Assembly: GCF_001655775.1 (NCBI RefSeq)
Contig: NZ_LXFF01000030.1
Span: 3,130-67,129, forward strand
Source: Candidatus Arthromitus sp. SFB-turkey
GTDB lineage: Bacteria; Bacillota; Clostridia; Clostridiales; Clostridiaceae
DNA: 64,000 nt
Direction: 5' to 3'
Shown here: positions 1-64,000 of the stretch, piece after piece
How the letters are laid out: every line of letters starts with the position of its first letter
Numbering within the stretch: position 1 is the first letter of the stretch
Position numbers and translations under genes: made by a program
Notes under the pieces: model-generated
Seen by the model: the letters and a program-made list of their open reading frames with translations, nothing else
The model's database searches: none
What the model was told of the DNA's origin: nothing

Positions 1-201
1 GATAAAGAAAAATTAAAAATAAAAAGTCGAAGTGACTTTGATATGTTTATCAGAATTTTAATTACCCCATTTATCATAGTAATAACCGATACATTCTTGC
101 AAATGAAGCATGAATCAGACATTCCTAAAATAGATATTGAAGAAAAAAAGCAAGAATATTTACACAAATTAGAGTTTATTGAGTATGGTTTTTCTAAATA
201 A
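1..201 (+). CDS. C-terminal fragment of unidentified protein (5' end outside window)
   Basis: An open frame runs from the first base to a TAA at 199-201 and encodes 66 residues. It contains a hydrophobic stretch (ILITPFIIVITD) followed by a charged tail ending in EYGFSK. Its stop lies 21 bases before the ATG of an ABC-exporter fragment, so the two were probably co-transcribed. A regulator or accessory gene upstream of a multidrug ABC exporter would fit, but I do not recognise the family from this fragment. It lies on the same side of the junction near base 515 as the ABC fragment and may share its foreign origin. Confidence 0.6.
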   Translation, partial: DKEKLKIKSRSDFDMFIRILITPFIIVITDTFLQMKHESDIPKIDIEEKKQEYLHKLEFIEYGFSK

Positions 202-222
202 TAAATAGAAAAGAGGAACAAA

Positions 223-520
223 ATGGTAAAGTTGATGCGACGAAATTTAGATTGGTGGGCAATTATTACTGCTACTATCTTTTTAGGATTTCAAGTGGTT
301 TGTGATTTAAGCTTACCTAATTTGACATCTAACTTAATAAATAACGGAGTAGCTAAAGGAAATGTAGGATATATTTGGCAAATAGGTCTTCAAATGCTGG
401 GCCTGACTTTAGTCGGCATTTTTGCAGCAGCAGGAAATGTATATTTTGCTTCTACTCAAGCACAAAAAATGGGTGCCAGATTAAGAGGAAAGATATTTAA
501 AAAAGTTTTATCCTTTTCGT
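223..520 (+). pseudogene. 5' fragment of ABC exporter (membrane domain), truncated
   Basis: The ATG at 223 follows an AGAGGA ribosome binding site. About 99 residues match the start of a type-I ABC exporter subunit: an N-terminal cytosolic segment with DWW, a first membrane helix, the motif LPNLTSNLINNGVAKGN, a second helix and LRGKIFKKVLSFS, which normally enters the first cytoplasmic loop. The frame then runs into DNA that reads as a different gene on the opposite strand and stops at 561, so about 470 residues, including all of the ATPase domain, are missing. The last 13 or so codons are junction-derived. The DNA is visibly richer in G and C than the rest of the window. It is either a real rearrangement remnant or a contig join between unrelated DNA. 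Confidence 0.75.
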
Positions 521-803
521 TTTTAATTCCACTTATAAAAAGTTTATCTCCACATAAATAAATATTGCCATTACAAATGTCTTCTTCAACTATGGTACTT
601 TTAATTTCCATATCATTATAATTATTAATTTTTATAATTTGAATCCCTGAATCACTCAATCTATATATATAGTCATCATCCATATCATAAAAATTATTTT
701 GTTTATTAACTTTTTGAGCATGAGAATAAACATTATGAGAACAAACTTTAAATGTTATTAAACAACATATAAATAAACATAAAATCCCCTTATAAATATT
801 CAT
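515..803 (-). pseudogene. 5' fragment of secreted beta-propeller protein, truncated
   Basis: The ATG at 803 has an AGGGGAAG ribosome binding site. The product begins with a signal-peptide-like segment (about residues 1-28). It continues with DDDYIYRLSDSGIQIIKI and IYLCGDKLFISG, which resembles the opening strands of the secreted C-terminal beta-propeller family (PF09826-type). Only about 96 genuine residues remain of a family whose members usually have several hundred. From about base 515 down to 456 the frame is merely the antisense of the ABC fragment. The gene therefore lost its 3' part at the same point where the ABC gene lost its own. The family call rests on a short stretch and is moderately sure; the truncation is clear. 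Confidence 0.6.
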
Positions 804-824
804 TTAATCACTTCCCCTAATATT

Positions 825-852
825 AAAACTGCCTATAAATATAGGCAGTTTT
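825..852 (-). terminator. Rho-independent terminator after the Ig-like gene
   Basis: A perfect 12-bp inverted repeat (825-836 with 841-852, stem AAAACTGCCTAT) lies 19 bases past the stop of the 871-2064 gene, with a T-rich tail on the minus strand. Confidence 0.8.
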
Positions 853-870
853 ACTTTACAAAAATAAAAA

Positions 871-2064
871 TTAATCAATTAAAACTTCAACTTCTGAATT
901 TCTTTCATCAAGACTAATACTCAAAACATTTTCTTCTAATTTGTGATCACTAGTTCTATATCTTATAACTAATTCATAATTTCCAAATGGTAAATCTTCT
1001 AAAAATAAATTTCCATCACTATTTAAATTAAAAATCTTATCTTCATTTAATAAACAATCATCCATACCATTAACTTTAATCATTGCATCTTTTATTATTT
1101 TATTATTTACATCTAAACTCTTTAAAACAACTCTACCAACATTTTTCTTCTCAACCTTAAATAAAACTTCTTCCGAACTATTTCCACTTAAATCAACCAC
1201 TTTTACCTTTATAAGGTCAGTATTTTCTATAGAACCTTCATCATCATAAACATAAAAATTTCCATTCTCATCTATGTACGATTTATATTTCTTATCATCA
1301 AAACTCACAACAACCTCACAATTAGCTTCACCACTTCCATGTACAAAATTATTATCACAGTCAACAACATTTATACTTGGTTTATACGGTGCAATCACAT
1401 CGTTTACTTGTTTTTCAACAAGATTTGAATAATTATTAAAACAATCATAAGAAATTATTTTAAAGCTCTCAGCATCTCTTAAAGAATCTCCAACTTGTAT
1501 CTCAAAACTACCATTTGTAAGAGTATATCCCGTAAATTCCTTATCTCCTATAAGTACTCTTATAGAAGAATTAGGTTCTCCATATCCTCTTATAACATTA
1601 TCTGAATTATTAACCACATCTTCAATTTTAGGATCAATAGGTGGCAAAATATCATGTACAACAAAAGATACATTTGATAATTCATTACCTAAATAATCAC
1701 ACACTCGAACGTTTACTTGATCAACATCAACAAGTAAACCTTCTTCAAGTAATAAAATAAAATTACCCTCATCGTCTGTACTTGAAATATATTCAATATC
1801 ATTAATTAAAAATTTAACCAAAGAATTTTTAAAACTTTTTCCCTTAATCATATTTTTATCATTGGTAATCTTATCTATCAAAATACTTCCATATAATTCG
1901 TTGCTATTGTCTTTAAATTCATCAATCTCTTTAAATACAAATTTATCCATATTATTTGTATGCTTTACATCATTGAACACTTCTATAGCTTGAGCTTTAA
2001 AACTAACTAAACTAAATAAAACAAATAAACTAAATTTAAGTTTGCATATTCTAAAAATACCCAT
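871..2064 (-). CDS. Secreted protein with Ig-like (Big_6-type) repeats and a prealbumin-like C-terminus
   Basis: The ATG at 2064 is chosen over an upstream in-frame start at 2109 because a GGAGGT box lies at 2071-2076 and translation from 2064 begins directly with a signal peptide (MGIFRICKLKFSLFVLFS, ending near AQA). The 397-residue product has about three tandem beta-sandwich repeats of bacterial Ig (Big_6-like) type, each with a GxGEPN or GSGEAN turn, a DENGNF or TNGSF hairpin and a D-x-x-GN-S end. The last 80 residues (VVLKSLDVNNK to SLDERN) resemble a Cna-B or carboxypeptidase-regulatory fold. There is no LPXTG or membrane anchor, so it is probably released or held non-covalently. Its role as adhesin or matrix protein is inference. 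Confidence 0.75.
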   Translation of the reverse strand: MGIFRICKLKFSLFVLFSLVSFKAQAIEVFNDVKHTNNMDKFVFKEIDEFKDNSNELYGSILIDKITNDKNMIKGKSFKNSLVKFLINDIEYISSTDDEGNFILLLEEGLLVDVDQVNVRVCDYLGNELSNVSFVVHDILPPIDPKIEDVVNNSDNVIRGYGEPNSSIRVLIGDKEFTGYTLTNGSFEIQVGDSLRDAESFKIISYDCFNNYSNLVEKQVNDVIAPYKPSINVVDCDNNFVHGSGEANCEVVVSFDDKKYKSYIDENGNFYVYDDEGSIENTDLIKVKVVDLSGNSSEEVLFKVEKKNVGRVVLKSLDVNNKIIKDAMIKVNGMDDCLLNEDKIFNLNSDGNLFLEDLPFGNYELVIRYRTSDHKLEENVLSISLDERNSEVEVLID

Positions 2065-2200
2065 AAGCTTACCTCCAAATTGTGAAATATTTAGAAAATC
2101 TTTACTCATTCATTTCATGTTAATTCTATTTTGCTCAAATTTTAGTAATTTATGAGTAATTACAATAAAATTCACAAAAATAATTTTAAAAAACAAAAAA

Positions 2201-2219
2201 AGGTAGCAAATAGCCACCT
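2201..2219 (-). terminator. Terminator of the TerB-like gene
   Basis: A hairpin (AGGTAGC with GCCACCT, one G-U pair) is followed on the minus strand by a long T run. It abuts the TAG stop at 2220-2222. Confidence 0.75.
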
Positions 2220-2618
2220 CTATATTTCAACTAACTCAACAATCTTAGAATACATTTCTTTAAGATTAACTACCCAATCGAAAATTTCTTGAAATTTTTG
2301 ATTAGATATATTAAATTCCTCAACAACTTTAGAAATTATAGATTTTTCATTTTCTGTATAATGATTATCAACAAGTGCAACAGATATAAGTTCTAATAAA
2401 ATACAATTTTTAATTTTATCATCACTTAAACTAAGCTCATTTATAATTTCATTAGGAGTCTCATCTATTTTTTCTAAAACCTGACCACCGCTTTCAAGTT
2501 TAAAACTTTCAAGAAGAGTTTTCTCCTCACCTGTTATAACACCATCGCTTTCAACTAAATGAAAAGATAATGTATAAAACAACTCCCTCTCCCTATCTGT
2601 AAATAATGATAAAAACAT
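2220..2618 (-). CDS. TerB-like helical protein
   Basis: This is a 132-residue soluble, all-helical protein. The pattern FYTLSFHLVESDGVITGEEK and later VALVDNHYTENEKSII matches the two acidic helix-turn elements of the TerB/TerB-like (tellurite resistance, DUF533-like) fold, in which conserved Asp/Glu residues bind metal. No ter operon partners (TerC, TerD) are nearby, so a tellurite role should not be assumed. It is probably monocistronic, with its own terminator immediately after the stop. Family assignment is moderately sure and cellular function is unknown. Confidence 0.65.
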   Translation of the reverse strand: MFLSLFTDRERELFYTLSFHLVESDGVITGEEKTLLESFKLESGGQVLEKIDETPNEIINELSLSDDKIKNCILLELISVALVDNHYTENEKSIISKVVEEFNISNQKFQEIFDWVVNLKEMYSKIVELVEI

Positions 2619-2710
2619 TTAAATTTAACCCCCAATAAATATTGTATATGTTAATTATTTACATTTTCAAAAAGTTTAAACCAAATTTTTTAAAATAATC
2701 CCACAAAAAA

Positions 2711-2732
2711 AACTTAGAAATAATATCTAAGT
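2711..2732 (-). terminator. Terminator of nagB
   Basis: The stem AACTTAGA (2711-2718) with TCTAAGTT (2725-2732) is followed on the minus strand by T9, 26 bases past the nagB stop. Confidence 0.8.
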
Positions 2733-2757
2733 TCTTTTTAAAAATATTTAAATAATA

Positions 2758-3489
2758 TTATAATCCTATTTCTTGACTTAAACTCTCATCTATAATAACG
2801 GTTACATCTCTATGAGCTTTTAGTAGAGTACATGGAACTTTTGTAGTTATATAATCATTTGTCAAAAGTTCCTCTATTGCATATTTTTTATCTTTACCAA
2901 AAGCAATTAAAACAATTTTTTTAGATTTTAAAATATCTCCTATTCCCAAACTTACAGCTTGTTTTGGAACATCATCTATACTTTCAAAAAATCTAGAATT
3001 TGCCTTTATAGTTTCCTCATTAAGATCAACAACATTAGCACTAGCATTTAAGTACTCATTAGGTTCATTAAAAGCAATATGTCCATTACTTCCAACCCCA
3101 AGTAATTGTACGTCTATACCACCTTTTTCTTCAATTAACTTTCTAATTTTTAAAAGTTCACTATCTATATCACCTATAGTTATAGGGACATATGTATTTT
3201 CCTTATTTATATTAACTTTATTAAAAAATCTATCATCCATATATCTTCTATAACTTTGTACATGATCTGGAGAAAGACCAACATACTCATCTAAATTAAT
3301 ACTACTACATCCCGAAAAATCTAAAATTCCTTTATTATAATCTTCAACTAAATAATTATAAACTTTTTCAGCACTTCCTCCTGTAGCTAATCCTAAAAAT
3401 GCATTTTTATTTTTTTTAACAACATCTCCTATTATATCACTTGCTTTCTTACATACTTCATCAGAATTTTTTAAAACTATAACTTCCAT
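2758..3489 (-). CDS. nagB: Glucosamine-6-phosphate deaminase
   Basis: NagB converts glucosamine-6-phosphate to fructose-6-phosphate and ammonia, sending amino sugars into glycolysis in the cytoplasm. The 243-residue length is normal for the family. Visible signatures are the phosphate-binding LATGGSAEKVY near residue 36, the active-site NLDEYVGL near 75, and LGVGSNGHIAFNEP near 130 with its catalytic Asp/His environment. A GGAGG box precedes the ATG. It follows a secreted GHL10 glycosidase by 68 bases and may be co-transcribed with it, which would fit use of host or peptidoglycan amino sugars. nagA is not in the window. Confidence 0.96.
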   Translation of the reverse strand: MEVIVLKNSDEVCKKASDIIGDVVKKNKNAFLGLATGGSAEKVYNYLVEDYNKGILDFSGCSSINLDEYVGLSPDHVQSYRRYMDDRFFNKVNINKENTYVPITIGDIDSELLKIRKLIEEKGGIDVQLLGVGSNGHIAFNEPNEYLNASANVVDLNEETIKANSRFFESIDDVPKQAVSLGIGDILKSKKIVLIAFGKDKKYAIEELLTNDYITTKVPCTLLKAHRDVTVIIDESLSQEIGL

Positions 3490-3557
3490 AACTTTTCCTC
3501 CATATCTAAAAAAATTTTACTTCAAAATAAATTTTAGCATAAAATTATAAAAATACA

Positions 3558-5372
3558 TTAAATTTTAAAAACATGTTTAACTCCCTTAGTTTCTACTCCA
3601 GAAAAATCTTTAATAGTTATAACGAAACATTTTATATCATTTGGCAAATTATTTAAAACTATACTTTGAAATTCCTTACTATAATCCCTTCCATAAACTC
3701 CTAAAATATTTTTACTATCGTCATAATTAATATGATTTTCATCTTTAAACCCATATACTACATAAAATTTACTATCATTTCCTATTTTATCTTTAAAAAA
3801 TAAATAATACTTATCATCTCCATTTAAAATCCTTAAATCAAATATTTCAGATGTATTTTTAAAATCTAACCATGGTTTTGAAGGAATAAGAGATTTACAA
3901 TTTAAAATATCATTTTCTAAAGATTTTATATATTTTTCATAAACACTACTTCTACTATTTCCTTCTTCTAAAGATTCATATAAGTCTTCAACGCTAAAAA
4001 ATACACTTCCAAATACATTATCATAATTAGAATTAAATTTAATTTGATTTGTAATTTCATAAGGATTATTCCAACTACTATCTCCTCTTACTTCTCTAAT
4101 ACTATAATTTCCATGACCTATGTACAATTGACATCTTTTATCTCTAACAGCTCCACTCCAAAAATTTACAAGTTCCTCATAAGGAGCTTCCTTCTTACCA
4201 AAAGTCCAATATATTTGAGGAATTACATAATCAATTAATTCATTATCAATCCAATATAAAGTATCTGCATAAATATCCCTATAACTTGAAAGAGAACCAT
4301 AAGGAGTATTTGAACCATTTAATAAATTTCCAGTTTTTGAACCATTTTTAATCTCTTCCCCTTTATGAGCATAAATTCCAAAAGGTGAAACTCCCCACTG
4401 TATACTTTTTTCATTCATATAATTGTAATGAGATATTATAGATTTTACTTCCTTTATTAAAATATTTACATTATCTCTTCTCCAATCATTTATATCACTT
4501 ATTCCTCTTGAATTTATTTGAAAAGATTCAAAATCCTCTTTCATATCTCCAAATTTATAATTAGTACCTTTTATGTTTTGAGATCCATACGGATAAAAAT
4601 AATCATCAAAATGTATTCCATCAACATCATATTTACTTATAAATTCATGTACTGTATTTTTAATAAAATCTACTACCTCTTGACGTCCTGGATCTAAAAA
4701 TAATTTTCCTGAAAATAAATAAACTAAATTACTATTTTGACGTGCAAAATTATTTTCAGAAAGCATACCTATTATTTGATCTTTTGTTTTATTTAAATAA
4801 GGATCTTTCGTAACTCTATAAGGATTAAACCAAGCATGAAATTCAATTCCACGTCTTCTTGTTTCATTTATTGCATATTTTAAAAAATCTTTACCTTCTT
4901 TATAGTATAAAGGTTCTACTCCCTGATCTCCAGTTAAATATTTAGACCAAGGTCTAAATTTTGATTCATAAAAAGCATCAAGCTCTGGACTAACTTGAAA
5001 AAATATTGCATTTAAATTAAGTTTCTCAACTCTATCTAAAATAACATTAAATTCTTTCACAAGCTCATCAAAAGAACACCCTTTTTCTTTGGGAAAATTT
5101 ATATTTGAAATAGTTGCAATCCAAGTTCCTCTAAACATTTCCTTATTTGAATCATATATTTTTTTTACTCTTATCTTTTTCCCATCAACTATAATAGGAG
5201 ATTTTTTATCATATAAAACATCTCCATTTTCATTCAATTTATCAAACTTATATAAAAAATCATCGTATAAACTATTTATTTCATCTAAATTTTCAAAAGC
5301 ATAACCATAATTAGAAATAACTATAAAAAAAGATAAACACAACATAAAAAAAATATTTATAAATTTATCCAT
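3558..5372 (-). CDS. Secreted GHL10-family (DUF187) glycoside hydrolase
   Basis: The ATG at 5372 is preferred to the in-frame start at 5393 because GGGAG lies five bases upstream and a signal peptide (MDKFINIFFMLCLSFFIVIS) starts there. After it, FRGTWIATISNINFPKEKG near residue 75, FQVSPELDAFY, FHAWFNPYRV, DVDGIHFDDYFYP and WGVSPFGIYAH follow the order of the glycosyl-hydrolase-like 10 TIM barrel (PF02638). The final 90 or so residues look like a beta-sandwich domain. The protein has 604 residues and no wall anchor. It probably acts outside the cell on a glycan. Family members are annotated as peptidoglycan- or polysaccharide-directed, but the substrate here is unknown. Confidence 0.88.
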   Translation of the reverse strand: MDKFINIFFMLCLSFFIVISNYGYAFENLDEINSLYDDFLYKFDKLNENGDVLYDKKSPIIVDGKKIRVKKIYDSNKEMFRGTWIATISNINFPKEKGCSFDELVKEFNVILDRVEKLNLNAIFFQVSPELDAFYESKFRPWSKYLTGDQGVEPLYYKEGKDFLKYAINETRRRGIEFHAWFNPYRVTKDPYLNKTKDQIIGMLSENNFARQNSNLVYLFSGKLFLDPGRQEVVDFIKNTVHEFISKYDVDGIHFDDYFYPYGSQNIKGTNYKFGDMKEDFESFQINSRGISDINDWRRDNVNILIKEVKSIISHYNYMNEKSIQWGVSPFGIYAHKGEEIKNGSKTGNLLNGSNTPYGSLSSYRDIYADTLYWIDNELIDYVIPQIYWTFGKKEAPYEELVNFWSGAVRDKRCQLYIGHGNYSIREVRGDSSWNNPYEITNQIKFNSNYDNVFGSVFFSVEDLYESLEEGNSRSSVYEKYIKSLENDILNCKSLIPSKPWLDFKNTSEIFDLRILNGDDKYYLFFKDKIGNDSKFYVVYGFKDENHINYDDSKNILGVYGRDYSKEFQSIVLNNLPNDIKCFVITIKDFSGVETKGVKHVFKI

Positions 5373-5513
5373 ATTATCTCCCATCAATAACAAAATTTGT
5401 AACCATAGTTTTTTCTAAATTGGAAATAATTATTCTATAATATAACTATCTTTTAATTATTTTTTATATAAAGTAAAATTGAATTATATTTATAAAAATG
5501 CGAGGTGTATAAT

Positions 5514-6899
5514 ATGAATCTAAAAAATATATTTAAATCTCAAAAAGATTTTTTTTACGCAGATACAACAATTCCAATAAATTTTAGACTAATTCATTTA
5601 TCAAAATTTAAAAAAGCTTTACTAGAAAATGAAAATGAAATATATAAAGCCATGTATAAAGATTTAGGAAAATCAAAAGAAGATGCTTTCGTGTCAGAAT
5701 TTGCTCCTTGCATAAAAGAAATTGATTTTTTCCTTAAAAATTTAAACTTATTATCAAAACCTGAAAAAATTAAAACATCTCTATCAAATTTCAAAAGCAA
5801 AGGATACATTTATAAAAAACCTTTTGGAGTGTGTTTAATAGTATCCACTTGGAATTATCCATTACTTTTATCTTTAGTGCCTATGATAGGTGCATTAGCT
5901 GCTGGAAACACTTGTATATTAAAACTTCACCCTTTTTCAAAACACACAAATGAAATAATAAACAAAATATTATCAAGCACATTTGAACAATGCTATGTAA
6001 AATCCATAGATGGAGATAAAGAAGTACTGGATTCTTTACTTGAATTTAATTTTGATTATATGTTTGCAACAGGAAGTCCAAATATTGGAAAATATGTATA
6101 CTCAAAAGCTGCTGAAAAACTAATACCTGTAACTTTAGAACTTGGAGGAAAAAATCCTTGCATAGTTCACAATGATGCAAATATAAAATTAGCCTGCAAA
6201 CGAATTGTACATGGAAAATTTTTAAATGTAGGTCAAACTTGTTTAGCCACAGATTATATTTGGGTTCATCATAATATAAAAGATGAATTTATAAAAACTT
6301 TAATTGAAACAATAGAAGAAATGTACACTAAAGATCCACTAAACTGCAAATATTATTCTAAAATAATAAACGAACTAAACTTTAATAGATTAACAAATAT
6401 TATAGATTCACTAAAAGATAAAATTATTTTTGGAGGAAAGTATAACAAAGATTCTTTAAAAATTTCTCCAACAATAATCGATATAGATGATTTAAATTCT
6501 GAATTATTAGAAGGGGAAATATTTGGCCCAATACTTCAAATAAAATCTTATGAAATGGTAGATGATGTTATTTATTCTCTAAAACATACAGAGCCTTCTC
6601 TTGCTTTATATTTATTTTCAGAAAATAAAGCATTAATCAATAAATGTCTTGAAATACCTTTTGGAGGGGGATGTGTAAACGACACTCTTCTTCACGTATC
6701 GGAACAAGGTCTTCCTTTTGGAGGTTTTAAAAATAGTGGAATTGGAAATTATCACGGTAAACATTCCTTTGATACATTTACTCACAAAAAAAGCATCTTA
6801 ATGAAGTCAACTCAAATAGAAATTAATTCAAGATATCCAAACAATAAAAACTACACTCTTAAAAAATTAAAATCTATATTTAAAGTTAAAACCCAATAA
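5514..6899 (+). CDS. Aldehyde dehydrogenase (class-3-like)
   Basis: The NAD(P)-dependent aldehyde oxidation enzyme has 461 residues when started at the ATG at 5514, which has GAGGTG six bases upstream; that box itself overlaps an in-frame GTG at 5505, which is therefore unlikely to be the start. Catalytic Cys243 sits in VGQTCLA and the general-base Glu209 in TLELGGKNP. The Rossmann turn TGSPNIGKYV and the C-terminal GLPFGGFKNSGIGNYHGK are typical of the short, class-3-like ALDHs that act on medium- or long-chain and aromatic aldehydes. A hydrophobic membrane tail seen in some class-3 enzymes is absent. It is monocistronic, with a bidirectional terminator after it. Substrate is unknown. Confidence 0.93.
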   Translation: MNLKNIFKSQKDFFYADTTIPINFRLIHLSKFKKALLENENEIYKAMYKDLGKSKEDAFVSEFAPCIKEIDFFLKNLNLLSKPEKIKTSLSNFKSKGYIYKKPFGVCLIVSTWNYPLLLSLVPMIGALAAGNTCILKLHPFSKHTNEIINKILSSTFEQCYVKSIDGDKEVLDSLLEFNFDYMFATGSPNIGKYVYSKAAEKLIPVTLELGGKNPCIVHNDANIKLACKRIVHGKFLNVGQTCLATDYIWVHHNIKDEFIKTLIETIEEMYTKDPLNCKYYSKIINELNFNRLTNIIDSLKDKIIFGGKYNKDSLKISPTIIDIDDLNSELLEGEIFGPILQIKSYEMVDDVIYSLKHTEPSLALYLFSENKALINKCLEIPFGGGCVNDTLLHVSEQGLPFGGFKNSGIGNYHGKHSFDTFTHKKSILMKSTQIEINSRYPNNKNYTLKKLKSIFKVKTQ

Positions 6900-6901
6900 A
6901 A

Positions 6902-6932
6902 AAAGAACTACAATTTTAAATTGTAGTTCTTT
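6902..6932. terminator. Bidirectional terminator between convergent genes
   Basis: A near-perfect inverted repeat (about 6904-6915 with 6919-6930, stem AGAACTACAATT) is flanked by A- and T-runs and separates the ALDH gene (+) from the 908-aa gene (-), whose stop is at 6939. Confidence 0.85.
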
Positions 6933-6938
6933 AATTTT

Positions 6939-9665
6939 TTATTTATAATTTTCCAAAATATATTCAACATTTTTATACTCATTAGTTTCACATATATTTT
7001 CAAAAACTTCTTTAATAAAACTATCCTTAGATAAAACTTCAATATTTTCAATAAAATTATCTTCTAAATTCTGCTCAATATTTAAAAATTTCCAAATCTT
7101 ACTTACTAGTTCATTATATCTTTTTAAGTCACTACCAATAAGTGGCTTAAATTTCAAAATATATTCAACAACAAAAACTTCTATAAAATATTTTAAATCA
7201 ACCTTCTTATCTTTTATAAGTTTTTTCCACAAAATAACTTCCCTATTACTCGCCTCTATATTAACACCTAAAAATATTTCATATGCTTTTTTAATTATTA
7301 TACCTATATCATCTAAATTGCCTTCATCAAAACTTTTAGCTTCATAGCTATTATTTTCATCTAAATAATAATCATCAATAGGGCTTTCTTCTGATATTTT
7401 ATTTATCTTTTCTATAATTAAACTAGTTTCATAATGTGGCTCCTCATAATCATCTAAATTATAAGAAAGCATTTCACTTAATTCATTTATATTATCTTCA
7501 ATATCTCCTACACACGCACTATCTCCTAAATATGTAAAAGAAATGCTCTTTTTCTTGTTTTTATCAAATTCAAAATAAGCTAAATACTCAGTATTATTAA
7601 TTAAAACATTTTGAAGAAAATCTATTCTTATATTTTGAGATGATATGGAAAAACTTTGCTCTATAAAAGAATGCCTTATATTATCAATTAACAAAAATAT
7701 ATTTACCTTTAAAAATCCTTTCATAGACGGAACAAATTTAAAATTTGAAAGAACTATGTCAATCCCTGATTTATCAATATTTTTAATAAACAAATTTTTA
7801 GGATCTGTTATTTTGCTCACAAAAAATGAACAAATTTTATACATATTTCCCTTTTGAAATTTAATATAATACATTCCCGAATTATTTATTTGAATATTAT
7901 CAAAATTAATTTTAAATTTCTTATCAAAACTATGTACTTTAATTTCTTGAATAACATGTTTATCTTCTGATAAAACACATACTCCAAAATCCTTCTTAAA
8001 ATCATCAAACACATTTTTATCAATAATAGTTAAATAATTTAATGAATCTAATAAAAATTTTTCACTATGGGAAATTTTAATATACGGATCTGTTTCAATA
8101 TAATTTAAAACAATTGTCTCAAAATAAAATCTATTTTTATCATCATAAATTTTCAAATATATAAACCTTAATACATCAAAATTTTCCACTTGAAAACTAC
8201 ATGAATTATTTAATATATTAAGCTTATATTCCTTATTTTTATCATAAGTATACTTACCTATTAAATCACAATTATCTCTTAAAAATTGAATCTTTAAATT
8301 TTTATTTACACCATCAAATTTTGTATTATACTTTATTTGATTAAACTTTACTCCTATAGAAGGTGAAAATACAAAACTTTCCTTTATTTCATAATCTAAT
8401 TCCACAGTATAAACTTCACTAAATTTATTCAAAATACTAATATTTTCAAAAATAATACTAGTAGTTCCTTGGTCATCTAAAACAATATTACCTTTTTCAA
8501 CGAAATTTTTACTAGTAAAACTTATACCTAATTGTCCAAATTTATCTGATATACCTAAAAATGGTGCTTTATTTAAATCTATATCTAAATTTTTAGATTT
8601 AACTTCAACTGTGTATTTATTTAAACTTTTATTTATACATGGAATTTCAAAATAACTCCTTTGAGTAATTACACTATTTCCCGAACTAAAATCATAATCA
8701 AATTTTATTATGTTAACGCTACTACCTTTACATATGCTTAATTCAAAATAATTTTTTTCATTTTTAATCACGCATTCAAAAACAACCGTATCTTCTTTTT
8801 CCCCTTGAGAAGATTTAAAATATAAAAATTTATTCCTAATATTAGAAATAAAATAATCATAATCATCAATATTTATAAATGAATTAATTTTAAAATACAA
8901 TTTTAATGAAATAGCTTCATCTGAAATGTTAGATAAAATATCATAACTAACATCTTCAATAACTCTATAAGCGTTTATTTCAATATTATCGTACTCAAAA
9001 GAAAATGAAGAAAATATTTCTTTATCCTTAATATTTATCCTTAAAATATAAACTTCATTTGGAATTAATTTATTTATGTTATTATCATCAAACACATCTA
9101 AAATTACAAAATCTATACTATTAATCTTCGTATATATTTTACACGCAATATTTTTTATTTGATTATTTTTAGAGTCAAACAAATTAATATTAGATAAACT
9201 AATCTCAGATAAATCTAATTCCCCAAATTTCTTATTAAAATTTACACATAAATTTTTATTTACCTTACTAAGGTTTATATTAAAATTTTCACATATAACC
9301 TTCTTTTTATAATCAAAAAACTCAAATGTATTTATAACACAAGTTTGAGAATCATCATTTAAATTTACAATTGTAGTTCTTATTTCGTATATACCCTCTG
9401 ATGAAAAATATGGAAACTCAACATAAAAATTTGAAATTTTATTTTCATAACAAATAAGTTTTGACCCTTTGTATATTTCGATTTTTTTAATTTTATCAAA
9501 ACCGCATTTCTTTATTTCAATTTCTTTATATGAAATACATATTTTATTGTTTTTGAGTTCAACTGCCGCTCCTATTGAAAGTATATTTTCATTTTTTTTG
9601 TCACATATTTTAAAATTATTCTTATCTCCTTTATTCTGAAATAATTTCAAATTATTTTTTTTCAT
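6939..9665 (-). CDS. Large protein of unknown function with possible DUF4214-like C-terminus
   Basis: I do not recognise this 908-residue protein with confidence. It has no signal peptide. It starts with a Lys/Asn-rich segment (MKKNNLKLFQNKGDKNNF) and continues with a long series of beta-rich segments of about 90-100 residues, with recurrent patterns such as YKICSFFVSKI and VYTVELDYEIKE that suggest tandem Ig/Fn3-like sandwiches. An acidic linker (about residues 735-790) follows. The last 130 residues are helical; IIIKKAYEIFLGVNIEASNREVILWKKLI is reminiscent of a degenerate DUF4214 unit. A better DUF4214 occurs in the 1907-aa secreted protein at 34490. Without a leader it is either cytoplasmic or exported unconventionally. 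Function unknown. Confidence 0.6.
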   Translation of the reverse strand: MKKNNLKLFQNKGDKNNFKICDKKNENILSIGAAVELKNNKICISYKEIEIKKCGFDKIKKIEIYKGSKLICYENKISNFYVEFPYFSSEGIYEIRTTIVNLNDDSQTCVINTFEFFDYKKKVICENFNINLSKVNKNLCVNFNKKFGELDLSEISLSNINLFDSKNNQIKNIACKIYTKINSIDFVILDVFDDNNINKLIPNEVYILRINIKDKEIFSSFSFEYDNIEINAYRVIEDVSYDILSNISDEAISLKLYFKINSFINIDDYDYFISNIRNKFLYFKSSQGEKEDTVVFECVIKNEKNYFELSICKGSSVNIIKFDYDFSSGNSVITQRSYFEIPCINKSLNKYTVEVKSKNLDIDLNKAPFLGISDKFGQLGISFTSKNFVEKGNIVLDDQGTTSIIFENISILNKFSEVYTVELDYEIKESFVFSPSIGVKFNQIKYNTKFDGVNKNLKIQFLRDNCDLIGKYTYDKNKEYKLNILNNSCSFQVENFDVLRFIYLKIYDDKNRFYFETIVLNYIETDPYIKISHSEKFLLDSLNYLTIIDKNVFDDFKKDFGVCVLSEDKHVIQEIKVHSFDKKFKINFDNIQINNSGMYYIKFQKGNMYKICSFFVSKITDPKNLFIKNIDKSGIDIVLSNFKFVPSMKGFLKVNIFLLIDNIRHSFIEQSFSISSQNIRIDFLQNVLINNTEYLAYFEFDKNKKKSISFTYLGDSACVGDIEDNINELSEMLSYNLDDYEEPHYETSLIIEKINKISEESPIDDYYLDENNSYEAKSFDEGNLDDIGIIIKKAYEIFLGVNIEASNREVILWKKLIKDKKVDLKYFIEVFVVEYILKFKPLIGSDLKRYNELVSKIWKFLNIEQNLEDNFIENIEVLSKDSFIKEVFENICETNEYKNVEYILENYK

Positions 9666-9792
9666 AATAAGTTATCCCCATAAAATCCATTATTTAATTT
9701 CCATTTTTAAAAATACATTTGTTAATAAATTTTATCATATATTAATTTTTTTTTCTATTATTTAATACATATAAAATATTTTTAAAAAAATA

Positions 9793-9819
9793 AAATCTAC
9801 CTAAAAACTAGGTAGATTT
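9793..9819 (-). terminator. Terminator of the AAA ATPase gene
   Basis: The 10-bp stem AAATCTACCT (9793-9802) with AGGTAGATTT (9810-9819) is followed by a T-run on the minus strand, three bases past the stop of the ATPase gene. Confidence 0.85.
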
Positions 9820-9821
9820 CT

Positions 9822-11075
9822 CTAATTATTTTCAAACATTTCAATTTTTAATTGTAAATTTTCTCTAGATATTTCTCCAAGTATTTCATCATTAAAATTA
9901 ACCTTAAATCCTCTATAATCTATAGGTAATTTATTAACTAATACTTTATTTTTATCATATGTAAATTCATAAATATTTATATCGTCAACATTTAATACGT
10001 CATTTATTATATAACCAAATCCAGCTATTTTACTTCTATTCAAATTATTTAACAATAAAAAATTACAAATTTGATCTAATATAACACTACTATTTGTAGA
10101 CATAAAAATAGATGTTCCAGAATTTATAATTCTAATAAGAGCACTAACTATACTTCTTTGTAATTTCAAATTTAAATGAGTTTCAATTTCCTCTATAAAA
10201 AATGAAGTGAATCTTTCTTTAGATTTTAAAAACAAAACAAGTGGTGCAATTTCACGTACAAAATCTGACGCCATACTAATTGGAATTTCTATATCATTTA
10301 AATGACATCTATAGGAATCTTTTGTAAAACTTCCCTTAACCACATCATCTTCTATAAAATTATGTATACTTGAATAAACTCCATTATCTGTAAATTCTAA
10401 GTTTTCAATATTTTTTATAAAATCCCCTATACTTAAATTTTGATATTTTAAATTCTTAAAAACATCTGAATAACATAAAAAAGAACTTCTTCCAGATGGC
10501 ATAAAAACAGGTTTTGATAAACAAACATCGCTAAACCCATCATCTATTATTTTATGACAAATAAGTTCTAACACATAATCTTCATTATCAAAAAATTCAC
10601 TAGGAATTTTTACAAAATCTCCCTCTATAATTATTTCATCACAAAAATCATCTACAACAAGAAATACTTTTGGAAAAATTCTATATTTTGATAAAAAAAT
10701 TTGAGTATTTTCAAATCTCTTATAATTATTTTCAATACTCACATTAAATATTTCATTGAAAAAATAATCCTTATTTTGAAGCAACGATATATTAAAAAAA
10801 TCACAAAAAATATTTCCAACTTCGTTATCAATATATCCTTCTTTATTATTCTTTAAATTCTTAACAAAATCTCTACAAATAAAATACTCTTTTGAAGTTT
10901 TATCTCCATTTTGTATTATTTGTCTAGATAACCTTGACAATCCATAAATTATATTCATAACAACCGTTTTCCCACTATTATTATCACCTGTAAAAATAGT
11001 AAAAGGTGATACTTCAATTTGTACATTATCTAGGTTATCTACATTTTGCATATTAATAATATATCTCTGCTTCAT
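9822..11075 (-). CDS. AAA family ATPase (ABC-type, AAA_15/AAA_21-like)
   Basis: The 417-residue protein has a Walker A motif near its start (FTGDNNSGKTVVMN) and a Walker B with ABC-like dimer region near residue 290 (FFIEEIETHLNLKLQR), followed by IFMSTNSSVILDQI, the switch region of SMC/RecF-like ATPases. VFMPSGRSSFL in the middle is typical of the AAA_15/AAA_21 group, which includes OLD-related and abortive-infection ATPases. No Toprim nuclease domain follows, so it is not a complete OLD protein. The start is set at the ATG at 11075, with AAAGGA 11 bases upstream; a TTG at 11084 is too close to that box. No partner nuclease is adjacent. DNA-linked function is likely, exact role unknown. Confidence 0.8.
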   Translation of the reverse strand: MKQRYIINMQNVDNLDNVQIEVSPFTIFTGDNNSGKTVVMNIIYGLSRLSRQIIQNGDKTSKEYFICRDFVKNLKNNKEGYIDNEVGNIFCDFFNISLLQNKDYFFNEIFNVSIENNYKRFENTQIFLSKYRIFPKVFLVVDDFCDEIIIEGDFVKIPSEFFDNEDYVLELICHKIIDDGFSDVCLSKPVFMPSGRSSFLCYSDVFKNLKYQNLSIGDFIKNIENLEFTDNGVYSSIHNFIEDDVVKGSFTKDSYRCHLNDIEIPISMASDFVREIAPLVLFLKSKERFTSFFIEEIETHLNLKLQRSIVSALIRIINSGTSIFMSTNSSVILDQICNFLLLNNLNRSKIAGFGYIINDVLNVDDINIYEFTYDKNKVLVNKLPIDYRGFKVNFNDEILGEISRENLQLKIEMFENN

Positions 11076-11164
11076 ACTTAACAAAATCCTTTCGTAAATT
11101 CAAATTTAAATTTCTTAGAAGTTATTGTATCATATAACTCAAGTTATTTAAATTTAAATTTTAA

Positions 11165-11869
11165 TTAAAACTCATACCACGTAGGATTAAATGTATTTCC
11201 AACTATTAAAAGAATAATTACATGAACTGGATAAGCTATATAAAAGAAATATTTAAAAAATTTACTCCTATAACCAGGCTTTCCATTATATAAAAGAATA
11301 GGAATTATTGAAAAAACCATCATCCATTGATAATTTCCAAGCAGTAATTCTTCTAAAAAATATTTTGTTCCAAATACAAAGGAAATTTCACACAATGAAA
11401 AAATTATATAAACAATACTCATTAAAAATTTCTTTTGTCTTAAGAAATAAAATATTAAAATCATTCCCACACCATAATAAGATGCTTCAGTATATAAAGA
11501 CAAAATACCAACTATAATTACTCCAATACACCCAATTAACTTTTTAAAAATATTTTCTTTATTACTCTTTATAAATTCAATAATATTAAGCATTAAAATT
11601 CCCATAGCCATAGATGCAAAAATATTCAAAGGTTGTCTAAACATCAAATTAAGTATTAAAAAAGTAATAAATGCAAACCCAAAAAGTCTCATCATAAATT
11701 TTTTACGGTCTCTCGTATGAAAAAAACTCTCAACAAGCAAAAAAAAGTAAATAGGAGCAACAATACGTCCAATATAAGTAAACCATATTGGTGTGTCCGC
11801 TATGTAATAATATACATGATCTAGTACCATTAAAATAAACGCTATAAGTTTTAGTGTAAACGCACTCAT
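11165..11869 (-). CDS. TraX family membrane protein
   Basis: The 234-residue, strongly hydrophobic protein has about seven or eight membrane helices. It begins with the family signature LKLIAFILMVLDHVYYYI, followed by IGRIVAPIYFFLLVESFFHTRDRKKFMMRLFGFA, and ends with YIAYPVHVIILLIV, all typical of TraX (PF05857). TraX of plasmid F acetylates pilin, and chromosomal copies in Firmicutes are presumed membrane acyltransferases acting on surface polymers. A GAGGGG box precedes the ATG. The AAA ATPase follows 89 bases downstream on the same strand. No conjugation genes are present, so a transfer role is not suggested. Confidence 0.9.
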   Translation of the reverse strand: MSAFTLKLIAFILMVLDHVYYYIADTPIWFTYIGRIVAPIYFFLLVESFFHTRDRKKFMMRLFGFAFITFLILNLMFRQPLNIFASMAMGILMLNIIEFIKSNKENIFKKLIGCIGVIIVGILSLYTEASYYGVGMILIFYFLRQKKFLMSIVYIIFSLCEISFVFGTKYFLEELLLGNYQWMMVFSIIPILLYNGKPGYRSKFFKYFFYIAYPVHVIILLIVGNTFNPTWYEF

Positions 11870-11969
11870 TTAAATACCCCTCAATTTTAAAATTATATTT
11901 ATATAATTTTAACATTTTATTCTTATATTGCATTAGTTTTTTATCGTATTTAATATTTAAAAACTAAAT

Positions 11970-11995
11970 AAAGACTTATAAATTTATAAGTCTTT
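11970..11995 (-). terminator. Terminator of the dapF-SDR operon
   Basis: The stem AAAGACTTATAA with TTATAAGTCTTT overlaps the last bases of the SDR stop codon (11994-11996). Confidence 0.8.
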
Positions 11996-12740
11996 ACATC
12001 ATCCACCCACCATCAATATTAATAATTTCTCCACTTATATTTATATAATCACTTGAAAAAAATTTTATAGCATTTACCACATCGTTAACATTTCCAATTC
12101 TATTTAATGGAATTTCTTTTACAATTTCATTTTTTTCATGTGTTTCTAAATGTTTGTTCATATCTGTTTCTATAATTCCAGGTGCAATTCCAATAATTTT
12201 GATTCCCTTAAACTTCATTTCTTTTGAAAGAGATTTTGTAAATAAATTAATTGCCCCTTTAGTTGAAGAATAAACTACCTCGCAAGATGCTCCAACATTT
12301 CCCCATACTGATGAAATATTTATTATACTAGAATTTTCTTTCATAAAATTTTTTAAAATATATTTTGTAAGTATTAAAGAATTAGAAAAATTAACATTTA
12401 TTAAAGATAATATTTTATCATCTTCCTGAAAAATTAATGGATTTATATCATCTATTCCAGAGTTATTAATCAAAATATCAATGTTATATATTTTTTCTTT
12501 ATTTATAAGCTTTAAAAAACTATACACGTTCTCCAAATCATTTAAATTTAGTTTAAATATTTTCAATTTATATGATTTTTCCCTGCTCCATTTTAAAAGT
12601 TCTTCTGCATTATTTAAACTTTCATTATAAGTTATAATAACTTCAGCTCCATGAGTTAAATACATTTTTGCAGTACTTAAACCTATCCCTCTAGCTCCAC
12701 CTGTAATTAAAACAGTTTTATTTTTAAAATTAAAATTCAT
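11994..12740 (-). CDS. Short-chain dehydrogenase/reductase (FabG-like)
   Basis: The 248-residue classical SDR has the NAD(P)-binding turn TGGARGIGLS at residues 12-21, the NNSG motif near 90, a catalytic Ser in NISSVWG, Tyr and Lys in YSSTKGA near 155, and GIAPGIIETDM. It resembles FabG (3-oxoacyl-ACP reductase), but no fab genes are nearby. Its ATG shares its first base with the last base of the TAA stop of the DapF-like gene, and the nearest AAGGAG lies 18 bases upstream, so translation is probably coupled to that gene. This argues for a shared pathway. The substrate cannot be named from the sequence. Confidence 0.9.
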   Translation of the reverse strand: MNFNFKNKTVLITGGARGIGLSTAKMYLTHGAEVIITYNESLNNAEELLKWSREKSYKLKIFKLNLNDLENVYSFLKLINKEKIYNIDILINNSGIDDINPLIFQEDDKILSLINVNFSNSLILTKYILKNFMKENSSIINISSVWGNVGASCEVVYSSTKGAINLFTKSLSKEMKFKGIKIIGIAPGIIETDMNKHLETHEKNEIVKEIPLNRIGNVNDVVNAIKFFSSDYINISGEIINIDGGWMM

Positions 12741-13576
12741 TATAAATTTATTTTAAGAACTCCTTCATAAACCTGATAAACTTCACCTGTCATAAATACA
12801 TTTCCATGTTCATCAATTTCGATTTTTATATCTCCCCCGTCGCATTTTACCAAAATATTAGAATCAGTAAGGCCAAGCTTATAACAAACAGAAGCAGCAG
12901 AGCAACTACTTGAACCAGATGCTAAAGTATATCCAGCACCTCTTTCATAAATTTTTATTTTAATTGTATTTCTATCTAAAACCTCTACAAATTGAACATT
13001 TGTTCTATTTAAAAACAAATCATGATTTTCAATATAAGGTCCATATTTATGTATACTATCCTCATCCAATTTTTCAAAAATAGAAACAGTGTGTGGGTTT
13101 CCAATTGTAAGAGAAGTTATTAAAAATTCCCTATCTAATACATAAATTCTTTCATTAATAACTTCCCTCTCTTCACCTTTAACTCCAATTTCTTTTGAAT
13201 TAAAAGAAACTTTTCCCATAGAAACTTTTATAAGAGTGGCTTCTTCATTTAAATATTTAACAAAAACTTCCCCACCTTTAGTTAAAAGTTTAAATTCACT
13301 TTGTTTTACATATCCATAATCTTTCAAATATTTTGAAAAAATTCTTATTCCATTACCGCTTTTTTCTGCTTCACTTCCATCTGGATTAAAAATTTTAAAA
13401 TAAATATTATTTCCTTCACTTAATATAGGACCATATAAAATCCCATCAGAACCACAACCAAAATTTCTATGACAAATTTTAACTATATTATCCTTACTCA
13501 TCTCAACACTACAAAAATTTGGATCAATTACTAAATAATCATTTCCAAGTGCTTCATATTTAAAAATTTTAGTCAT
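12740..13576 (-). CDS. DapF-family epimerase homologue with Ser replacing both catalytic Cys
   Basis: The 278-residue protein has the two-lobed diaminopimelate epimerase fold signatures: FKYEALGNDYLVIDP at the start, NPDGSEAEKSGNGIR around 64-78 and ERGAGYTLASGSSSC around 211-225. In DapF the two catalytic cysteines lie in the CGNG and CGTG motifs (Cys73 and Cys217 in Haemophilus influenzae). Here these positions are Ser73 (SGNG) and Ser220 (SGSS). Substrate-contact residues around them (GNG, ERG, IGNPH) are kept. The start at 13576 is chosen because AAGGAGG lies nine bases upstream; a TTG at 13582 is too near. It is co-translated with an SDR. It may be an epimerase variant or have another activity on a related amino acid; standard DapF activity is doubtful. 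Confidence 0.85.
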   Translation of the reverse strand: MTKIFKYEALGNDYLVIDPNFCSVEMSKDNIVKICHRNFGCGSDGILYGPILSEGNNIYFKIFNPDGSEAEKSGNGIRIFSKYLKDYGYVKQSEFKLLTKGGEVFVKYLNEEATLIKVSMGKVSFNSKEIGVKGEEREVINERIYVLDREFLITSLTIGNPHTVSIFEKLDEDSIHKYGPYIENHDLFLNRTNVQFVEVLDRNTIKIKIYERGAGYTLASGSSSCSAASVCYKLGLTDSNILVKCDGGDIKIEIDEHGNVFMTGEVYQVYEGVLKINL

Positions 13577-13618
13577 AAACAAAATCCTCCTTTAACTTTT
13601 AAAATTATAACAAAAAAA

Positions 13619-13647
13619 ATTACCATTATAAATTTTATAATGGTAAT
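13619..13647 (-). terminator. Terminator of the alr operon
   Basis: The 12-bp perfect stem ATTACCATTATA (13619-13630) with TATAATGGTAAT (13636-13647) is followed by T8 on the minus strand, just past the stop of the coiled-coil protein gene. Confidence 0.88.
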
Positions 13648-13656
13648 CTAAATTTT

Positions 13657-14271
13657 TTAATTTAACAAAGCTTCAGGTTCCCCTGTATACTCAAAAATTT
13701 CTAAATCAGATATAAACCAATCTTCATCTTTTAAAACCATATTAAATACATATCTTTCAGTTCTACTATTATCCTCAGTGTGAAAATATGTAACAGTTCC
13801 ACTTTCTAAATTATCATTTAATACAAAATCCCCTGATGCCATTTCATCTGGAAATTTTTGATCTTCCTCAATTAAAAACTCGCTTTCTCTATCAGGATCT
13901 AAAAATTTATTGCTTTCTTTTATATTTCCACTATTTACAGACTCAATAAAATCCTCAACAAGTTTAATATTTTTATCTGAAACTTCTTTCTCTAAATTAA
14001 GTTTATTAACTTCATTCTTAACCTGATTTAACTCAACATTAAGACGTGTATTATCACTATTTTTTTCATAATTTTCAACACTTATTTTTTGAAGCTTTTC
14101 CTCAAGTAATTTATATTGTTTCTGTATACTCATATAATCATCAAAATATACTAAAAAAACTGAAACAGATATAACTATTGTAAATACTAAAGATAAAATT
14201 AAAAATATAACTACTCCCATTAACTTATTAGTTTCTTGATCTCTTTTATTATTAAACAAATATGTAGACAA
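13657..14271 (-). CDS. Membrane-anchored coiled-coil protein with NTF2-like tail
   Basis: The product has a short cytosolic N-terminus, one membrane helix (GVVIFLILSLVFTIVISVSVFLVYF), a coiled coil of about 60 residues (from YMSIQKQYKLLEEKL to KEVSDKNIKLVED) and a C-terminal domain of about 90 residues ending FVLNDNLESGTV...WFISDLEIFEY, which reads like a lumicyclin/NTF2-like exported domain. The likely start is the TTG at 14271, with AGGGAG seven bases upstream and overlapping the alr stop; a GTG at 14280 directly abuts that box and is less likely. It lies immediately after alr in one operon. No defined function; an envelope role is inferred. Confidence 0.7.
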   Translation of the reverse strand: MSTYLFNNKRDQETNKLMGVVIFLILSLVFTIVISVSVFLVYFDDYMSIQKQYKLLEEKLQKISVENYEKNSDNTRLNVELNQVKNEVNKLNLEKEVSDKNIKLVEDFIESVNSGNIKESNKFLDPDRESEFLIEEDQKFPDEMASGDFVLNDNLESGTVTYFHTEDNSRTERYVFNMVLKDEDWFISDLEIFEYTGEPEALLN

Positions 14272-14283
14272 ATAAATCACTCC

Positions 14284-15339
14284 CTAATATATGTATTTTT
14301 TATATATAGAACTATCTCCAAGTATAGGAGATATATTTATTTTTACATAATCACCTACACACAAATTATTCCCATCTATAAGTGTTAAATTCATATTACT
14401 TCTGCCAATAATTTTTATCCCCATATCATCTTTATATATTTCATAAGCTTTAACAAAATACCTATAAACAAATTTTAAAACATCATATAAAAAACTTTTT
14501 CTATACTCTCTATAAAATCCAAAATGTTGTATATTTCCAATTTCTAGTATTCCAATTTTCATATCATTTTTAAGTTTAACCTTGTTTCCATATCCAACAT
14601 TTTCACCTTTTTTTACATCATATAACCCCAAAACCTTTGCATAATAACTAAAGGATTGCTCAATTCCAATATTTAATCCATCATATCCATAAATTAAATT
14701 TCCAACTCTTACACCATGGGAAAAACTAGCTTTATTTCTTATTTTTTCATTTATAAATCCACCAGAGTTTAAAATATGTATAAAATATTTATCCTCATAA
14801 ACTTTTATGCTTTCATGAAAATTATGTATTTGATTTAATGTGTATTCTTCATCTTTCACATTATGTAAATGAGTATATATACCTTTTATATTTATGTTTT
14901 TATATTCATTTTCTATATAATTTATAAAATTATGTAATTCTTTTAATTTTATTCCTTTTCTGTTCATTCCAGTACAAACATAAATGTGAACATTTATATT
15001 TAAATCTTTAGGAATTGAAGAAAGTATTTCAAAATTATCTATAGTTATAGTAAATTTTTCTATAAATTCATTTTGAAAATAATCCTCACTTATAATAGGA
15101 GTCAGTATCATGATTTCATTTTGTATTCCCATTTCGTAAAGTTTAATTGCTTCTTCTAAATTTGATACTCCAAACATATCAACTTTATCTTCTAAAAAAT
15201 CACAAATTTTTTGAAGTCCAAGTCCGTAAGCATCGCCTTTTACAACTGCTATAATTTTTTTATTCCCCAAAATATTTCTAATTATACTAATATTTTTCTC
15301 AATCTTACTCAAATTAACTTTTAAATATAAATTTTCCAC
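14284..15339 (-). CDS. alr: Alanine racemase (divergent)
   Basis: This PLP enzyme interconverts L- and D-alanine for peptidoglycan. The PLP lysine is in IAVVKGDAYGLGL (Lys34). The pyridine-nitrogen Arg is in HGVRVGNLIYGY, and the C-terminal catalytic Tyr is in VGYGNKVK. At 351 residues it is shorter than most (370-390). The usual GYADG motif is replaced by GNIQHFGF and the CMDQ motif by NMNLTLID. The divergence concerns the C-terminal beta domain, where the substrate entry corridor forms. It is followed without a gap by a membrane coiled-coil gene. The annotation as a PLP fold-III racemase is firm; D-Ala specificity is likely, not proven. Confidence 0.88.
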   Translation of the reverse strand: MENLYLKVNLSKIEKNISIIRNILGNKKIIAVVKGDAYGLGLQKICDFLEDKVDMFGVSNLEEAIKLYEMGIQNEIMILTPIISEDYFQNEFIEKFTITIDNFEILSSIPKDLNINVHIYVCTGMNRKGIKLKELHNFINYIENEYKNINIKGIYTHLHNVKDEEYTLNQIHNFHESIKVYEDKYFIHILNSGGFINEKIRNKASFSHGVRVGNLIYGYDGLNIGIEQSFSYYAKVLGLYDVKKGENVGYGNKVKLKNDMKIGILEIGNIQHFGFYREYRKSFLYDVLKFVYRYFVKAYEIYKDDMGIKIIGRSNMNLTLIDGNNLCVGDYVKINISPILGDSSIYKKYIY

Positions 15340-15405
15340 TTAAAATCATAACTCCTAATAATAAAAATTTTTTAAAGTTATATCATCTTATAAAGTTTTT
15401 ATACT

Positions 15406-16098
15406 TTAAACAATTTCCCAATTAATTTCCTCTATTGAATTACTCTTCAAATATTCATTTGTTTTTGAAAAAGGTTTAGATGAAAAAAATCCTCTATGAG
15501 CAGAAAGACCACTTGGATGAGAGGATTTTATAATTAAATGTTTATTTTTATCTATTAAATTTTCCTTTTTTATAGCAAAATTACCCCATAAAATGAAAAC
15601 TAAATTTTCTCTTTCACAAGAAAGTAAACTTATAACTTTATCTGTAAACCTACTCCATCCAATTGATTTATGAGAATTAGCACAACTTTTCCTAACTGTT
15701 AAAACAGAATTTAAAAGAAGTACCCCTTGATTTGCCCATGAACTTAAATTACCATGATTAGGGATATTAATGTTAATATCTGTTTTTAACTCTTTAAAAA
15801 TATTTTTAAGAGAACTGGGAATACTAGAATTTTTCAAAACAGAAAAAGAAAGACCATGAGCTTGATTTTCACCATGATAAGGATCTTGTCCAAGTATTAC
15901 AACCTTAATTTCATCAAAATCTTTATATTTAAATGAATTAAATACCTGATCTTTAGAAGGAAAAATTTTAAAATTCTTATATTCCTCATTTAAAGTTTGA
16001 AATATTTCTCTAAAATATTTTTGATTATATTCATCTAAAATAATTTGTCTAAATTTTTCATGTATATTAAAAATATCAAATTCCTTTAATAAATCCAC
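15406..16098 (-). CDS. ung: Uracil-DNA glycosylase
   Basis: Ung removes uracil from DNA in base-excision repair. The 230-residue protein has the water-activating motif GQDPYHG (Asp72), QAHGLSFSV, the uracil-binding LILWGNFA region and the minor-groove loop HPSGLSAHRGF near residue 193, so it is a family-1 enzyme of normal length. It is apparently monocistronic and divergent from nadE. Confidence 0.97.
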   Translation of the reverse strand: MDLLKEFDIFNIHEKFRQIILDEYNQKYFREIFQTLNEEYKNFKIFPSKDQVFNSFKYKDFDEIKVVILGQDPYHGENQAHGLSFSVLKNSSIPSSLKNIFKELKTDININIPNHGNLSSWANQGVLLLNSVLTVRKSCANSHKSIGWSRFTDKVISLLSCERENLVFILWGNFAIKKENLIDKNKHLIIKSSHPSGLSAHRGFFSSKPFSKTNEYLKSNSIEEINWEIV

Positions 16099-16188
16099 AA
16101 ACTTACCTCTAATTTATGTTTTTAAAAAAATTTTTTTCTACATATTTAGTATAAAAACTATACTTATGAATTACAAGGAGAGAATTAA

Positions 16189-18090
16189 ATGAATTTTATA
16201 AGAGTTAGTGCTGCAAGCCCAAAAACTAATATTTGCGATATAGAATTTAACGTTTTAAACATAAAAAAATGTATAAATGAAGCTTTAAATAAAAAATCTA
16301 AAATTGTTGTTTTCCCTGAATTATCTATAACTTCTTATACATGTTTCGACTTATTTTTAAAAAGAACTACCCTTGAAAAAAGTTATGAGGGAATAAAAAA
16401 TATTTTAGAATTTTCAAAATCAAAAGATATTTTAATAATTTTAGGTGGAATATTTGAGTACAACAATTCACTTTTCAATTCAGCTTTTATAATACATAAA
16501 GGAAGAGTTCTCGGAATTACTCCAAAAACTTATCTTCCAAATTATCAAGAATTTTATGAAAAAAGGTATTTCACAGAAGGCTTTATTAAATTAACTAAAG
16601 TTAAATTTTTAAATGAAGAAACTTATTTTGGAACAGATATTTTATTTAGCTATAAAGACATTAAAATTGGAGTGGAAATATGTGAGGATTTGTGGGCGCC
16701 AATACCTAAAAGTTCTTACTTATCAATAAATGGTGCAAACATAATATGTAATCTATCAGCATCAAATGAAACGAACTTTAAACATGACTCAAGAAAAAAC
16801 CTAATTAGATTTCAAAGCGACAAATTAAATTGTGCCTATATTTATTCAAATTCAAATTCAACTGAATCAACTACAGATTTAATTTTCTCTTCTTACGCAT
16901 GTATATATGAAGATGGAAAAATGATTTCTGAATCAGATAGATTTAGCGATGAAAATGTTCTTATAACTGGACTAATAGATATTGATTCTTTAAACACTCA
17001 CAGAGTAAACAACATAACTTTCAGGGATTCATTTAAATATTACGAAAGGGACATGAAAGTAATTGAAGTGGATTTTGAAAACATGGACTTTGGAGTTTTT
17101 GACAAAAAAATAAATATAACTCCTTTCTTACATGAAGATGAAAACAAAAATTTTGAAATATTTGAAGAAATATTTTTAATGCAGGCTGCTTCTCTAAGAA
17201 AAAGATTAAATCACATAAAACAAGATAAAATAATTTTAGGTATAAGTGGAGGACTTGATTCAACTCTTGCACTAATTTCATGCCATAATGCATTTAAAAT
17301 TATGAACATTGAAAGTAAAAACATATTAGCTATAACTATGCCAGGTCTTGGAACATCTTCAAGAACAAAAAATAATGCAATAAATCTTTGTAATGAGTTA
17401 AATGTAACTTTAAAATCAATAGACATTACAAAAGCAATAAAACAACATTTTCTAGATATAGATCAAGATGAAAATTTATTTGATACAACATACGAAAATT
17501 CACAAGCCCGTGAAAGAACTCAAATACTTATGGATCTTGCTAATAAAGAAAATGCACTTTTAATTGGTACTGGAGATTTATCAGAAATAGCTTTAGGATT
17601 CTCAACTTATAATGGCGACCACATGAGTATGTACAATATAAATTGTTCCATACCAAAAACACTGATTAAACATCTTTTAAAACATTACTATGAAAATTAT
17701 AATGAATCTACAATTGTTCAAAATATATTAATTGATATAATAAATACTCCAATATCTCCTGAACTTCTTCCAACTGATGAAAACAATAATATACTTCAAA
17801 AAACAGAAAAAATAATAGGTCCCTATGAACTACATGACTTCTTTCTTTACCATTTCATTAAAAATAACCTATCTTTTGAAAAAATTAAATTTTTAGCTCT
17901 TAATGGTTTCAATGGAATTTATAATGAAAAACTTATAGAAGCTTCTCTAAATGTATTTATTAAGAAGTTTTTTCAAAACCAATTTAAAAGATCATCAATG
18001 CCAGACGGCCCTAAAATTACAGAAATTTCCTTATCTCCAAGAGGAGATTTAAAAATGAGTTCAGACTCTTCATACAATTCATTTATTTAA
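16189..18090 (+). CDS. nadE: Glutamine-dependent NAD+ synthetase
   Basis: The enzyme amidates deamido-NAD to NAD using glutamine. The first 280 residues form a nitrilase-type amidase, with Glu44 in FPELSITSYT, a Lys in GITPKTYLPNY and the nucleophile Cys in VEICEDLWAP. The synthetase follows, with the ATP-pyrophosphatase loop LGISGGLDSTLAL near residue 345 and ALLIGTGDLSEIALGFSTYNGDHMSMYNIN. The 633-residue length is that of the fused glutamine-dependent type. AAGGAG precedes the ATG, and a possible TATACT -10 lies about 20 bases upstream of it. Confidence 0.97.
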   Translation: MNFIRVSAASPKTNICDIEFNVLNIKKCINEALNKKSKIVVFPELSITSYTCFDLFLKRTTLEKSYEGIKNILEFSKSKDILIILGGIFEYNNSLFNSAFIIHKGRVLGITPKTYLPNYQEFYEKRYFTEGFIKLTKVKFLNEETYFGTDILFSYKDIKIGVEICEDLWAPIPKSSYLSINGANIICNLSASNETNFKHDSRKNLIRFQSDKLNCAYIYSNSNSTESTTDLIFSSYACIYEDGKMISESDRFSDENVLITGLIDIDSLNTHRVNNITFRDSFKYYERDMKVIEVDFENMDFGVFDKKINITPFLHEDENKNFEIFEEIFLMQAASLRKRLNHIKQDKIILGISGGLDSTLALISCHNAFKIMNIESKNILAITMPGLGTSSRTKNNAINLCNELNVTLKSIDITKAIKQHFLDIDQDENLFDTTYENSQARERTQILMDLANKENALLIGTGDLSEIALGFSTYNGDHMSMYNINCSIPKTLIKHLLKHYYENYNESTIVQNILIDIINTPISPELLPTDENNNILQKTEKIIGPYELHDFFLYHFIKNNLSFEKIKFLALNGFNGIYNEKLIEASLNVFIKKFFQNQFKRSSMPDGPKITEISLSPRGDLKMSSDSSYNSFI

Positions 18091-18116
18091 AAAGTTATGC
18101 TTTAAGTATAACTTTT
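18090..18116 (+). terminator. Terminator of nadE
   Basis: The stem AAAAGTTAT (18090-18098) with ATAACTTTT (18108-18116) is followed by a T-rich tail and begins at the nadE stop codon. Confidence 0.8.
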
Positions 18117-18252
18117 TATTTTTTATAAAATAAAAAAATTTTTTATCACAAATTATAAAAAATGAATATTATGCATTATAAACAAATTAAAAAAATTATA
18201 AAAAACTAACTTAAATAAATTATGTTTAAGATCTTAAGGAGGACTTCTTACT

Positions 18253-18660
18253 ATGAAAAATAGTAATCTTCAAAATGTACTTGGTAATTCTATTGATGTA
18301 AAATTAACAGATAATATAACAAGAAATTACTCTGAAATAAGAGCTGATATACCAGTTAGCCAATACAGATCAATTCGTCTTTGGGGACAGGTAAGAGATT
18401 CTGCTGGAAACCCAATTCCATATGCTTTACTAAAATTAGTTAAATCTACAAATGGAAATGATTACTGCGGAATTGCACACACAACAGCAGACTGTCAAGG
18501 ATTTTATCAATTTGATTTATGTCCAGATGATGGTGCTGAATACAAAATACTCGCATCTAAATCAAATGCAGGTGCAGAACTAACAATGCACAACTCAGGA
18601 AACTGTCCTACATCACAAGCATCATATGATCCATGTTCAGATTGTCCTTGCAATGACTAA
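18253..18660 (+). CDS. Small carboxypeptidase-regulatory-like protein with Cys-rich tail
   Basis: The 135-residue protein has a very strong AAGGAGG box. Residues 40-110 form a Cna-B/carboxypeptidase-regulatory-like sandwich: IRLWGQVRDSAGNPIPYALLKLVK, then TTADCQGFYQFDLCPDDGAEYKILASKS. The tail is Cys-rich (CPTSQASYDPCSDCPCND). There is no signal peptide or anchor. Small leaderless proteins of this kind in Clostridia and Bacilli are found in spore coats or exosporium, where cysteines allow cross-linking; that assignment is inference. It is alone on the plus strand between two terminators. Cross-links could also form within the fold, since C-G and D-C pairs are spaced as in disulfide sandwiches. 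Confidence 0.75.
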   Translation: MKNSNLQNVLGNSIDVKLTDNITRNYSEIRADIPVSQYRSIRLWGQVRDSAGNPIPYALLKLVKSTNGNDYCGIAHTTADCQGFYQFDLCPDDGAEYKILASKSNAGAELTMHNSGNCPTSQASYDPCSDCPCND

Positions 18661-18666
18661 AAAATT

Positions 18667-18693
18667 AAAGAGACTTTATATAAAGTCTCTTTT
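18667..18693. terminator. Bidirectional terminator
   Basis: The stem AAGAGACTTTA with TAAAGTCTCTT and flanking A/T runs separates the Cys-rich protein gene (+) and the exported 552-aa gene (-). Confidence 0.85.
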
Positions 18694-20352
18694 TTATTTA
18701 CTCAATCCAGATAACGTCTTACTCATACTTGAAACACCACTTACAACTGGTGCTGCATATCTACTATACAACTTAGCTGCCTTTCTAAGTTTTGATGCAA
18801 CTTCTGAAACTAAATTTTCATATTTTATAACATCTCCTAACCATAGCACCCCTGCTTTAGACTTAGTTACCCCTCTCCAAATACCATCATCTAATTGATA
18901 TGCCACTGTTTGAGATTTACCATTAATTTCTATTTCTTCAAGTATAACTCTTTTAGTCTCACCCCATTTATTCTTAGCTTCAACAATATTAATTTTTCTA
19001 TATATTGATGCTTGCTCTCTAGATAAAATATAAGCAAACATATTTCCTCCTTTTTCTAAAACATTACGATACTCTCCATCTTTTTCTAAAACTGCAAATT
19101 TTTCTTCTCCTGTATCACTTATATATTTATATACAGGTTTCTCAATTACTTCCTTAATTCCTTCTGTTTCAAAATATCCTGTTTTATAAAAAGTATATAT
19201 AGTATTACCTTGATAAGATCTTTCAATTTTTTCACCATTATTCCTAAGTTTAATACTAGTTATGTCACCAAATTCATTCATATATATTGACAACTGATTT
19301 TCTCCGTCTCCATTAAACCTATAAATATCTTCAACTCCAGTAATTTCAACATCTCCACTATAATCTCTTACCGCATCGAGTAATATTTTTTTATTTGAAC
19401 CCTTAGTTTTAAAAACTTTATCTATTAACTCTTGACTATCTGTCTGAGGATTAAGATCTATTTTTTCTACAATTGAAGCAGATTTCTTATAATAAATAAC
19501 ATCATGATATCGCTTATCTAACCTAGAACCTTTATTATAAACCATAACAGATTTTAACTCATTATCATTTGATAAAAACGCTTGCATTAAATTACCTTTT
19601 TCCCCAGTAAATACAAAAATTTTTTCCAATCCATCCCCCTGAATATCGGCATCATATTTATCTAGTGCCTCAAACAAAATTTCGTGATTCAACCCTTTGG
19701 TCTTATGAACTAAATCTATTAATTCTTGACTATCCTCTTGAACTTTATAAGATTGTTTCAAAGGAACTTTTTTCCTTACAGCAGGGTCACCTCCAGCAGA
19801 TGACTCCGGCACACCAGTTTTTATAGTACTAGTTTTAGGAAGTGTTTGTTCTCCATCATTAAATATATAATTCCCTCTAGTTTTATTAAAATCAATTTTC
19901 CTACCACTAATTTTTAATTGAACTTTATGAATTTCACCTGTATTGCCATCCATATTAACCTTAACTTTAAAATCATTTCCTTCACTCCTATGAGTATAAA
20001 TTTTTTCTCCAGTTTGAGTGTTTCTCTTATATTTATCCGGTTCATATTTTAACAAATCAACAATAGGTTGCATAGGTATTTTCCTATCACTAATACTTAC
20101 TTGATTTTCCAAACTACTCAACAAACTATTCCTTTTACCTAATTCCTTAGGAGAATCCCACTTAACGCTAGTAATATTACTTAATCTACCTGACTTTCCT
20201 GAAGTCTTAGATGAAGAACCAAATATAGATGTCAATGACTTCTTTCCGAACATAGCTTTAGACTCATGACTTTGTAAAAATAATATTGATGCTCCAGACA
20301 ATAATGAAACTACTGCAGACTTTTTAAAATTCATATTTTTTTTATTTCTCAT
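18694..20352 (-). CDS. Exported repeat protein of unrecognised family (larger of a pair)
   Basis: The start is set at the ATG at 20352, with GAGGTT nine bases upstream (20362-20367); it gives a signal peptide (KKSAVVSLLSGASILFLQ, ending near SKA). The 552-residue product has a Ser/Gly/Lys-rich N-terminal region. It then has three beta-rich units, two of which are clearly tandem repeats opening DSQELIDLVHKTKG (about residue 228) and DSQELIDKVFKTKG (about 316). Each continues NHEILFEALDKY... IFVFTGEKGN or NKKILLDAVRDY... IYRFNGDGEN. The C-terminus is helical with YAAPVVSGVSSMSK. The upstream 235-aa protein shares a shortened unit (INHGVLQTAIDKLGN... VFVLSGDSGS) and the ending NYAAPVVSS. I do not recognise the family; secretion and partnership are inferred. 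Confidence 0.72.
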   Translation of the reverse strand: MRNKKNMNFKKSAVVSLLSGASILFLQSHESKAMFGKKSLTSIFGSSSKTSGKSGRLSNITSVKWDSPKELGKRNSLLSSLENQVSISDRKIPMQPIVDLLKYEPDKYKRNTQTGEKIYTHRSEGNDFKVKVNMDGNTGEIHKVQLKISGRKIDFNKTRGNYIFNDGEQTLPKTSTIKTGVPESSAGGDPAVRKKVPLKQSYKVQEDSQELIDLVHKTKGLNHEILFEALDKYDADIQGDGLEKIFVFTGEKGNLMQAFLSNDNELKSVMVYNKGSRLDKRYHDVIYYKKSASIVEKIDLNPQTDSQELIDKVFKTKGSNKKILLDAVRDYSGDVEITGVEDIYRFNGDGENQLSIYMNEFGDITSIKLRNNGEKIERSYQGNTIYTFYKTGYFETEGIKEVIEKPVYKYISDTGEEKFAVLEKDGEYRNVLEKGGNMFAYILSREQASIYRKINIVEAKNKWGETKRVILEEIEINGKSQTVAYQLDDGIWRGVTKSKAGVLWLGDVIKYENLVSEVASKLRKAAKLYSRYAAPVVSGVSSMSKTLSGLSK

Positions 20353-20374
20353 ATATATCTTAACCTCATAAATT

Positions 20375-21082
20375 TCAATCAATAACTTTAGCTTTAATAC
20401 TTGAAACAACAGGTGCCGCGTAATTAAAAACTTCTTGCTTCAATTCACTAACTTTATTTTTTAAATCAATTGAAATAGAATTTTCATCTATTTGATGTCC
20501 CAAATAATATTTAGTATTATTTCTACCACCAACTGGTAATACGTCACGTAAAATACCATTTCCAACATCAACAGCCACAGACCCACTGTCTCCACTTAAA
20601 ACAAAAACAACTCTTTCATTACCCAACTTATCAATAGCTGTCTGTAAAACACCATGATTTATTCTGTCAAAAATTTTCATTTCTGGAACAGACAACGTCT
20701 TTGAATAACTACCATTTCCTAAGTTTGTAACTAAAATTTCTTCATCGCCTTCTTCAACCTTTGTAAAATTAATAGTTAATCCTTCAGAATTTTTGCGAGT
20801 ATAAATTGGCAACCTTACACTTTTACCGCCTGGCACTTGAAATTCACCTATTTTATGAGCAACATTACCAAAATCTCCATTACTGAGATTTAAAGGATTC
20901 AAATTTTTTGATGAATTTTTTAAAGCCATTCTTTTAACCACATAACTACTATATGTACTCACACCTGATGTTACAGTTTTCTTAATAACCGCACTTGCAC
21001 CATATTTACTTCCCAAAATTAAAGCAGAACCTAAACAAGCTGAAAATGTTAACATTTTTTTATCAAAAACACTTTTCAACAT
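20375..21082 (-). CDS. Exported protein of unrecognised family (smaller of a pair)
   Basis: The 235-residue product starts at the ATG at 21082, whose ribosome site is weak (GGGGA about 13 bases upstream). An alternative ATG follows nine codons later, and an upstream TTG at 21139 is possible. The hydrophobic leader MLTFSACLGSALILGSKYGASA suggests export. The body is beta-rich, with one unit homologous in layout to those of the 552-aa neighbour: INHGVLQTAIDKLGNERVVFVLSGDSGS. The C-terminus, LKNKVSELKQEVFNYAAPVVSSIKAK, parallels that neighbour's ending. The two genes are 22 bases apart and form an operon. No catalytic motif is visible. Confidence 0.68.
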   Translation of the reverse strand: MLKSVFDKKMLTFSACLGSALILGSKYGASAVIKKTVTSGVSTYSSYVVKRMALKNSSKNLNPLNLSNGDFGNVAHKIGEFQVPGGKSVRLPIYTRKNSEGLTINFTKVEEGDEEILVTNLGNGSYSKTLSVPEMKIFDRINHGVLQTAIDKLGNERVVFVLSGDSGSVAVDVGNGILRDVLPVGGRNNTKYYLGHQIDENSISIDLKNKVSELKQEVFNYAAPVVSSIKAKVID

Positions 21083-21407
21083 AATTTCACTAACATCCCC
21101 ACAACATACAAAATATAAATATGTGAATCTTAAATTCAAATATTTTAAAAATTTAAAAATAATTCACATTTAGTTAAAATATCTGAACTATAGTCTAAAT
21201 AAAATAAAATTTTTTGTCAACTTTTTTTAAATTAACCTAAAAAACAAAAAAAGCATGGAAATAAACTCTTAAAAAGTTTAAATACATGCTTAATTCAATT
21301 TAAATATTTACTAAAATTAACTAATAAATCTATATATATAAAATCTATATAAAACTAAATTATAACCTCTTAAATTGTTACGAAACAAAAATGAACACTA
21401 ATTCATT
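21083..21407. other. Intergenic region between arsR and the exported pair
   Basis: This 325-base AT-rich stretch contains one clear hairpin (21251-21292, listed separately) and presumably the promoter of the exported pair in its lower-coordinate half, although I cannot pick a convincing -35/-10. A possible upstream TTG start of the small exported protein lies at 21139. No RNA gene or further coding sequence is apparent. Confidence 0.5.
21251..21292 (-). terminator. Terminator of arsR
   Basis: A two-part hairpin has an outer stem AAGCATG with CATGCTT and an inner stem AAACT with AGTTT. It is followed on the minus strand by T7, about 115 bases past the arsR stop. Confidence 0.7.
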
Positions 21408-21692
21408 TTAATACCCATAATTTTCCTTTAAAACTTCTATTAGTTTCCCTAAATTTTTATCATTTATAGAATATGTAATAGCCAATCCTGATTTATGAGA
21501 AACTAATATCTTATGGGCCTTTAACGTTGATAAATGTTGAGATAGTGCTGATTGGGTTACATGATTAAGCCTACTATGAAGCTCACTTACTGTCATAGGT
21601 CTCTCTAAAAGATAACAAACTATATTTAGTCTATTTTCATTCGATAAAACCCTTAAAATTTCTGCTACTTCTTTAACATTTGCAATCATCAT
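21408..21692 (-). CDS. ArsR/SmtB family transcriptional repressor
   Basis: The 94-residue winged-helix protein has the family opening VKEVAEILRVLSNENRLNIVCYLLERPMTVSELHSRL and the recognition helix TQSALSQHLSTLKAHKILVSHKSG. The metal-box cysteines of ArsR (CVC) are missing and only one Cys is present, so the inducer may be a non-metal signal or a metal bound at another site. No efflux gene is co-transcribed. Two adjacent ATGs (21692, 21689) are possible starts, with AGAGG about 12 bases upstream. A perfect 16-bp palindrome abutting its promoter suggests self-repression. Confidence 0.9.
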   Translation of the reverse strand: MMIANVKEVAEILRVLSNENRLNIVCYLLERPMTVSELHSRLNHVTQSALSQHLSTLKAHKILVSHKSGLAITYSINDKNLGKLIEVLKENYGY

Positions 21693-21744
21693 AAAGCATT
21701 TAATCCTCTTTCATTTTTATAATTCTTGAAACTTATTACTATAT

Positions 21745-21788
21745 AATATAATATTAAAACGTATGTTTGTAAATGAATATATATTCAT
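21745..21788 (-). promoter_or_regulatory. arsR promoter with palindromic operator
   Basis: On the minus strand a -35 TTTACA (21768-21773) and a -10 TATATT (21745-21750) are 17 bases apart. A perfect palindrome, ATGAATATATATTCAT (21773-21788), touches the -35. This sequence is of the type bound by SmtB/CzrA-like repressors (TGAA-N-TTCA half-sites). Confidence 0.72.
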
Positions 21789-21921
21789 AAAAACAAATTA
21801 TTTACTTAAATTCATGATTTACTATTTTATTTTTTAAAAAATAATTACTAAAATTTGAATTTTTTACCATAATTTTTATTTATATCATTTATCTTTTACA
21901 TAAATTAATTTTTTAAACAAA

Positions 21922-21948
21922 AAGAGTTAATCTATACGATTAACTCTT
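21922..21948 (-). terminator. Terminator overlapping the 3' end of the MATE gene
   Basis: The stem AAGAGTTAATC (21922-21932) with GATTAACTCTT (21938-21948) is followed by a T-run on the minus strand. The last codons and the TAG stop (21932-21934) of the MATE gene form one arm and the loop. Confidence 0.85.
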
Positions 21949-23272
21949 CTTTATTTTTTAAATTATTCCTAAAAATAACAATTATACAAACTAAAAATCC
22001 TAACATCTCTGCAAACGGAAATACAAGCCAAACACCTAAAATATTAAGTTTAGGAACTAAAATTAAAAATCCTAAAATAACAAATACTATTCCAGATGAC
22101 ATAGATATAAGAATTGATTTTTTAGCTTTATTTACAGACTGAAAAAAATATATTGTAACAATATTAAAAGCCATGAACATACATCCTATAAAATAAACTC
22201 TCATTCCATGAGCTGTTATATTTATTAATTCAATATCATCTTTTGTAAAAAGTTTTGATAAATTTTCTGCAAATATATAAACAAAAATATAAGATAAAAT
22301 TCCAAATATAACTGAAGTTGAAAATCCATACACAAATGATTTTTTAGCTCTCTTTAACATGTTTGCACCATAATTTAAACTTACTATAGGCTGAATACTT
22401 TGTGCAATTCCTGAAAATATACAAATTAAAACATATGATACATTTAATAAAATTCCATAAGCTGCAACATAAGTATTTCCACCTAATCTAACTAACACAT
22501 TGTTAAACAAAAATATGGTAATTCCACGACAAAACTCTAGTATAAAAGTTCCAAATCCATTACCTAAAATTTTTTTAATAAGCCTAAAATCAAATCTTAT
22601 TTTACAAAGTTTAAGAGAATTATTTTTTGTTTTAAAATGAATCAAAAGAATTAATATATTTACTATAGGAGACATAACAGTAGCCATAACAGCTCCTCTC
22701 ATGCCTAAATTAAATTCAAATATAAAAATATAATCAAAAATTACATTAACAAGATTAGCAACAATAGTTGCAATCATAGCAAGCTTTGGATTTTTATCAT
22801 TTCTTATAAAACATCCTAAAACTCCAGCAATTAAAAAAGCCCAAGTAAAACCTACAAGAATCGAAAAATATTCACGAAATAAACCCTTTATTTCTTCACT
22901 TGTTCCTAAAAGAACTCCTATTTCATCAACAAATATTACCCCTAAAATAGAAATTATAATTCCTAAAACAAGAGTAAAGACCATAGCATTAGTAAAAATT
23001 TTATTTCCATCTTCACCATTTTTCTCAGATCGATTTATGGAAAGTATATTTGATCCTCCAATACCAATACACAAAAAAAGTGATGTAAATAAAGTAAAAA
23101 GTGGAACTGAAATATTTAGTGCTGCAAGACCATATCTTCCTACTCCAACTCCAACAAACATAGTATCAACAAATATATATAAAGATATTGCAATAGACGA
23201 TAAAACACCTGGAATTAAATATCTAATAAATATTTTTCTTAAGTCATCTCTTAATAAATCAATTTTTTTCAT
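21932..23272 (-). CDS. MATE family efflux transporter
   Basis: The 446-residue protein has twelve hydrophobic segments. Its N-terminal signature is FIRYLIPGVLSSIAISLYIFVDTMFVGVGVGRYGLAALNIS, with SINRSEKNGEDGNKIFTNAM after it and a second half beginning GNGFGTFILEFCRGITIFLFN, typical of MATE (MepA/NorM-like) Na+- or H+-driven exporters. GAGG precedes the ATG by six bases. It lies eight bases after cwlD in the same orientation, so both may be read together. Exported compound unknown. Confidence 0.92.
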   Translation of the reverse strand: MKKIDLLRDDLRKIFIRYLIPGVLSSIAISLYIFVDTMFVGVGVGRYGLAALNISVPLFTLFTSLFLCIGIGGSNILSINRSEKNGEDGNKIFTNAMVFTLVLGIIISILGVIFVDEIGVLLGTSEEIKGLFREYFSILVGFTWAFLIAGVLGCFIRNDKNPKLAMIATIVANLVNVIFDYIFIFEFNLGMRGAVMATVMSPIVNILILLIHFKTKNNSLKLCKIRFDFRLIKKILGNGFGTFILEFCRGITIFLFNNVLVRLGGNTYVAAYGILLNVSYVLICIFSGIAQSIQPIVSLNYGANMLKRAKKSFVYGFSTSVIFGILSYIFVYIFAENLSKLFTKDDIELINITAHGMRVYFIGCMFMAFNIVTIYFFQSVNKAKKSILISMSSGIVFVILGFLILVPKLNILGVWLVFPFAEMLGFLVCIIVIFRNNLKNKEELIV

Positions 23273-23280
23273 ATTAACCT

Positions 23281-23967
23281 CTACTTAATTTCATTAAAAT
23301 AATTTAAAATTCCATTTAATATACAATAAACTATAATATCTTGTCCTTCCTCCGAAATCAAATATTTTTCATCTTCACTATTTGTAATAAAACCTAGCTC
23401 TAATAAAACTCCTGTTATGTTTGTGTATCTTAAAATTCCTAAACTTTTTTCATTAGTCTCTTTAATTCCTCTATCTTTTGTGTATTCAATAGAAGATAAT
23501 TCATCTTGTATGCTTTCAGCTAATAAATAACTTTTATCATCTAAAAATCTACTGTAACTTTCAACTCCTTTTGCACTTTCTACATCTGATCCATTTAAAT
23601 GAATAGATAAAAATATATCTGCATTTCGTGCATTTATAAATTTTGCCCTGTTAATTATATCACTTCTTACAGTATTTCCAAGAGCCTTATCACTTTTCCT
23701 TGTAAAATAAACCTTAAAATTATTTTCCTCAAGTTTTTCTCCTAATTTTAAAGATATATCAAGAACAACGTCTTTCTCATTAACATTATTTTGACTAATA
23801 GCACCAGTATCTTCTCCACCATGACCTGGATCTATAACAATAATTCCACTATAAATCTCTTCATTTATTGAAACAACTTCTCTTTTTTCTTTAGAAATTA
23901 AGAAATTCATAAATATTATTCCCATAACAAATAAACTTAAAAAAATTAATATCTTTAGTATTTTCAT
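23281..23967 (-). CDS. cwlD: N-acetylmuramoyl-L-alanine amidase, CwlD-like
   Basis: This is a zinc amidase of the Amidase_3 family with 228 residues and an N-terminal signal anchor (IFLSLFVMGIIFMNFLI). Zinc ligands appear in IDPGHGGEDTG and in IFLSIHLNGS, a further ligand Glu in NEKDVVLDIS, and the catalytic Glu in GVLLELGFITNSED. Size, single domain and anchor fit CwlD, which makes the muramic-delta-lactam of the spore cortex during sporulation. A vegetative amidase with wall-binding domains is excluded because such domains are absent. The gene supports an endospore-forming host. Confidence 0.88.
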   Translation of the reverse strand: MKILKILIFLSLFVMGIIFMNFLISKEKREVVSINEEIYSGIIVIDPGHGGEDTGAISQNNVNEKDVVLDISLKLGEKLEENNFKVYFTRKSDKALGNTVRSDIINRAKFINARNADIFLSIHLNGSDVESAKGVESYSRFLDDKSYLLAESIQDELSSIEYTKDRGIKETNEKSLGILRYTNITGVLLELGFITNSEDEKYLISEEGQDIIVYCILNGILNYFNEIK

Positions 23968-24034
23968 AAATCACCATTTGTAAAATATATTGATTACCTC
24001 ATAATACTACAAATATACCTTTAAACGCAAAAAT

Positions 24035-24066
24035 AAAATGGAAATTATTTATATAATTTCCATTTT
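24035..24066 (-). terminator. Terminator of the mannitol operon
   Basis: The 13-bp stem AAAATGGAAATTA (24035-24047) with TAATTTCCATTTT (24054-24066) ends at the mtlD stop codon and leads into A/T-rich sequence. Confidence 0.8.
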
Positions 24067-25211
24067 TAAACAATGTCTTTAATTTCATTAAAATATTTTA
24101 CAACTTTATTTAAAATCTCCTCTTCACTAATTCCTGAAATCTCTCTAAAAGCATTTAAAACACCTTTTTCCTTTATTATTTCCTGCATTTTTAAACTACT
24201 ATCATCTTTAGGTGAATTAAATTTTAAAGCACACGCTGCTCCTAAACAAAGTTTTTCAATTTTTTTACCATAATTATAAGCAGTTAAAATAGGTTTTACA
24301 AATCTATCATCTTTAGAAAGTTTTCTCATAGGTTCTCTACCAACTCTTAACACATTATCAATTAAATGTGGATTCTTAAACCTATTAATTATTTTATCAA
24401 TGTAGTTTAAATGACTCTCTCTATTAAAAGAATACTTTTGTATAAGCCCTTCTCCACTTTCAATCATAGCTTCTTTTACATTATCATATATAAATTTATC
24501 ATTTATACTATCATAAATTGTTTCATATCCTTTTAAAAATCCTAAATATGCAGTCATTGTATGACCTGTATTTAATGTAAATAACTTCCTTTCAATATAA
24601 GAAGATAAATTATCAACTAAATTCATTCCATCAATATTTAAATTACCTAATACTTGATCTTTTTGAACATTCCATTCATAAAATTCTTCTACAAAAACAT
24701 CAATTGAATTTACATCACAGGGTGGAACAATCCTATCAACTGAACAATTAGCAAATCCAACAAACTTTTCACAAAATTCTTTTTCACAATCATTTAAATA
24801 TTTTAAAACCTCATTTTTTAATATCTCAGTTGCATTAATCGCATTTTCACAGGCTATTATATTTAAATACTTTTTGTCATTTAATTTAATTTTATTTTTT
24901 ATACCCTCTGCTATACTTTTAGAAATTTTAGGTAAAACAAGAACTCCAACAGCAGTTGTTATAATATCACTTTGAGCTATTTCATTAATTAAATTATTAT
25001 CATCTGCATATATACCCCTTACATTATCTATAATTTCCTCTCTAGATTCACTATCTTTTATAAATAATTTATAACCTTTCTTTTCATTTATTTTATCTAT
25101 AATTTCCCTATTTACATCACAAAACAAAACATTATAAGAAGATTTTCTAAGTACAGCTCCTATAAAGCCTCTTCCTATATTTCCAGCTCCAAACTGAATT
25201 GCATTTTTCAT
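24066..25211 (-). CDS. mtlD: Mannitol-1-phosphate 5-dehydrogenase
   Basis: The NAD-dependent enzyme oxidises mannitol-1-phosphate to fructose-6-phosphate. The 381-residue length is standard. The Rossmann motif FGAGNIGRGFIG occupies residues 6-17. IACENAINAT, VDRIVPP and LNTGHTMTAYLGFLKG, which includes the catalytic Lys region of long-chain polyol dehydrogenases, follow in the expected order. Its ATG lies directly against the stop of mtlR, so translation is coupled. It is the last gene of mtlA-mtlR-mtlD. Confidence 0.97.
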   Translation of the reverse strand: MKNAIQFGAGNIGRGFIGAVLRKSSYNVLFCDVNREIIDKINEKKGYKLFIKDSESREEIIDNVRGIYADDNNLINEIAQSDIITTAVGVLVLPKISKSIAEGIKNKIKLNDKKYLNIIACENAINATEILKNEVLKYLNDCEKEFCEKFVGFANCSVDRIVPPCDVNSIDVFVEEFYEWNVQKDQVLGNLNIDGMNLVDNLSSYIERKLFTLNTGHTMTAYLGFLKGYETIYDSINDKFIYDNVKEAMIESGEGLIQKYSFNRESHLNYIDKIINRFKNPHLIDNVLRVGREPMRKLSKDDRFVKPILTAYNYGKKIEKLCLGAACALKFNSPKDDSSLKMQEIIKEKGVLNAFREISGISEEEILNKVVKYFNEIKDIV

Positions 25212-27329
25212 TTAAAACTCCTCCTCAAAAGAAATAACATTTTCAAAGTTTTTTATATGCTCTTTAAGCTCATTTACATAATAATTAAATAAAATATTTT
25301 GAATGTGCTTTCTCACATTATAAATATTTTGACTTTTTATTAAATTTATAAAATTATTATCCTTAACCAAACTAGATGTAAGCTCTCCAATTATGTTTCT
25401 TAAAGTTTTTGTATTTAACTTTTTAGGAATAATAAAATAAAATACAATCTCAACTTCTCCATCGTAAATATTTAAATTACATTTTAAAAAGTAACTTCCT
25501 ATGAATATATTTTCCGAAAATTCACTAACAGTATGAAGAAGTATAATTCCTAACTCTTTAACAAATGTACTTGATAAAAGTTCTCTATTTAAAACTTCAT
25601 TGTAAATTTCATCTCTATAAACATCAACTGTATTATTTACAAACTCCCTAATTAAATCCTTAAGATCCCCATTAACATGCAATCTTTTAACTTGAAACTC
25701 TTTTTCAATAAATTTAATAATATTTCCCATTTCATTTATGCAATCAATATCAATAAATTTATTTTTTTCATAACAAGTGTTCTTAATCTTACTCTTTATT
25801 TTAAAAATTTCTTCTAACTTATTATTTATTACTAAAATATCTTTAAGAGTAAATTTAGGATTAATCTTTATATAGTTATCATAATTTTCAATATCAACTG
25901 TGGATATAATAAAATCCACCATCTTATTTTTCACTTCATAAATAACATTAGAAGAAGGTATAATTCCAACAACTAAAATATTTGGAAATTCTTTCATAAT
26001 TTTATTACTTAAAAATCTAGAAACCCTAACTCCCGTTTCACAACAAACTAAAACTCTAAACTTAAATTTTAACCTCATTTTACTTTCATAGGCTGCAACT
26101 ATATGCATAGTAATATAAGCAACCTCTGACTCTGGAACTTTACACAAAACTATATTTTCTAAAACTTCACAAGCTAAATATGTAGCATCAAATATTTCTT
26201 TATATTGAGTTTTCATCATGTGTAAAAATGGATTTCTAATATTCATTTTCATTACAAGCCTACTTATTGCAGGTCCTACATGAGTGCTTAAATTTTTAAT
26301 TAATCCTTCACAATCCCCAAGATATATATTTAAAATTTTTTCAACTTTACTAACTATATCTCCAGCTATTTTTATTTTATCTAAATTTTTAAAATCAAAA
26401 TCTTCACTATCTTTAAAATTATTTTCACAAATTTTATGTGCTCTTAAATGCATAGCAATATAACATATATCGCTATCGTTTATATCAACTAAAAATTCTT
26501 TTTTAACTTCATTCATTATAAATTTTGATACATCAAACTCAAAATATTTTTTAAATTTATTTAAAACCTCTTCTTTAAAATCACAATATAATTTCTTCTT
26601 AATTCTTTCTACACTTAAAGATAAGTGAATAATAAGAGAAACATATACTTTTTCTGAGAAACATAATTTAAAATTATCAAAAGCCTTATTTACAATTAAA
26701 TCACATAATTCAATTGTATCTTCATCTATAAATTTTAAAATTCCTTCATTTCCGTAATTATAAGTCAAAACATTTTTTATATTTAAAAATAAATTCTCAT
26801 CTGAAAATTTTTCATAAATCAAATATGATAATATTTCACGTATTTTTTCCTCTGTTCCTTTTATATAAATTCCAAATCCTTTTTTTTGAATTAATAAAAG
26901 ATCAAACTTTTTCAATATACTTTTTAGAGAATTTAAATCTTTAATAAAAGTTGAATATGAAATTTTAAACTTATTTAAGAAATAAGCGCTTTTTATAGGA
27001 GAATTACTTTCTAAAATACTTTCTAAAATATATGTAATTCTATTGTTTTTTGAAAGCTTATTTACTGAGTACTCATTTTCTAACAATTCTTTTAAAAAAT
27101 TTAATTTATCATAACTCTCATCTATAAAAATTCCAACTCCACTTTTTTTAATAAATTTAAAATCATTTTCAAATAAAAATTTTTCAATAAAAGGAAGTTC
27201 TCTCACAATAGTTCGAGAACTTACATTCAATTCAATTGATATATCCTTAATTGTTTTAGGTACATTACCGTTTTCAATAAGCATTAAAATTATTTGTTTT
27301 TGTCTAAATGTAACTTTTATTCTACTCAT
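25212..27329 (-). CDS. mtlR: PRD-containing PTS transcriptional activator, MtlR-type
   Basis: The 705-residue regulator starts with two helix-turn-helix units (TIKDISIELNVSSRTIVRELPFIE at about 20-45). PRD1 follows with phosphorylatable His in SLIIHLSLSVERI and YIAMHLRAHKI. PRD2 has LSTHVGPAISRL and YITMHIVAAYE. Next is an EIIB-like domain (RVLVCCETGVRVSRFL), and at the end an EIIA-like domain with LGIILLHTVSEF. Phosphorylation by HPr and by the mannitol PTS would tune its activity, as in MtlR of Bacilli. It lies six bases after mtlA and directly before mtlD. Candidate binding sites are the tandem palindromes upstream of mtlA. Confidence 0.93.
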   Translation of the reverse strand: MSRIKVTFRQKQIILMLIENGNVPKTIKDISIELNVSSRTIVRELPFIEKFLFENDFKFIKKSGVGIFIDESYDKLNFLKELLENEYSVNKLSKNNRITYILESILESNSPIKSAYFLNKFKISYSTFIKDLNSLKSILKKFDLLLIQKKGFGIYIKGTEEKIREILSYLIYEKFSDENLFLNIKNVLTYNYGNEGILKFIDEDTIELCDLIVNKAFDNFKLCFSEKVYVSLIIHLSLSVERIKKKLYCDFKEEVLNKFKKYFEFDVSKFIMNEVKKEFLVDINDSDICYIAMHLRAHKICENNFKDSEDFDFKNLDKIKIAGDIVSKVEKILNIYLGDCEGLIKNLSTHVGPAISRLVMKMNIRNPFLHMMKTQYKEIFDATYLACEVLENIVLCKVPESEVAYITMHIVAAYESKMRLKFKFRVLVCCETGVRVSRFLSNKIMKEFPNILVVGIIPSSNVIYEVKNKMVDFIISTVDIENYDNYIKINPKFTLKDILVINNKLEEIFKIKSKIKNTCYEKNKFIDIDCINEMGNIIKFIEKEFQVKRLHVNGDLKDLIREFVNNTVDVYRDEIYNEVLNRELLSSTFVKELGIILLHTVSEFSENIFIGSYFLKCNLNIYDGEVEIVFYFIIPKKLNTKTLRNIIGELTSSLVKDNNFINLIKSQNIYNVRKHIQNILFNYYVNELKEHIKNFENVISFEEEF

Positions 27330-27335
27330 TTATCC

Positions 27336-29198
27336 TCAATTAACATTTTTCAAAATTATATCTATTATCTCTTTTTTATCATTTGTCTCTATTAATTTTT
27401 TAACACTATTTTCATCTTCAACAATAGATGCAATATTTGAAAGTATTTTTATATGATCATTTCCAATTCCAGCTATTCCAAAAATTAAATAAGCTTTCTC
27501 ATTATCAAAATACACACCATCTCTTACTTGAAGTAATACTATTCCAGATTTTTTAACACTATCTTTAACATTATTTTCACCATGAGGTATAGCAACTCCC
27601 ATACCAATGTAAGTTGAAATTAATTTTTCTCTCTCGAGCATTCCAGATATATATTTTTCTTCAACATACCCATTTTTAAACAATAACTCTCCAGCAACTT
27701 TTATAGCTTCTTCTTTAGATGAAACTTTAACATCTAAAATTATATTATTCTCGTTAAAAATTTCATTATTATAAGAATGCTCCTTAAAATTTTGCTCCTC
27801 TTTTATATCATAACTTTTTTCACTACTTTTATAAAATTCTATAATCTCATTAAATAAATTCTCTATATTAACATCATTTAAAAAATTCTGTATTCCTATA
27901 ACTCTAACATTTTTATTATTAGAAATAACCCTTGATTTAAGATTTTCATGAGTTACAACAATTTGTGTATCACCTTCAATATTATCAACTGAAGAATAAG
28001 ATACATTAATATCAATTCCTTGTTTTTTCAACCTATTTTTAAATTTAGAAGCTCCCATAGCACTAGAACCCATTCCAGCATCACAAGCAAAAACAATTTT
28101 TTTCACATGTTCATAACTATTATTTTCTTTAGATTGTTTCAAATTTTTCATAGTATCTTTTGCATTATTAAAATCTTCTTCACTTAAACTATTTCTTTTC
28201 ATGAAAAATGATGAAACTACAAAACTAACAATAGTTGAAACAACAATTCCTAAAAGTATTTTTAAAGCATCTCCCTTATAAGCCAATGCAAGTATAGCAA
28301 ATATACTTCCCGGAGAAGGCGTTGCCACAAGTCCAACTGAAAATAATGAAAATACAAAAACTCCAGCTGCTCCACCTAAAATTACACTAAGTATAAGTAT
28401 TGGATTCATCAAAATATAAGGAAAATAAATTTCATGAATTCCTCCAAAAAAATGTATTATAGCTGCACCTGTTGCTGACTGTTTTACCATACCCTTACTA
28501 AAGAAAAAATAAGCTAAAATAACTCCAAGTCCAGGTCCTGGATTTGATTCTAATAAAAACAAAACAGATTTTCCAGCTTCTTGAACTTGCTCAATTCCAA
28601 TTGGTCCAAGTATACCATGATTTATTGCATTATTTAAAAATAAAACCTTAGCAGGCTCTATAAAAATCGAAACAAGTGGTAATAAACCTTTACTTATAAT
28701 AAAAGCAACTCCAATAGATAAAAAACCTGTTATAGTTGTGATTACAGGACCTACAACTAAAAGAGCAATAATTGATAAAATTAATCCTAAAATACCTATA
28801 GAAAAATTATTTACAAGCATTTCAAATCCTGAAGGTATTTTATCTTCAACATATTCATCAAATTTTTTAATTATATAACCACTAATAGGACCAACAATCA
28901 TAGCTCCTATAAACATTGGAATATCTGATCCAACTATAACACCTGTTGTTGCAACAGCTCCAATAACTCCTCCACGAACACCACCTACTATTTTTCCTCC
29001 AGTAAATCCTATAAGAAGTGGTAAAAGATATTTTATCATAGGATCAACTAACGTTCCAAAAGTTTCATTTGGAAACCATCCAGTAGGTATAAAAAGTGCC
29101 GTTATTAATCCCCAAGCAATAAATGCTCCAATATTTGGCATTACCATTCCACTTAAAAATTTACCAAATTTCTGAACTCTATCTTTAAAAGTAAGCAT
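27336..29198 (-). CDS. mtlA: Mannitol PTS transporter, fused EIICBA
   Basis: The permease imports and phosphorylates mannitol. The EIIC membrane domain spans about residues 1-335 (GMVMPNIGAFIAWGLITALFIPTGWFPNE, GGIHEIYFPYILMNP). EIIB carries phosphocysteine Cys372 in VFACDAGMGSSAMG. EIIA carries His539 in GVAIPHGENNVKDS. The fused single-chain form with 620 residues means no separate mtlF is needed. AGGAGGGG precedes the ATG. Promoter and palindromes are listed separately. mtlR and mtlD follow without gaps. Confidence 0.97.
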   Translation of the reverse strand: MLTFKDRVQKFGKFLSGMVMPNIGAFIAWGLITALFIPTGWFPNETFGTLVDPMIKYLLPLLIGFTGGKIVGGVRGGVIGAVATTGVIVGSDIPMFIGAMIVGPISGYIIKKFDEYVEDKIPSGFEMLVNNFSIGILGLILSIIALLVVGPVITTITGFLSIGVAFIISKGLLPLVSIFIEPAKVLFLNNAINHGILGPIGIEQVQEAGKSVLFLLESNPGPGLGVILAYFFFSKGMVKQSATGAAIIHFFGGIHEIYFPYILMNPILILSVILGGAAGVFVFSLFSVGLVATPSPGSIFAILALAYKGDALKILLGIVVSTIVSFVVSSFFMKRNSLSEEDFNNAKDTMKNLKQSKENNSYEHVKKIVFACDAGMGSSAMGASKFKNRLKKQGIDINVSYSSVDNIEGDTQIVVTHENLKSRVISNNKNVRVIGIQNFLNDVNIENLFNEIIEFYKSSEKSYDIKEEQNFKEHSYNNEIFNENNIILDVKVSSKEEAIKVAGELLFKNGYVEEKYISGMLEREKLISTYIGMGVAIPHGENNVKDSVKKSGIVLLQVRDGVYFDNEKAYLIFGIAGIGNDHIKILSNIASIVEDENSVKKLIETNDKKEIIDIILKNVN

Positions 29199-29233
29199 AA
29201 TCTCCCCTCCTAAAACGTTTATCTTATATGTTA

Positions 29234-29308
29234 ATTATATCGAGTAAATTTAAAGGTTTACAATTAAAACAAATTGTAAAAATGTCAACATATATTAATG
29301 ACATTTTT
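29234..29308 (-). promoter_or_regulatory. mtlA promoter with two overlapping palindromes
   Basis: On the minus strand a -10 TATAAT (29234-29239) and -35 TTGTAA (29258-29263) are 18 bases apart. The -35 lies inside an inverted repeat TTTACAATT-N6-AATTGTAAA (29257-29280). A second one, AAAAATGTCA-N11-TGACATTTTT (29278-29308), overlaps it by three bases and sits just upstream. This is where a PRD activator such as MtlR would bind; which palindrome is its operator is not known. Confidence 0.7.
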
Positions 29309-29318
29309 ACAAATAAAA

Positions 29319-29340
29319 AAAGTAGCTTAAAGCTACTTTA
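29319..29340 (-). terminator. Terminator of the reductase pair
   Basis: The stem AAAGTAGCTT with AAGCTACTTT and a downstream T-run on the minus strand lies just past the stop of the aldo/keto reductase gene. Confidence 0.85.
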
Positions 29341-29344
29341 AAAT

Positions 29345-30142
29345 TTAAAAACCAACACTCAAATTTTTATTTAAAGAACTAATCTTTTCCATATGCTCTT
29401 TTGACAATTCAAAATCAAATACATTAAAATTTTCTCTAATTCTCTCCTTAGTTACTGACTTTGGAATTGTTACAACTCCAAGTTGTATATTCCACCTTAA
29501 AACTATTTGAGGAATAGTTTTGTTATAAATTTCACTTAATTCTTTTAATAAATCTATAGAAAATATTTTACCTTTCATAAGTGGAGACCAAGCTTCAAGA
29601 ACTATATTTCTTGAATTACAAAATTCATAAAGTTCTGGTTGAGTAAGTTCTGGATGAAATTCCACTTGATTTATCATAGGAGTAATTTCACAATTTTCAA
29701 ATATTTCCTCTAAATGATGTTCTTTAAAATTACTAACTCCTATTGCCCGAACTTTCTTTTCTTTATAAAGCCTCTCTAAAGCCCTCCATGTTTCTACATT
29801 TAAGTCTTTAGGCCAATGAATTAAATACAAATCTATATAATCTGTATTAAGTTTTTTAAGTGATGTTTCAAATGCTTTTAAAGTATTATCATATCCTCTA
29901 TCAGTATCCCACACCTTAGTTGTTAAAAATATTTCTTCTCTATTAATACCGCTTTTATTAATAGCTTCCCCAACAGTTTCTTCATTTTCATATATTTTAG
30001 CAGTATCAATATGACGATATCCAACTTCTAAAGCATAAGAAATACTTTCAAAAGCTTCTTTTCCATTCTCCATTTTATAAGTTCCAAAACCTAAAACAGG
30101 TATATCAACACCATTACTAAGCTTTATTACTTTATCTTTCAT
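29345..30142 (-). CDS. Aldo/keto reductase
   Basis: This is a 265-residue NADPH-dependent oxidoreductase with the TIM-barrel fold. Visible are GFGTYKMENG at the start, the catalytic Asp in GYRHIDTAKIYENEE with its Tyr, the Lys in LTTKVW, YIDLYLIHWP with the active-site His, and the cofactor-binding TIPKSVTKERIREN at the end. It resembles the AKR5 group (2,5-diketo-gluconate reductase or YvgN-like methylglyoxal reductases). It follows a flavodoxin-fold reductase by 17 bases in one operon, suggesting a redox-stress or carbonyl-detoxification pair. Confidence 0.95.
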   Translation of the reverse strand: MKDKVIKLSNGVDIPVLGFGTYKMENGKEAFESISYALEVGYRHIDTAKIYENEETVGEAINKSGINREEIFLTTKVWDTDRGYDNTLKAFETSLKKLNTDYIDLYLIHWPKDLNVETWRALERLYKEKKVRAIGVSNFKEHHLEEIFENCEITPMINQVEFHPELTQPELYEFCNSRNIVLEAWSPLMKGKIFSIDLLKELSEIYNKTIPQIVLRWNIQLGVVTIPKSVTKERIRENFNVFDFELSKEHMEKISSLNKNLSVGF

Positions 30143-30159
30143 AATTTTTCTCCATTATC

Positions 30160-30699
30160 TTAATATTTTTTATTTGAAAAATCTCTATTAACGTGCTTTA
30201 CATACTGTTCAGCACTTTCTTTTATTTGTTCATCACTTTTACCAACAGCTCCGTGAAGAACAAAAGTTGGAAGAAATTTCATTCTAACAAAGTTTGATAT
30301 GGCTTGAAATGGTCTTAAAATTTCACTCATTGTGTAATTATTGTATCCACCAGCTCTATATGTTTCTTCTTCTCCACCTGTTGAAACTGCAAGTAAAAAC
30401 TCTTTATTTTCTAATTTGTCTCCACCTTCACCAAATGCAAAACCATAAGTTAGAATTGAATCTATATATTTTTTAAGAAGTATTGGACTAGTATACCAAT
30501 GAATTGGAAATTGAAAAACTATTCTATCATGCTCTACTAATTTCTTTTGTTCTAATTCAACATCAACCTCTTTATCGCTATAAAGCTCATATAAATCTAC
30601 TACTGTAACATTATCTTCTTTAAGTAATCTTTCTTTCCAAGTCCTATTTATTCTAGAATTATCTATATGTGGATGCGCTAAAACCACTAATATTTTCAT
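30160..30699 (-). CDS. NAD(P)H-dependent oxidoreductase, flavodoxin-like fold (YwrO/KefF type)
   Basis: The 179-residue protein has the typical opening ILVVLAHPHIDNSRINRTW, the phosphate/flavin loops HDRIVFQFPIHWYTSPILLKKYIDSILTYGFAFGEGG and LLAVSTGGEEETYRAGGYNNYTMSEILRPF, as in the NQO1/KefF/YwrO group of FMN quinone reductases. AAAGGGGG precedes the ATG. It is the first gene of a two-gene operon with an aldo/keto reductase. Physiological substrate unknown; quinone or electrophile reduction is likely. Confidence 0.93.
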   Translation of the reverse strand: MKILVVLAHPHIDNSRINRTWKERLLKEDNVTVVDLYELYSDKEVDVELEQKKLVEHDRIVFQFPIHWYTSPILLKKYIDSILTYGFAFGEGGDKLENKEFLLAVSTGGEEETYRAGGYNNYTMSEILRPFQAISNFVRMKFLPTFVLHGAVGKSDEQIKESAEQYVKHVNRDFSNKKY

Positions 30700-30780
30700 A
30701 AAAAATACCCCCTTTATATACTTTATAATTTAATTTTAAACCTTTATTTTTACATTTACTAGATAAATTTTAAATTTTAT

Positions 30781-31521
30781 TTATTCACACAAAACATTAG
30801 CATTTACATTTATCTTTTGTTTACCATTTAATGTATTTACTTTTAAAAAGTCAATTTTATAATCTTCCTCACAAACATTTGCAAATACAAAATCTCCATT
30901 TACTACTTTTACATTTATATTTTCTCCATAAACATCAACAAAATCCCCATTACCATCTTTAATATCCAATTTCAAAGTATTTAAATTTACATGACTTAAA
31001 TTAACTTCTCCATGGGATTTAAATATATTAATATTTTTTGCATTTAAAGAATCAATTTTTACTACTCCATTATCACCTTTAATTACCATATTGTTAATAT
31101 TCGTATCATAAATTTCAACATCTCCATTTGTAATTAAAATATTCAAATCATTTATTATACTTTTCTCAGGGATTTTTATTAAAATTCTTCCACTATTTCC
31201 TAACTTTTTATAATTTTCTCTATCATTTCTCTCAATACTTATATTTTCCCTATCATAACTTACATCATAAGAAAATTCCTCAATTAAATACATGGTTTTA
31301 ATATTTATCTCATTTATATGTTTATCAAATAATATTTTCACATCTGTATCAAGCACATCTATAACTAATTTCTTGTTTGTAACATCATGTATTTTATATT
31401 CTTTAGTTATAATTTTTTTAGCCCTTAAAAAACTCAATTTTTTCCCTTTAATTAATTTAACTACAATGTCTCTAAAAATTAAAATCAAAATTAATACTAG
31501 TAGAATAATTCCTAAAATCAT
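30781..31521 (-). CDS. Membrane-anchored DUF4097-like beta-helix protein
   Basis: The 246-residue protein has an N-terminal membrane helix (ILGIILLVLILILIFRDIVV) and a long repetitive beta region. Its repeating pattern is NDLNILITNGDVEIYDTNINNMVIKGDNGVVKIDSLNAKNINIFKSHGEVNL, the rhythm of DUF4097/DUF4098 'putative adhesin' proteins. Such proteins in Firmicutes often accompany PspC or membrane-stress genes, but none is adjacent here. AAGGAGGGAG precedes the ATG. Function unknown; surface or membrane stress role is inference. Confidence 0.8.
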   Translation of the reverse strand: MILGIILLVLILILIFRDIVVKLIKGKKLSFLRAKKIITKEYKIHDVTNKKLVIDVLDTDVKILFDKHINEINIKTMYLIEEFSYDVSYDRENISIERNDRENYKKLGNSGRILIKIPEKSIINDLNILITNGDVEIYDTNINNMVIKGDNGVVKIDSLNAKNINIFKSHGEVNLSHVNLNTLKLDIKDGNGDFVDVYGENINVKVVNGDFVFANVCEEDYKIDFLKVNTLNGKQKINVNANVLCE

Positions 31522-31562
31522 AATCTCCCTCCTTTAATTAAATATATTTTATCATAATAAAA

Positions 31563-31590
31563 AACCCTATTGAAAAAATTCAATAGGATT
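31563..31590 (-). terminator. Terminator of the GNAT gene
   Basis: The stem CCTATTGA (31566-31573) with TCAATAGG (31580-31587) is flanked by A-runs that become a T-run on the minus strand. Confidence 0.85.
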
Positions 31591-32084
31591 TACAAAAGTT
31601 TTTCATAACAATAAAATGGATACTTTCTTGTTTCAACATTAATTTTACCAACAAACCTATAATTAAGTTTTTCAAATAAAGAAATCATAGATTTGTTAAG
31701 TTCATATGTAGCAGCTTTTACATAATTAAGTCTATGTCTTCTTGAAATATCTTCTGCAAGAAGCACAAGCTCTTTTCCAATTCCACTTCTTCTATATAAT
31801 TTATTTACAATTAATCTATAAAATGCTGTGCAAGGAGTGCACTTACTCCAATTTAAATGAGATGAATTTGAAATTTCCTTATTATTTATACAAATAATCC
31901 CTGCTATATTAGTTCCAATACTTCTTATATACAAGTGTCCATTTTCTATATCATCACGAAAATGCTCTTCTGTTGGATAAGTATCATCAAACTGATCACT
32001 ACCCTCTTGCCTCATTTCTTCTTTAACTTCATCTACAATATACATTATCTTATCTAAATCTTGAATAGCAGCTCTTCTTAACAC
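31590..32084 (-). CDS. GNAT family acetyltransferase
   Basis: The 164-residue GNAT starts with RRAAIQDLDKIMYIVDEVKEEM. The acetyl-CoA loop is YRRSGIGKELVLLAEDISRRHRLNYVKAATYELNKSMISLFEKLNYRFVG. CTAFYRLIVNK is the beta-4 strand. It starts at a GTG at 32084, with AAGGAG 11 bases upstream. Members of this subgroup are stand-alone small-molecule acetyltransferases; the acceptor is not predictable. Confidence 0.9.
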   Translation of the reverse strand: MLRRAAIQDLDKIMYIVDEVKEEMRQEGSDQFDDTYPTEEHFRDDIENGHLYIRSIGTNIAGIICINNKEISNSSHLNWSKCTPCTAFYRLIVNKLYRRSGIGKELVLLAEDISRRHRLNYVKAATYELNKSMISLFEKLNYRFVGKINVETRKYPFYCYEKLL

Positions 32085-32200
32085 CTTTTTACTTACTCCT
32101 TATTAAATCATTTCTTCATTATATTAATTAAAATTTTCATAAAATTTTTGGTTATCCTTTTTTTATAAAGTGTTCCCAAATTTCACTTTTAAAATGCTCT

Positions 32201-33652
32201 TTAATTTGAAAGTTTCCTCACATGTTTATTCCAACAAACAAGAGCAAAACCTAAAAATATAACAAGTCCTGAAACATTATATAAAAATATTAAAATCGGA
32301 TTTCCTTCACCTTCTGGAAGTGTTCCATTTAATGCTTGAAGAATTAAAACTGGATCTGGAACTGTTGACATAAAAAATACAAACAAAAATAATAAAAGCA
32401 TTACTACTCCTACAAATATTCCAAACTTTCTACTTCCCATCTTAAAACTTCTTTTCATATTATCTTTTTTATATCTTAAAACAATATAAGCTATAATTAA
32501 AAAAAGTGTGGGTATTAATGTAGTTGACGCTGTCATATTTATAAGAGTTTCTAAAAAATTATCTAATGATCCTATTCCCAAAGCAGGAATCAACAAAAAT
32601 ATTGTAGCAACAGTAGCCTGTACAATTAATGCATTCTTAGGATTTCCCTCTTTATTTGTTTTAGTAATCCATTTTCCAAAAATTCCTTCAGGAATTTCAG
32701 AAAATAAAACTTTAACAGGAATTGATGACCAAATAACAAGAGAGCCTAAATTTGATAACATTAAAATAAGTCCAACTATTCTAGTTATAATTTGTTTACT
32801 AACTCCAAAATGACCACCTAAAATTGAAAACACATCAAATATACCATTTGAAAAATTATTATGAAGTACCTCATCTGGTACTATAAATCCTACAGCAATA
32901 CATCCTAGAACATAAAGCCCCCCAATTACAATAGTTGAAATTATCATGGTTTTTATAAAAACCCTATTTCCTCCCTTAACATTAGACACATAAACTCCAA
33001 TACTTTCATTTCCAGCAAAAGCTTGAAGTATCCATGCCATAGTCATAAAAAAAGTCCAATTAACATTTGGAGTTATATTTTTATAAGTAAACTCTTGTGC
33101 CGGAAGATTTTTAAAACCATATACAATTACAAAAGCTAAGATTATAAAAACTATTCCCATAAATATCTTTGCAACACCAGCAACATTTGTAACCTTTGAC
33201 ATCCAACTTATACCTTTCATGCCAATATAAGTTATTATCCAAAAAACAATAACACTTAAAATTGATATAACTAAAGTTCCTTTATTTCCTCCAAATACAT
33301 TTCCTCCAAAAAAAGTATAAGATGTATAAATTAAAGTACTGGGAACTAATGATATTGAAAAGAGCATATTAACAAAAAAATAAGACCACGCTCCTAAAAA
33401 TGCCCACTTTTCTCCCAAAGAATTTCTAATCCAACTATGTATTCCAGATTCACTTTCAGAATTCGCTGATGCAAATTCCCCAACCATAAGAGCAAAAGGC
33501 AAAAAGTAAAATATAGAACCAAATAAAAATGCAGGTATTGTTCTAAGTCCAATTTGTATACTATTATTAATTATATTAGGGAAAGAAAACACCGCTGAAA
33601 AAGTCATTAAAAGTAATGACAAGGAAGTTATCTTTCTTCTATTTTCTATCAT
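32201..33652 (-). CDS. APC-superfamily amino acid permease (YjeM/GadC-like)
   Basis: The 483-residue protein has 12 or more membrane helices. ITSLSLLLMTFSAVFSFPNI at the start is the substrate-binding first-helix region. GEFASANSESESGIHSWIRNSLGEKWAFLGAWSYFF follows, with WILQAFAGNESIGVYVSNVKGGNR as the helix-6 break. These match the glutamate:GABA antiporter/YjeM branch of the APC superfamily. A weak terminator-like repeat lies downstream (AAAGTG with CACTTT near 32166-32191). No decarboxylase is adjacent, so an antiport function tied to acid resistance is not supported; simple amino-acid uptake is possible. Confidence 0.9.
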   Translation of the reverse strand: MIENRRKITSLSLLLMTFSAVFSFPNIINNSIQIGLRTIPAFLFGSIFYFLPFALMVGEFASANSESESGIHSWIRNSLGEKWAFLGAWSYFFVNMLFSISLVPSTLIYTSYTFFGGNVFGGNKGTLVISILSVIVFWIITYIGMKGISWMSKVTNVAGVAKIFMGIVFIILAFVIVYGFKNLPAQEFTYKNITPNVNWTFFMTMAWILQAFAGNESIGVYVSNVKGGNRVFIKTMIISTIVIGGLYVLGCIAVGFIVPDEVLHNNFSNGIFDVFSILGGHFGVSKQIITRIVGLILMLSNLGSLVIWSSIPVKVLFSEIPEGIFGKWITKTNKEGNPKNALIVQATVATIFLLIPALGIGSLDNFLETLINMTASTTLIPTLFLIIAYIVLRYKKDNMKRSFKMGSRKFGIFVGVVMLLLFLFVFFMSTVPDPVLILQALNGTLPEGEGNPILIFLYNVSGLVIFLGFALVCWNKHVRKLSN

Positions 33653-33853
33653 GTTTAATATTCTCCTTTTAAAATTTTAATTTTATTATAGTTAAAATAA
33701 TTTTCCCGTATAATCTAAAATCTACAACTCTAAATAATACTTTAAACTTCACACTAAGAATAATTTTATAACCTTATGTTAAATATTAAAAGATATAATT
33801 CACAATTTTGTATAATTTTTTAATGTAATCGTTTTTAAAATGCATAAAAATAA

Positions 33854-33877
33854 AAGATAAGTAAAACTACTTATCTT
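33854..33877 (-). terminator. Terminator of the RibD-like reductase gene
   Basis: The stem AAGATAAGTA (33854-33863) with TACTTATCTT (33868-33877) has a T-rich minus-strand tail and overlaps the end of the gene. Confidence 0.8.
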
Positions 33878-34392
33878 CTAACATAATTTAAAATAACTAC
33901 TCCCTCATTAACTAAATATTTAGTTAATTTTAATTGTACCAAATTATTTTGTGATACAAAAAGTTTTTTCCCGTCTCCCAAAATTATTGGTATTATTCCT
34001 ATAATATACTCATCTATTAAATTTTTCTCTATAAAAGGAGCAACTGTAACTCCTCCACCAAATAAATAAATATTTTTACCTTTATTTTTTTCATCAATTA
34101 AAATAGATTCAATATTCTCATTTATAAAATTTATATTATCATAATTTTTTAATTTTTTATTAGTTGCAACAAAAACCTTTTTATTTTCAAATTCTTTATG
34201 AAAACCTTCATCATAACAATTTTTTCCCATTAAAATAATATCAATATCTTTTAAAAATAAATCAAAATCCCATTTTTCAAAAGTATCTAAATTTGTATTT
34301 CCATCTCCCTTTATCCAATGATAATTTCCATCTACATCGGCAATATATCCATCAATACTCATAGCTAAATTGAGTATAATTTTCCCTTTCAT
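33871..34392 (-). CDS. Dihydrofolate reductase family protein (RibD C-terminal-like)
   Basis: The ATG at 34392 has GGGAG eight bases upstream and is preferred to a TTG at 34407. The 173-residue protein shows LNLAMSIDGYIADVDGNYHWI, DIILMGKNCYDEG, and IYLFGGGVTVAPFIEKNLIDEYIIGIIPIILGDGKKLF. This is the pattern of the RibD C-terminal/YyaP-like reductases, which bind NADPH with a dihydrofolate reductase-like fold. It is not a complete RibD (no deaminase) nor a folate-pathway DHFR. Substrate unknown. Confidence 0.9.
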   Translation of the reverse strand: MKGKIILNLAMSIDGYIADVDGNYHWIKGDGNTNLDTFEKWDFDLFLKDIDIILMGKNCYDEGFHKEFENKKVFVATNKKLKNYDNINFINENIESILIDEKNKGKNIYLFGGGVTVAPFIEKNLIDEYIIGIIPIILGDGKKLFVSQNNLVQLKLTKYLVNEGVVILNYVRR

Positions 34393-34446
34393 AAAAGTTT
34401 CTCCCAAAATTTAAATTTTACAATAAACAATATTAACATAAAAAAA

Positions 34447-34475
34447 TTAAGTGGTAAAATAGATTTACCACTTAA
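34447..34475 (-). terminator. Terminator of the 1907-aa gene
   Basis: The 12-bp perfect stem TTAAGTGGTAAA (34447-34458) with TTTACCACTTAA (34464-34475) is followed on the minus strand by a T-rich tail. Confidence 0.88.
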
Positions 34476-34489
34476 CTTAAAATTAATTT

Positions 34490-37400
34490 TTAAGAAGGAA
34501 CTCCTGCTGCATCTTGGTCTGACTGTCTCCAGAATATTCCAACTCTTTCACAAAGCTTTCCAAACTCTGGCTCATGAGCCATTCTATCAACAAGAACTTC
34601 TTGAGCTAGCTTCTTATCTCCTTGAGCATTTTGTAAATTTTCATTATAAATTCCTACCCAGAAATTTAAACCTTCCTCATCATATTCTCTATTAACAACT
34701 ATTTGATATAATGCTGCTATAAGCTCTTTATCTTGTAAGTTTCTATTTGTAAATTCATTTTCAGCAAATAATAAATTATTGAGGAAATACTCACCATTTA
34801 AAGTTTTAGGTAATATTCTGTGAGCATACCAATAATTATATCCTTCTTCATCTGGGAATCTTTCAAAAGCGAACCAATAAGCATTACTTAGCCAATCTTG
34901 TGCTGTATCAGCAGGCTGTGTTGTAAATTCTTTTATAGACATTTTAAATGTTGTTCCATCTTTTAAAGGTATTTCAACTTCTATATTTTCATATTTTTTC
35001 TTAGGTATTGTTGGCTCTATTGTAAATCCTGTTCCACTTTCGTTAAATTTAATACTAAATCCTGTAAATGCCTCATCACCCATCACAAGTCCTATAGGTT
35101 GCTCTAAATCTATATCAAGTTCCTCTGCATTAGGTATAGCAATTTCTGCTGCTGTTCCTGTTATTTCGTATTCTGGCTGATCAACTACCACCTCAGAAGA
35201 TGCTGCACCTTTTGTAGTAAATTCAGCTTCAACTGGATCAATTGTTAATCCTTCTTTTGTAATTTGAACTTTAACTATATATTCTGTACTTCCTTCTAAA
35301 CCTGTTAAATCATAAGAAGTAGTACCTGAACCTGTAGAACTAAATGCTGGAGACTCCGGATAATTAGATTCATCTTTCTTTCTTACAAAAACTTCAGTCT
35401 TATCACTATCACCAAAAGTTATATTAGATGGATATTTCCAAATAACTTTTGCTGTATCACTTAATACAGAAGTTTCATCAACTGAAACTGATAAAAATGA
35501 TAATTTAGTTTTCTTAATATATGATAATCCTCCAATATCACAACAAATAGCTACTTCGTAATCCTTTGTTTTATCTTCTACCTTTATTTTTGCATTCTTG
35601 ACATTTGCTATATCTTTACCTGAATGCTCTTCAACAGCTATTTGTTTAATGGCATTAAAATCATCTGGTATAGGAGTACCATCACTTTCTTTAACTCCTA
35701 CAAGAAGTTTATCTGTAAAATCATCATTTTCATCTTTATAAAAGTCTATAGGATTTTCTCCATAATCCCAAGAAATTGTACTACCATCATAATTTATAGA
35801 TTCTAATTTAATATCTGTAATTGGTAATGCTTCTGTAAATAATTCTAATTTTACTGGCTCTACAGTTCCATCCTCTAAATCAAGTGCAACTACAATATCA
35901 TACTTAGCTTCTGGAAGTAAATAACTAAGCTCTATAAGTTTCATATCATCAGCTATACTTAAAGTATCTGACTGAACACCTTCAAACACTAAAAAACCAT
36001 CACTTTGTACATTTCCATCAGAAAACTCATCTTTTGCATAAATAAGAAGTGCATCACCATTAACAAACTCATAGTTTGATGGTGTTTCAACTTCTATTAA
36101 AGCCCTTGTTTCATTAACTGAAAAAACTTTCGCCTTAAGTGGGTCTATGCTATTTTTAAATGTAAGTTCTTTTTCATATTTTTTATCTCCAACAGTATAA
36201 ACAAGCTTCATATTTTGTTCTACTCCAATAGACTCTGCAAGAACATAGTCACTAAAAGTATTTGAAATATTATTCTCCCCATCTGATGTTAATCTATAAG
36301 ATGGTTCTTCTGGATAAGCATCACTACTTGCTAATTTTACAAATATTTCTGCCTTATCAGCTGGATTAAATATCATATTTTCAGGTTCTATTTCCCATTT
36401 AACTAAAATATCATACTCTTCATAACTATCTACTTCAAAGGATTTTATCTCAAATGATTTTGTGGAAATGTCAACTTCTGTTTCTGTTTCATGGCCACCA
36501 CTCATAGTAAATTTAATTTTAGACTTGTATTTTTTCTCTGGAGTAAGTCCCGATACATCAACACGAGTCACTTCATTTAAATTATACTTTCCTTCTTCTA
36601 TACCATGAACTAAAGTTAATAATGGATTAGTATATCCCAATCCGTCAGGTTGAGTTTCTGCATTACTCTGACCATCTTCCTTAAGTTCTTTAATAAATAT
36701 ATCAACTTTATCCCCTTTTTGAAGTTCATATCCTGGTGGATATTCCCAACCATAAGTAGCTGTCGTTTGATTAGACGTAAATACCGTTGCTTTAAATACA
36801 TCCGATACTGTTTTAAATCTAAACTCTGCTTCTTTTTTTGCATTAGTATCAGTCGATAAGGTTGTATCTGCTACATATTTAACTTTAATTGAATAGTCTG
36901 ATCCAACTTTTAAATTCTTTAAATCCAATTTCTTAAAATCTTTTATATTACCTTCTTCTTCTTTATGTTGACTATGAATTTGATCTGCTGAACGTACAAA
37001 AACTTCATTTTCTTGTTCTTCATAAGAACGACTTAAAGAAGATTGTTTTAATGTGTATATCTTAGTAAACTCTGTTAAAGCATCATCTGGATCAGAAGAT
37101 TTTTTATTATCATTACGTTTTAAATATATCTCTACTTTTTCATCTTGTACGGCACTATCTAACTTACCCGATGGTGTGAAATCCCAATTTAGCTTTGCTG
37201 TATTAGCTTTAATATCAGATACATTTATATCTGTAATTTGAAAATCGGTTGTTGCTTTAAAACTCCCATTAGCATTTCCCACTATTTTACCACTATTTTC
37301 AAATTTAACAACTACATTACAAATATCATTTTGAGAAACATTGCTATTTATATCATAAGTTGCATTCTTATCACTTATAATCATATCAATATCGTTAATC

Positions 37401-40213
37401 ACATTAGATTTTTCTAACTCTTTATTAACAGTTATTTTAACCTTATCAGTATCTTTTTTCTTATATCCTGATGGCAAATTACAAGTTACAGTAGCTCCTG
37501 CTATAGTTATATTACTAATATTAAGACTAATATCTCCTCTAGCTTCAATTAAAACATGCTCCTCTATTTTTTTACCTCTAAGATTATACTCAACCTTCGC
37601 TGTATAAGGAGTATTATACTTTGGAAGATTTATAATACATTGTTTGGTTGGAGTAAATATTTGTGTATCGTCATTTCTTTGTATAGAATTTTTAGCACTA
37701 TAAGGTTGTATAGTAACTGTTTCTGGATTTTGAGGATAATCTGATGTATTACTCTCTTTTAAATAAACCTTTATATTTTCATCTTCTCCACCTTCTCCAA
37801 AATTTGGAGTACCATTTGTTCCCCATGTAAGTTTTATTTGTCTACTATCTTCAGTTTGTTGTTCTGCTTTTAAATTTTCAATAGTAAATGCACCTGTTTG
37901 AAAATTATAAAATTCTTCTACAAATTTCCATGTACCATCAAATCCACCCTTTTGTAATATGTGTCTCACACGAACTCTATAATGTTGACCAACTTCAAGT
38001 CCCGTTAAATCAAACTCTTTTTTAGTTAATAAATCTCCCATATTTTCACCACTTGAACCATGTTCAAACCATAATACTCTATTACTTTCTACAAATCCAC
38101 CTGTTGTCCTGTCATTTAATGAATTAATTTTCTTTAAATTTACTTCAATAACTTGACCATTCTCAGGTTCATACTTCTTAGTTCCACTATGATCTCTATC
38201 ATACTCCCACTTAACTTTAGCAGTAGTTTGAGTTATATCTGTAACTTCTAATTTAGGTTTATTAACTTTAGCATTAACTGTACGTCTATTATAAGCAACC
38301 TCTCCCTGTTCTCCACTCTTTTTACTAGTTATTACTTTTTTTCCACCTATTGTATAAATCAAATCAACATGAAAATTCACCATCCAGCTGGGAATACTCA
38401 CAGTTGCACTTTTAATAGAATTTAAATTTTCTGTCTTAATAAACAGAGGATTAGTATATTTATCTGTTTTAGGATAACCAGAAAATTCACTTGAAGTATT
38501 AGGCTTTACAAAAATTTCTAACTTATCACCAGATGAAAATTCCATATTACTAGGCTCAAAATCCCATTGAATAGTAATTGTTCTACTTCTTGGATAAACC
38601 AACCTAAAATTATCATTTCCAACATTTGCATCTTTAATTTCTATTGGTCCAGTTAATACAAATGTTTTAGTTGTAAAATTTGTAAAACTTATTACCGAAC
38701 CCCTTTGGTTATTCAAAATAATTTTAGCTTCATAATTTGTACCCGGTGCAAGACCTGTTAATAGAGTAGATGTTGTCTTATTTAAATCAACTTTACCACT
38801 ACCAGTACCATGAACTAACGCAGCATCTGGTATAGCTGAATAACTTTTACTATTTTGCTTATCTCTTAAATATATTTCAACCTTATGTCCTGACTCTGGA
38901 GTATATCCAGTAGGATAAATCCAATTTATTTTTACAGAAGTCTCTTTAACTTCTGTACCAGATGTACTCATTGTAACATGTAAAAAAGGTGTACTTATGG
39001 TATTAGAACCATTAGTTAATTCAACTAAATAATTTTTACTTGTTGAGAGAGAAACTCCATTATTTAAATTAACAACATTATTATTTGAAGCTGTTAACCC
39101 TCCAACCTTCTCTCCAATTTTAGTACCTTTTGAAAAATTATCACCTAACTCATAAACATAAATCTTATTATTTGTAGATTGTATGGATAAAAATTTATCC
39201 AAAGTTGATAAATCAAAATTTAAACTTGAATCACCTGATAAATCAGCTTTACATCCTAATTTTTCAATTTTAGATAGAGAACAAAAACTAAACATAGATT
39301 CCCTAATTCTCTCTCTATCTTGAGATTCAACTCTTATATGATAATCACGATTAAAACTCATCTCAACATTTTCAAATTTATAAACATTATTTCCTTCATG
39401 AACTCCTTCATTATGTCTATTTCCTCCTGCATATAACCTTAAAGTATCTCCATTTGATAATCCCATATTAATCTTAAGTTTTATATTAAATAAATTATTT
39501 CCTTTTGACTCACCTGAAACTAATTCCACATTTAAATTTTTAGCCCACTTACCACTATAATAAAACTTACTAAGGTATTCTCTTCCAGCAACTCTAGCTC
39601 TAACAACATATCCCCTAGTATCGAGAGAAGACTTTTTATTTTCAAATACTATTTTGTTTGATTTAGCATATTTTATAGTCTTAGTAACCTTTTCTATAGC
39701 AACACTTCCACTAGTTAATAAAATATCAACATCAATATCTAAATCCTCAGGAAATTTTGCAGCCCAAGTCTTTAAATCGCACTCTATATTATTTCCTGAA
39801 ATAGCCATAGTTGGTTTGAAACTTATATCATAATCATTATAAACAAAAGTAGATACCAACTTTCTTACATCTCCACCTATATTAGCTTTAATATTTAGCT
39901 GATAAGTAGTTCCATTTATTAATACTTCTCTAGTACGCCAAGATTTTTTACTAGAATCACTTGCTTGTATTTCAATCCCAGTATTTCCTTTCAATAAACT
40001 TAATTCTTCTATACTGTCACCTTCGGATAAATATTTAGAAAAATCAAATACAATATAATTATCAATTACCTTAACATCATAAATTATAGTTTTTATAGAA
40101 CTTATCTCTGCAGCCTTAACTTCCTTAGGCTTTATACCGAAATTTAAGACTAGAAAATTAAAAATGAAAACAAAGCTCAATAATCTAGCTAAATTTTTAA
40201 ATTTATCAAACAA
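34490..40213 (-). CDS. Giant secreted protein with Fn3-like repeats and C-terminal DUF4214 region
   Basis: The product is about 1907 residues. The start is placed at a TTG at 40213, eight bases after AAGGAGG; the upstream ATG at 40237 has no ribosome site and would place that box inside the coding sequence. A signal peptide follows (FDKFKNLARLLSFVFIFNFLV, cut near VKA-AE). After an N-terminal beta domain of about 400 residues come about 11 Fn3-like units of 100-130 residues, each with an opening like TAKVKWEY, TITIQWDF or TATYGWEYPPG and a nearby GDKVEIFVK strand. The last 130 residues (WLSNAYWFAFERFPDEEGYNYWY and LYQIVVNREYDEEGLNFWV) form a DUF4214 region, found in other secreted or surface proteins. 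No LPXTG or membrane anchor is present, so DUF4214 may serve in attachment. Adhesion to host or cell surface is a reasonable but unproven role. Confidence 0.85.
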   Translation of the reverse strand: MFDKFKNLARLLSFVFIFNFLVLNFGIKPKEVKAAEISSIKTIIYDVKVIDNYIVFDFSKYLSEGDSIEELSLLKGNTGIEIQASDSSKKSWRTREVLINGTTYQLNIKANIGGDVRKLVSTFVYNDYDISFKPTMAISGNNIECDLKTWAAKFPEDLDIDVDILLTSGSVAIEKVTKTIKYAKSNKIVFENKKSSLDTRGYVVRARVAGREYLSKFYYSGKWAKNLNVELVSGESKGNNLFNIKLKINMGLSNGDTLRLYAGGNRHNEGVHEGNNVYKFENVEMSFNRDYHIRVESQDRERIRESMFSFCSLSKIEKLGCKADLSGDSSLNFDLSTLDKFLSIQSTNNKIYVYELGDNFSKGTKIGEKVGGLTASNNNVVNLNNGVSLSTSKNYLVELTNGSNTISTPFLHVTMSTSGTEVKETSVKINWIYPTGYTPESGHKVEIYLRDKQNSKSYSAIPDAALVHGTGSGKVDLNKTTSTLLTGLAPGTNYEAKIILNNQRGSVISFTNFTTKTFVLTGPIEIKDANVGNDNFRLVYPRSRTITIQWDFEPSNMEFSSGDKLEIFVKPNTSSEFSGYPKTDKYTNPLFIKTENLNSIKSATVSIPSWMVNFHVDLIYTIGGKKVITSKKSGEQGEVAYNRRTVNAKVNKPKLEVTDITQTTAKVKWEYDRDHSGTKKYEPENGQVIEVNLKKINSLNDRTTGGFVESNRVLWFEHGSSGENMGDLLTKKEFDLTGLEVGQHYRVRVRHILQKGGFDGTWKFVEEFYNFQTGAFTIENLKAEQQTEDSRQIKLTWGTNGTPNFGEGGEDENIKVYLKESNTSDYPQNPETVTIQPYSAKNSIQRNDDTQIFTPTKQCIINLPKYNTPYTAKVEYNLRGKKIEEHVLIEARGDISLNISNITIAGATVTCNLPSGYKKKDTDKVKITVNKELEKSNVINDIDMIISDKNATYDINSNVSQNDICNVVVKFENSGKIVGNANGSFKATTDFQITDINVSDIKANTAKLNWDFTPSGKLDSAVQDEKVEIYLKRNDNKKSSDPDDALTEFTKIYTLKQSSLSRSYEEQENEVFVRSADQIHSQHKEEEGNIKDFKKLDLKNLKVGSDYSIKVKYVADTTLSTDTNAKKEAEFRFKTVSDVFKATVFTSNQTTATYGWEYPPGYELQKGDKVDIFIKELKEDGQSNAETQPDGLGYTNPLLTLVHGIEEGKYNLNEVTRVDVSGLTPEKKYKSKIKFTMSGGHETETEVDISTKSFEIKSFEVDSYEEYDILVKWEIEPENMIFNPADKAEIFVKLASSDAYPEEPSYRLTSDGENNISNTFSDYVLAESIGVEQNMKLVYTVGDKKYEKELTFKNSIDPLKAKVFSVNETRALIEVETPSNYEFVNGDALLIYAKDEFSDGNVQSDGFLVFEGVQSDTLSIADDMKLIELSYLLPEAKYDIVVALDLEDGTVEPVKLELFTEALPITDIKLESINYDGSTISWDYGENPIDFYKDENDDFTDKLLVGVKESDGTPIPDDFNAIKQIAVEEHSGKDIANVKNAKIKVEDKTKDYEVAICCDIGGLSYIKKTKLSFLSVSVDETSVLSDTAKVIWKYPSNITFGDSDKTEVFVRKKDESNYPESPAFSSTGSGTTSYDLTGLEGSTEYIVKVQITKEGLTIDPVEAEFTTKGAASSEVVVDQPEYEITGTAAEIAIPNAEELDIDLEQPIGLVMGDEAFTGFSIKFNESGTGFTIEPTIPKKKYENIEVEIPLKDGTTFKMSIKEFTTQPADTAQDWLSNAYWFAFERFPDEEGYNYWYAHRILPKTLNGEYFLNNLLFAENEFTNRNLQDKELIAALYQIVVNREYDEEGLNFWVGIYNENLQNAQGDKKLAQEVLVDRMAHEPEFGKLCERVGIFWRQSDQDAAGVPS

Positions 40214-40684
40214 ATTTTTCTCCTCCTTTTTCCCCATTTTTGATAAATTTTCTTAAAAATCTTATCCGAACAAATCCCCCAATCATGTTAAATATATAAC
40301 TACTCCTTAAGCTTTAAACAATTACGAAACATAACTTTTTATTGTTATGTAAAATTAAATTTTTTTAAATTTCTGGGTCAACAGTTATTAGTATTGTTGT
40401 TTTTATTTCTTTTATTCATGATTAATTAATATTTATAATCCTTTATTAATTAAAAAAAAATAAAAAGTTCAATTATTAAAATTGAACTTTGAAAGGTCTA
40501 TGAAATTGTAAAATTATACTAATTTATAAAAATTGAATTTTTTCAAATTAATATTAAACTTACGCTTTTTTAAACTATTATGTATTAATAAAACAACTCT
40601 ATATAATCAATTAAATAATAAAATAAACTCATACTCATATAGTTAGAAATTTTTAAAGTTCATTAATAATTTTAGGAGGATTTC
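40214..40684. other. Long AT-rich intergenic region with orphan hairpins
   Basis: This 471-base region upstream of the giant gene (-) and the flavoprotein gene (+) must hold both promoters. It contains a 26-codon open frame (40206-40286, minus) that overlaps the TTG start of the giant gene. It also has a small hairpin ACATAAC/GTTATGT (40329-40350) and a terminator-like hairpin at 40464-40490 that ends no known gene. Ribosome boxes AAGGAG (minus, near 40305) and AGGAGGA (plus, 40674-40680) are visible. No convincing protein or structured RNA beyond these. Confidence 0.5.
40464..40490 (-). terminator. Orphan minus-strand terminator
   Basis: The perfect stem AAAGTTCAATT (40464-40474) with AATTGAACTTT (40480-40490) is followed on the minus strand by a T-run (TTTATTTTTTTTT). 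No minus-strand gene ends here: the next feature above it is a plus-strand gene. Confidence 0.6.
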
Positions 40685-41421
40685 ATGAAAAAATATTACT
40701 TATAAATGGAAGTGGAAGAAAAAAAAACACTTATTATCTCTTAAAATCAATTGAAGAAATTTTAATAAATGAAAATTTTGAAACGGAAATAATTAATCTT
40801 TATAAAGAAAAACTAGAATTTTGTACTAGATGTGAAGTTTGTATCTTAAAAGATGGTTGCTTTATAAATGATAAATGCAGCGAAATTATGAAAAAAGTAA
40901 TTGAATGTGATGGATTAATAATAGGGACTCCTGTTTATTTAAATAATATGAGTGGAGTTTTAAAAAACTTTTTTGATAGAACTTGTAGTTGGTTTCATAG
41001 AACTCCCGTTTCTCAAAAGCCAACTCTTCTTCTTGCAAACACTCAAGGATCTGGAATTAAAAAAACTCTTAATTCAGTTAAAGAAGTTATGATTCAATGG
41101 GGAGTTTGTTTAACAGGTAGTATTTCAAGAAATGGAAGAAATTTTAATAAACCAATTAAACGACATGAACTTAAAAATTTTATTACCTCAGTAAACCTAA
41201 ATGGATATGAATATATTCCAAGTTTTAAAGAAATATATACTTATAATGTTCAGAGAACTTTAGCAACTAATGTTTTTCCTGTTGATAAAAAATATTGGGA
41301 AGAAAATAATTTAATAGATAGTGTTTACTTTAAAAGTGCTAAAATAAACCTTATTAAAAAATTTTACGGAAATGCTCTCTATAAATTTCTATGTAAAGTT
41401 ATAAAACCAATTGAAAATTAA
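40685..41421 (+). pseudogene. Flavodoxin-fold (iron-sulfur flavoprotein-like) oxidoreductase, frameshifted in a poly-A run at codon 2-3
   Basis: AGGAGGA at 40674-40680 and an ATG at 40685 are ideally placed. However, the ATG is followed by six A's, and the frame ends after MKKYYL. If the run had seven A's the frame would open as MKKILLINGSGRKKN and continue to 41421 (245 residues), joining the long open frame that is intact from about 40690 onwards. The protein has the FMN phosphate loop NGSGRKKNTY, the cysteine cluster FCTRCEVCILKDGC, IIGTPVYLNNMSGVLKNFFDR and TLLLANTQGSG, typical of NADPH-dependent FMN reductase/iron-sulfur flavoproteins. Internal starts such as the ATG at 40888 would lose the flavin site. 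Either a true inactivation, a slippage switch or a homopolymer sequencing error. Confidence 0.8.
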
Positions 41422-41440
41422 ATGCAACTTTATGAACGTA

Positions 41441-41472
41441 AAAAGGCATCAGCTTATAAGCTAATGCCTTTT
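41441..41472. terminator. Terminator shared by ssrA (-) and the flavoprotein gene (+)
   Basis: A long stem (AAAAGGCATCAGCTTA with TAAGCTAATGCCTTTT) has one mismatch on the plus strand that becomes a G-U pair on the minus strand. It is followed by T-runs in both directions. Confidence 0.88.
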
Positions 41473-41480
41473 ATAATTTT

Positions 41481-41840
41481 TGGTGGAGGCGAGGGGAGTT
41501 GAACCCCTGTCCGAAAGCAGTCATCCTTAAACTTCTCCGAGTGCAGTTTATGATTTAATTTCCCTTAAATACCTTCCATAAACAAAATTTATTTAAAGTA
41601 GCTTCATAAAATCCCGTTCCCTGAGCAAAGCTTATCAAGGCTCGTTTCCCTACTAAAATTTAACACTCTTATCTATGCCGTAGGACTCACAGAAAGAATG
41701 AAGCTGCGATTAATTAAGCAGCTTGTAAAGAATAATCTTTGTCGTTTACTTTTTTCCGTAAATTTTTTAAAAGAATCTACGAAAACTTTACTCGCTATTT
41801 AAAGACTCCATTACCCCCGTCGAAACCAAAATACGCCCCC
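41481..41840 (-). ncRNA. ssrA: tmRNA
   Basis: The 360-base RNA rescues stalled ribosomes together with SmpB. The 5' end GGGGGCG (41834-41840) pairs with CGCCTCC before the encoded CCA at 41481-41483 to form the acceptor stem. The T-arm is GGACAGGGGTTCAACTCCCC and the 5' side has GGTTTCGACGGGGG as in other tmRNAs. The tag reading frame begins at GTA (41747-41749) and ends at TAA (41714-41716), giving V-N-D-K-D-Y-S-L-Q-A-A after the charged Ala. The usual clostridial ending is L-A-A; here it is L-Q-A-A. It lies directly downstream of smpB. Confidence 0.95.
41714..41749 (-). other. tmRNA tag-peptide reading frame
   Basis: The resume codon GTA is followed by codons for N, D, K, D, Y, S, L, Q, A, A and a TAA. 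The motif GTAAACGAC at the resume site resembles the GCAAACGAC of Escherichia coli. Confidence 0.75.
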
Positions 41841-41866
41841 ATATAAACGACTTACACTAAAGTAAA

Positions 41867-41895
41867 AGTATACCACTTAACAAATTATTTTTCAA
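41867..41895 (-). promoter_or_regulatory. ssrA promoter
   Basis: On the minus strand a -35 TTGAAA (41890-41895) and a -10 TATACT (41867-41872) are 17 bases apart. The -10 lies 26 bases from the mature 5' end, so a short 5' leader must be trimmed. Confidence 0.8.
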
Positions 41896-41939
41896 TCCAT
41901 AGAATATATCTTCGAATTTTTTCCAAAATTTTTAATAAT

Positions 41940-42407
41940 TTATCTATATTTTTCCTTCATAGCACGCGCAATATCTCTTTTATGCTCTTTTTCAAGCATA
42001 GAATCTCTTTTATCGTAATTTTTCTTTCCTTTAGCTAAAGCTAAATTCACTTTTATTCTTCCATTTTTCAAATATAAACTTGTTGGAATTAAGGCATATC
42101 TTTCCTGATTTTTTTTACCAAAAAGTTTTGAAAGCTCCTTTTTATTAAGAAGAAGTTTTCTATCACGAAGAGGATCTCTATTAAATATGTTTCCTTTTTC
42201 GTAGGGACTTATATGCATATTAATTAGAAAAAGCTCTCCATTTTTAAATACTCCGTAACTATCTTTTAAATTTACTTTTCCATTTCTAATTGATTTAACC
42301 TCTGTACCAACTAAAACAATTCCTGCCTCATAATTTTCCTCTATAAAATAATCATGAAAAGCCTTTTTATTTTGTGCAATTGTTGAAGAAGACTTTTTTA
42401 CTCCCAA
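41940..42407 (-). CDS. smpB: tmRNA-binding protein SmpB
   Basis: SmpB binds tmRNA and brings it to stalled ribosomes. The 155-residue protein has the oligonucleotide-binding barrel signature [35 protein letters not shown] and the basic C-terminal tail [21 protein letters not shown], which inserts in the decoding site. The start is a TTG at 42407, with GGGGTG five bases upstream. It follows rnr by 11 bases and precedes ssrA by 99 bases, so the rescue pair and its nuclease partner are clustered. Confidence 0.97.
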
Positions 42408-42418
42408 ATTCTCACCCC

Positions 42419-44494
42419 CTATAATAATGTAAAGTAAATCTCACTATTATCAAGTATAACATTATCTACCTTAACATTTACTTTCATACCAATTCTAAAT
42501 ATATTTTTAGTGTTTTGTCCAATTAAACACATATTTTTATCATCAAAATAATAAATATCATCACTTAAATCTTTAATATGTACAAGACCTCTAACAGTAT
42601 TTATTAATTCAACAAAAAAACCAAAACTCGTTACAGAAGATATAATTCCTAAATACTCTTCTCCAATTTTATCTTTCATAAATTCAGCCTTTTTAATATC
42701 GTAAACTTCTCTCTCTATTTCCTCAGCTTCTCTTTCTTTTAAAGATGAATTTTCACAAGCTAAAACTACCTCTTCTTTTATTTTAGGAATCAATTTTTCT
42801 GTTAATTTTCCCTTTATAACTAGCTTTAAAATTCTATGAATTATTAAATCTGGATACCTTCTAATTGGAGATGTAAAATGACAATAATATTTTGTTGAGA
42901 GTCCAAAATGTCCAACACAATTTGGAGAATACTTAGCTTTTGCCATACTTCTAAGTATAAATTTACTTAAAAATATTTCCTCATCTTTTCCTTTAAAATA
43001 ATCTAAAACCTTTTGTAGTTGATTGGAATAAATCTTATCTTTAATTTTTAAACTATAATTTAAATTATTGAGAATCTCTGATAAATTAAAGATTTTTTCC
43101 ATATCAGGTTCTTCATGAATTCTATATGCAAATGGATAATTTAAAAAAAACATATGTTCAGCAATAGTTTCATTACATACAAGCATAAACTCTTCAATTA
43201 TTTGATGTGAAAAACTCCTATTAAAAGGTAAAACATCAACAACATTATTATTTTCATTTAAAAGTATTTTACATTCTGTAAAATCTAAATTAATTGCTCC
43301 CCTTTTAATACGTTTATTTTTAAGAATTTCTGCTAAATCTTTCATATGAAAAATCATGTCTTCAATATCTTTAAAATTATGTATTTTGTAATCAATTATA
43401 TTTTGTACATCATCATAAGTTAGTCTATACTTTGTATTTATAACGCTCTCAAAAATATCATAACTAATAACTTTTCCATTCTTATCAATTACCATTTCAC
43501 AACTTAAAGTTAATTTATCAGTATTAGGGTTAAGAGAGCATAAATTATTAGACAACTCTTTTGGAAGCATTGGTATTACATTATTAATTAAATAAATTGA
43601 AGTTCCTCTCTTAAATGCTTCTTTATCTAAAGCTGTTCCATATTTCACATAATGAGTAACATCTGCTATATGAACTCCTAATTTATAATTTTCTCCTTGT
43701 TTTTCTACATAAACTGCATCATCTAAATCTTTCGCATCTTTTCCATCTATTGTAACTATACTTAAATTTCTTAAATCTCTTCTTTTTTTAACAACATTTT
43801 CTTGTATTTCAAAATCAATTTTTTCTAAATCCTTTTGAACTTTATTTGGAAAATCCCTACTTAATTTATATTTTTTCATTAAGGTTAAAATATTTATATT
43901 ATTACTATCTTTTTTTCCTAAAATTTCTACAATTCTACCTTCAGGATTTTTATTTTTATTAGGCCATTTATAAATATTAACAACAACTATATCTCCATCT
44001 TTAGCCCTTAATTTATATTTATTTGGAATATAAATATCATAATTTATATTATAATTTTTCGGTATAACAAAACCAAAAGAATTAGAATTTTGAAACTCCC
44101 CTATAATTTCTTTATTATTTCTTTCAACAACGTAAACAATTTCTCCAACTTTTCTTCTCTCAGTGCACTTTTCATTTATTAATTTTACAATTACCTTATC
44201 TGAATCCATAGCACTTTTTAAATAATCTCTACCAATAAAAATGTCTTTCTCTTCATCCATTAAAAGAAATCCAAAACCTTTTCTTGATGCCTCATAAACT
44301 CCAAAATAAATATTTTCATCTTTAGATTTAACAAACTTACCATTTAAATCTTTTAAAATAATTTTTTCTTTCTGAAGCTTATCTAAATCTTTATTAAAGG
44401 ATTTTTTATTAGAAATATTAAAATACTTAATCATTTCTTTATAAGTTAACTCACAATTATCTATATAAATATTTTTTAATATTTGTTCTATCAT
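42419..44494 (-). CDS. rnr: Ribonuclease R
   Basis: This 3'-5' exoribonuclease of the RNB family has 691 residues. It has an N-terminal winged-helix ([25 protein letters not shown]), two cold-shock barrels, and the RNB catalytic core with [13 protein letters not shown] near residue 254 and [47 protein letters not shown] is near 550, and a C-terminal S1 domain ends the protein ([28 protein letters not shown]). The Lys-rich tail of E. coli RNase R is missing. No clear ribosome box precedes the ATG. RNase R degrades non-stop mRNAs with SmpB-tmRNA, which fits the neighbourhood. Confidence 0.96.
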
Positions 44495-44551
44495 AACACA
44501 TTTTTAAAATAACCTAAGCTATTTAAACTCCTTCAAAATTAAAAAAATCAA

Positions 44552-44587
44552 AAACTTTATTTAAATTCAAAAATCTAAATAAAGTTT
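44552..44587 (-). terminator. Terminator of the aro-secG operon
   Basis: The 12-bp stem AAACTTTATTTA (44552-44563) with TAAATAAAGTTT (44576-44587), followed by TTGATTTTTTTA on the minus strand, separates secG from rnr. Confidence 0.82.
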
Positions 44588-44605
44588 AATCTAAAAAATA
44601 AAAAT

Positions 44606-44836
44606 TTATAATAATACACCTATTAAAATCGTATTTAGTGCAAATAAAATAGTAAATATTACAGTCCATTTTACAAGCTTTGCTTCTCTCGTCTTTGACT
44701 TATTTTTATTGAAAAAAGTCTCTTGAGTTCCAGTCATAAAACCTTTAAGACCATCTGCCTTACTTGGCTGCATTAATATAAGAATCAATAGTCCAATTAC
44801 AACTATAAACTGTATTGTATATAAAATAGTTTTCAT
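44606..44836 (-). CDS. secG: Preprotein translocase subunit SecG
   Basis: The 76-residue protein has two membrane helices (ILYTIQFIVVIGLLILILMQPS and LVKWTVIFTILFALNTILIGVLL) and the conserved cytosolic loop KADGLKGFMTGTQETFF between them. SecG joins SecYE in the plasma membrane. AGGAGG is ten bases from the ATG. It lies 15 bases after the aroK fusion and before a terminator, so it may be read with the aro genes. Confidence 0.94.
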   Translation of the reverse strand: MKTILYTIQFIVVIGLLILILMQPSKADGLKGFMTGTQETFFNKNKSKTREAKLVKWTVIFTILFALNTILIGVLL

Positions 44837-44851
44837 ATACTACAAACCTCC

Positions 44852-45631
44852 TCACATTAACTTAATTATAACATTAATAATTTGATCTATGGATAAATCA
44901 TCAACATTTATCTCAAAATCTTTAACCCTGTTATAAATCTCACTACGAGATTTTATAAATTTTTGTATGTAATTTATATTAAGGTTTTGACGAAGCATAG
45001 GTCTTACCTTTGTACTTCTCTTTAAATTATATAAAATATTCTCTGCAGAAGATTTTAAATATATAAGTTTCCCAGAAGATTTTAAATTTTTAACATTTAC
45101 TTTATTTAAAACACTTCCTCCACCTGTTGAAATTACACCACAAAATTTTTCAGTTATATTTTTGATTACATCACTTTCAACTTTCCTAAAATATTCTTCT
45201 CCAAGTTTATCAAAAATATCACCTATTTTCATCATAACTCTTTTTTCAATTTGATAGTCCGTATCTAAAAATTTAACTCCAATTTTTTTAGCTAAAATTC
45301 TTCCAATAGTAGTTTTACCACATCCCATAAAACCAATTAACACTATATTTTTTCTATAAATTTTTCTATACTGTATATTTCGACTAACATCAGTTATAGA
45401 ATTTATTATATCTAAAAATTCTGATTCATGATATTTTTTAAAATATGTATGATTCATATTATTTAAAAAATTTTCTCTAACTTCTTCTTCTCTTTTTTTA
45501 TCTAAAATTGGTTTCCTATTCCTTTGTTTATAATTAGAAACTTTAAGCACACAATTATATCTTTGCTCTAAAATTCTTAATATTTTATAATCACAACTAA
45601 TAATCTTACTTCTGTAATTATCTAAATCCAT
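44852..45631 (-). CDS. aroK: Chorismate mutase-shikimate kinase fusion
   Basis: The 259-residue protein joins two shikimate-pathway enzymes. Residues 1-90 resemble a type-II chorismate mutase (YRSKIISCDYKILRILEQRYNCVLKVSNYK, then PILDKKREEEVRENF, and a Gln in SRNIQYRK), retaining the expected Arg, Lys, Arg-Glu and Gln. Residues 95-259 are shikimate kinase, with Walker A GFMGCGKTTIGR, FLDTDYQIEKR and GEEYFRKVE, and VISTGGGSV for shikimate binding. The ATG follows the aroQ stop after one base. Fusion of mutase to kinase would couple a late and a middle pathway step; mutase activity is inferred from motifs. Confidence 0.9.
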   Translation of the reverse strand: MDLDNYRSKIISCDYKILRILEQRYNCVLKVSNYKQRNRKPILDKKREEEVRENFLNNMNHTYFKKYHESEFLDIINSITDVSRNIQYRKIYRKNIVLIGFMGCGKTTIGRILAKKIGVKFLDTDYQIEKRVMMKIGDIFDKLGEEYFRKVESDVIKNITEKFCGVISTGGGSVLNKVNVKNLKSSGKLIYLKSSAENILYNLKRSTKVRPMLRQNLNINYIQKFIKSRSEIYNRVKDFEINVDDLSIDQIINVIIKLM

Positions 45632-45632
45632 G

Positions 45633-46073
45633 CTAAACCTCTAAAAATATTTGTCTCAAAGCATAAAGTGCAAGCACATAAGAATATTTTCCAAAACCAC
45701 ATATATGCCCTACACAAGCTCCTGATATAACGCTTTTCTTCCTAAATTCTTCTCTCTTAAATATATTTGACAAATGAACTTCAACAAATTTTCTATCAAC
45801 AGAAAGTATAGCATCATATATAGCATAACTATAATGAGTAAAAGCTCCAGCATTTATTACAAATCCATCATAATTTTTATATTCACTCTGTATTTTATCA
45901 ATTATACTTCCTTCACAATTACTTTGATAAAAATCCACGCAAATAGAAATCTTATTACCTTCAGATTTTATATACTCATTAATATCGTCTAAACTTTCAT
46001 TTCCATAAATATGTTTCTGACGCTCACCTAAAAAATTTAAATTCGCACCATTTATTACAAGTACTTTTTTCAA
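45633..46073 (-). CDS. aroQ: 3-dehydroquinate dehydratase, type II
   Basis: The 146-residue enzyme dehydrates 3-dehydroquinate to dehydroshikimate. VINGANLNFLGERQKHIYG has the catalytic Tyr/Arg loop, NAGAFTHYSYAIYDA the Asn/His region, and EVHLSNIFKREEFRKKSVISGACVGHICGFG the His and substrate-binding segment. The start is a TTG at 46073, directly after the TAG of aroE, with GGAGG five bases upstream. Genes aroE-aroQ-aroK overlap or nearly touch, so one transcript and coupled translation are expected. Confidence 0.96.
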   Translation of the reverse strand: MKKVLVINGANLNFLGERQKHIYGNESLDDINEYIKSEGNKISICVDFYQSNCEGSIIDKIQSEYKNYDGFVINAGAFTHYSYAIYDAILSVDRKFVEVHLSNIFKREEFRKKSVISGACVGHICGFGKYSYVLALYALRQIFLEV

Positions 46074-46910
46074 CTATTCCTCCGAAAAAACCTTCTTAAA
46101 TTCACTATAAATATTTAAAACATCTTCTTCTTTAATAATTTCATCTCTCCAAATTTCTTGTGACTTTATTGCTTGATAAAAAAGCATATCCTTTCCATCT
46201 ATTACATCAACATCCATATTCAAAAACCTATATAAAAAATCCGTAACTCCATCTTTATCATAGTTTACATCGTAAACAAAATCTGAAATTCTTAAACTAC
46301 TAATATTAAAATTACTCACTGCACTTGTAGTATTTACAATTCCAAAATAATCACCTTGTACTTTATCTAAAGACAAAATATCTATATTATATCCTCCACA
46401 AGTATCACATATAAACTGCTTTAAATCCATTAATTTCTCAAAATCTCTAGCTGCAACAGTTACATTTGCACCCAAATCAATTAACACATTTATAACAACT
46501 CTAGAAGTAGCTCCACTTCCAAAAACTAAAATATTTTTTCCCTTAATCTCATCTTTAAAATGCTTAAGTCCCTTTAAAAATCCATAAGAATCTGTGTTAT
46601 ATCCAAAAGATTTTCCATTTAAAATTTTCACCGTATTAACACTACCAACTTTTTTAGAAAAATCGTCTAACTCATCTAAATATTTTTTTATATTAATCTT
46701 ATGTGGAGCTGTTACATTAAAACCTTTAAAATTACTTTTAAGCAAACTAAAATTATAAACAAGACCATCACAAGTAATTTTAAGTTTTGAATATATTTTA
46801 TTTTTTTCACCAAAATAATCAAAAATAATTTTATGTAAAAAAGGAGAAAGGCTATGATATACTGGATCTCCTATAACAGAGTATTGCTCAAAATCAATCA
46901 TAAAACTCAT
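46074..46910 (-). CDS. aroE: Shikimate dehydrogenase
   Basis: The 278-residue NADP enzyme reduces dehydroshikimate to shikimate. The ATG at 46910 has AAGGAG six bases upstream; the in-frame upstream start at 46976 lacks a box. VIGDPVYHSLSPFLHK binds shikimate, the catalytic Lys is in GFNVTAPHKINIKKYLDE, VNTVK and NTDSYGFLKGL follow. The NADP loop is LVFGSGATSRVV with VAARDFEKL after it. It is the first gene of the aro cluster. The other shikimate genes are not in the window. Confidence 0.95.
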   Translation of the reverse strand: MSFMIDFEQYSVIGDPVYHSLSPFLHKIIFDYFGEKNKIYSKLKITCDGLVYNFSLLKSNFKGFNVTAPHKINIKKYLDELDDFSKKVGSVNTVKILNGKSFGYNTDSYGFLKGLKHFKDEIKGKNILVFGSGATSRVVINVLIDLGANVTVAARDFEKLMDLKQFICDTCGGYNIDILSLDKVQGDYFGIVNTTSAVSNFNISSLRISDFVYDVNYDKDGVTDFLYRFLNMDVDVIDGKDMLFYQAIKSQEIWRDEIIKEEDVLNIYSEFKKVFSEE

Positions 46911-47074
46911 TATAATCTCCTTGAAAACATTATTATAAATTTTTCCAAAATACTTCCTTAATAAAGATAATATCACAAATATAAATTAAAATAAATAACA
47001 TTTAAATTTCAATTAAATTTTTCTAATACTTATAAAAAGTATAACTTTTTTAAATAATTTTTATACAAATAAAA

Positions 47075-47098
47075 AGGATATGCATTAAAACATATCCT
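47075..47098 (-). terminator. Terminator of crr
   Basis: The stem AGGATATG (47075-47082) with CATATCCT (47091-47098) is followed by a T-run on the minus strand. Confidence 0.85.
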
Positions 47099-47103
47099 AA
47101 ATA

Positions 47104-47574
47104 TTATAAATTTATAATTTCATCTGAAACATTACATTCTCCAGTTTTTAAAAGAGAAATTTCTTTTCCATCTAGATTTGTTATTACAACAGGCGTATCT
47201 GTTAAATATCCTTTTTTCCTTATAACATCTAAATCAACATTTGCAATTTTTTGACCAATCTTAACCTTATCACCAGCACTAACTAATACTTCATATCCCT
47301 CTCCATTTAGTTTAACAGTATCCATTCCAATATGAACTAAAACATCAAATCCGTCATTTGTTGTAAAAGCTATAGCATGTTTAGTTTCAAATACCATTGA
47401 AACTTTACCGTTTACAGGAGAAAAAAATTCTCCACTCTTAGGCTTTACTACAAATCCATCTCCCATCATTTTTTCTGCAAAAACCTTATCTTCACTTGAA
47501 GTTATAGGTAAAACTTCTCCATTTACAGGACAAACAACAACTGATTTTTTATTTTTAAAACTAAATAACCCCAT
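47104..47574 (-). CDS. crr: Glucose-type PTS enzyme IIA
   Basis: The 156-residue stand-alone EIIA-Glc passes phosphate from HPr to EIIBC permeases. The phosphorylated His is in DVLVHIGMDTVKLNGEG, and its partner His is in VFETKHAIAFTT. GFVVKPKSGEFFSPVNGKV is the family N-terminal signature. There is no EIIB or EIIC nearby, so it may serve several transporters. A terminator follows, and it lies just downstream of eno in separate transcription. Confidence 0.94.
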   Translation of the reverse strand: MGLFSFKNKKSVVVCPVNGEVLPITSSEDKVFAEKMMGDGFVVKPKSGEFFSPVNGKVSMVFETKHAIAFTTNDGFDVLVHIGMDTVKLNGEGYEVLVSAGDKVKIGQKIANVDLDVIRKKGYLTDTPVVITNLDGKEISLLKTGECNVSDEIINL

Positions 47575-47643
47575 TTATATTACTCCTATCCAAATAATTT
47601 TTATATCTAATATATATTTTTCAATTATACCATAAATAAAAAG

Positions 47644-47665
47644 GTGGGGCATTTGCATACCCCAC
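47644..47665 (-). terminator. Terminator of the glycolytic operon with a GCAA tetraloop
   Basis: On the minus strand GTGGGGTAT and ATGCCCCAC pair around a GCAA loop (47644-47665), with a CTTTTTA tail. This is the strongest hairpin near eno. Confidence 0.9.
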
Positions 47666-47682
47666 AAAATAAAAATTTAAAC

Positions 47683-48996
<1,314 letters not shown>

Positions 48997-49016
48997 TTAT
49001 ATATAAAAATTTTTTA

Positions 49017-50549
49017 TTAAACCCTATAAAGTAAATTATCTCCACTAATTTCCTGTGGAACATCTAATCCCATAACATTTAAAATAGTAGGTGCTATATC
49101 TGCAAGTTTACCATTATCTTTTAATTTTATACTCTCACAGTTTTTAGATATATAAATAAATGGAACCTTATTACATGTATGCGCAGTCATTGGTCCTCCT
49201 TTTTCATCAACCATAACTTCAGCATTACCATGGTCCGCTGTTATAAACATATTATCTCCAAATTCTATCACTTTGCTTTCAATTTTCCCAATAGCAAGGT
49301 CAACAGCCTCAATAGCCTTAACAGCAGCATCAAAATTTCCAGTATGACCAACCATGTCAGGATTAGCTATGTTACAAACAATAAAATCATATTTTCTAGA
49401 TTCAATTTGTTTAACAAGAGTATCTGTAAGCTCAGGTAAACTCATTTCCGGTTTTAAATCATAGGTTTTAACATTAGGTGAAGGAATTAAAATTCTATCC
49501 TCTCCCTCGTAAGACAATTCAACTCCTCCATTAAAGAAAAATGTTACATGAGCATACTTTTCAGTTTCAGCTATTCTAAGCTGAGTTTTCCCATTTTTAC
49601 TTAAATATTCCCCAAAAGTATTAGGATAACTCTCCGGTTTAAATGCCACCAAACAACCTTCTAAAGATTTATCATACAAAGTCATACATACAAAAACTAC
49701 ATCAATGTCACAAACATTAAAACCATCAAATTTTTTATTTACTATTGCATGAGTCAATTCCCTAGCTCTATCAGGTCTAAAATTAAAAAATATACATGAA
49801 TCACCAGTTTTTAAATTTCCATTATCTATAAATACAGTTGGAACAATAAACTCATCAGTTATGCCATTATCATAAGATTTTTTTATAAATTCTACTGGAT
49901 CACTGCCTAAAGCCTTTTCACCTTCACCTCTAACAATGATATTATATGCCTTTTCAACTCTATCCCATCTCTTATCTCTATCCATAGAGTAATATCTTCC
50001 AGATAATGTTGAAATAACTCCATAAGAAATATCTTCCATATATTTAAGTAAATCTTTTACATAATTTACTCCAGAAGTTGGTGAAACATCTCTTCCATCC
50101 ATAAATCCATGAATATAAGTTTGTTTAACCCCTTTTTCTTTAGCAAATTTTAATAACGCTTTTAAATGATCAATGTGCGCATGTACACCACCATCAGATA
50201 ATAAACCCATTACATGCAAATCAGAATTATTTTTTTTACAATTCTCAACAGCAAAATTTAAAGAATCATTATTAAAAAACTCTCCTTCTTCAATTGCTTT
50301 TGTTATCCTTGTTAATTCTTGATAAACAATTCTTCCAGTACCAATATTTAAATGTCCAACTTCTGAATTTCCCATTTGCCCTTCAGGAAGTCCAACTTTC
50401 AAACCACTCGCATGTAAAGTAGTATTAGGATATACATTTAAAATTCTATCCATATTGGGAGTATTAGCTTTTTCAATAGAATTTCCTTCTTTTTGAGGAG
50501 ACATCCCATAACCATCTAATATTAACAAAACACAGGCATTTTTTGCCAT
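49017..50549 (-). CDS. gpmI: 2,3-bisphosphoglycerate-independent phosphoglycerate mutase
   Basis: The Mn-dependent enzyme interconverts 3- and 2-phosphoglycerate. The 510-residue protein has LILDGYGMSP, the phosphoserine in GQMGNSEVGHLNIGTGR, DGRDVSPTSG and SGRYYSMDRDKRWDR, and the C-terminal metal site ITADHGNAEVMVDEKGGPMTAHT. No cofactor-dependent gpmA is in the window. AGGAGG precedes the ATG. The gene sits between tpiA and eno, with small gaps. Confidence 0.97.
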   Translation of the reverse strand: MAKNACVLLILDGYGMSPQKEGNSIEKANTPNMDRILNVYPNTTLHASGLKVGLPEGQMGNSEVGHLNIGTGRIVYQELTRITKAIEEGEFFNNDSLNFAVENCKKNNSDLHVMGLLSDGGVHAHIDHLKALLKFAKEKGVKQTYIHGFMDGRDVSPTSGVNYVKDLLKYMEDISYGVISTLSGRYYSMDRDKRWDRVEKAYNIIVRGEGEKALGSDPVEFIKKSYDNGITDEFIVPTVFIDNGNLKTGDSCIFFNFRPDRARELTHAIVNKKFDGFNVCDIDVVFVCMTLYDKSLEGCLVAFKPESYPNTFGEYLSKNGKTQLRIAETEKYAHVTFFFNGGVELSYEGEDRILIPSPNVKTYDLKPEMSLPELTDTLVKQIESRKYDFIVCNIANPDMVGHTGNFDAAVKAIEAVDLAIGKIESKVIEFGDNMFITADHGNAEVMVDEKGGPMTAHTCNKVPFIYISKNCESIKLKDNGKLADIAPTILNVMGLDVPQEISGDNLLYRV

Positions 50550-50561
50550 AAGTTTTTCCTC

Positions 50562-51308
50562 CTAAAATTTAACAATTGATTCAAAATCACTAACAACAAT
50601 ACTTGCTCCTCCAACAAGTGCCCCATCTATATTCTCCATAGACATTTGTTCTTTTATAGTATTAGGTTTTACCGAACCTCCATATAAAATAACTATATTT
50701 TCAGATACTTCTTTATCATAAATATTTTCAACAACATTTCTAATAAAACCAATTACATTATTAGCATCTTCACTTGTTGCAGTTTTTCCAGTTCCAATAG
50801 CCCAAACAGGCTCATAAGCTACAACTATTTTTTTAACATCTTCCTTTGAAACTCCTAAAAAAGCATTTTTAATTTGAGATTCCAAAACACTTTTCATTTT
50901 TCCAGCTTCTCTCTCTTCAAGAGTTTCTCCAACACAAAATATTGGAACAAAGTCATTCTTCAAACACGTAAATATTTTTTTATTAATATCTTCATCTGTT
51001 TCATTAAAATAACTTCTTCTTTCACTATGACCAACTATAACATAACTTACATTGAAACTTTTAAGCATATCAGCTGAAATTTCCCCAGTAAAAGCTCCCT
51101 TTTCTTCAAAATGAATGTTTTGAGCTCCTAATTTTATATTTGAATTTTTCAAAATATCACTAGCCACTTGAAGAGAAGTAAAAGGTGGACACACCACAAC
51201 TTCGCACTTAGCATCACTTACTTTAGGAACTAGTTCATTTAAAAACTTTTTAGTTTCCTCACTTGAAAAATGCATTTTCCAATTTCCAGCTATAATGTTT
51301 TTTCTCAT
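50562..51308 (-). CDS. tpiA: Triosephosphate isomerase
   Basis: The 248-residue enzyme has the start AGNWKMHFS with the catalytic Lys, YVIVGHSERRSYFNETDE with the catalytic His, VVAYEPVWAIGTGKTAT with the catalytic Glu and the flexible loop, and LYGGSVKPN near the end. It lies 12 bases before gpmI and 17 after pgk. Confidence 0.98.
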   Translation of the reverse strand: MRKNIIAGNWKMHFSSEETKKFLNELVPKVSDAKCEVVVCPPFTSLQVASDILKNSNIKLGAQNIHFEEKGAFTGEISADMLKSFNVSYVIVGHSERRSYFNETDEDINKKIFTCLKNDFVPIFCVGETLEEREAGKMKSVLESQIKNAFLGVSKEDVKKIVVAYEPVWAIGTGKTATSEDANNVIGFIRNVVENIYDKEVSENIVILYGGSVKPNTIKEQMSMENIDGALVGGASIVVSDFESIVKF

Positions 51309-51325
51309 AAATAAAACTCCTATTT

Positions 51326-52519
51326 TTATTTATTATTAAGCGCATCTATCCCTGGTAAAACTTTACCTTCTAAAAACTCAAGAGAAGCTCCACCACCTGT
51401 AGATATATGAGTCATTTTATCACCAAAACCTAAAATATTAACAGCCGCAGCAGAATCTCCACCACCTATTATTGTTGTAGCGTCAGCTTCTGCCATAGCT
51501 TTAGCAACTTCAATTGTTCCCTTATTAAAATTAGAAAATTCAAAAACTCCCATAGGACCATTCCATATAATAGTTTTAGCTTTTTTCAAAACATCAGAAA
51601 ATAATTTACAAGTTTTACTTCCAATATCCAATCCCATAAATCCATCTTCTATATTTTGATCAATAGTTTCTTTTCTTACAGCATTATTATCAAATTTATC
51701 ACCTATAACATGATCAACTGGTAAAAGCAAGTTTACACCTTTTTGTTTTGCTTTTTCAACCATTTCTCTTGAATAATCTAATTTATCTTCTTCAACTAAA
51801 CTTGTTCCTATGGAATAACTTTGAGCTTTTAAAAAAGTATAAGCCATCCCACCACCAATTATTAAAGTATCAACCTTATCTAAAAGATTGTTAATAACAT
51901 TTATTTTATCTGAAACCTTTGCCCCTCCTAAAACAGCAACAAAAGGTCTACTTGGTTTTGAAATAGTATCTCCTAAAAATTTCAACTCTTTTTGAATTAA
52001 GTATCCACATACACTTTCATCTACAAATTTAGTAACACCAACAGTTGAACAGTGAGCTCTATGAGCAGTTCCAAAAGCATCATTTACATAAACATCACAT
52101 ATTGAAGCTAAATCTTTAGAAAACTCCTCTCCACACTTTCCTTCTTCTGGTCTAAATCTTGTATTTTCAATAAGAATTACTTCTCCATCATTCATCATGC
52201 TTATTTCTTTTCTTACATTATCATCTACAACTAAATCACTTGGAACAAATTTAACATTCATACCTAAAAGCTGAGATAATCTCTCACCAACTATTCTTAA
52301 ACTTTTTGTTTCATCAGGGCCTTTAGCTTTCCCTAAATGGGAACAAAGTATAACCTTACCACCATTTTTAACAGCATATTTAATAGTATCAAGAGCTCCA
52401 ACCAATCTATTTTCATCAGTTATTTTACCATCTACTATAGGCACATTAAAATCACAACGTATAAGTACTCTTTTTCCTTTTAAAGAAACATCCTCTATAC
52501 TTTTTTTATTAAAAGTCAT
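51326..52519 (-). CDS. pgk: Phosphoglycerate kinase
   Basis: The start is the ATG at 52519, behind AGGGGTG; the in-frame codon at 52528 lies inside that box. The 397-residue enzyme has [53 protein letters not shown] and the ATP-binding [10 protein letters not shown] and [18 protein letters not shown]. It makes ATP from 1,3-bisphosphoglycerate. It is separated from gap by 77 bases that contain a hairpin. Confidence 0.98.
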
Positions 52520-52549
52520 AAAACACACCCCTAAAAACTAATATCAACT

Positions 52550-52583
52550 AAAGGCTGATCTTAATATTTCAAAATCAGCCTTT
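52550..52583 (-). promoter_or_regulatory. Intercistronic hairpin between gap and pgk
   Basis: The 10-bp perfect stem AAAGGCTGAT (52550-52559) with ATCAGCCTTT (52574-52583). On the minus strand it is not followed by a clear T-run, so it is more likely a processing or partial-termination element than a full terminator. Confidence 0.6.
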
Positions 52584-52596
52584 TTAAAGATAATTT

Positions 52597-53976
<1,380 letters not shown>

Positions 53977-54013
53977 AAAAAAGTCTTTAAACTTTAAGTT
54001 TAAAGACTTTTTT
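53977..54013 (-). terminator. Terminator of the nucleoside-transport operon
   Basis: The very long perfect stem AAAAAAGTCTTTAAACTT (53977-53994) with its complement (53996-54013) lies 16 bases past the stop of the 54030 gene. Confidence 0.88.
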
Positions 54014-54029
54014 AAATCATCATATTAAA

Positions 54030-54971
54030 TTAATTTGATATAATTTTCAATTCTTCCCAAGTGGAAGGAAATGTAACATTTCCATTTTTCATCCTATCCA
54101 AAGTATTTCTAACAACTTGATTTATCTCTTCAGGTAAATTATCTATGTTAATGTCTATCGTATTATCTAAAATATTAACATTATACGTTCTAAATTCTAC
54201 ATTACTACTTATAATTCCACTAAGTATATCTTCATATAAATAAGAAACACTTACAAATAACTCTTCTTGAAACTCATTCAATGTAAATAAAGTTTTTGAC
54301 ACTTCCTCAGAAATATTAACAGCATTATCTATAAGCTGATTATCTAAATAAAATATTACATCACTTTTATTATTCTTTATAAAACTTTCCAAATTTAAAA
54401 TCTTATCTTCTTCCGATGATGAATTTAAATTTAAAACATTTTCACCATTTAAAAGCAAATCATAAGCTCTTAAATTTACATTTTTAACACCAGCAACAAA
54501 AGATAAAACATTTTCAAAAGAATCCTTTAATTCACTTTCATATATAATAGCTACGTTATTTGTTCTAGTTAACATACCACTAATAACACCAAATATATAA
54601 CTTAAATGTCTTTGATCAATTTTTAAATTAATTCTACCTTCTTCAACACCATTTATGTATACTAGATTTGAATAAATAGATTCATCGTTAATATTGACAA
54701 GATTTGAAAATTCCTCTGAAATAATAAAGGTTTTACTTCTAATTTTTTTCGATTCTAAATTCTCTTTTACATATTCACCAAATTCTTCTTCACTATTTAA
54801 AACAACACTCTTAAATTTAAATTTTGAATCTTGAATGCTGTTTATAAGCGAACTTTCTCTTATTGTACTTAATTTTTCATTACGTAAAAATATAACTTCA
54901 TGTTCTGTACTTATACAAGATTTCATACTAAAAAGTAAAATAACAAAAATAACCACATATATTTTTTTCAT
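54030..54971 (-). CDS. Degenerate BMP-family (PnrA-like) lipoprotein paralogue
   Basis: The 313-residue protein has a signal segment, MKKIYVVIFVILLFSMKSC, with a poor lipobox. RHLSYIFGVISGMLTRTNNVAIIYES and FVAGVKNVNLRAYDLLL parallel the BMP segment EEGSFLAGVLAGLSTKTGKVGFIGG...FIAGVKSVNP of the first gene in this operon. The ending FPSTWEELKIIS parallels VPKTIEELKNFN there. The Asp and Phe residues that contact nucleosides in the intact paralogue are not evident. It closes the operon bmp-ATPase-permease-permease, 23 bases after the second permease. It may be an accessory binding protein with altered specificity, or a relic. Confidence 0.75.
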   Translation of the reverse strand: MKKIYVVIFVILLFSMKSCISTEHEVIFLRNEKLSTIRESSLINSIQDSKFKFKSVVLNSEEEFGEYVKENLESKKIRSKTFIISEEFSNLVNINDESIYSNLVYINGVEEGRINLKIDQRHLSYIFGVISGMLTRTNNVAIIYESELKDSFENVLSFVAGVKNVNLRAYDLLLNGENVLNLNSSSEEDKILNLESFIKNNKSDVIFYLDNQLIDNAVNISEEVSKTLFTLNEFQEELFVSVSYLYEDILSGIISSNVEFRTYNVNILDNTIDINIDNLPEEINQVVRNTLDRMKNGNVTFPSTWEELKIISN

Positions 54972-54994
54972 AATTAACCTTTCCTAAAATACTA

Positions 54995-55930
54995 TTATCT
55001 TTTACCTTTATCATAATACTCTCCAAGAAACAAAGGAGAATTACTTTTTCTAACAAAAAAAGCAAGTGCTAACATAGTAAGTATATAAGGCATCATAAAA
55101 TAAATTTCTGTTGGTATATTGAATCCAAATTTTTGAGACACAATTTCAAATGTTTGAGATAATGAAAAAATCAAACACGCTAAAAATGTAGTATGAGGTT
55201 TCCAATTTCCAAAAATCATAGCTGCAAGAGCTATATATCCTCTTCCACTAACCATTCCAACTCTAAAAAGATTAACATTTGCAATAGATAAAGAAGCTCC
55301 TCCAATACCTGCTAAAACTCCCGATAACAACACACACAAAAATCTAGTTATATAAACATTAATCCCAAGTGTATCAGCTGCTTTAGGATGTTCACCTACA
55401 GCCCTTATTCTATATCCTATACTTGTTTTATATAAAACAAACCATGAAACTACAACTAACAATAAAGCTCCCAACACAAACCAGTTAATCTCTGATAAAA
55501 ATGTACCAACTATAGGAATTTTACTAAATAATTCTTTAGGATAAGGAGCTACCTTAACTATACTAGTTTGACCTTGACTTCCAAAAAATTTTTGTATTAA
55601 ATAGCTAGTCAAAGAAGTAGAAAATAAATTTATACCAATACCTGATATTACTTGATTAGCTCTAAGAAATACACTTAATATAGCATGTATAACTGCTGTT
55701 AATCCTGCAAATATAATAGCAAATATAAGTCCAACCAAAGAACTATTAGATATATATGTTCCCCAAACTCCAAAAAACGCTCCCATTATCATCATACCTT
55801 CCAGTCCTATATTTATAACACCGGATTTTTCTGAAAAAACACCTCCTATAGATGCATATATAAGCGGAGTAGCAAATCTTGATGTAGTAGCTAAAATAAA
55901 CGCTATTTCTGATAAAAATGTATTTTCCAC
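54995..55930 (-). CDS. Nucleoside ABC transporter permease (NupQ/YufQ-like)
   Basis: The 311-residue membrane protein has about nine helices, with ATPLIYASIGGVFSEKSGVINIGLEGMMIMGAFFGVWG at its start and RAVGEHPKAADTLGINVYITRFLCVLLSGVLAGIGGASLSI, the coupling-helix EAA-like region of BPL_transp_2 permeases. The start is a GTG at 55930, nine bases from GGAGG; it shares its first base with the stop of the preceding permease. It works with the 359-aa permease and the ATPase to import nucleosides. Confidence 0.92.
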   Translation of the reverse strand: MENTFLSEIAFILATTSRFATPLIYASIGGVFSEKSGVINIGLEGMMIMGAFFGVWGTYISNSSLVGLIFAIIFAGLTAVIHAILSVFLRANQVISGIGINLFSTSLTSYLIQKFFGSQGQTSIVKVAPYPKELFSKIPIVGTFLSEINWFVLGALLLVVVSWFVLYKTSIGYRIRAVGEHPKAADTLGINVYITRFLCVLLSGVLAGIGGASLSIANVNLFRVGMVSGRGYIALAAMIFGNWKPHTTFLACLIFSLSQTFEIVSQKFGFNIPTEIYFMMPYILTMLALAFFVRKSNSPLFLGEYYDKGKR

Positions 55931-57009
55931 TATTTACTACCTCCTTTTCTAAATTTATCTAGAACGTATTTAAATAAATATTCACCTGATATAAATATGA
56001 TTATAACTGCTTGAACTAAAAAAACTATATCCTTAGGAATTCCATTAAATTGAAGTTCTAAAGAAGATGCATTAAGCGCTCCAAACAAAATAGAGGTAAT
56101 AATTATAAAAATAGGATTATTTCTAGCAACTAAAGCAACCGCTATACCATCAAAACCATAGTTTAAAAAATTATTTAATTTAGGAATCCTGTGCTGAACA
56201 CCTGAAACAAATACAGCTCCTCCTAATCCTGCAATAATACCCGATATAACCATAGAAAGAACTATAGATTTTCTTATATTAATCCCACCATATTCTGATG
56301 CATACTTATTATACCCAACACTCCTAAGTTCATATCCTCCTCTAGTTCTATTCATAAATAAATAAATAAAACCAACAACTAATATTCCTAAAAATAATCC
56401 ATAATTAGCTCTAGATGAAGGTTCTGAAAATATTTTAGGTAACATTACACTTTGTAAAATAGAATAAGAGGAATCATATCCAGGTTCTTTTAAAAAAGTA
56501 CCTACAAATAAATTTAACATATGTAGCGATATAAAATTCATCATTATTGTATTTACAACCTCATTAGAATTAAGCTTTACCTTCAAAACCGCTGGAATAA
56601 ATGCCCAAAGTGCACCAGATAATATTCCTGATAAAAAAATCAACACTATATGTATTAAAAATGGTATGTTAGGAATTGTTCCAACTATTACAGCTGCTAA
56701 CATTCCAACTGTAAACTGTCCCTCGACTCCTATATTAAATAAATTAGTTTTAAAAGCTACTAAGTGTGCCAATCCTGTAAACATGTAAATAGTTGCATAT
56801 ACTAAAGTTTCTGATAAACTAAAAATATTACCAAAACTACCCTCCCAAAAAGAAGTAATCAATAATTTAAATGATTCTATAAATCCATTTCCCTTAGACC
56901 ACATTACAAATATAACTGCAATTAAAATCGAAATAAATATGGATAATAAAGAAAATAAAACAGAATTTAAAACATTTCTTATTTTAACACTCTTACCTAT
57001 ACTAACCAT
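55930..57009 (-). CDS. Nucleoside ABC transporter permease (NupP/YufP-like)
   Basis: The 359-residue membrane protein has FSLSETLVYATIYMFTGLAHLVAFKTNLFNIGVEGQFTVGMLAA and ELRSVGYNKYASEYGGINIRKSIVLSMVISGIIAGLGGAVFVSG, as expected for the first permease of the BMP-linked importers. Its ATG overlaps the end of the ATPase gene by eight bases, so translation is coupled. Confidence 0.92.
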   Translation of the reverse strand: MVSIGKSVKIRNVLNSVLFSLLSIFISILIAVIFVMWSKGNGFIESFKLLITSFWEGSFGNIFSLSETLVYATIYMFTGLAHLVAFKTNLFNIGVEGQFTVGMLAAVIVGTIPNIPFLIHIVLIFLSGILSGALWAFIPAVLKVKLNSNEVVNTIMMNFISLHMLNLFVGTFLKEPGYDSSYSILQSVMLPKIFSEPSSRANYGLFLGILVVGFIYLFMNRTRGGYELRSVGYNKYASEYGGINIRKSIVLSMVISGIIAGLGGAVFVSGVQHRIPKLNNFLNYGFDGIAVALVARNNPIFIIITSILFGALNASSLELQFNGIPKDIVFLVQAVIIIFISGEYLFKYVLDKFRKGGSK

Positions 57010-58516
57010 CTATACTTCCTCCTGCCATTAATACTCCAACTTTATTTTCATCAAATTCACATCTATCTAAAACTTTAACTATATTGCCATCATACATAAC
57101 ACCAATTCTATCTGATAAACCTAAAACCTCATCTAATTCTAAAGAAACTAGTAATACAGCTTTACCACTATCTCTTTCTTTTATTAATCTTTTATGTATA
57201 TACTCAATAGCACCAATATCAAGTCCTCTTGTAGGCTGTACAGCTATTATAAGTTTAGGATTTTTATAAATTTCTCGTCCAACGATTAATTTTTGTTGAT
57301 TTCCCCCAGATAATTTTGAAGCCTCAACATTTTCACTTACAGTTCTAACATCAAATTCTTCTATAATATCTAAAGCATGCTTTCTTATAGACTTATAATC
57401 TAAAAACATACCTTTTTTAAATTTTTTATCATTTTGCATACCCAAAATAGAATTTTCATACAGAGAATGTTGTAATATAAGACCGGTTTTATGTCTATCT
57501 TCTGGTATACTAGATATCTTTTTATCAATAATCTCTCTTGGAGTTAAATTTTCAATATTTTCTCCATCAAAAATTATTTTTCCAGAATAACACTTCCTAA
57601 TGCCAGTTATAACTTCAACAAGCTCACTTTGCCCATTTCCAGCAACACCTGCTATTCCAAAAATTTCTCCAGATTGAACATTAAAACTAACACCTTTAAG
57701 AACATTAACCCCTCTACTATCTTTAGCTTTTAAATCCTTAACTTCTAAAATTTTAGAGAGTTTATTTTCTCCTTGTTTATAAACATTGAGATTTACTGGT
57801 CTTCCAACCATAAGATTTGCCAATTCATCAATAGATGTGTCTTTTGTATTTAGATTATCAATTAATTCTCCACGTCTAATTATGGTAACCCTATTGCTCA
57901 TACTCATTACTTCTTTTAATTTGTGGGTTATTAGAATTATGGATTTGCCTTCTTTTGTAAGATTTTTCATAATAATTTCTAATTCTTTTATCTCGCTTGG
58001 TATAAGTACTGCTGTTGGTTCATCTAAAATTATTATATCAGCACCCCTATATAAAATTTTGAGTATTTCCACCTTTTGCTGCTGACCTACAGAAATATCC
58101 TCAATTTTTACTTCTGGATCTATATTAAACTCATATTTATCTATAATTTCTTTTACCTTTTTAAAAGCTGATTTTTTATCAAATATTATTCCCGACTTAA
58201 CCGGTTCACATCCAAGTACTATATTTTCCATTACTGTAAAATTATGCACAAGCATAAAATGTTGATGAACCATTCCAATTCCATTTGAAATAGCATCCTT
58301 AGGATTTTTAATTTTTATTTTACTTCCATTTATAAAAATATCTCCCTCATCTTGTGTATAAATACCATATAAAATATTCATAAGAGTAGTTTTACCAGCT
58401 CCATTTTCACCTAGAAGAACATGAATCTCTTTTTTCTCCAAGTCAAAATTAATATTTTTATTTGCAATCATACCAGGAAATCTTTTAGTTATATTTTTCA
58501 TTTCAACTACTTTCAT
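57002..58516 (-). CDS. Nucleoside ABC transporter ATP-binding protein (NupO/YufO-like)
   Basis: The ATG at 58516 is behind GGAGGAG; the longer frame to 58606 has no ribosome box and would enter an intercistronic hairpin. The 504-residue protein contains two ABC domains. The first has Walker A LLGENGAGKTTLMN, signature ISVGQQQKVEILK and Walker B IIILDEPTAVL. The second has the variant Walker A IAGVAGNGQSELV, SGGNQQKLIVGRE and the degenerate Walker B IAVQPTRGLDIG, as usual for sugar- and nucleoside-type fused ATPases. Location after bmp and before both permeases fits nucleoside uptake. Confidence 0.95.
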   Translation of the reverse strand: MKVVEMKNITKRFPGMIANKNINFDLEKKEIHVLLGENGAGKTTLMNILYGIYTQDEGDIFINGSKIKIKNPKDAISNGIGMVHQHFMLVHNFTVMENIVLGCEPVKSGIIFDKKSAFKKVKEIIDKYEFNIDPEVKIEDISVGQQQKVEILKILYRGADIIILDEPTAVLIPSEIKELEIIMKNLTKEGKSIILITHKLKEVMSMSNRVTIIRRGELIDNLNTKDTSIDELANLMVGRPVNLNVYKQGENKLSKILEVKDLKAKDSRGVNVLKGVSFNVQSGEIFGIAGVAGNGQSELVEVITGIRKCYSGKIIFDGENIENLTPREIIDKKISSIPEDRHKTGLILQHSLYENSILGMQNDKKFKKGMFLDYKSIRKHALDIIEEFDVRTVSENVEASKLSGGNQQKLIVGREIYKNPKLIIAVQPTRGLDIGAIEYIHKRLIKERDSGKAVLLVSLELDEVLGLSDRIGVMYDGNIVKVLDRCEFDENKVGVLMAGGSIDG

Positions 58517-58541
58517 AAAATCTCCTCCAAACACAAAATAA

Positions 58542-58592
58542 GAGACCACTTTGTTTATGGAAGAAATAAATAACCCTAAACAAAATAGTCTC
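58542..58592 (-). promoter_or_regulatory. Intercistronic hairpin after the BMP lipoprotein gene
   Basis: A 16-bp stem (58542-58557 with 58577-58592) is perfect on the transcript if two G-U pairs are allowed. TTATTTTGT follows, then the ATPase ribosome site. It fits a leaky terminator or an mRNA-protecting hairpin that keeps the binding protein more abundant than the transporter. Confidence 0.7.
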
Positions 58593-58616
58593 CAAAATTT
58601 AAACAATAATTATTAT

Positions 58617-59675
58617 TTAACTGTTAAAATTCTTGAGTTCCTCAATAGTTTTAGGTACTACTATCTCTCCACTTATTATTTTTTCCTTAAACTCATTTAC
58701 TTTATCTAAAACTTCTTGTGAAACTTTTCCATTATTATCAGCTAAATAAACACCATCTTCCTTTAGACCTAACTCTGTTGTTCCTGGTGTAAATTTACCA
58801 TCCACCATTTCCTTAACAACATCGTATACTCCTCCTTCTAAATTCTTAACAACAGAAGTAAGTATTACATCTGAATATTCTGGAAGAGATATAGCTTGGT
58901 CTTGGTCAACACCAATTGCGTAATTTCCAGTTTCTTGAGCAGCTCTAAACATTCCAATTCCAACACCACCAGCTGCATGATATATTATGTCAACTCCATC
59001 ACTATAAAGAGATTTAGCTATTTCATATCCACGTGCAGTATCTGAAAAACTTCCAGCATATCTTGAAGTTATACCATCTTCAAGTAATTTTCCAGCTTCT
59101 GGATTAACACTTTTAACTCCTGCAATAAATCCAGATTCAAATTTTTTAACAATAAAACTATCAGTACCACCTATAAATCCAACTTTACCTGTTTTAGTTG
59201 AAAGTCCAGCTAAAACACCTGCTAAAAAAGATCCTTCTTCTTCCTTAAATCTAAGATTATGTACATTATCTCTTTGAACTTCTTCATCAATTAAAACATA
59301 TTTTACATTTGGATTTTGACTTGATACTATATCCACTGCATTTTTTAATTTATATCCAACACCAAAAACTAAATCACTGGTTTTAGATACTCTATCCATA
59401 TAAGACTCAAATTCTGAATCCTTTTGAGGTTCTAAAACTTGTAGACTAATTCCTAAATCCTTTTCTGCCTTTGAAAGTCCAGCATAAGCAGAGTCATTAA
59501 AAGATTTATCTCCTATTCCTCCTTCATCTGTAACCATTGCAACTCTAAGCACTTGTGCTTGTCCACCATTTTCTGAAGATGAACCACTGCTACTAGAATT
59601 TGAACTACAACCTGCTAAAGACAAAAACATAATAGCACAAGAAAAAAACATCGCTGAAATTTTTAGTTTTCTCAT
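58617..59675 (-). CDS. BMP family nucleoside-binding lipoprotein (PnrA/NupN-like)
   Basis: The 352-residue lipoprotein has a classical lipobox (LSLAGCSS, Cys23) followed by a Ser/Gly linker. VAMVTDEGGIGDKSFNDSAYAGL binds nucleoside in this family, DLVFGVGYKLKNAV, VGFIGGTDSFIVKKFESGFIAGV and ADGVDIIYHAAGGVGIGMF-like segment (SDGVDIIYHAAGGVG), and IGVDQDQ complete the pattern. It is the first gene of the five-gene importer operon. GGAGG precedes the ATG. No purine riboswitch is visible upstream; a TATAAT lies about 55-60 bases before the start. Confidence 0.94.
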   Translation of the reverse strand: MRKLKISAMFFSCAIMFLSLAGCSSNSSSSGSSSENGGQAQVLRVAMVTDEGGIGDKSFNDSAYAGLSKAEKDLGISLQVLEPQKDSEFESYMDRVSKTSDLVFGVGYKLKNAVDIVSSQNPNVKYVLIDEEVQRDNVHNLRFKEEEGSFLAGVLAGLSTKTGKVGFIGGTDSFIVKKFESGFIAGVKSVNPEAGKLLEDGITSRYAGSFSDTARGYEIAKSLYSDGVDIIYHAAGGVGIGMFRAAQETGNYAIGVDQDQAISLPEYSDVILTSVVKNLEGGVYDVVKEMVDGKFTPGTTELGLKEDGVYLADNNGKVSQEVLDKVNEFKEKIISGEIVVPKTIEELKNFNS

Positions 59676-59931
59676 ACTTTAATAAAACCTCCTAAATAAT
59701 GATAAAGTAATTTTAAATTTAAATACGAGTAAATTATAACACATATTTTTATTTAAATTGAGAGTTATTTTAATAAATTTTTTAAAACTTATTTCATACG
59801 TAATTTAACTTTTTTTATAATCAAATTTTAATTTGCCTTTTAATAAAATTTATAATATTATTAAATCATTAGTAATTGTAGAATATTACAAAATGAATCA
59901 TTCTTCATAAATAATTTGTGGAGGATATTTA
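59676..59931. other. Divergent promoter region between bmp and GNAT genes
   Basis: This 256-base AT-rich region separates divergent genes. On the minus strand TGTTATAATTTAC gives a plausible -10 for the bmp operon, without a good -35. I see no riboswitch fold. Confidence 0.5.
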
Positions 59932-60480
59932 ATGGTTATAGAAACTTCAAGATTAATTGTAAAACCAATTGATGAAATGAGTTTGAAAAACATACTTAAA
60001 TACATAAATGATATTTATTTAAATGTGCCTATACCTAAAAATGCTTCTATGTATCACATTAAAAAATTTTTAGCTCTTAATAATAAAATTAAATCCTTTA
60101 ATTCCTTAGGGTATTTTTCCATAACTTTGAAAAAAAATCTTAAACCTATAGGCTTAATATCAGTTATTCCAAGGTACATAAATGAAAATTTAATAAATGA
60201 ACTTGGATATTTAATTTCAAAAGAATATCAAAATAATGGTTTTGCTAGTGAGGTTATTTTTAACGTACTAGATTTTATTTTTTCAAAAACAAACATGGAT
60301 AAAATATACTCTTTAGTAGAAGAAGATAATTTAGTTTCAAAATATGTATTGGAAAATAAAATGAAGTTTGATTTTGTTAATGTAATACTAGATACAAATA
60401 CTTTTAAAAATATTTATACTTTAGATAAGTTTAAATTTAAAAATAAAGTTAAACCATTGAGCATGGTTAATCAACTTTAA
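59932..60480 (+). CDS. GNAT family acetyltransferase (RimJ/RimL-like)
   Basis: The 182-residue protein has TSRLIVKPIDEMSLKNILKYI at its start, as in the RimJ/RimL-type GNATs, and the acetyl-CoA loop is LISKEYQNNGFASEVIFNVLDFIFSKTNMDKIYSLVEEDNLVSKYVLENKMKFDFV. The usual R/Q-x-x-G-x-G/A loop reads QNNGFAS. GGAGG precedes the ATG by seven bases. Acceptor unknown; members modify ribosomal proteins, antibiotics or small molecules. Confidence 0.88.
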   Translation: MVIETSRLIVKPIDEMSLKNILKYINDIYLNVPIPKNASMYHIKKFLALNNKIKSFNSLGYFSITLKKNLKPIGLISVIPRYINENLINELGYLISKEYQNNGFASEVIFNVLDFIFSKTNMDKIYSLVEEDNLVSKYVLENKMKFDFVNVILDTNTFKNIYTLDKFKFKNKVKPLSMVNQL

Positions 60481-60515
60481 AATTTTTATGATAAACAAAA
60501 GAAAAGATATTAAAA

Positions 60516-60543
60516 AAGAACTCTGATAATATCAAAGTCCTTT
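60516..60543 (-). terminator. Terminator of the beta-galactosidase gene
   Basis: On the minus strand AAGGACTTTGATA pairs with TATCAGAGTTCTT (two G-U pairs) and is followed by a T-run. It overlaps the last bases of the gene. Confidence 0.8.
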
Positions 60544-63500
60544 CAAAAAATTCTTTTCCAAATATTCATTGGAGAATCATGATTGTTTATTGCACTTATT
60601 GTAAATGAAAATGCATATTTACAATCCCCTTCTATATAATCAATTACCTTATCGTCAAATGTTTCAAATGTACTCCCATAATCTTTTGATCTTAAATTAA
60701 CTATTGTTGAAGAAAATTCTTTCATCTGATATTTATGGTTTTTTTCAAATTCACCATCATTGTACTTAGATACATTGACCTGTAAAAATTCATTGCTTAC
60801 ATTTGTAAATAGTATTCCATTATTTCCATTTTTCTTATAAAAACGCGCCCATCTAACATCTGTTAAATTTCCAGTTCTTTGAGGTCTTACATAATCTGTA
60901 AATTGTCTATCTACATCAGATTTGTATACTCCAATTTTACTACCTTCTTTTCTGTCATTATAATTTTCAAAAGGTCCTCTACCATAAAATTCCATTTCAC
61001 AATAATCTTTAGGTATAAAAACTTTAAAACCAACTGATCTTGCATGTGGAATTCCATGACTTAACAAATCAACAAACAAATTAACATTTACATCTCCATA
61101 CTGATTTACTTTATAAGTAGTTATAAGCTCTGAATTATTAAGATTATATAATGTTTTATAAAATTTCAAAATTATATCCTGTTCACTTTTATATAATTCA
61201 TATCTATTATAACTATTGTCTTTAAAAATATCTTTCCAAAACTTAATATCATTATAAATCTTAAAAAGTCTTTCATTATCATTTAAAGGATTCCAAAAAT
61301 CTACTAAAATTGGAGAACTTAAAAGTTTTTCTCCTCTATAAACGTATTTTTTCAAACTTCCTTTATTTTTATCAAATTCCATTTCAAATTCATCTGATAT
61401 TAAAAATATATTTGAAACATCTTCTTTAACATTAAAATTTTGATATTCTCTATTTAAAGAATTTGCCTCTACAATAAAAGCTTCTAGTGGTATCTTAAAT
61501 TGTTCTGAAGCTATTTCAAAACCTTTATTCGCCCAAAAATTTCCCTCTTTTAAAACAAATTTTAAGTTTATAAAAAACTCTTTACCATTTAAAGATAAAA
61601 TTTTGTGAAAATCAGTTATTTTAAAAACTTCACTGCTCATGGGATCTAAATTAATAACAGCTGAATCTCCTTCTATAACTTCTCCATCAACTAAATAATC
61701 CCATTTTAAAATATAATTATTTAAATTTACAAATAAATTTTTGTTTTTTATGATTATTTCACCATTTAAAATATCTTTATCATAAATGTCTATATTTTGA
61801 TAAACATGTTTTATTTCATGTACCTGAGGTTTTAACTTTCTAGTACTAAGTAAAATTCCATTTGCACAAAAAGCTGAATCATTAGGAGAATCATTAAAAT
61901 CTCCCCCAAAAGCTAAATATTTTTCATCTTTATACTTATTAAATTCTAAAATTTCTTCTTTTCTATCAAAATCAATCCAAAGTAATTTACCAAAATTTTT
62001 ATCATAAACCTTTAATTTATCTATTTGATCAAAATCTATTTTTTTCGAAAAAAACTTTATTTCATCTAAAACCCCATTCATTCCTTCACAATGAATTTCA
62101 CTATTATTTCCTCCAATTTGTACACTATCTCCAAAATACCCAACTCCATAAACAAATTCTTTCTCTCCAACTAAATTTCCATTTAAAAACAATTTAATTA
62201 ATCTACCATCATAAGATGCCGTTATTCTTTGCCAATTATCCACCCAATTTTCAGGTACAATAAACACAATAGATTCTACCATTTGAGAATTATCTCTAAT
62301 AAAAAATTCAACAACTCTATTATTTGAATTTCTATAATTTGTTACCTCTTGAATTCCAAATTCATACCCTTTTTTAAAATAAATACATCCTTCTCCCTCA
62401 TATACACTTGGTTTAACTTTTAAATCTATTGTAAATTCATTTAGCTTTACGTATTTAAGCTCATCATAAAAAATTACTCCACTATATCCTTTTCCTCTAT
62501 ATCCTTCTTTTACATATCCTTCAAATTTTCCATCAAATAACATTAAAGAATTATTTAAAATTCCAACTTTAGGAGAATCTTTATATATACCTTGATCTAT
62601 AAAATCCCATATAAATCCTCCTTGAACATTATCTATACTTTCAAACTTTTCTATGTATTTATTTAAACTTCCTCCACTATTTCCCATTGAATGAGCATAC
62701 TCACATAAAATATAAGGTTTATTTTTCATATATCTACTTTGTTTTTCAATATCTTCAATTTTTACATACATTTTGCTTACAATATCGCTTGCATAATATT
62801 CATCTCTCTCTCCTTCATAGTGTACAAGTCTAGTTTTATCTCTTTCTTTAACGTAATCATATATATACTTAAATACACTTCCTCCACCACTTTCATTTCC
62901 AAGGGACCATATTAAAACACATGGGTTATTTTTATCTCTCTCAATAAGACTCATTACTCTATCTAAACATGGAGCTTTCCAAATTTCGTTATTTCCTGGA
63001 ATTTCTCCTTCAACACCATGAGCTTCAATATTTGCTTCATCAATTAAATACACACCATACTCATTACACAAACTAACAAAATAATTATGATTAGGATAAT
63101 GAGATGTTCTAACTGCATTAATATTATTCTTTTTTATTTCTTTAATATCAAATTCCATGTCTGATATAGAAATTGCTCTACCTTTTAAAGGATGAGTTTC
63201 ATGTCTATTTACTCCCTTAAATAAAATAGGCTTACCATTTAAATGCATTTGGTTTCCTTTTAACTCAAATTTTCTAAATCCAATTCTAGTATGTATTGCT
63301 TGAGTTTCTCCATATAAATCATTTTTAAGAACAACAACTAAATTATATAAATTTGGATCTTCTGAGGACCATTTTTTAGGATTTTCAATATCCATAACAC
63401 TATTAAAATTACATTGCATAATTTTATCTTTGTATGTATAGTAATTATCAAAATTTCCAAGTCCTTCTTCTTTAGAAATTAAATTCCAATCATTATCAAA

Positions 63501-63998
63501 AAGAAGAATTGATATAAAAAATTCTTTATTTTGATTTAAATGGTTTAACAAATTAAAATTTACAATTAACTTAGAATTTAAATAATATTCATCTAAATCA
63601 GTTATAACTTCAAAGTCTCTTATATGTATTTGTGGAGTTCTATACAAAAAAACATCTCTAAATATTCCACTTAATCTTATAAAATCTTGATCTTCAATAA
63701 AACTTCCATCACTCCATCTAAACACTTGAACAGAAACTGAATTTTTTCCACTCATAACAAAATCAGTTATATCAAATTCACTAGGTGAAAAACTATCTTC
63801 ACTATATCCCACAAATTTTCCATTTACCCATAAATAAAAACACGATTCAACCCCTTGAAAAGATATATATATTTTATCTCCAATCCAAGATTCATCTAAA
63901 TCAAATATTTTTTTATAACTTCCAACAGGATTAAATATTTCAGGAGCTTTATAAAATTCAAGATTTTCATATCCAGTCCAAGGATATCTAAAATTTAC
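60543..63998 (-). CDS. lacZ: Beta-galactosidase (GH2) with internal LamG-like domain, 5' end outside window
   Basis: The frame is open past the window edge; the GTG at 63812 is internal, since PWTGYENLEFYKAPEIFNPVGSY and WIGDKIYISFQGVESCFYLWVNGKFVGYSEDSF continue the GH2 sugar-binding domain upstream of it. The TIM barrel has the acid/base Glu in IWSLGNESGGG (codon 62892-62894) and the nucleophile Glu in ILCEYAHSMGN (codon 62700-62702). After GGFIWDFIDQGIYKD about 220 residues are inserted, a LamG/concanavalin-like sandwich (FTIDLKVKPSVYEGEG, WQRITASYDGRLIKLFLNGNLVG, MNGVLDEIKFFSKKI). The normal GGDFNDSPNDSAFCANGIL then resumes. A GH2 C-terminal lactase domain ends the protein (GRGPFENYNDRKEGSKIGVYK). 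No secretion signal can be judged. It probably hydrolyses beta-galactosides; the insert may bind carbohydrate. Confidence 0.94.
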   Translation of the reverse strand, partial: VNFRYPWTGYENLEFYKAPEIFNPVGSYKKIFDLDESWIGDKIYISFQGVESCFYLWVNGKFVGYSEDSFSPSEFDITDFVMSGKNSVSVQVFRWSDGSFIEDQDFIRLSGIFRDVFLYRTPQIHIRDFEVITDLDEYYLNSKLIVNFNLLNHLNQNKEFFISILLFDNDWNLISKEEGLGNFDNYYTYKDKIMQCNFNSVMDIENPKKWSSEDPNLYNLVVVLKNDLYGETQAIHTRIGFRKFELKGNQMHLNGKPILFKGVNRHETHPLKGRAISISDMEFDIKEIKKNNINAVRTSHYPNHNYFVSLCNEYGVYLIDEANIEAHGVEGEIPGNNEIWKAPCLDRVMSLIERDKNNPCVLIWSLGNESGGGSVFKYIYDYVKERDKTRLVHYEGERDEYYASDIVSKMYVKIEDIEKQSRYMKNKPYILCEYAHSMGNSGGSLNKYIEKFESIDNVQGGFIWDFIDQGIYKDSPKVGILNNSLMLFDGKFEGYVKEGYRGKGYSGVIFYDELKYVKLNEFTIDLKVKPSVYEGEGCIYFKKGYEFGIQEVTNYRNSNNRVVEFFIRDNSQMVESIVFIVPENWVDNWQRITASYDGRLIKLFLNGNLVGEKEFVYGVGYFGDSVQIGGNNSEIHCEGMNGVLDEIKFFSKKIDFDQIDKLKVYDKNFGKLLWIDFDRKEEILEFNKYKDEKYLAFGGDFNDSPNDSAFCANGILLSTRKLKPQVHEIKHVYQNIDIYDKDILNGEIIIKNKNLFVNLNNYILKWDYLVDGEVIEGDSAVINLDPMSSEVFKITDFHKILSLNGKEFFINLKFVLKEGNFWANKGFEIASEQFKIPLEAFIVEANSLNREYQNFNVKEDVSNIFLISDEFEMEFDKNKGSLKKYVYRGEKLLSSPILVDFWNPLNDNERLFKIYNDIKFWKDIFKDNSYNRYELYKSEQDIILKFYKTLYNLNNSELITTYKVNQYGDVNVNLFVDLLSHGIPHARSVGFKVFIPKDYCEMEFYGRGPFENYNDRKEGSKIGVYKSDVDRQFTDYVRPQRTGNLTDVRWARFYKKNGNNGILFTNVSNEFLQVNVSKYNDGEFEKNHKYQMKEFSSTIVNLRSKDYGSTFETFDDKVIDYIEGDCKYAFSFTISAINNHDSPMNIWKRIF

Positions 63999-64000
63999 AT

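What the first reader, a model, noticed from the sequence alone, without database searches (positions are those of the whole stretch)
18694..21082. Unrecognised pair of exported proteins built from shared repeat units
Two adjacent genes encode proteins with leaders, related beta-rich units (NHGVLQTAIDKLGN / NHEILFEALDKY / NKKILLDAVRDY followed by an IFVFTGEKGN-type hairpin) and nearly the same C-terminal end (YAAPVVSS / YAAPVVSG). They look like a lineage-specific secreted family that grew by repeat duplication. No known domain explains them. They lie next to a Cys-rich small protein and an ArsR gene.
Basis: partly seen in the sequence, partly recalled or inferred. Interest (0 to 1): 0.68.

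Follow-up and report, generated by a model that had tools for sequence, protein, structure and literature searches.

The report
Lineage-specific secreted repeat proteins of SFB
In the turkey strain of segmented filamentous bacteria, gut commensals that cling to the intestinal lining, two neighbouring genes make fast-changing exported proteins of a family not described before; such proteins are plausible players in how these bacteria meet their host, but no function has been shown.

Summary
The window is from turkey segmented filamentous bacteria (SFB; Candidatus Arthromitus UMNCA01; identical genome size, and PMC6979296). The two genes are real and probably form an operon: P0001 (18694-20352, 552 aa) and P0002 (20375-21082, 235 aa), both with Sec-type leaders. 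P0002's NHGVLQ... motif is not such a unit: the shared feature is a ~155-aa C-terminal domain ending in YAAPVVS. No Pfam, NCBIfam, PHROG, PADLOC or PDB sequence family matches. One unit folds confidently as two helices plus a six-strand meander, with only weak resemblance to known folds (OspA, LolB, BLIP-like). Relatives occur only in one other SFB genome (G002), at the same locus, where the genes have multiplied into promoter-plus-leader cassettes; rat SFB lacks them at this site and elsewhere. They are 40-44% identical between genomes while adjoining genes are 68-97%. Best reading: a lineage-specific, rapidly diverging exported protein family facing host or environment. That kind is already documented for SFB, so this is a new member of a known kind. 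Function is inferred, not shown.

The parts
18694..20352 (-). P0001: 552-aa exported protein (leader, unit A, linker, two B units, C-terminal domain)
   Evidence: ORF and translation; partner in G002 49% identical over residues 124-551
20254..20352 (-). P0001 leader, ~33 aa, ending ...SHESKA; no lipobox
   Evidence: hydropathy; no Cys in P0001
19855..20130 (-).
   Evidence: leave-one-out HMM E=3.9e-9
19474..19734 (-). Unit B1 (u2), ~87 aa, contains NHEILFEALDKY
   Evidence: u2-u3 Z=23.8
19171..19440 (-). Unit B2 (u3), contains NKKILLDAVRDY; predicted two helices plus six-strand meander
   Evidence: AlphaFold2 pLDDT 85, pTM 0.77 with nine units
18697..19194 (-). C-terminal domain of P0001, with YAAPVVS at residue 532
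   Evidence: homologous to P0002; pLDDT mostly 72-85 in the full model
20375..21082 (-). P0002: 235-aa exported protein made of leader, short linker and the same C-terminal domain
   Evidence: counterpart in G002 at the same place, 40% identical
20990..21082 (-). P0002 leader, ~31 aa, ending YGASA
   Evidence: start codon context conserved in G002
20378..20848 (-). C-terminal domain of P0002, with YAAPVVS at residue 221; includes NHGVLQTAIDKLGN
21192..21220 (-). Promoter-like site (TTGACA-17-TAGACT) upstream of P0002; the TTGACA box is kept upstream of P0002 in G002 and of two of the three G002 cassettes (TTGACG in the third)
18667..18692 (.). Bidirectional intrinsic terminator between P0001 and the small Cys protein; similar copies at corresponding 3' ends in G002
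18253..18660 (+). Context: small Cys-containing protein, sub-threshold CarboxypepD_reg-like match, no leader; also present in rat SFB
21408..21692 (-). Context: ArsR-type regulator, 97% and 93% identical to G002 and rat SFB

Best explanation
P0002 and P0001 are an operon-encoded pair of Sec-exported proteins of an SFB-specific family. Each has a cleavable leader and a shared ~155-aa C-terminal domain; P0001 adds an N-terminal array of three small units (two helices followed by an antiparallel meander). Both mature proteins are basic (pI about 9.1), lack sortase, lipoprotein and DUF4214 anchors, and so would be released or held on the wall by charge or by the C-terminal domain. The units would form an extended, variable face that binds something outside the cell, most likely at the host-facing surface; the C-terminal domain would serve as the common attachment or assembly module. 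Shown by computation: gene structure, units, shared domain, synteny, absence from rat SFB, fast divergence, cassette duplication in G002. Inferred: export, surface association, binding. Not shown: any ligand or role.
For: Leaders in both proteins and in all G002 relatives. 22-bp gap between the genes on one strand, promoter-like TTGACA box upstream of P0002 conserved in G002, terminator after P0001. Reciprocal HMM tests link unit types A and B above real-protein decoys; hhalign A/B collinear over 75 columns, E=2.8e-4. Unit model pLDDT 85. Turkey-G002 identity 40-44% for the pair against 68-97% for nine adjoining genes, as expected for outward-facing SFB proteins (PMC7474095: exported hypotheticals average 52% against 65-71% proteome-wide). 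G002 carries three further copies whose promoter and leader are 68-83% identical in DNA while the mature parts diverge. Mature pI 9.1.
Against: No experimental evidence of export, surface location or binding. Signal peptides judged by hydropathy, not by a trained predictor. Only two genomes carry the family, so absence from rat SFB could be loss rather than gain in the other lineage. The G002 P0001 counterpart has an in-frame TAA and one paralog a frame break, which may be assembly error or decay. The host of G002 is unknown.
Confidence: 0.5

Rival explanations
1. Structural envelope components: the proteins are building blocks of a surface coat (S-layer, the hair-like layer of filaments, or tip structures), the units stacking into elongated subunits and the C-terminal domain assembling them.
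For: Extended meander units and similarity of P0001 to the elongated OspA sheet; SFB coats exist with unknown composition (PMC12780176).
Against: The coats are conserved in mouse and rat SFB (PMC12780176), yet rat SFB has no member of this family; a main coat protein should not be lineage-restricted.
Confidence: 0.2
2. Inhibitor or antagonism proteins: the two-helix plus sheet units act like BLIP-type domains that block a secreted enzyme of competitors or host.
For: Weak structural similarity of the unit to BLIP-like and DUF2874 proteins (4fr9 Z 4.1, 4ipb Z 4.8); tandem small units.
Against: Z values within background; no sequence match; no associated enzyme or immunity gene.
Confidence: 0.1
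3. Decaying or weakly selected orphan genes without a present role.
For: Stop codon and frame break in G002 copies; low identity.
Against: Both turkey genes are intact over 552 and 235 codons; -35 box, start context, terminator and domain order are kept in both genomes; multiplication in G002.
Confidence: 0.1
4. Diverged members of a known small-domain family such as PepSY.
For: Helix-then-sheet order; DUF2874 entries among structural rows at Z 4-5.
Against: No unit of ten matches PepSY or any Pfam model even at E<=1 beyond scattered chance hits.
Confidence: 0.05

Closest known systems
Rapidly evolving exported hypothetical proteins of SFB (60 predicted in human SFB, PMC7474095)
   Same: Signal peptide, no recognised domain, unusually low identity between hosts, basic pI without obvious anchor
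   Different: This family is defined here: repeat units, shared C-terminal domain, a syntenic expansion locus absent from rat SFB
SFB Th17 antigen P3340 (mouse) and its human counterpart
   Same: According to PMC7474095, conserved leader and C-terminal part with a variable middle: a loosely similar layout
   Different: P3340 sequence not compared here; [quoted passage not shown] this family has no member in rat SFB
Borrelia OspA (structure)
   Same: Meander strands of a unit superpose on the OspA central sheet (58 residues, rmsd 1.9, Z 6.0)
   Different: No sequence similarity, no lipobox, helices not matched; Z tied with LolB and inside background
DUF4214 surface proteins of SFB
   Same: Same organisms, exported
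   Different: No DUF4214 in either protein, though the turkey genome has 50 matches

Membership tests
PepSY (Pfam) domain proteins | Profile match to the PepSY model | tested here: not met
   No match for P0001 or P0002 (max E 10) or for ten units (max E 1)
Borrelia OspA-like outer surface lipoproteins | Sequence homology | tested here: not met
   Unit and C-domain profiles against all PDB chains: no OspA
Borrelia OspA-like outer surface lipoproteins | Single-layer central beta-sheet fold | tested here: inconclusive
   Foldseek E 2.5e-5 for full model but TM 0.11; VIA Z 7.1 and 6.0, under the Z 8 guide
Borrelia OspA-like outer surface lipoproteins | Lipoprotein signal (lipobox cysteine) | tested here: not met
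   P0001 has no Cys; no lipobox in either
BLIP-like domain proteins | Fold match to BLIP-like structures | tested here: inconclusive
   4fr9 Z 4.1, rmsd 4.3 over 68
Sortase-anchored (LPXTG) surface proteins | C-terminal LPXTG with hydrophobic tail | tested here: not met
   Only LPKTS at residue 171 of P0001, internal
SFB DUF4214 surface proteins | DUF4214 domain | tested here: not met
   No Pfam match in P0001/P0002; 50 matches elsewhere in the genome
SFB proteins with the published conserved C-terminal motif (P3340 group) | The conserved C-terminal motif | not tested
   Motif cited but not spelled out in the main text of PMC7474095; supplement not available
Exported proteins (Sec) | Cleavable signal peptide | tested here: inconclusive
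   Basic n-region and hydrophobic core seen by hydropathy in all members; no trained predictor available

The most novel reading that the evidence does not exclude
The family is a host-contact system of one SFB lineage: the C-terminal domain docks on the cell surface or tip and the diversifying units bind a host-specific receptor or mucus component, so that this locus, absent from rat SFB, helps set host specificity.
Probability: 0.1. Interest if true: 0.75.

Novelty: new member of a known kind. Interest (0 to 1): 0.4.

Why it matters
The components with which SFB attach to the gut lining are not identified (PMC7474095), and SFB are strongly host-specific. A lineage-restricted, fast-diverging exported family at one defined locus, with a clean absence in rat SFB and cassette multiplication in a relative, gives a short list of testable candidates. 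If it turns out to be one more anchorless secreted protein with no host role, it remains a new protein family and a new small domain, of moderate interest.

Tried and rejected
PepSY and other known domains: none. Phage or plasmid-borne origin: no match in phage records or IMG/VR for the C domain; the unit alignment was too variable to scan; plasmids not searched. Weak unit matches in Clostridium (E 1e-4 to 1e-2): the ~530-aa ones that I read lie in related proteins with repeated beta-propeller-like stretches, another in an unrelated 222-aa protein; none has a leader-plus-unit layout; taken as chance. Units and C domain as one homologous module: rejected for lack of profile signal. OspA as relative: similarity of sheet geometry only. 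Genome-contig scan with P0001 found nothing; a scan with NadE gave the named G002 contig JAGHEJ010000051. The host of MAG.106 could not be found in papers. No SFB paper searched here mentions this locus, although supplements could not be opened. The C-terminal domain was not folded alone, so its fold was barely tested.

Full report
Identity of the window. The window lies in a 1,631,326-bp, 41-contig genome. That is exactly the published turkey SFB genome Candidatus Arthromitus UMNCA01 (PMC6979296; table in PMC9482736). Of the two other genomes in the genus, G001 has a single contig of 1,515,556 bp, the size listed for SFB-rat-Yit (PMC9482736). G002 contains contig JAGHEJ010000051, 'Clostridiales bacterium isolate MAG.106'; its host is unknown.

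The observation. Two minus-strand genes occupy exactly the stated coordinates: P0002, 235 aa, and P0001, 552 aa, 22 bp apart. Both begin with a basic stretch and a hydrophobic core typical of Sec leaders; neither has a later hydrophobic span of membrane-anchor strength, a lipobox, or a C-terminal LPXTG. A promoter-like site lies upstream of P0002 and a bidirectional terminator after P0001.

What is shared. BLASTP aligns P0002 residues 76-229 with P0001 residues 389-540 at E=8e-7; the score lies 12.6 SD above shuffles. With the G002 counterparts this C-terminal domain has 18 invariant columns. Inside P0001, u2 and u3 are clear repeats (Z=23.8). The motif NHGVLQTAIDKLGN of P0002 is part of the C-terminal domain: it resembles u2 only weakly (p=0.007), u3 not at all, and profile comparison finds no homology between the C domain and either unit type (the only hit to type B is a 12-column overlap at the boundary).

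A third unit and two unit types. A more divergent unit, u1, lies at 19855-20130. Together with units in G002 proteins it forms type A; u2/u3 are type B. Leaving out each type A unit in turn, the rest recover it first among about 1450 real proteins with E from 1.6e-8 to 2.3e-12. Type B profiles find three type A units above all unrelated decoys (E about 0.02-0.03; next unrelated decoy 0.97; one higher 'decoy' was a fragment of the family itself), and a profile of the G002 paralogs finds u1 at 1.4e-6. hhalign aligns the two types over 75 columns (E=2.8e-4, probability 41%). The A-B link is therefore likely but weaker than the links within types.

Structure. The full-length model is poor overall (pLDDT 60), but the C domain is mostly at 72-85 and parts of u3 at about 80-90. 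A u3 model built on nine units has pLDDT 85 and pTM 0.77: two helices followed by a six-strand meander. Foldseek finds nothing below E=0.001 for the unit. VIA-align gives OspA Z 6.0 (58 residues, rmsd 1.9), LolB 5.6, and BLIP-like entries about 4-5. These are within background. The full model's Foldseek hits to OspA (E 2.5e-5, TM 0.11) reflect similar meander strands; no sequence relation was found. The C domain was not searched on its own.

Distribution. In 207 Clostridiaceae genomes the only convincing unit and C-domain matches are turkey SFB and G002. In a draw of 398 Bacillota genomes only the window's own genome matches. Phage records and IMG/VR give nothing. The rat SFB genome has no match anywhere, and at the syntenic site its arsR is followed directly by the small Cys protein gene and nadE. 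Whether this is gain in one lineage or loss in the other cannot be decided from three genomes. Mouse, chicken and human SFB genomes were not held here.

G002. The order arsR, P0002, P0001, extra paralogs, small Cys protein, nadE is kept. The P0001 counterpart is split between two contigs that overlap in a 33-bp tandem repeat, which I take as one gene; it has an in-frame TAA. Three more genes follow at 790-800 bp spacing. Their promoter, ribosome-binding region and leader are 68-83% identical in DNA, while the mature parts differ strongly. The TTGACA box is shared by P0002 of both genomes and two of the three cassettes. This is expansion by duplication of promoter-leader-unit cassettes.

Rate. 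Between turkey SFB and G002 the pair is 40% and 44% identical, against 68-97% for nine adjoining genes. PMC7474095 reports the same tendency for SFB exported hypothetical proteins in general and points out basic, anchorless ones that may re-associate with the surface; both mature proteins here have pI about 9.1.

Mechanism. Shown by computation: gene structure, domain layout, distribution, divergence. Inferred: export, retention at the surface by the common C-terminal domain or by charge, and an outward binding role for the units. The turkey genome has 50 DUF4214 matches, the domain thought to anchor SFB surface proteins (PMC12780176); these two proteins have none, so another mode of attachment, or release, must apply. 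I give the outward-facing binding reading 0.5; a coat component, an inhibitor and a decaying locus are less likely.

Verdict. A real, undescribed, lineage-restricted exported protein family with a small domain not in the family libraries; a new member of a known kind (fast-evolving SFB exported proteins).

Noticed in passing
window ~23250-25211 against L011 1-1950: The mtlD-like and amidase genes are about 95% identical in DNA (one dip to 81% around the gap between them) between turkey SFB and G002, falling to 66-89% from the MATE gene onward: a likely recent recombination between SFB lineages ending one gene from arsR.
   Followed up: partly
34490-40237 (-): 1915-aa protein with an fn3 domain and DUF4214, typical of SFB surface proteins.
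   Followed up: no
60543-63812 (-): Beta-galactosidase (GH2) with a Laminin_G_3 lectin-like domain matched between the catalytic and C-terminal parts.
   Followed up: no
L013 13780-14398; L011 4782-5000: One G002 paralog appears frame-broken and the G002 P0001 counterpart has an in-frame TAA; assembly error or decay cannot be told apart.
   Followed up: partly
18253-18660 (+), L061 10287-10961: Small Cys-containing protein with sub-threshold CarboxypepD_reg similarity, no leader; only 38% identical to the rat SFB copy, which is longer and richer in Cys.
   Followed up: no
L013 16719-16831 and end of L011: 33-bp tandem repeat (11 aa, VKTGGKRHFIN) inside the G002 P0001 gene that broke the assembly; could vary in copy number.
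   Followed up: partly
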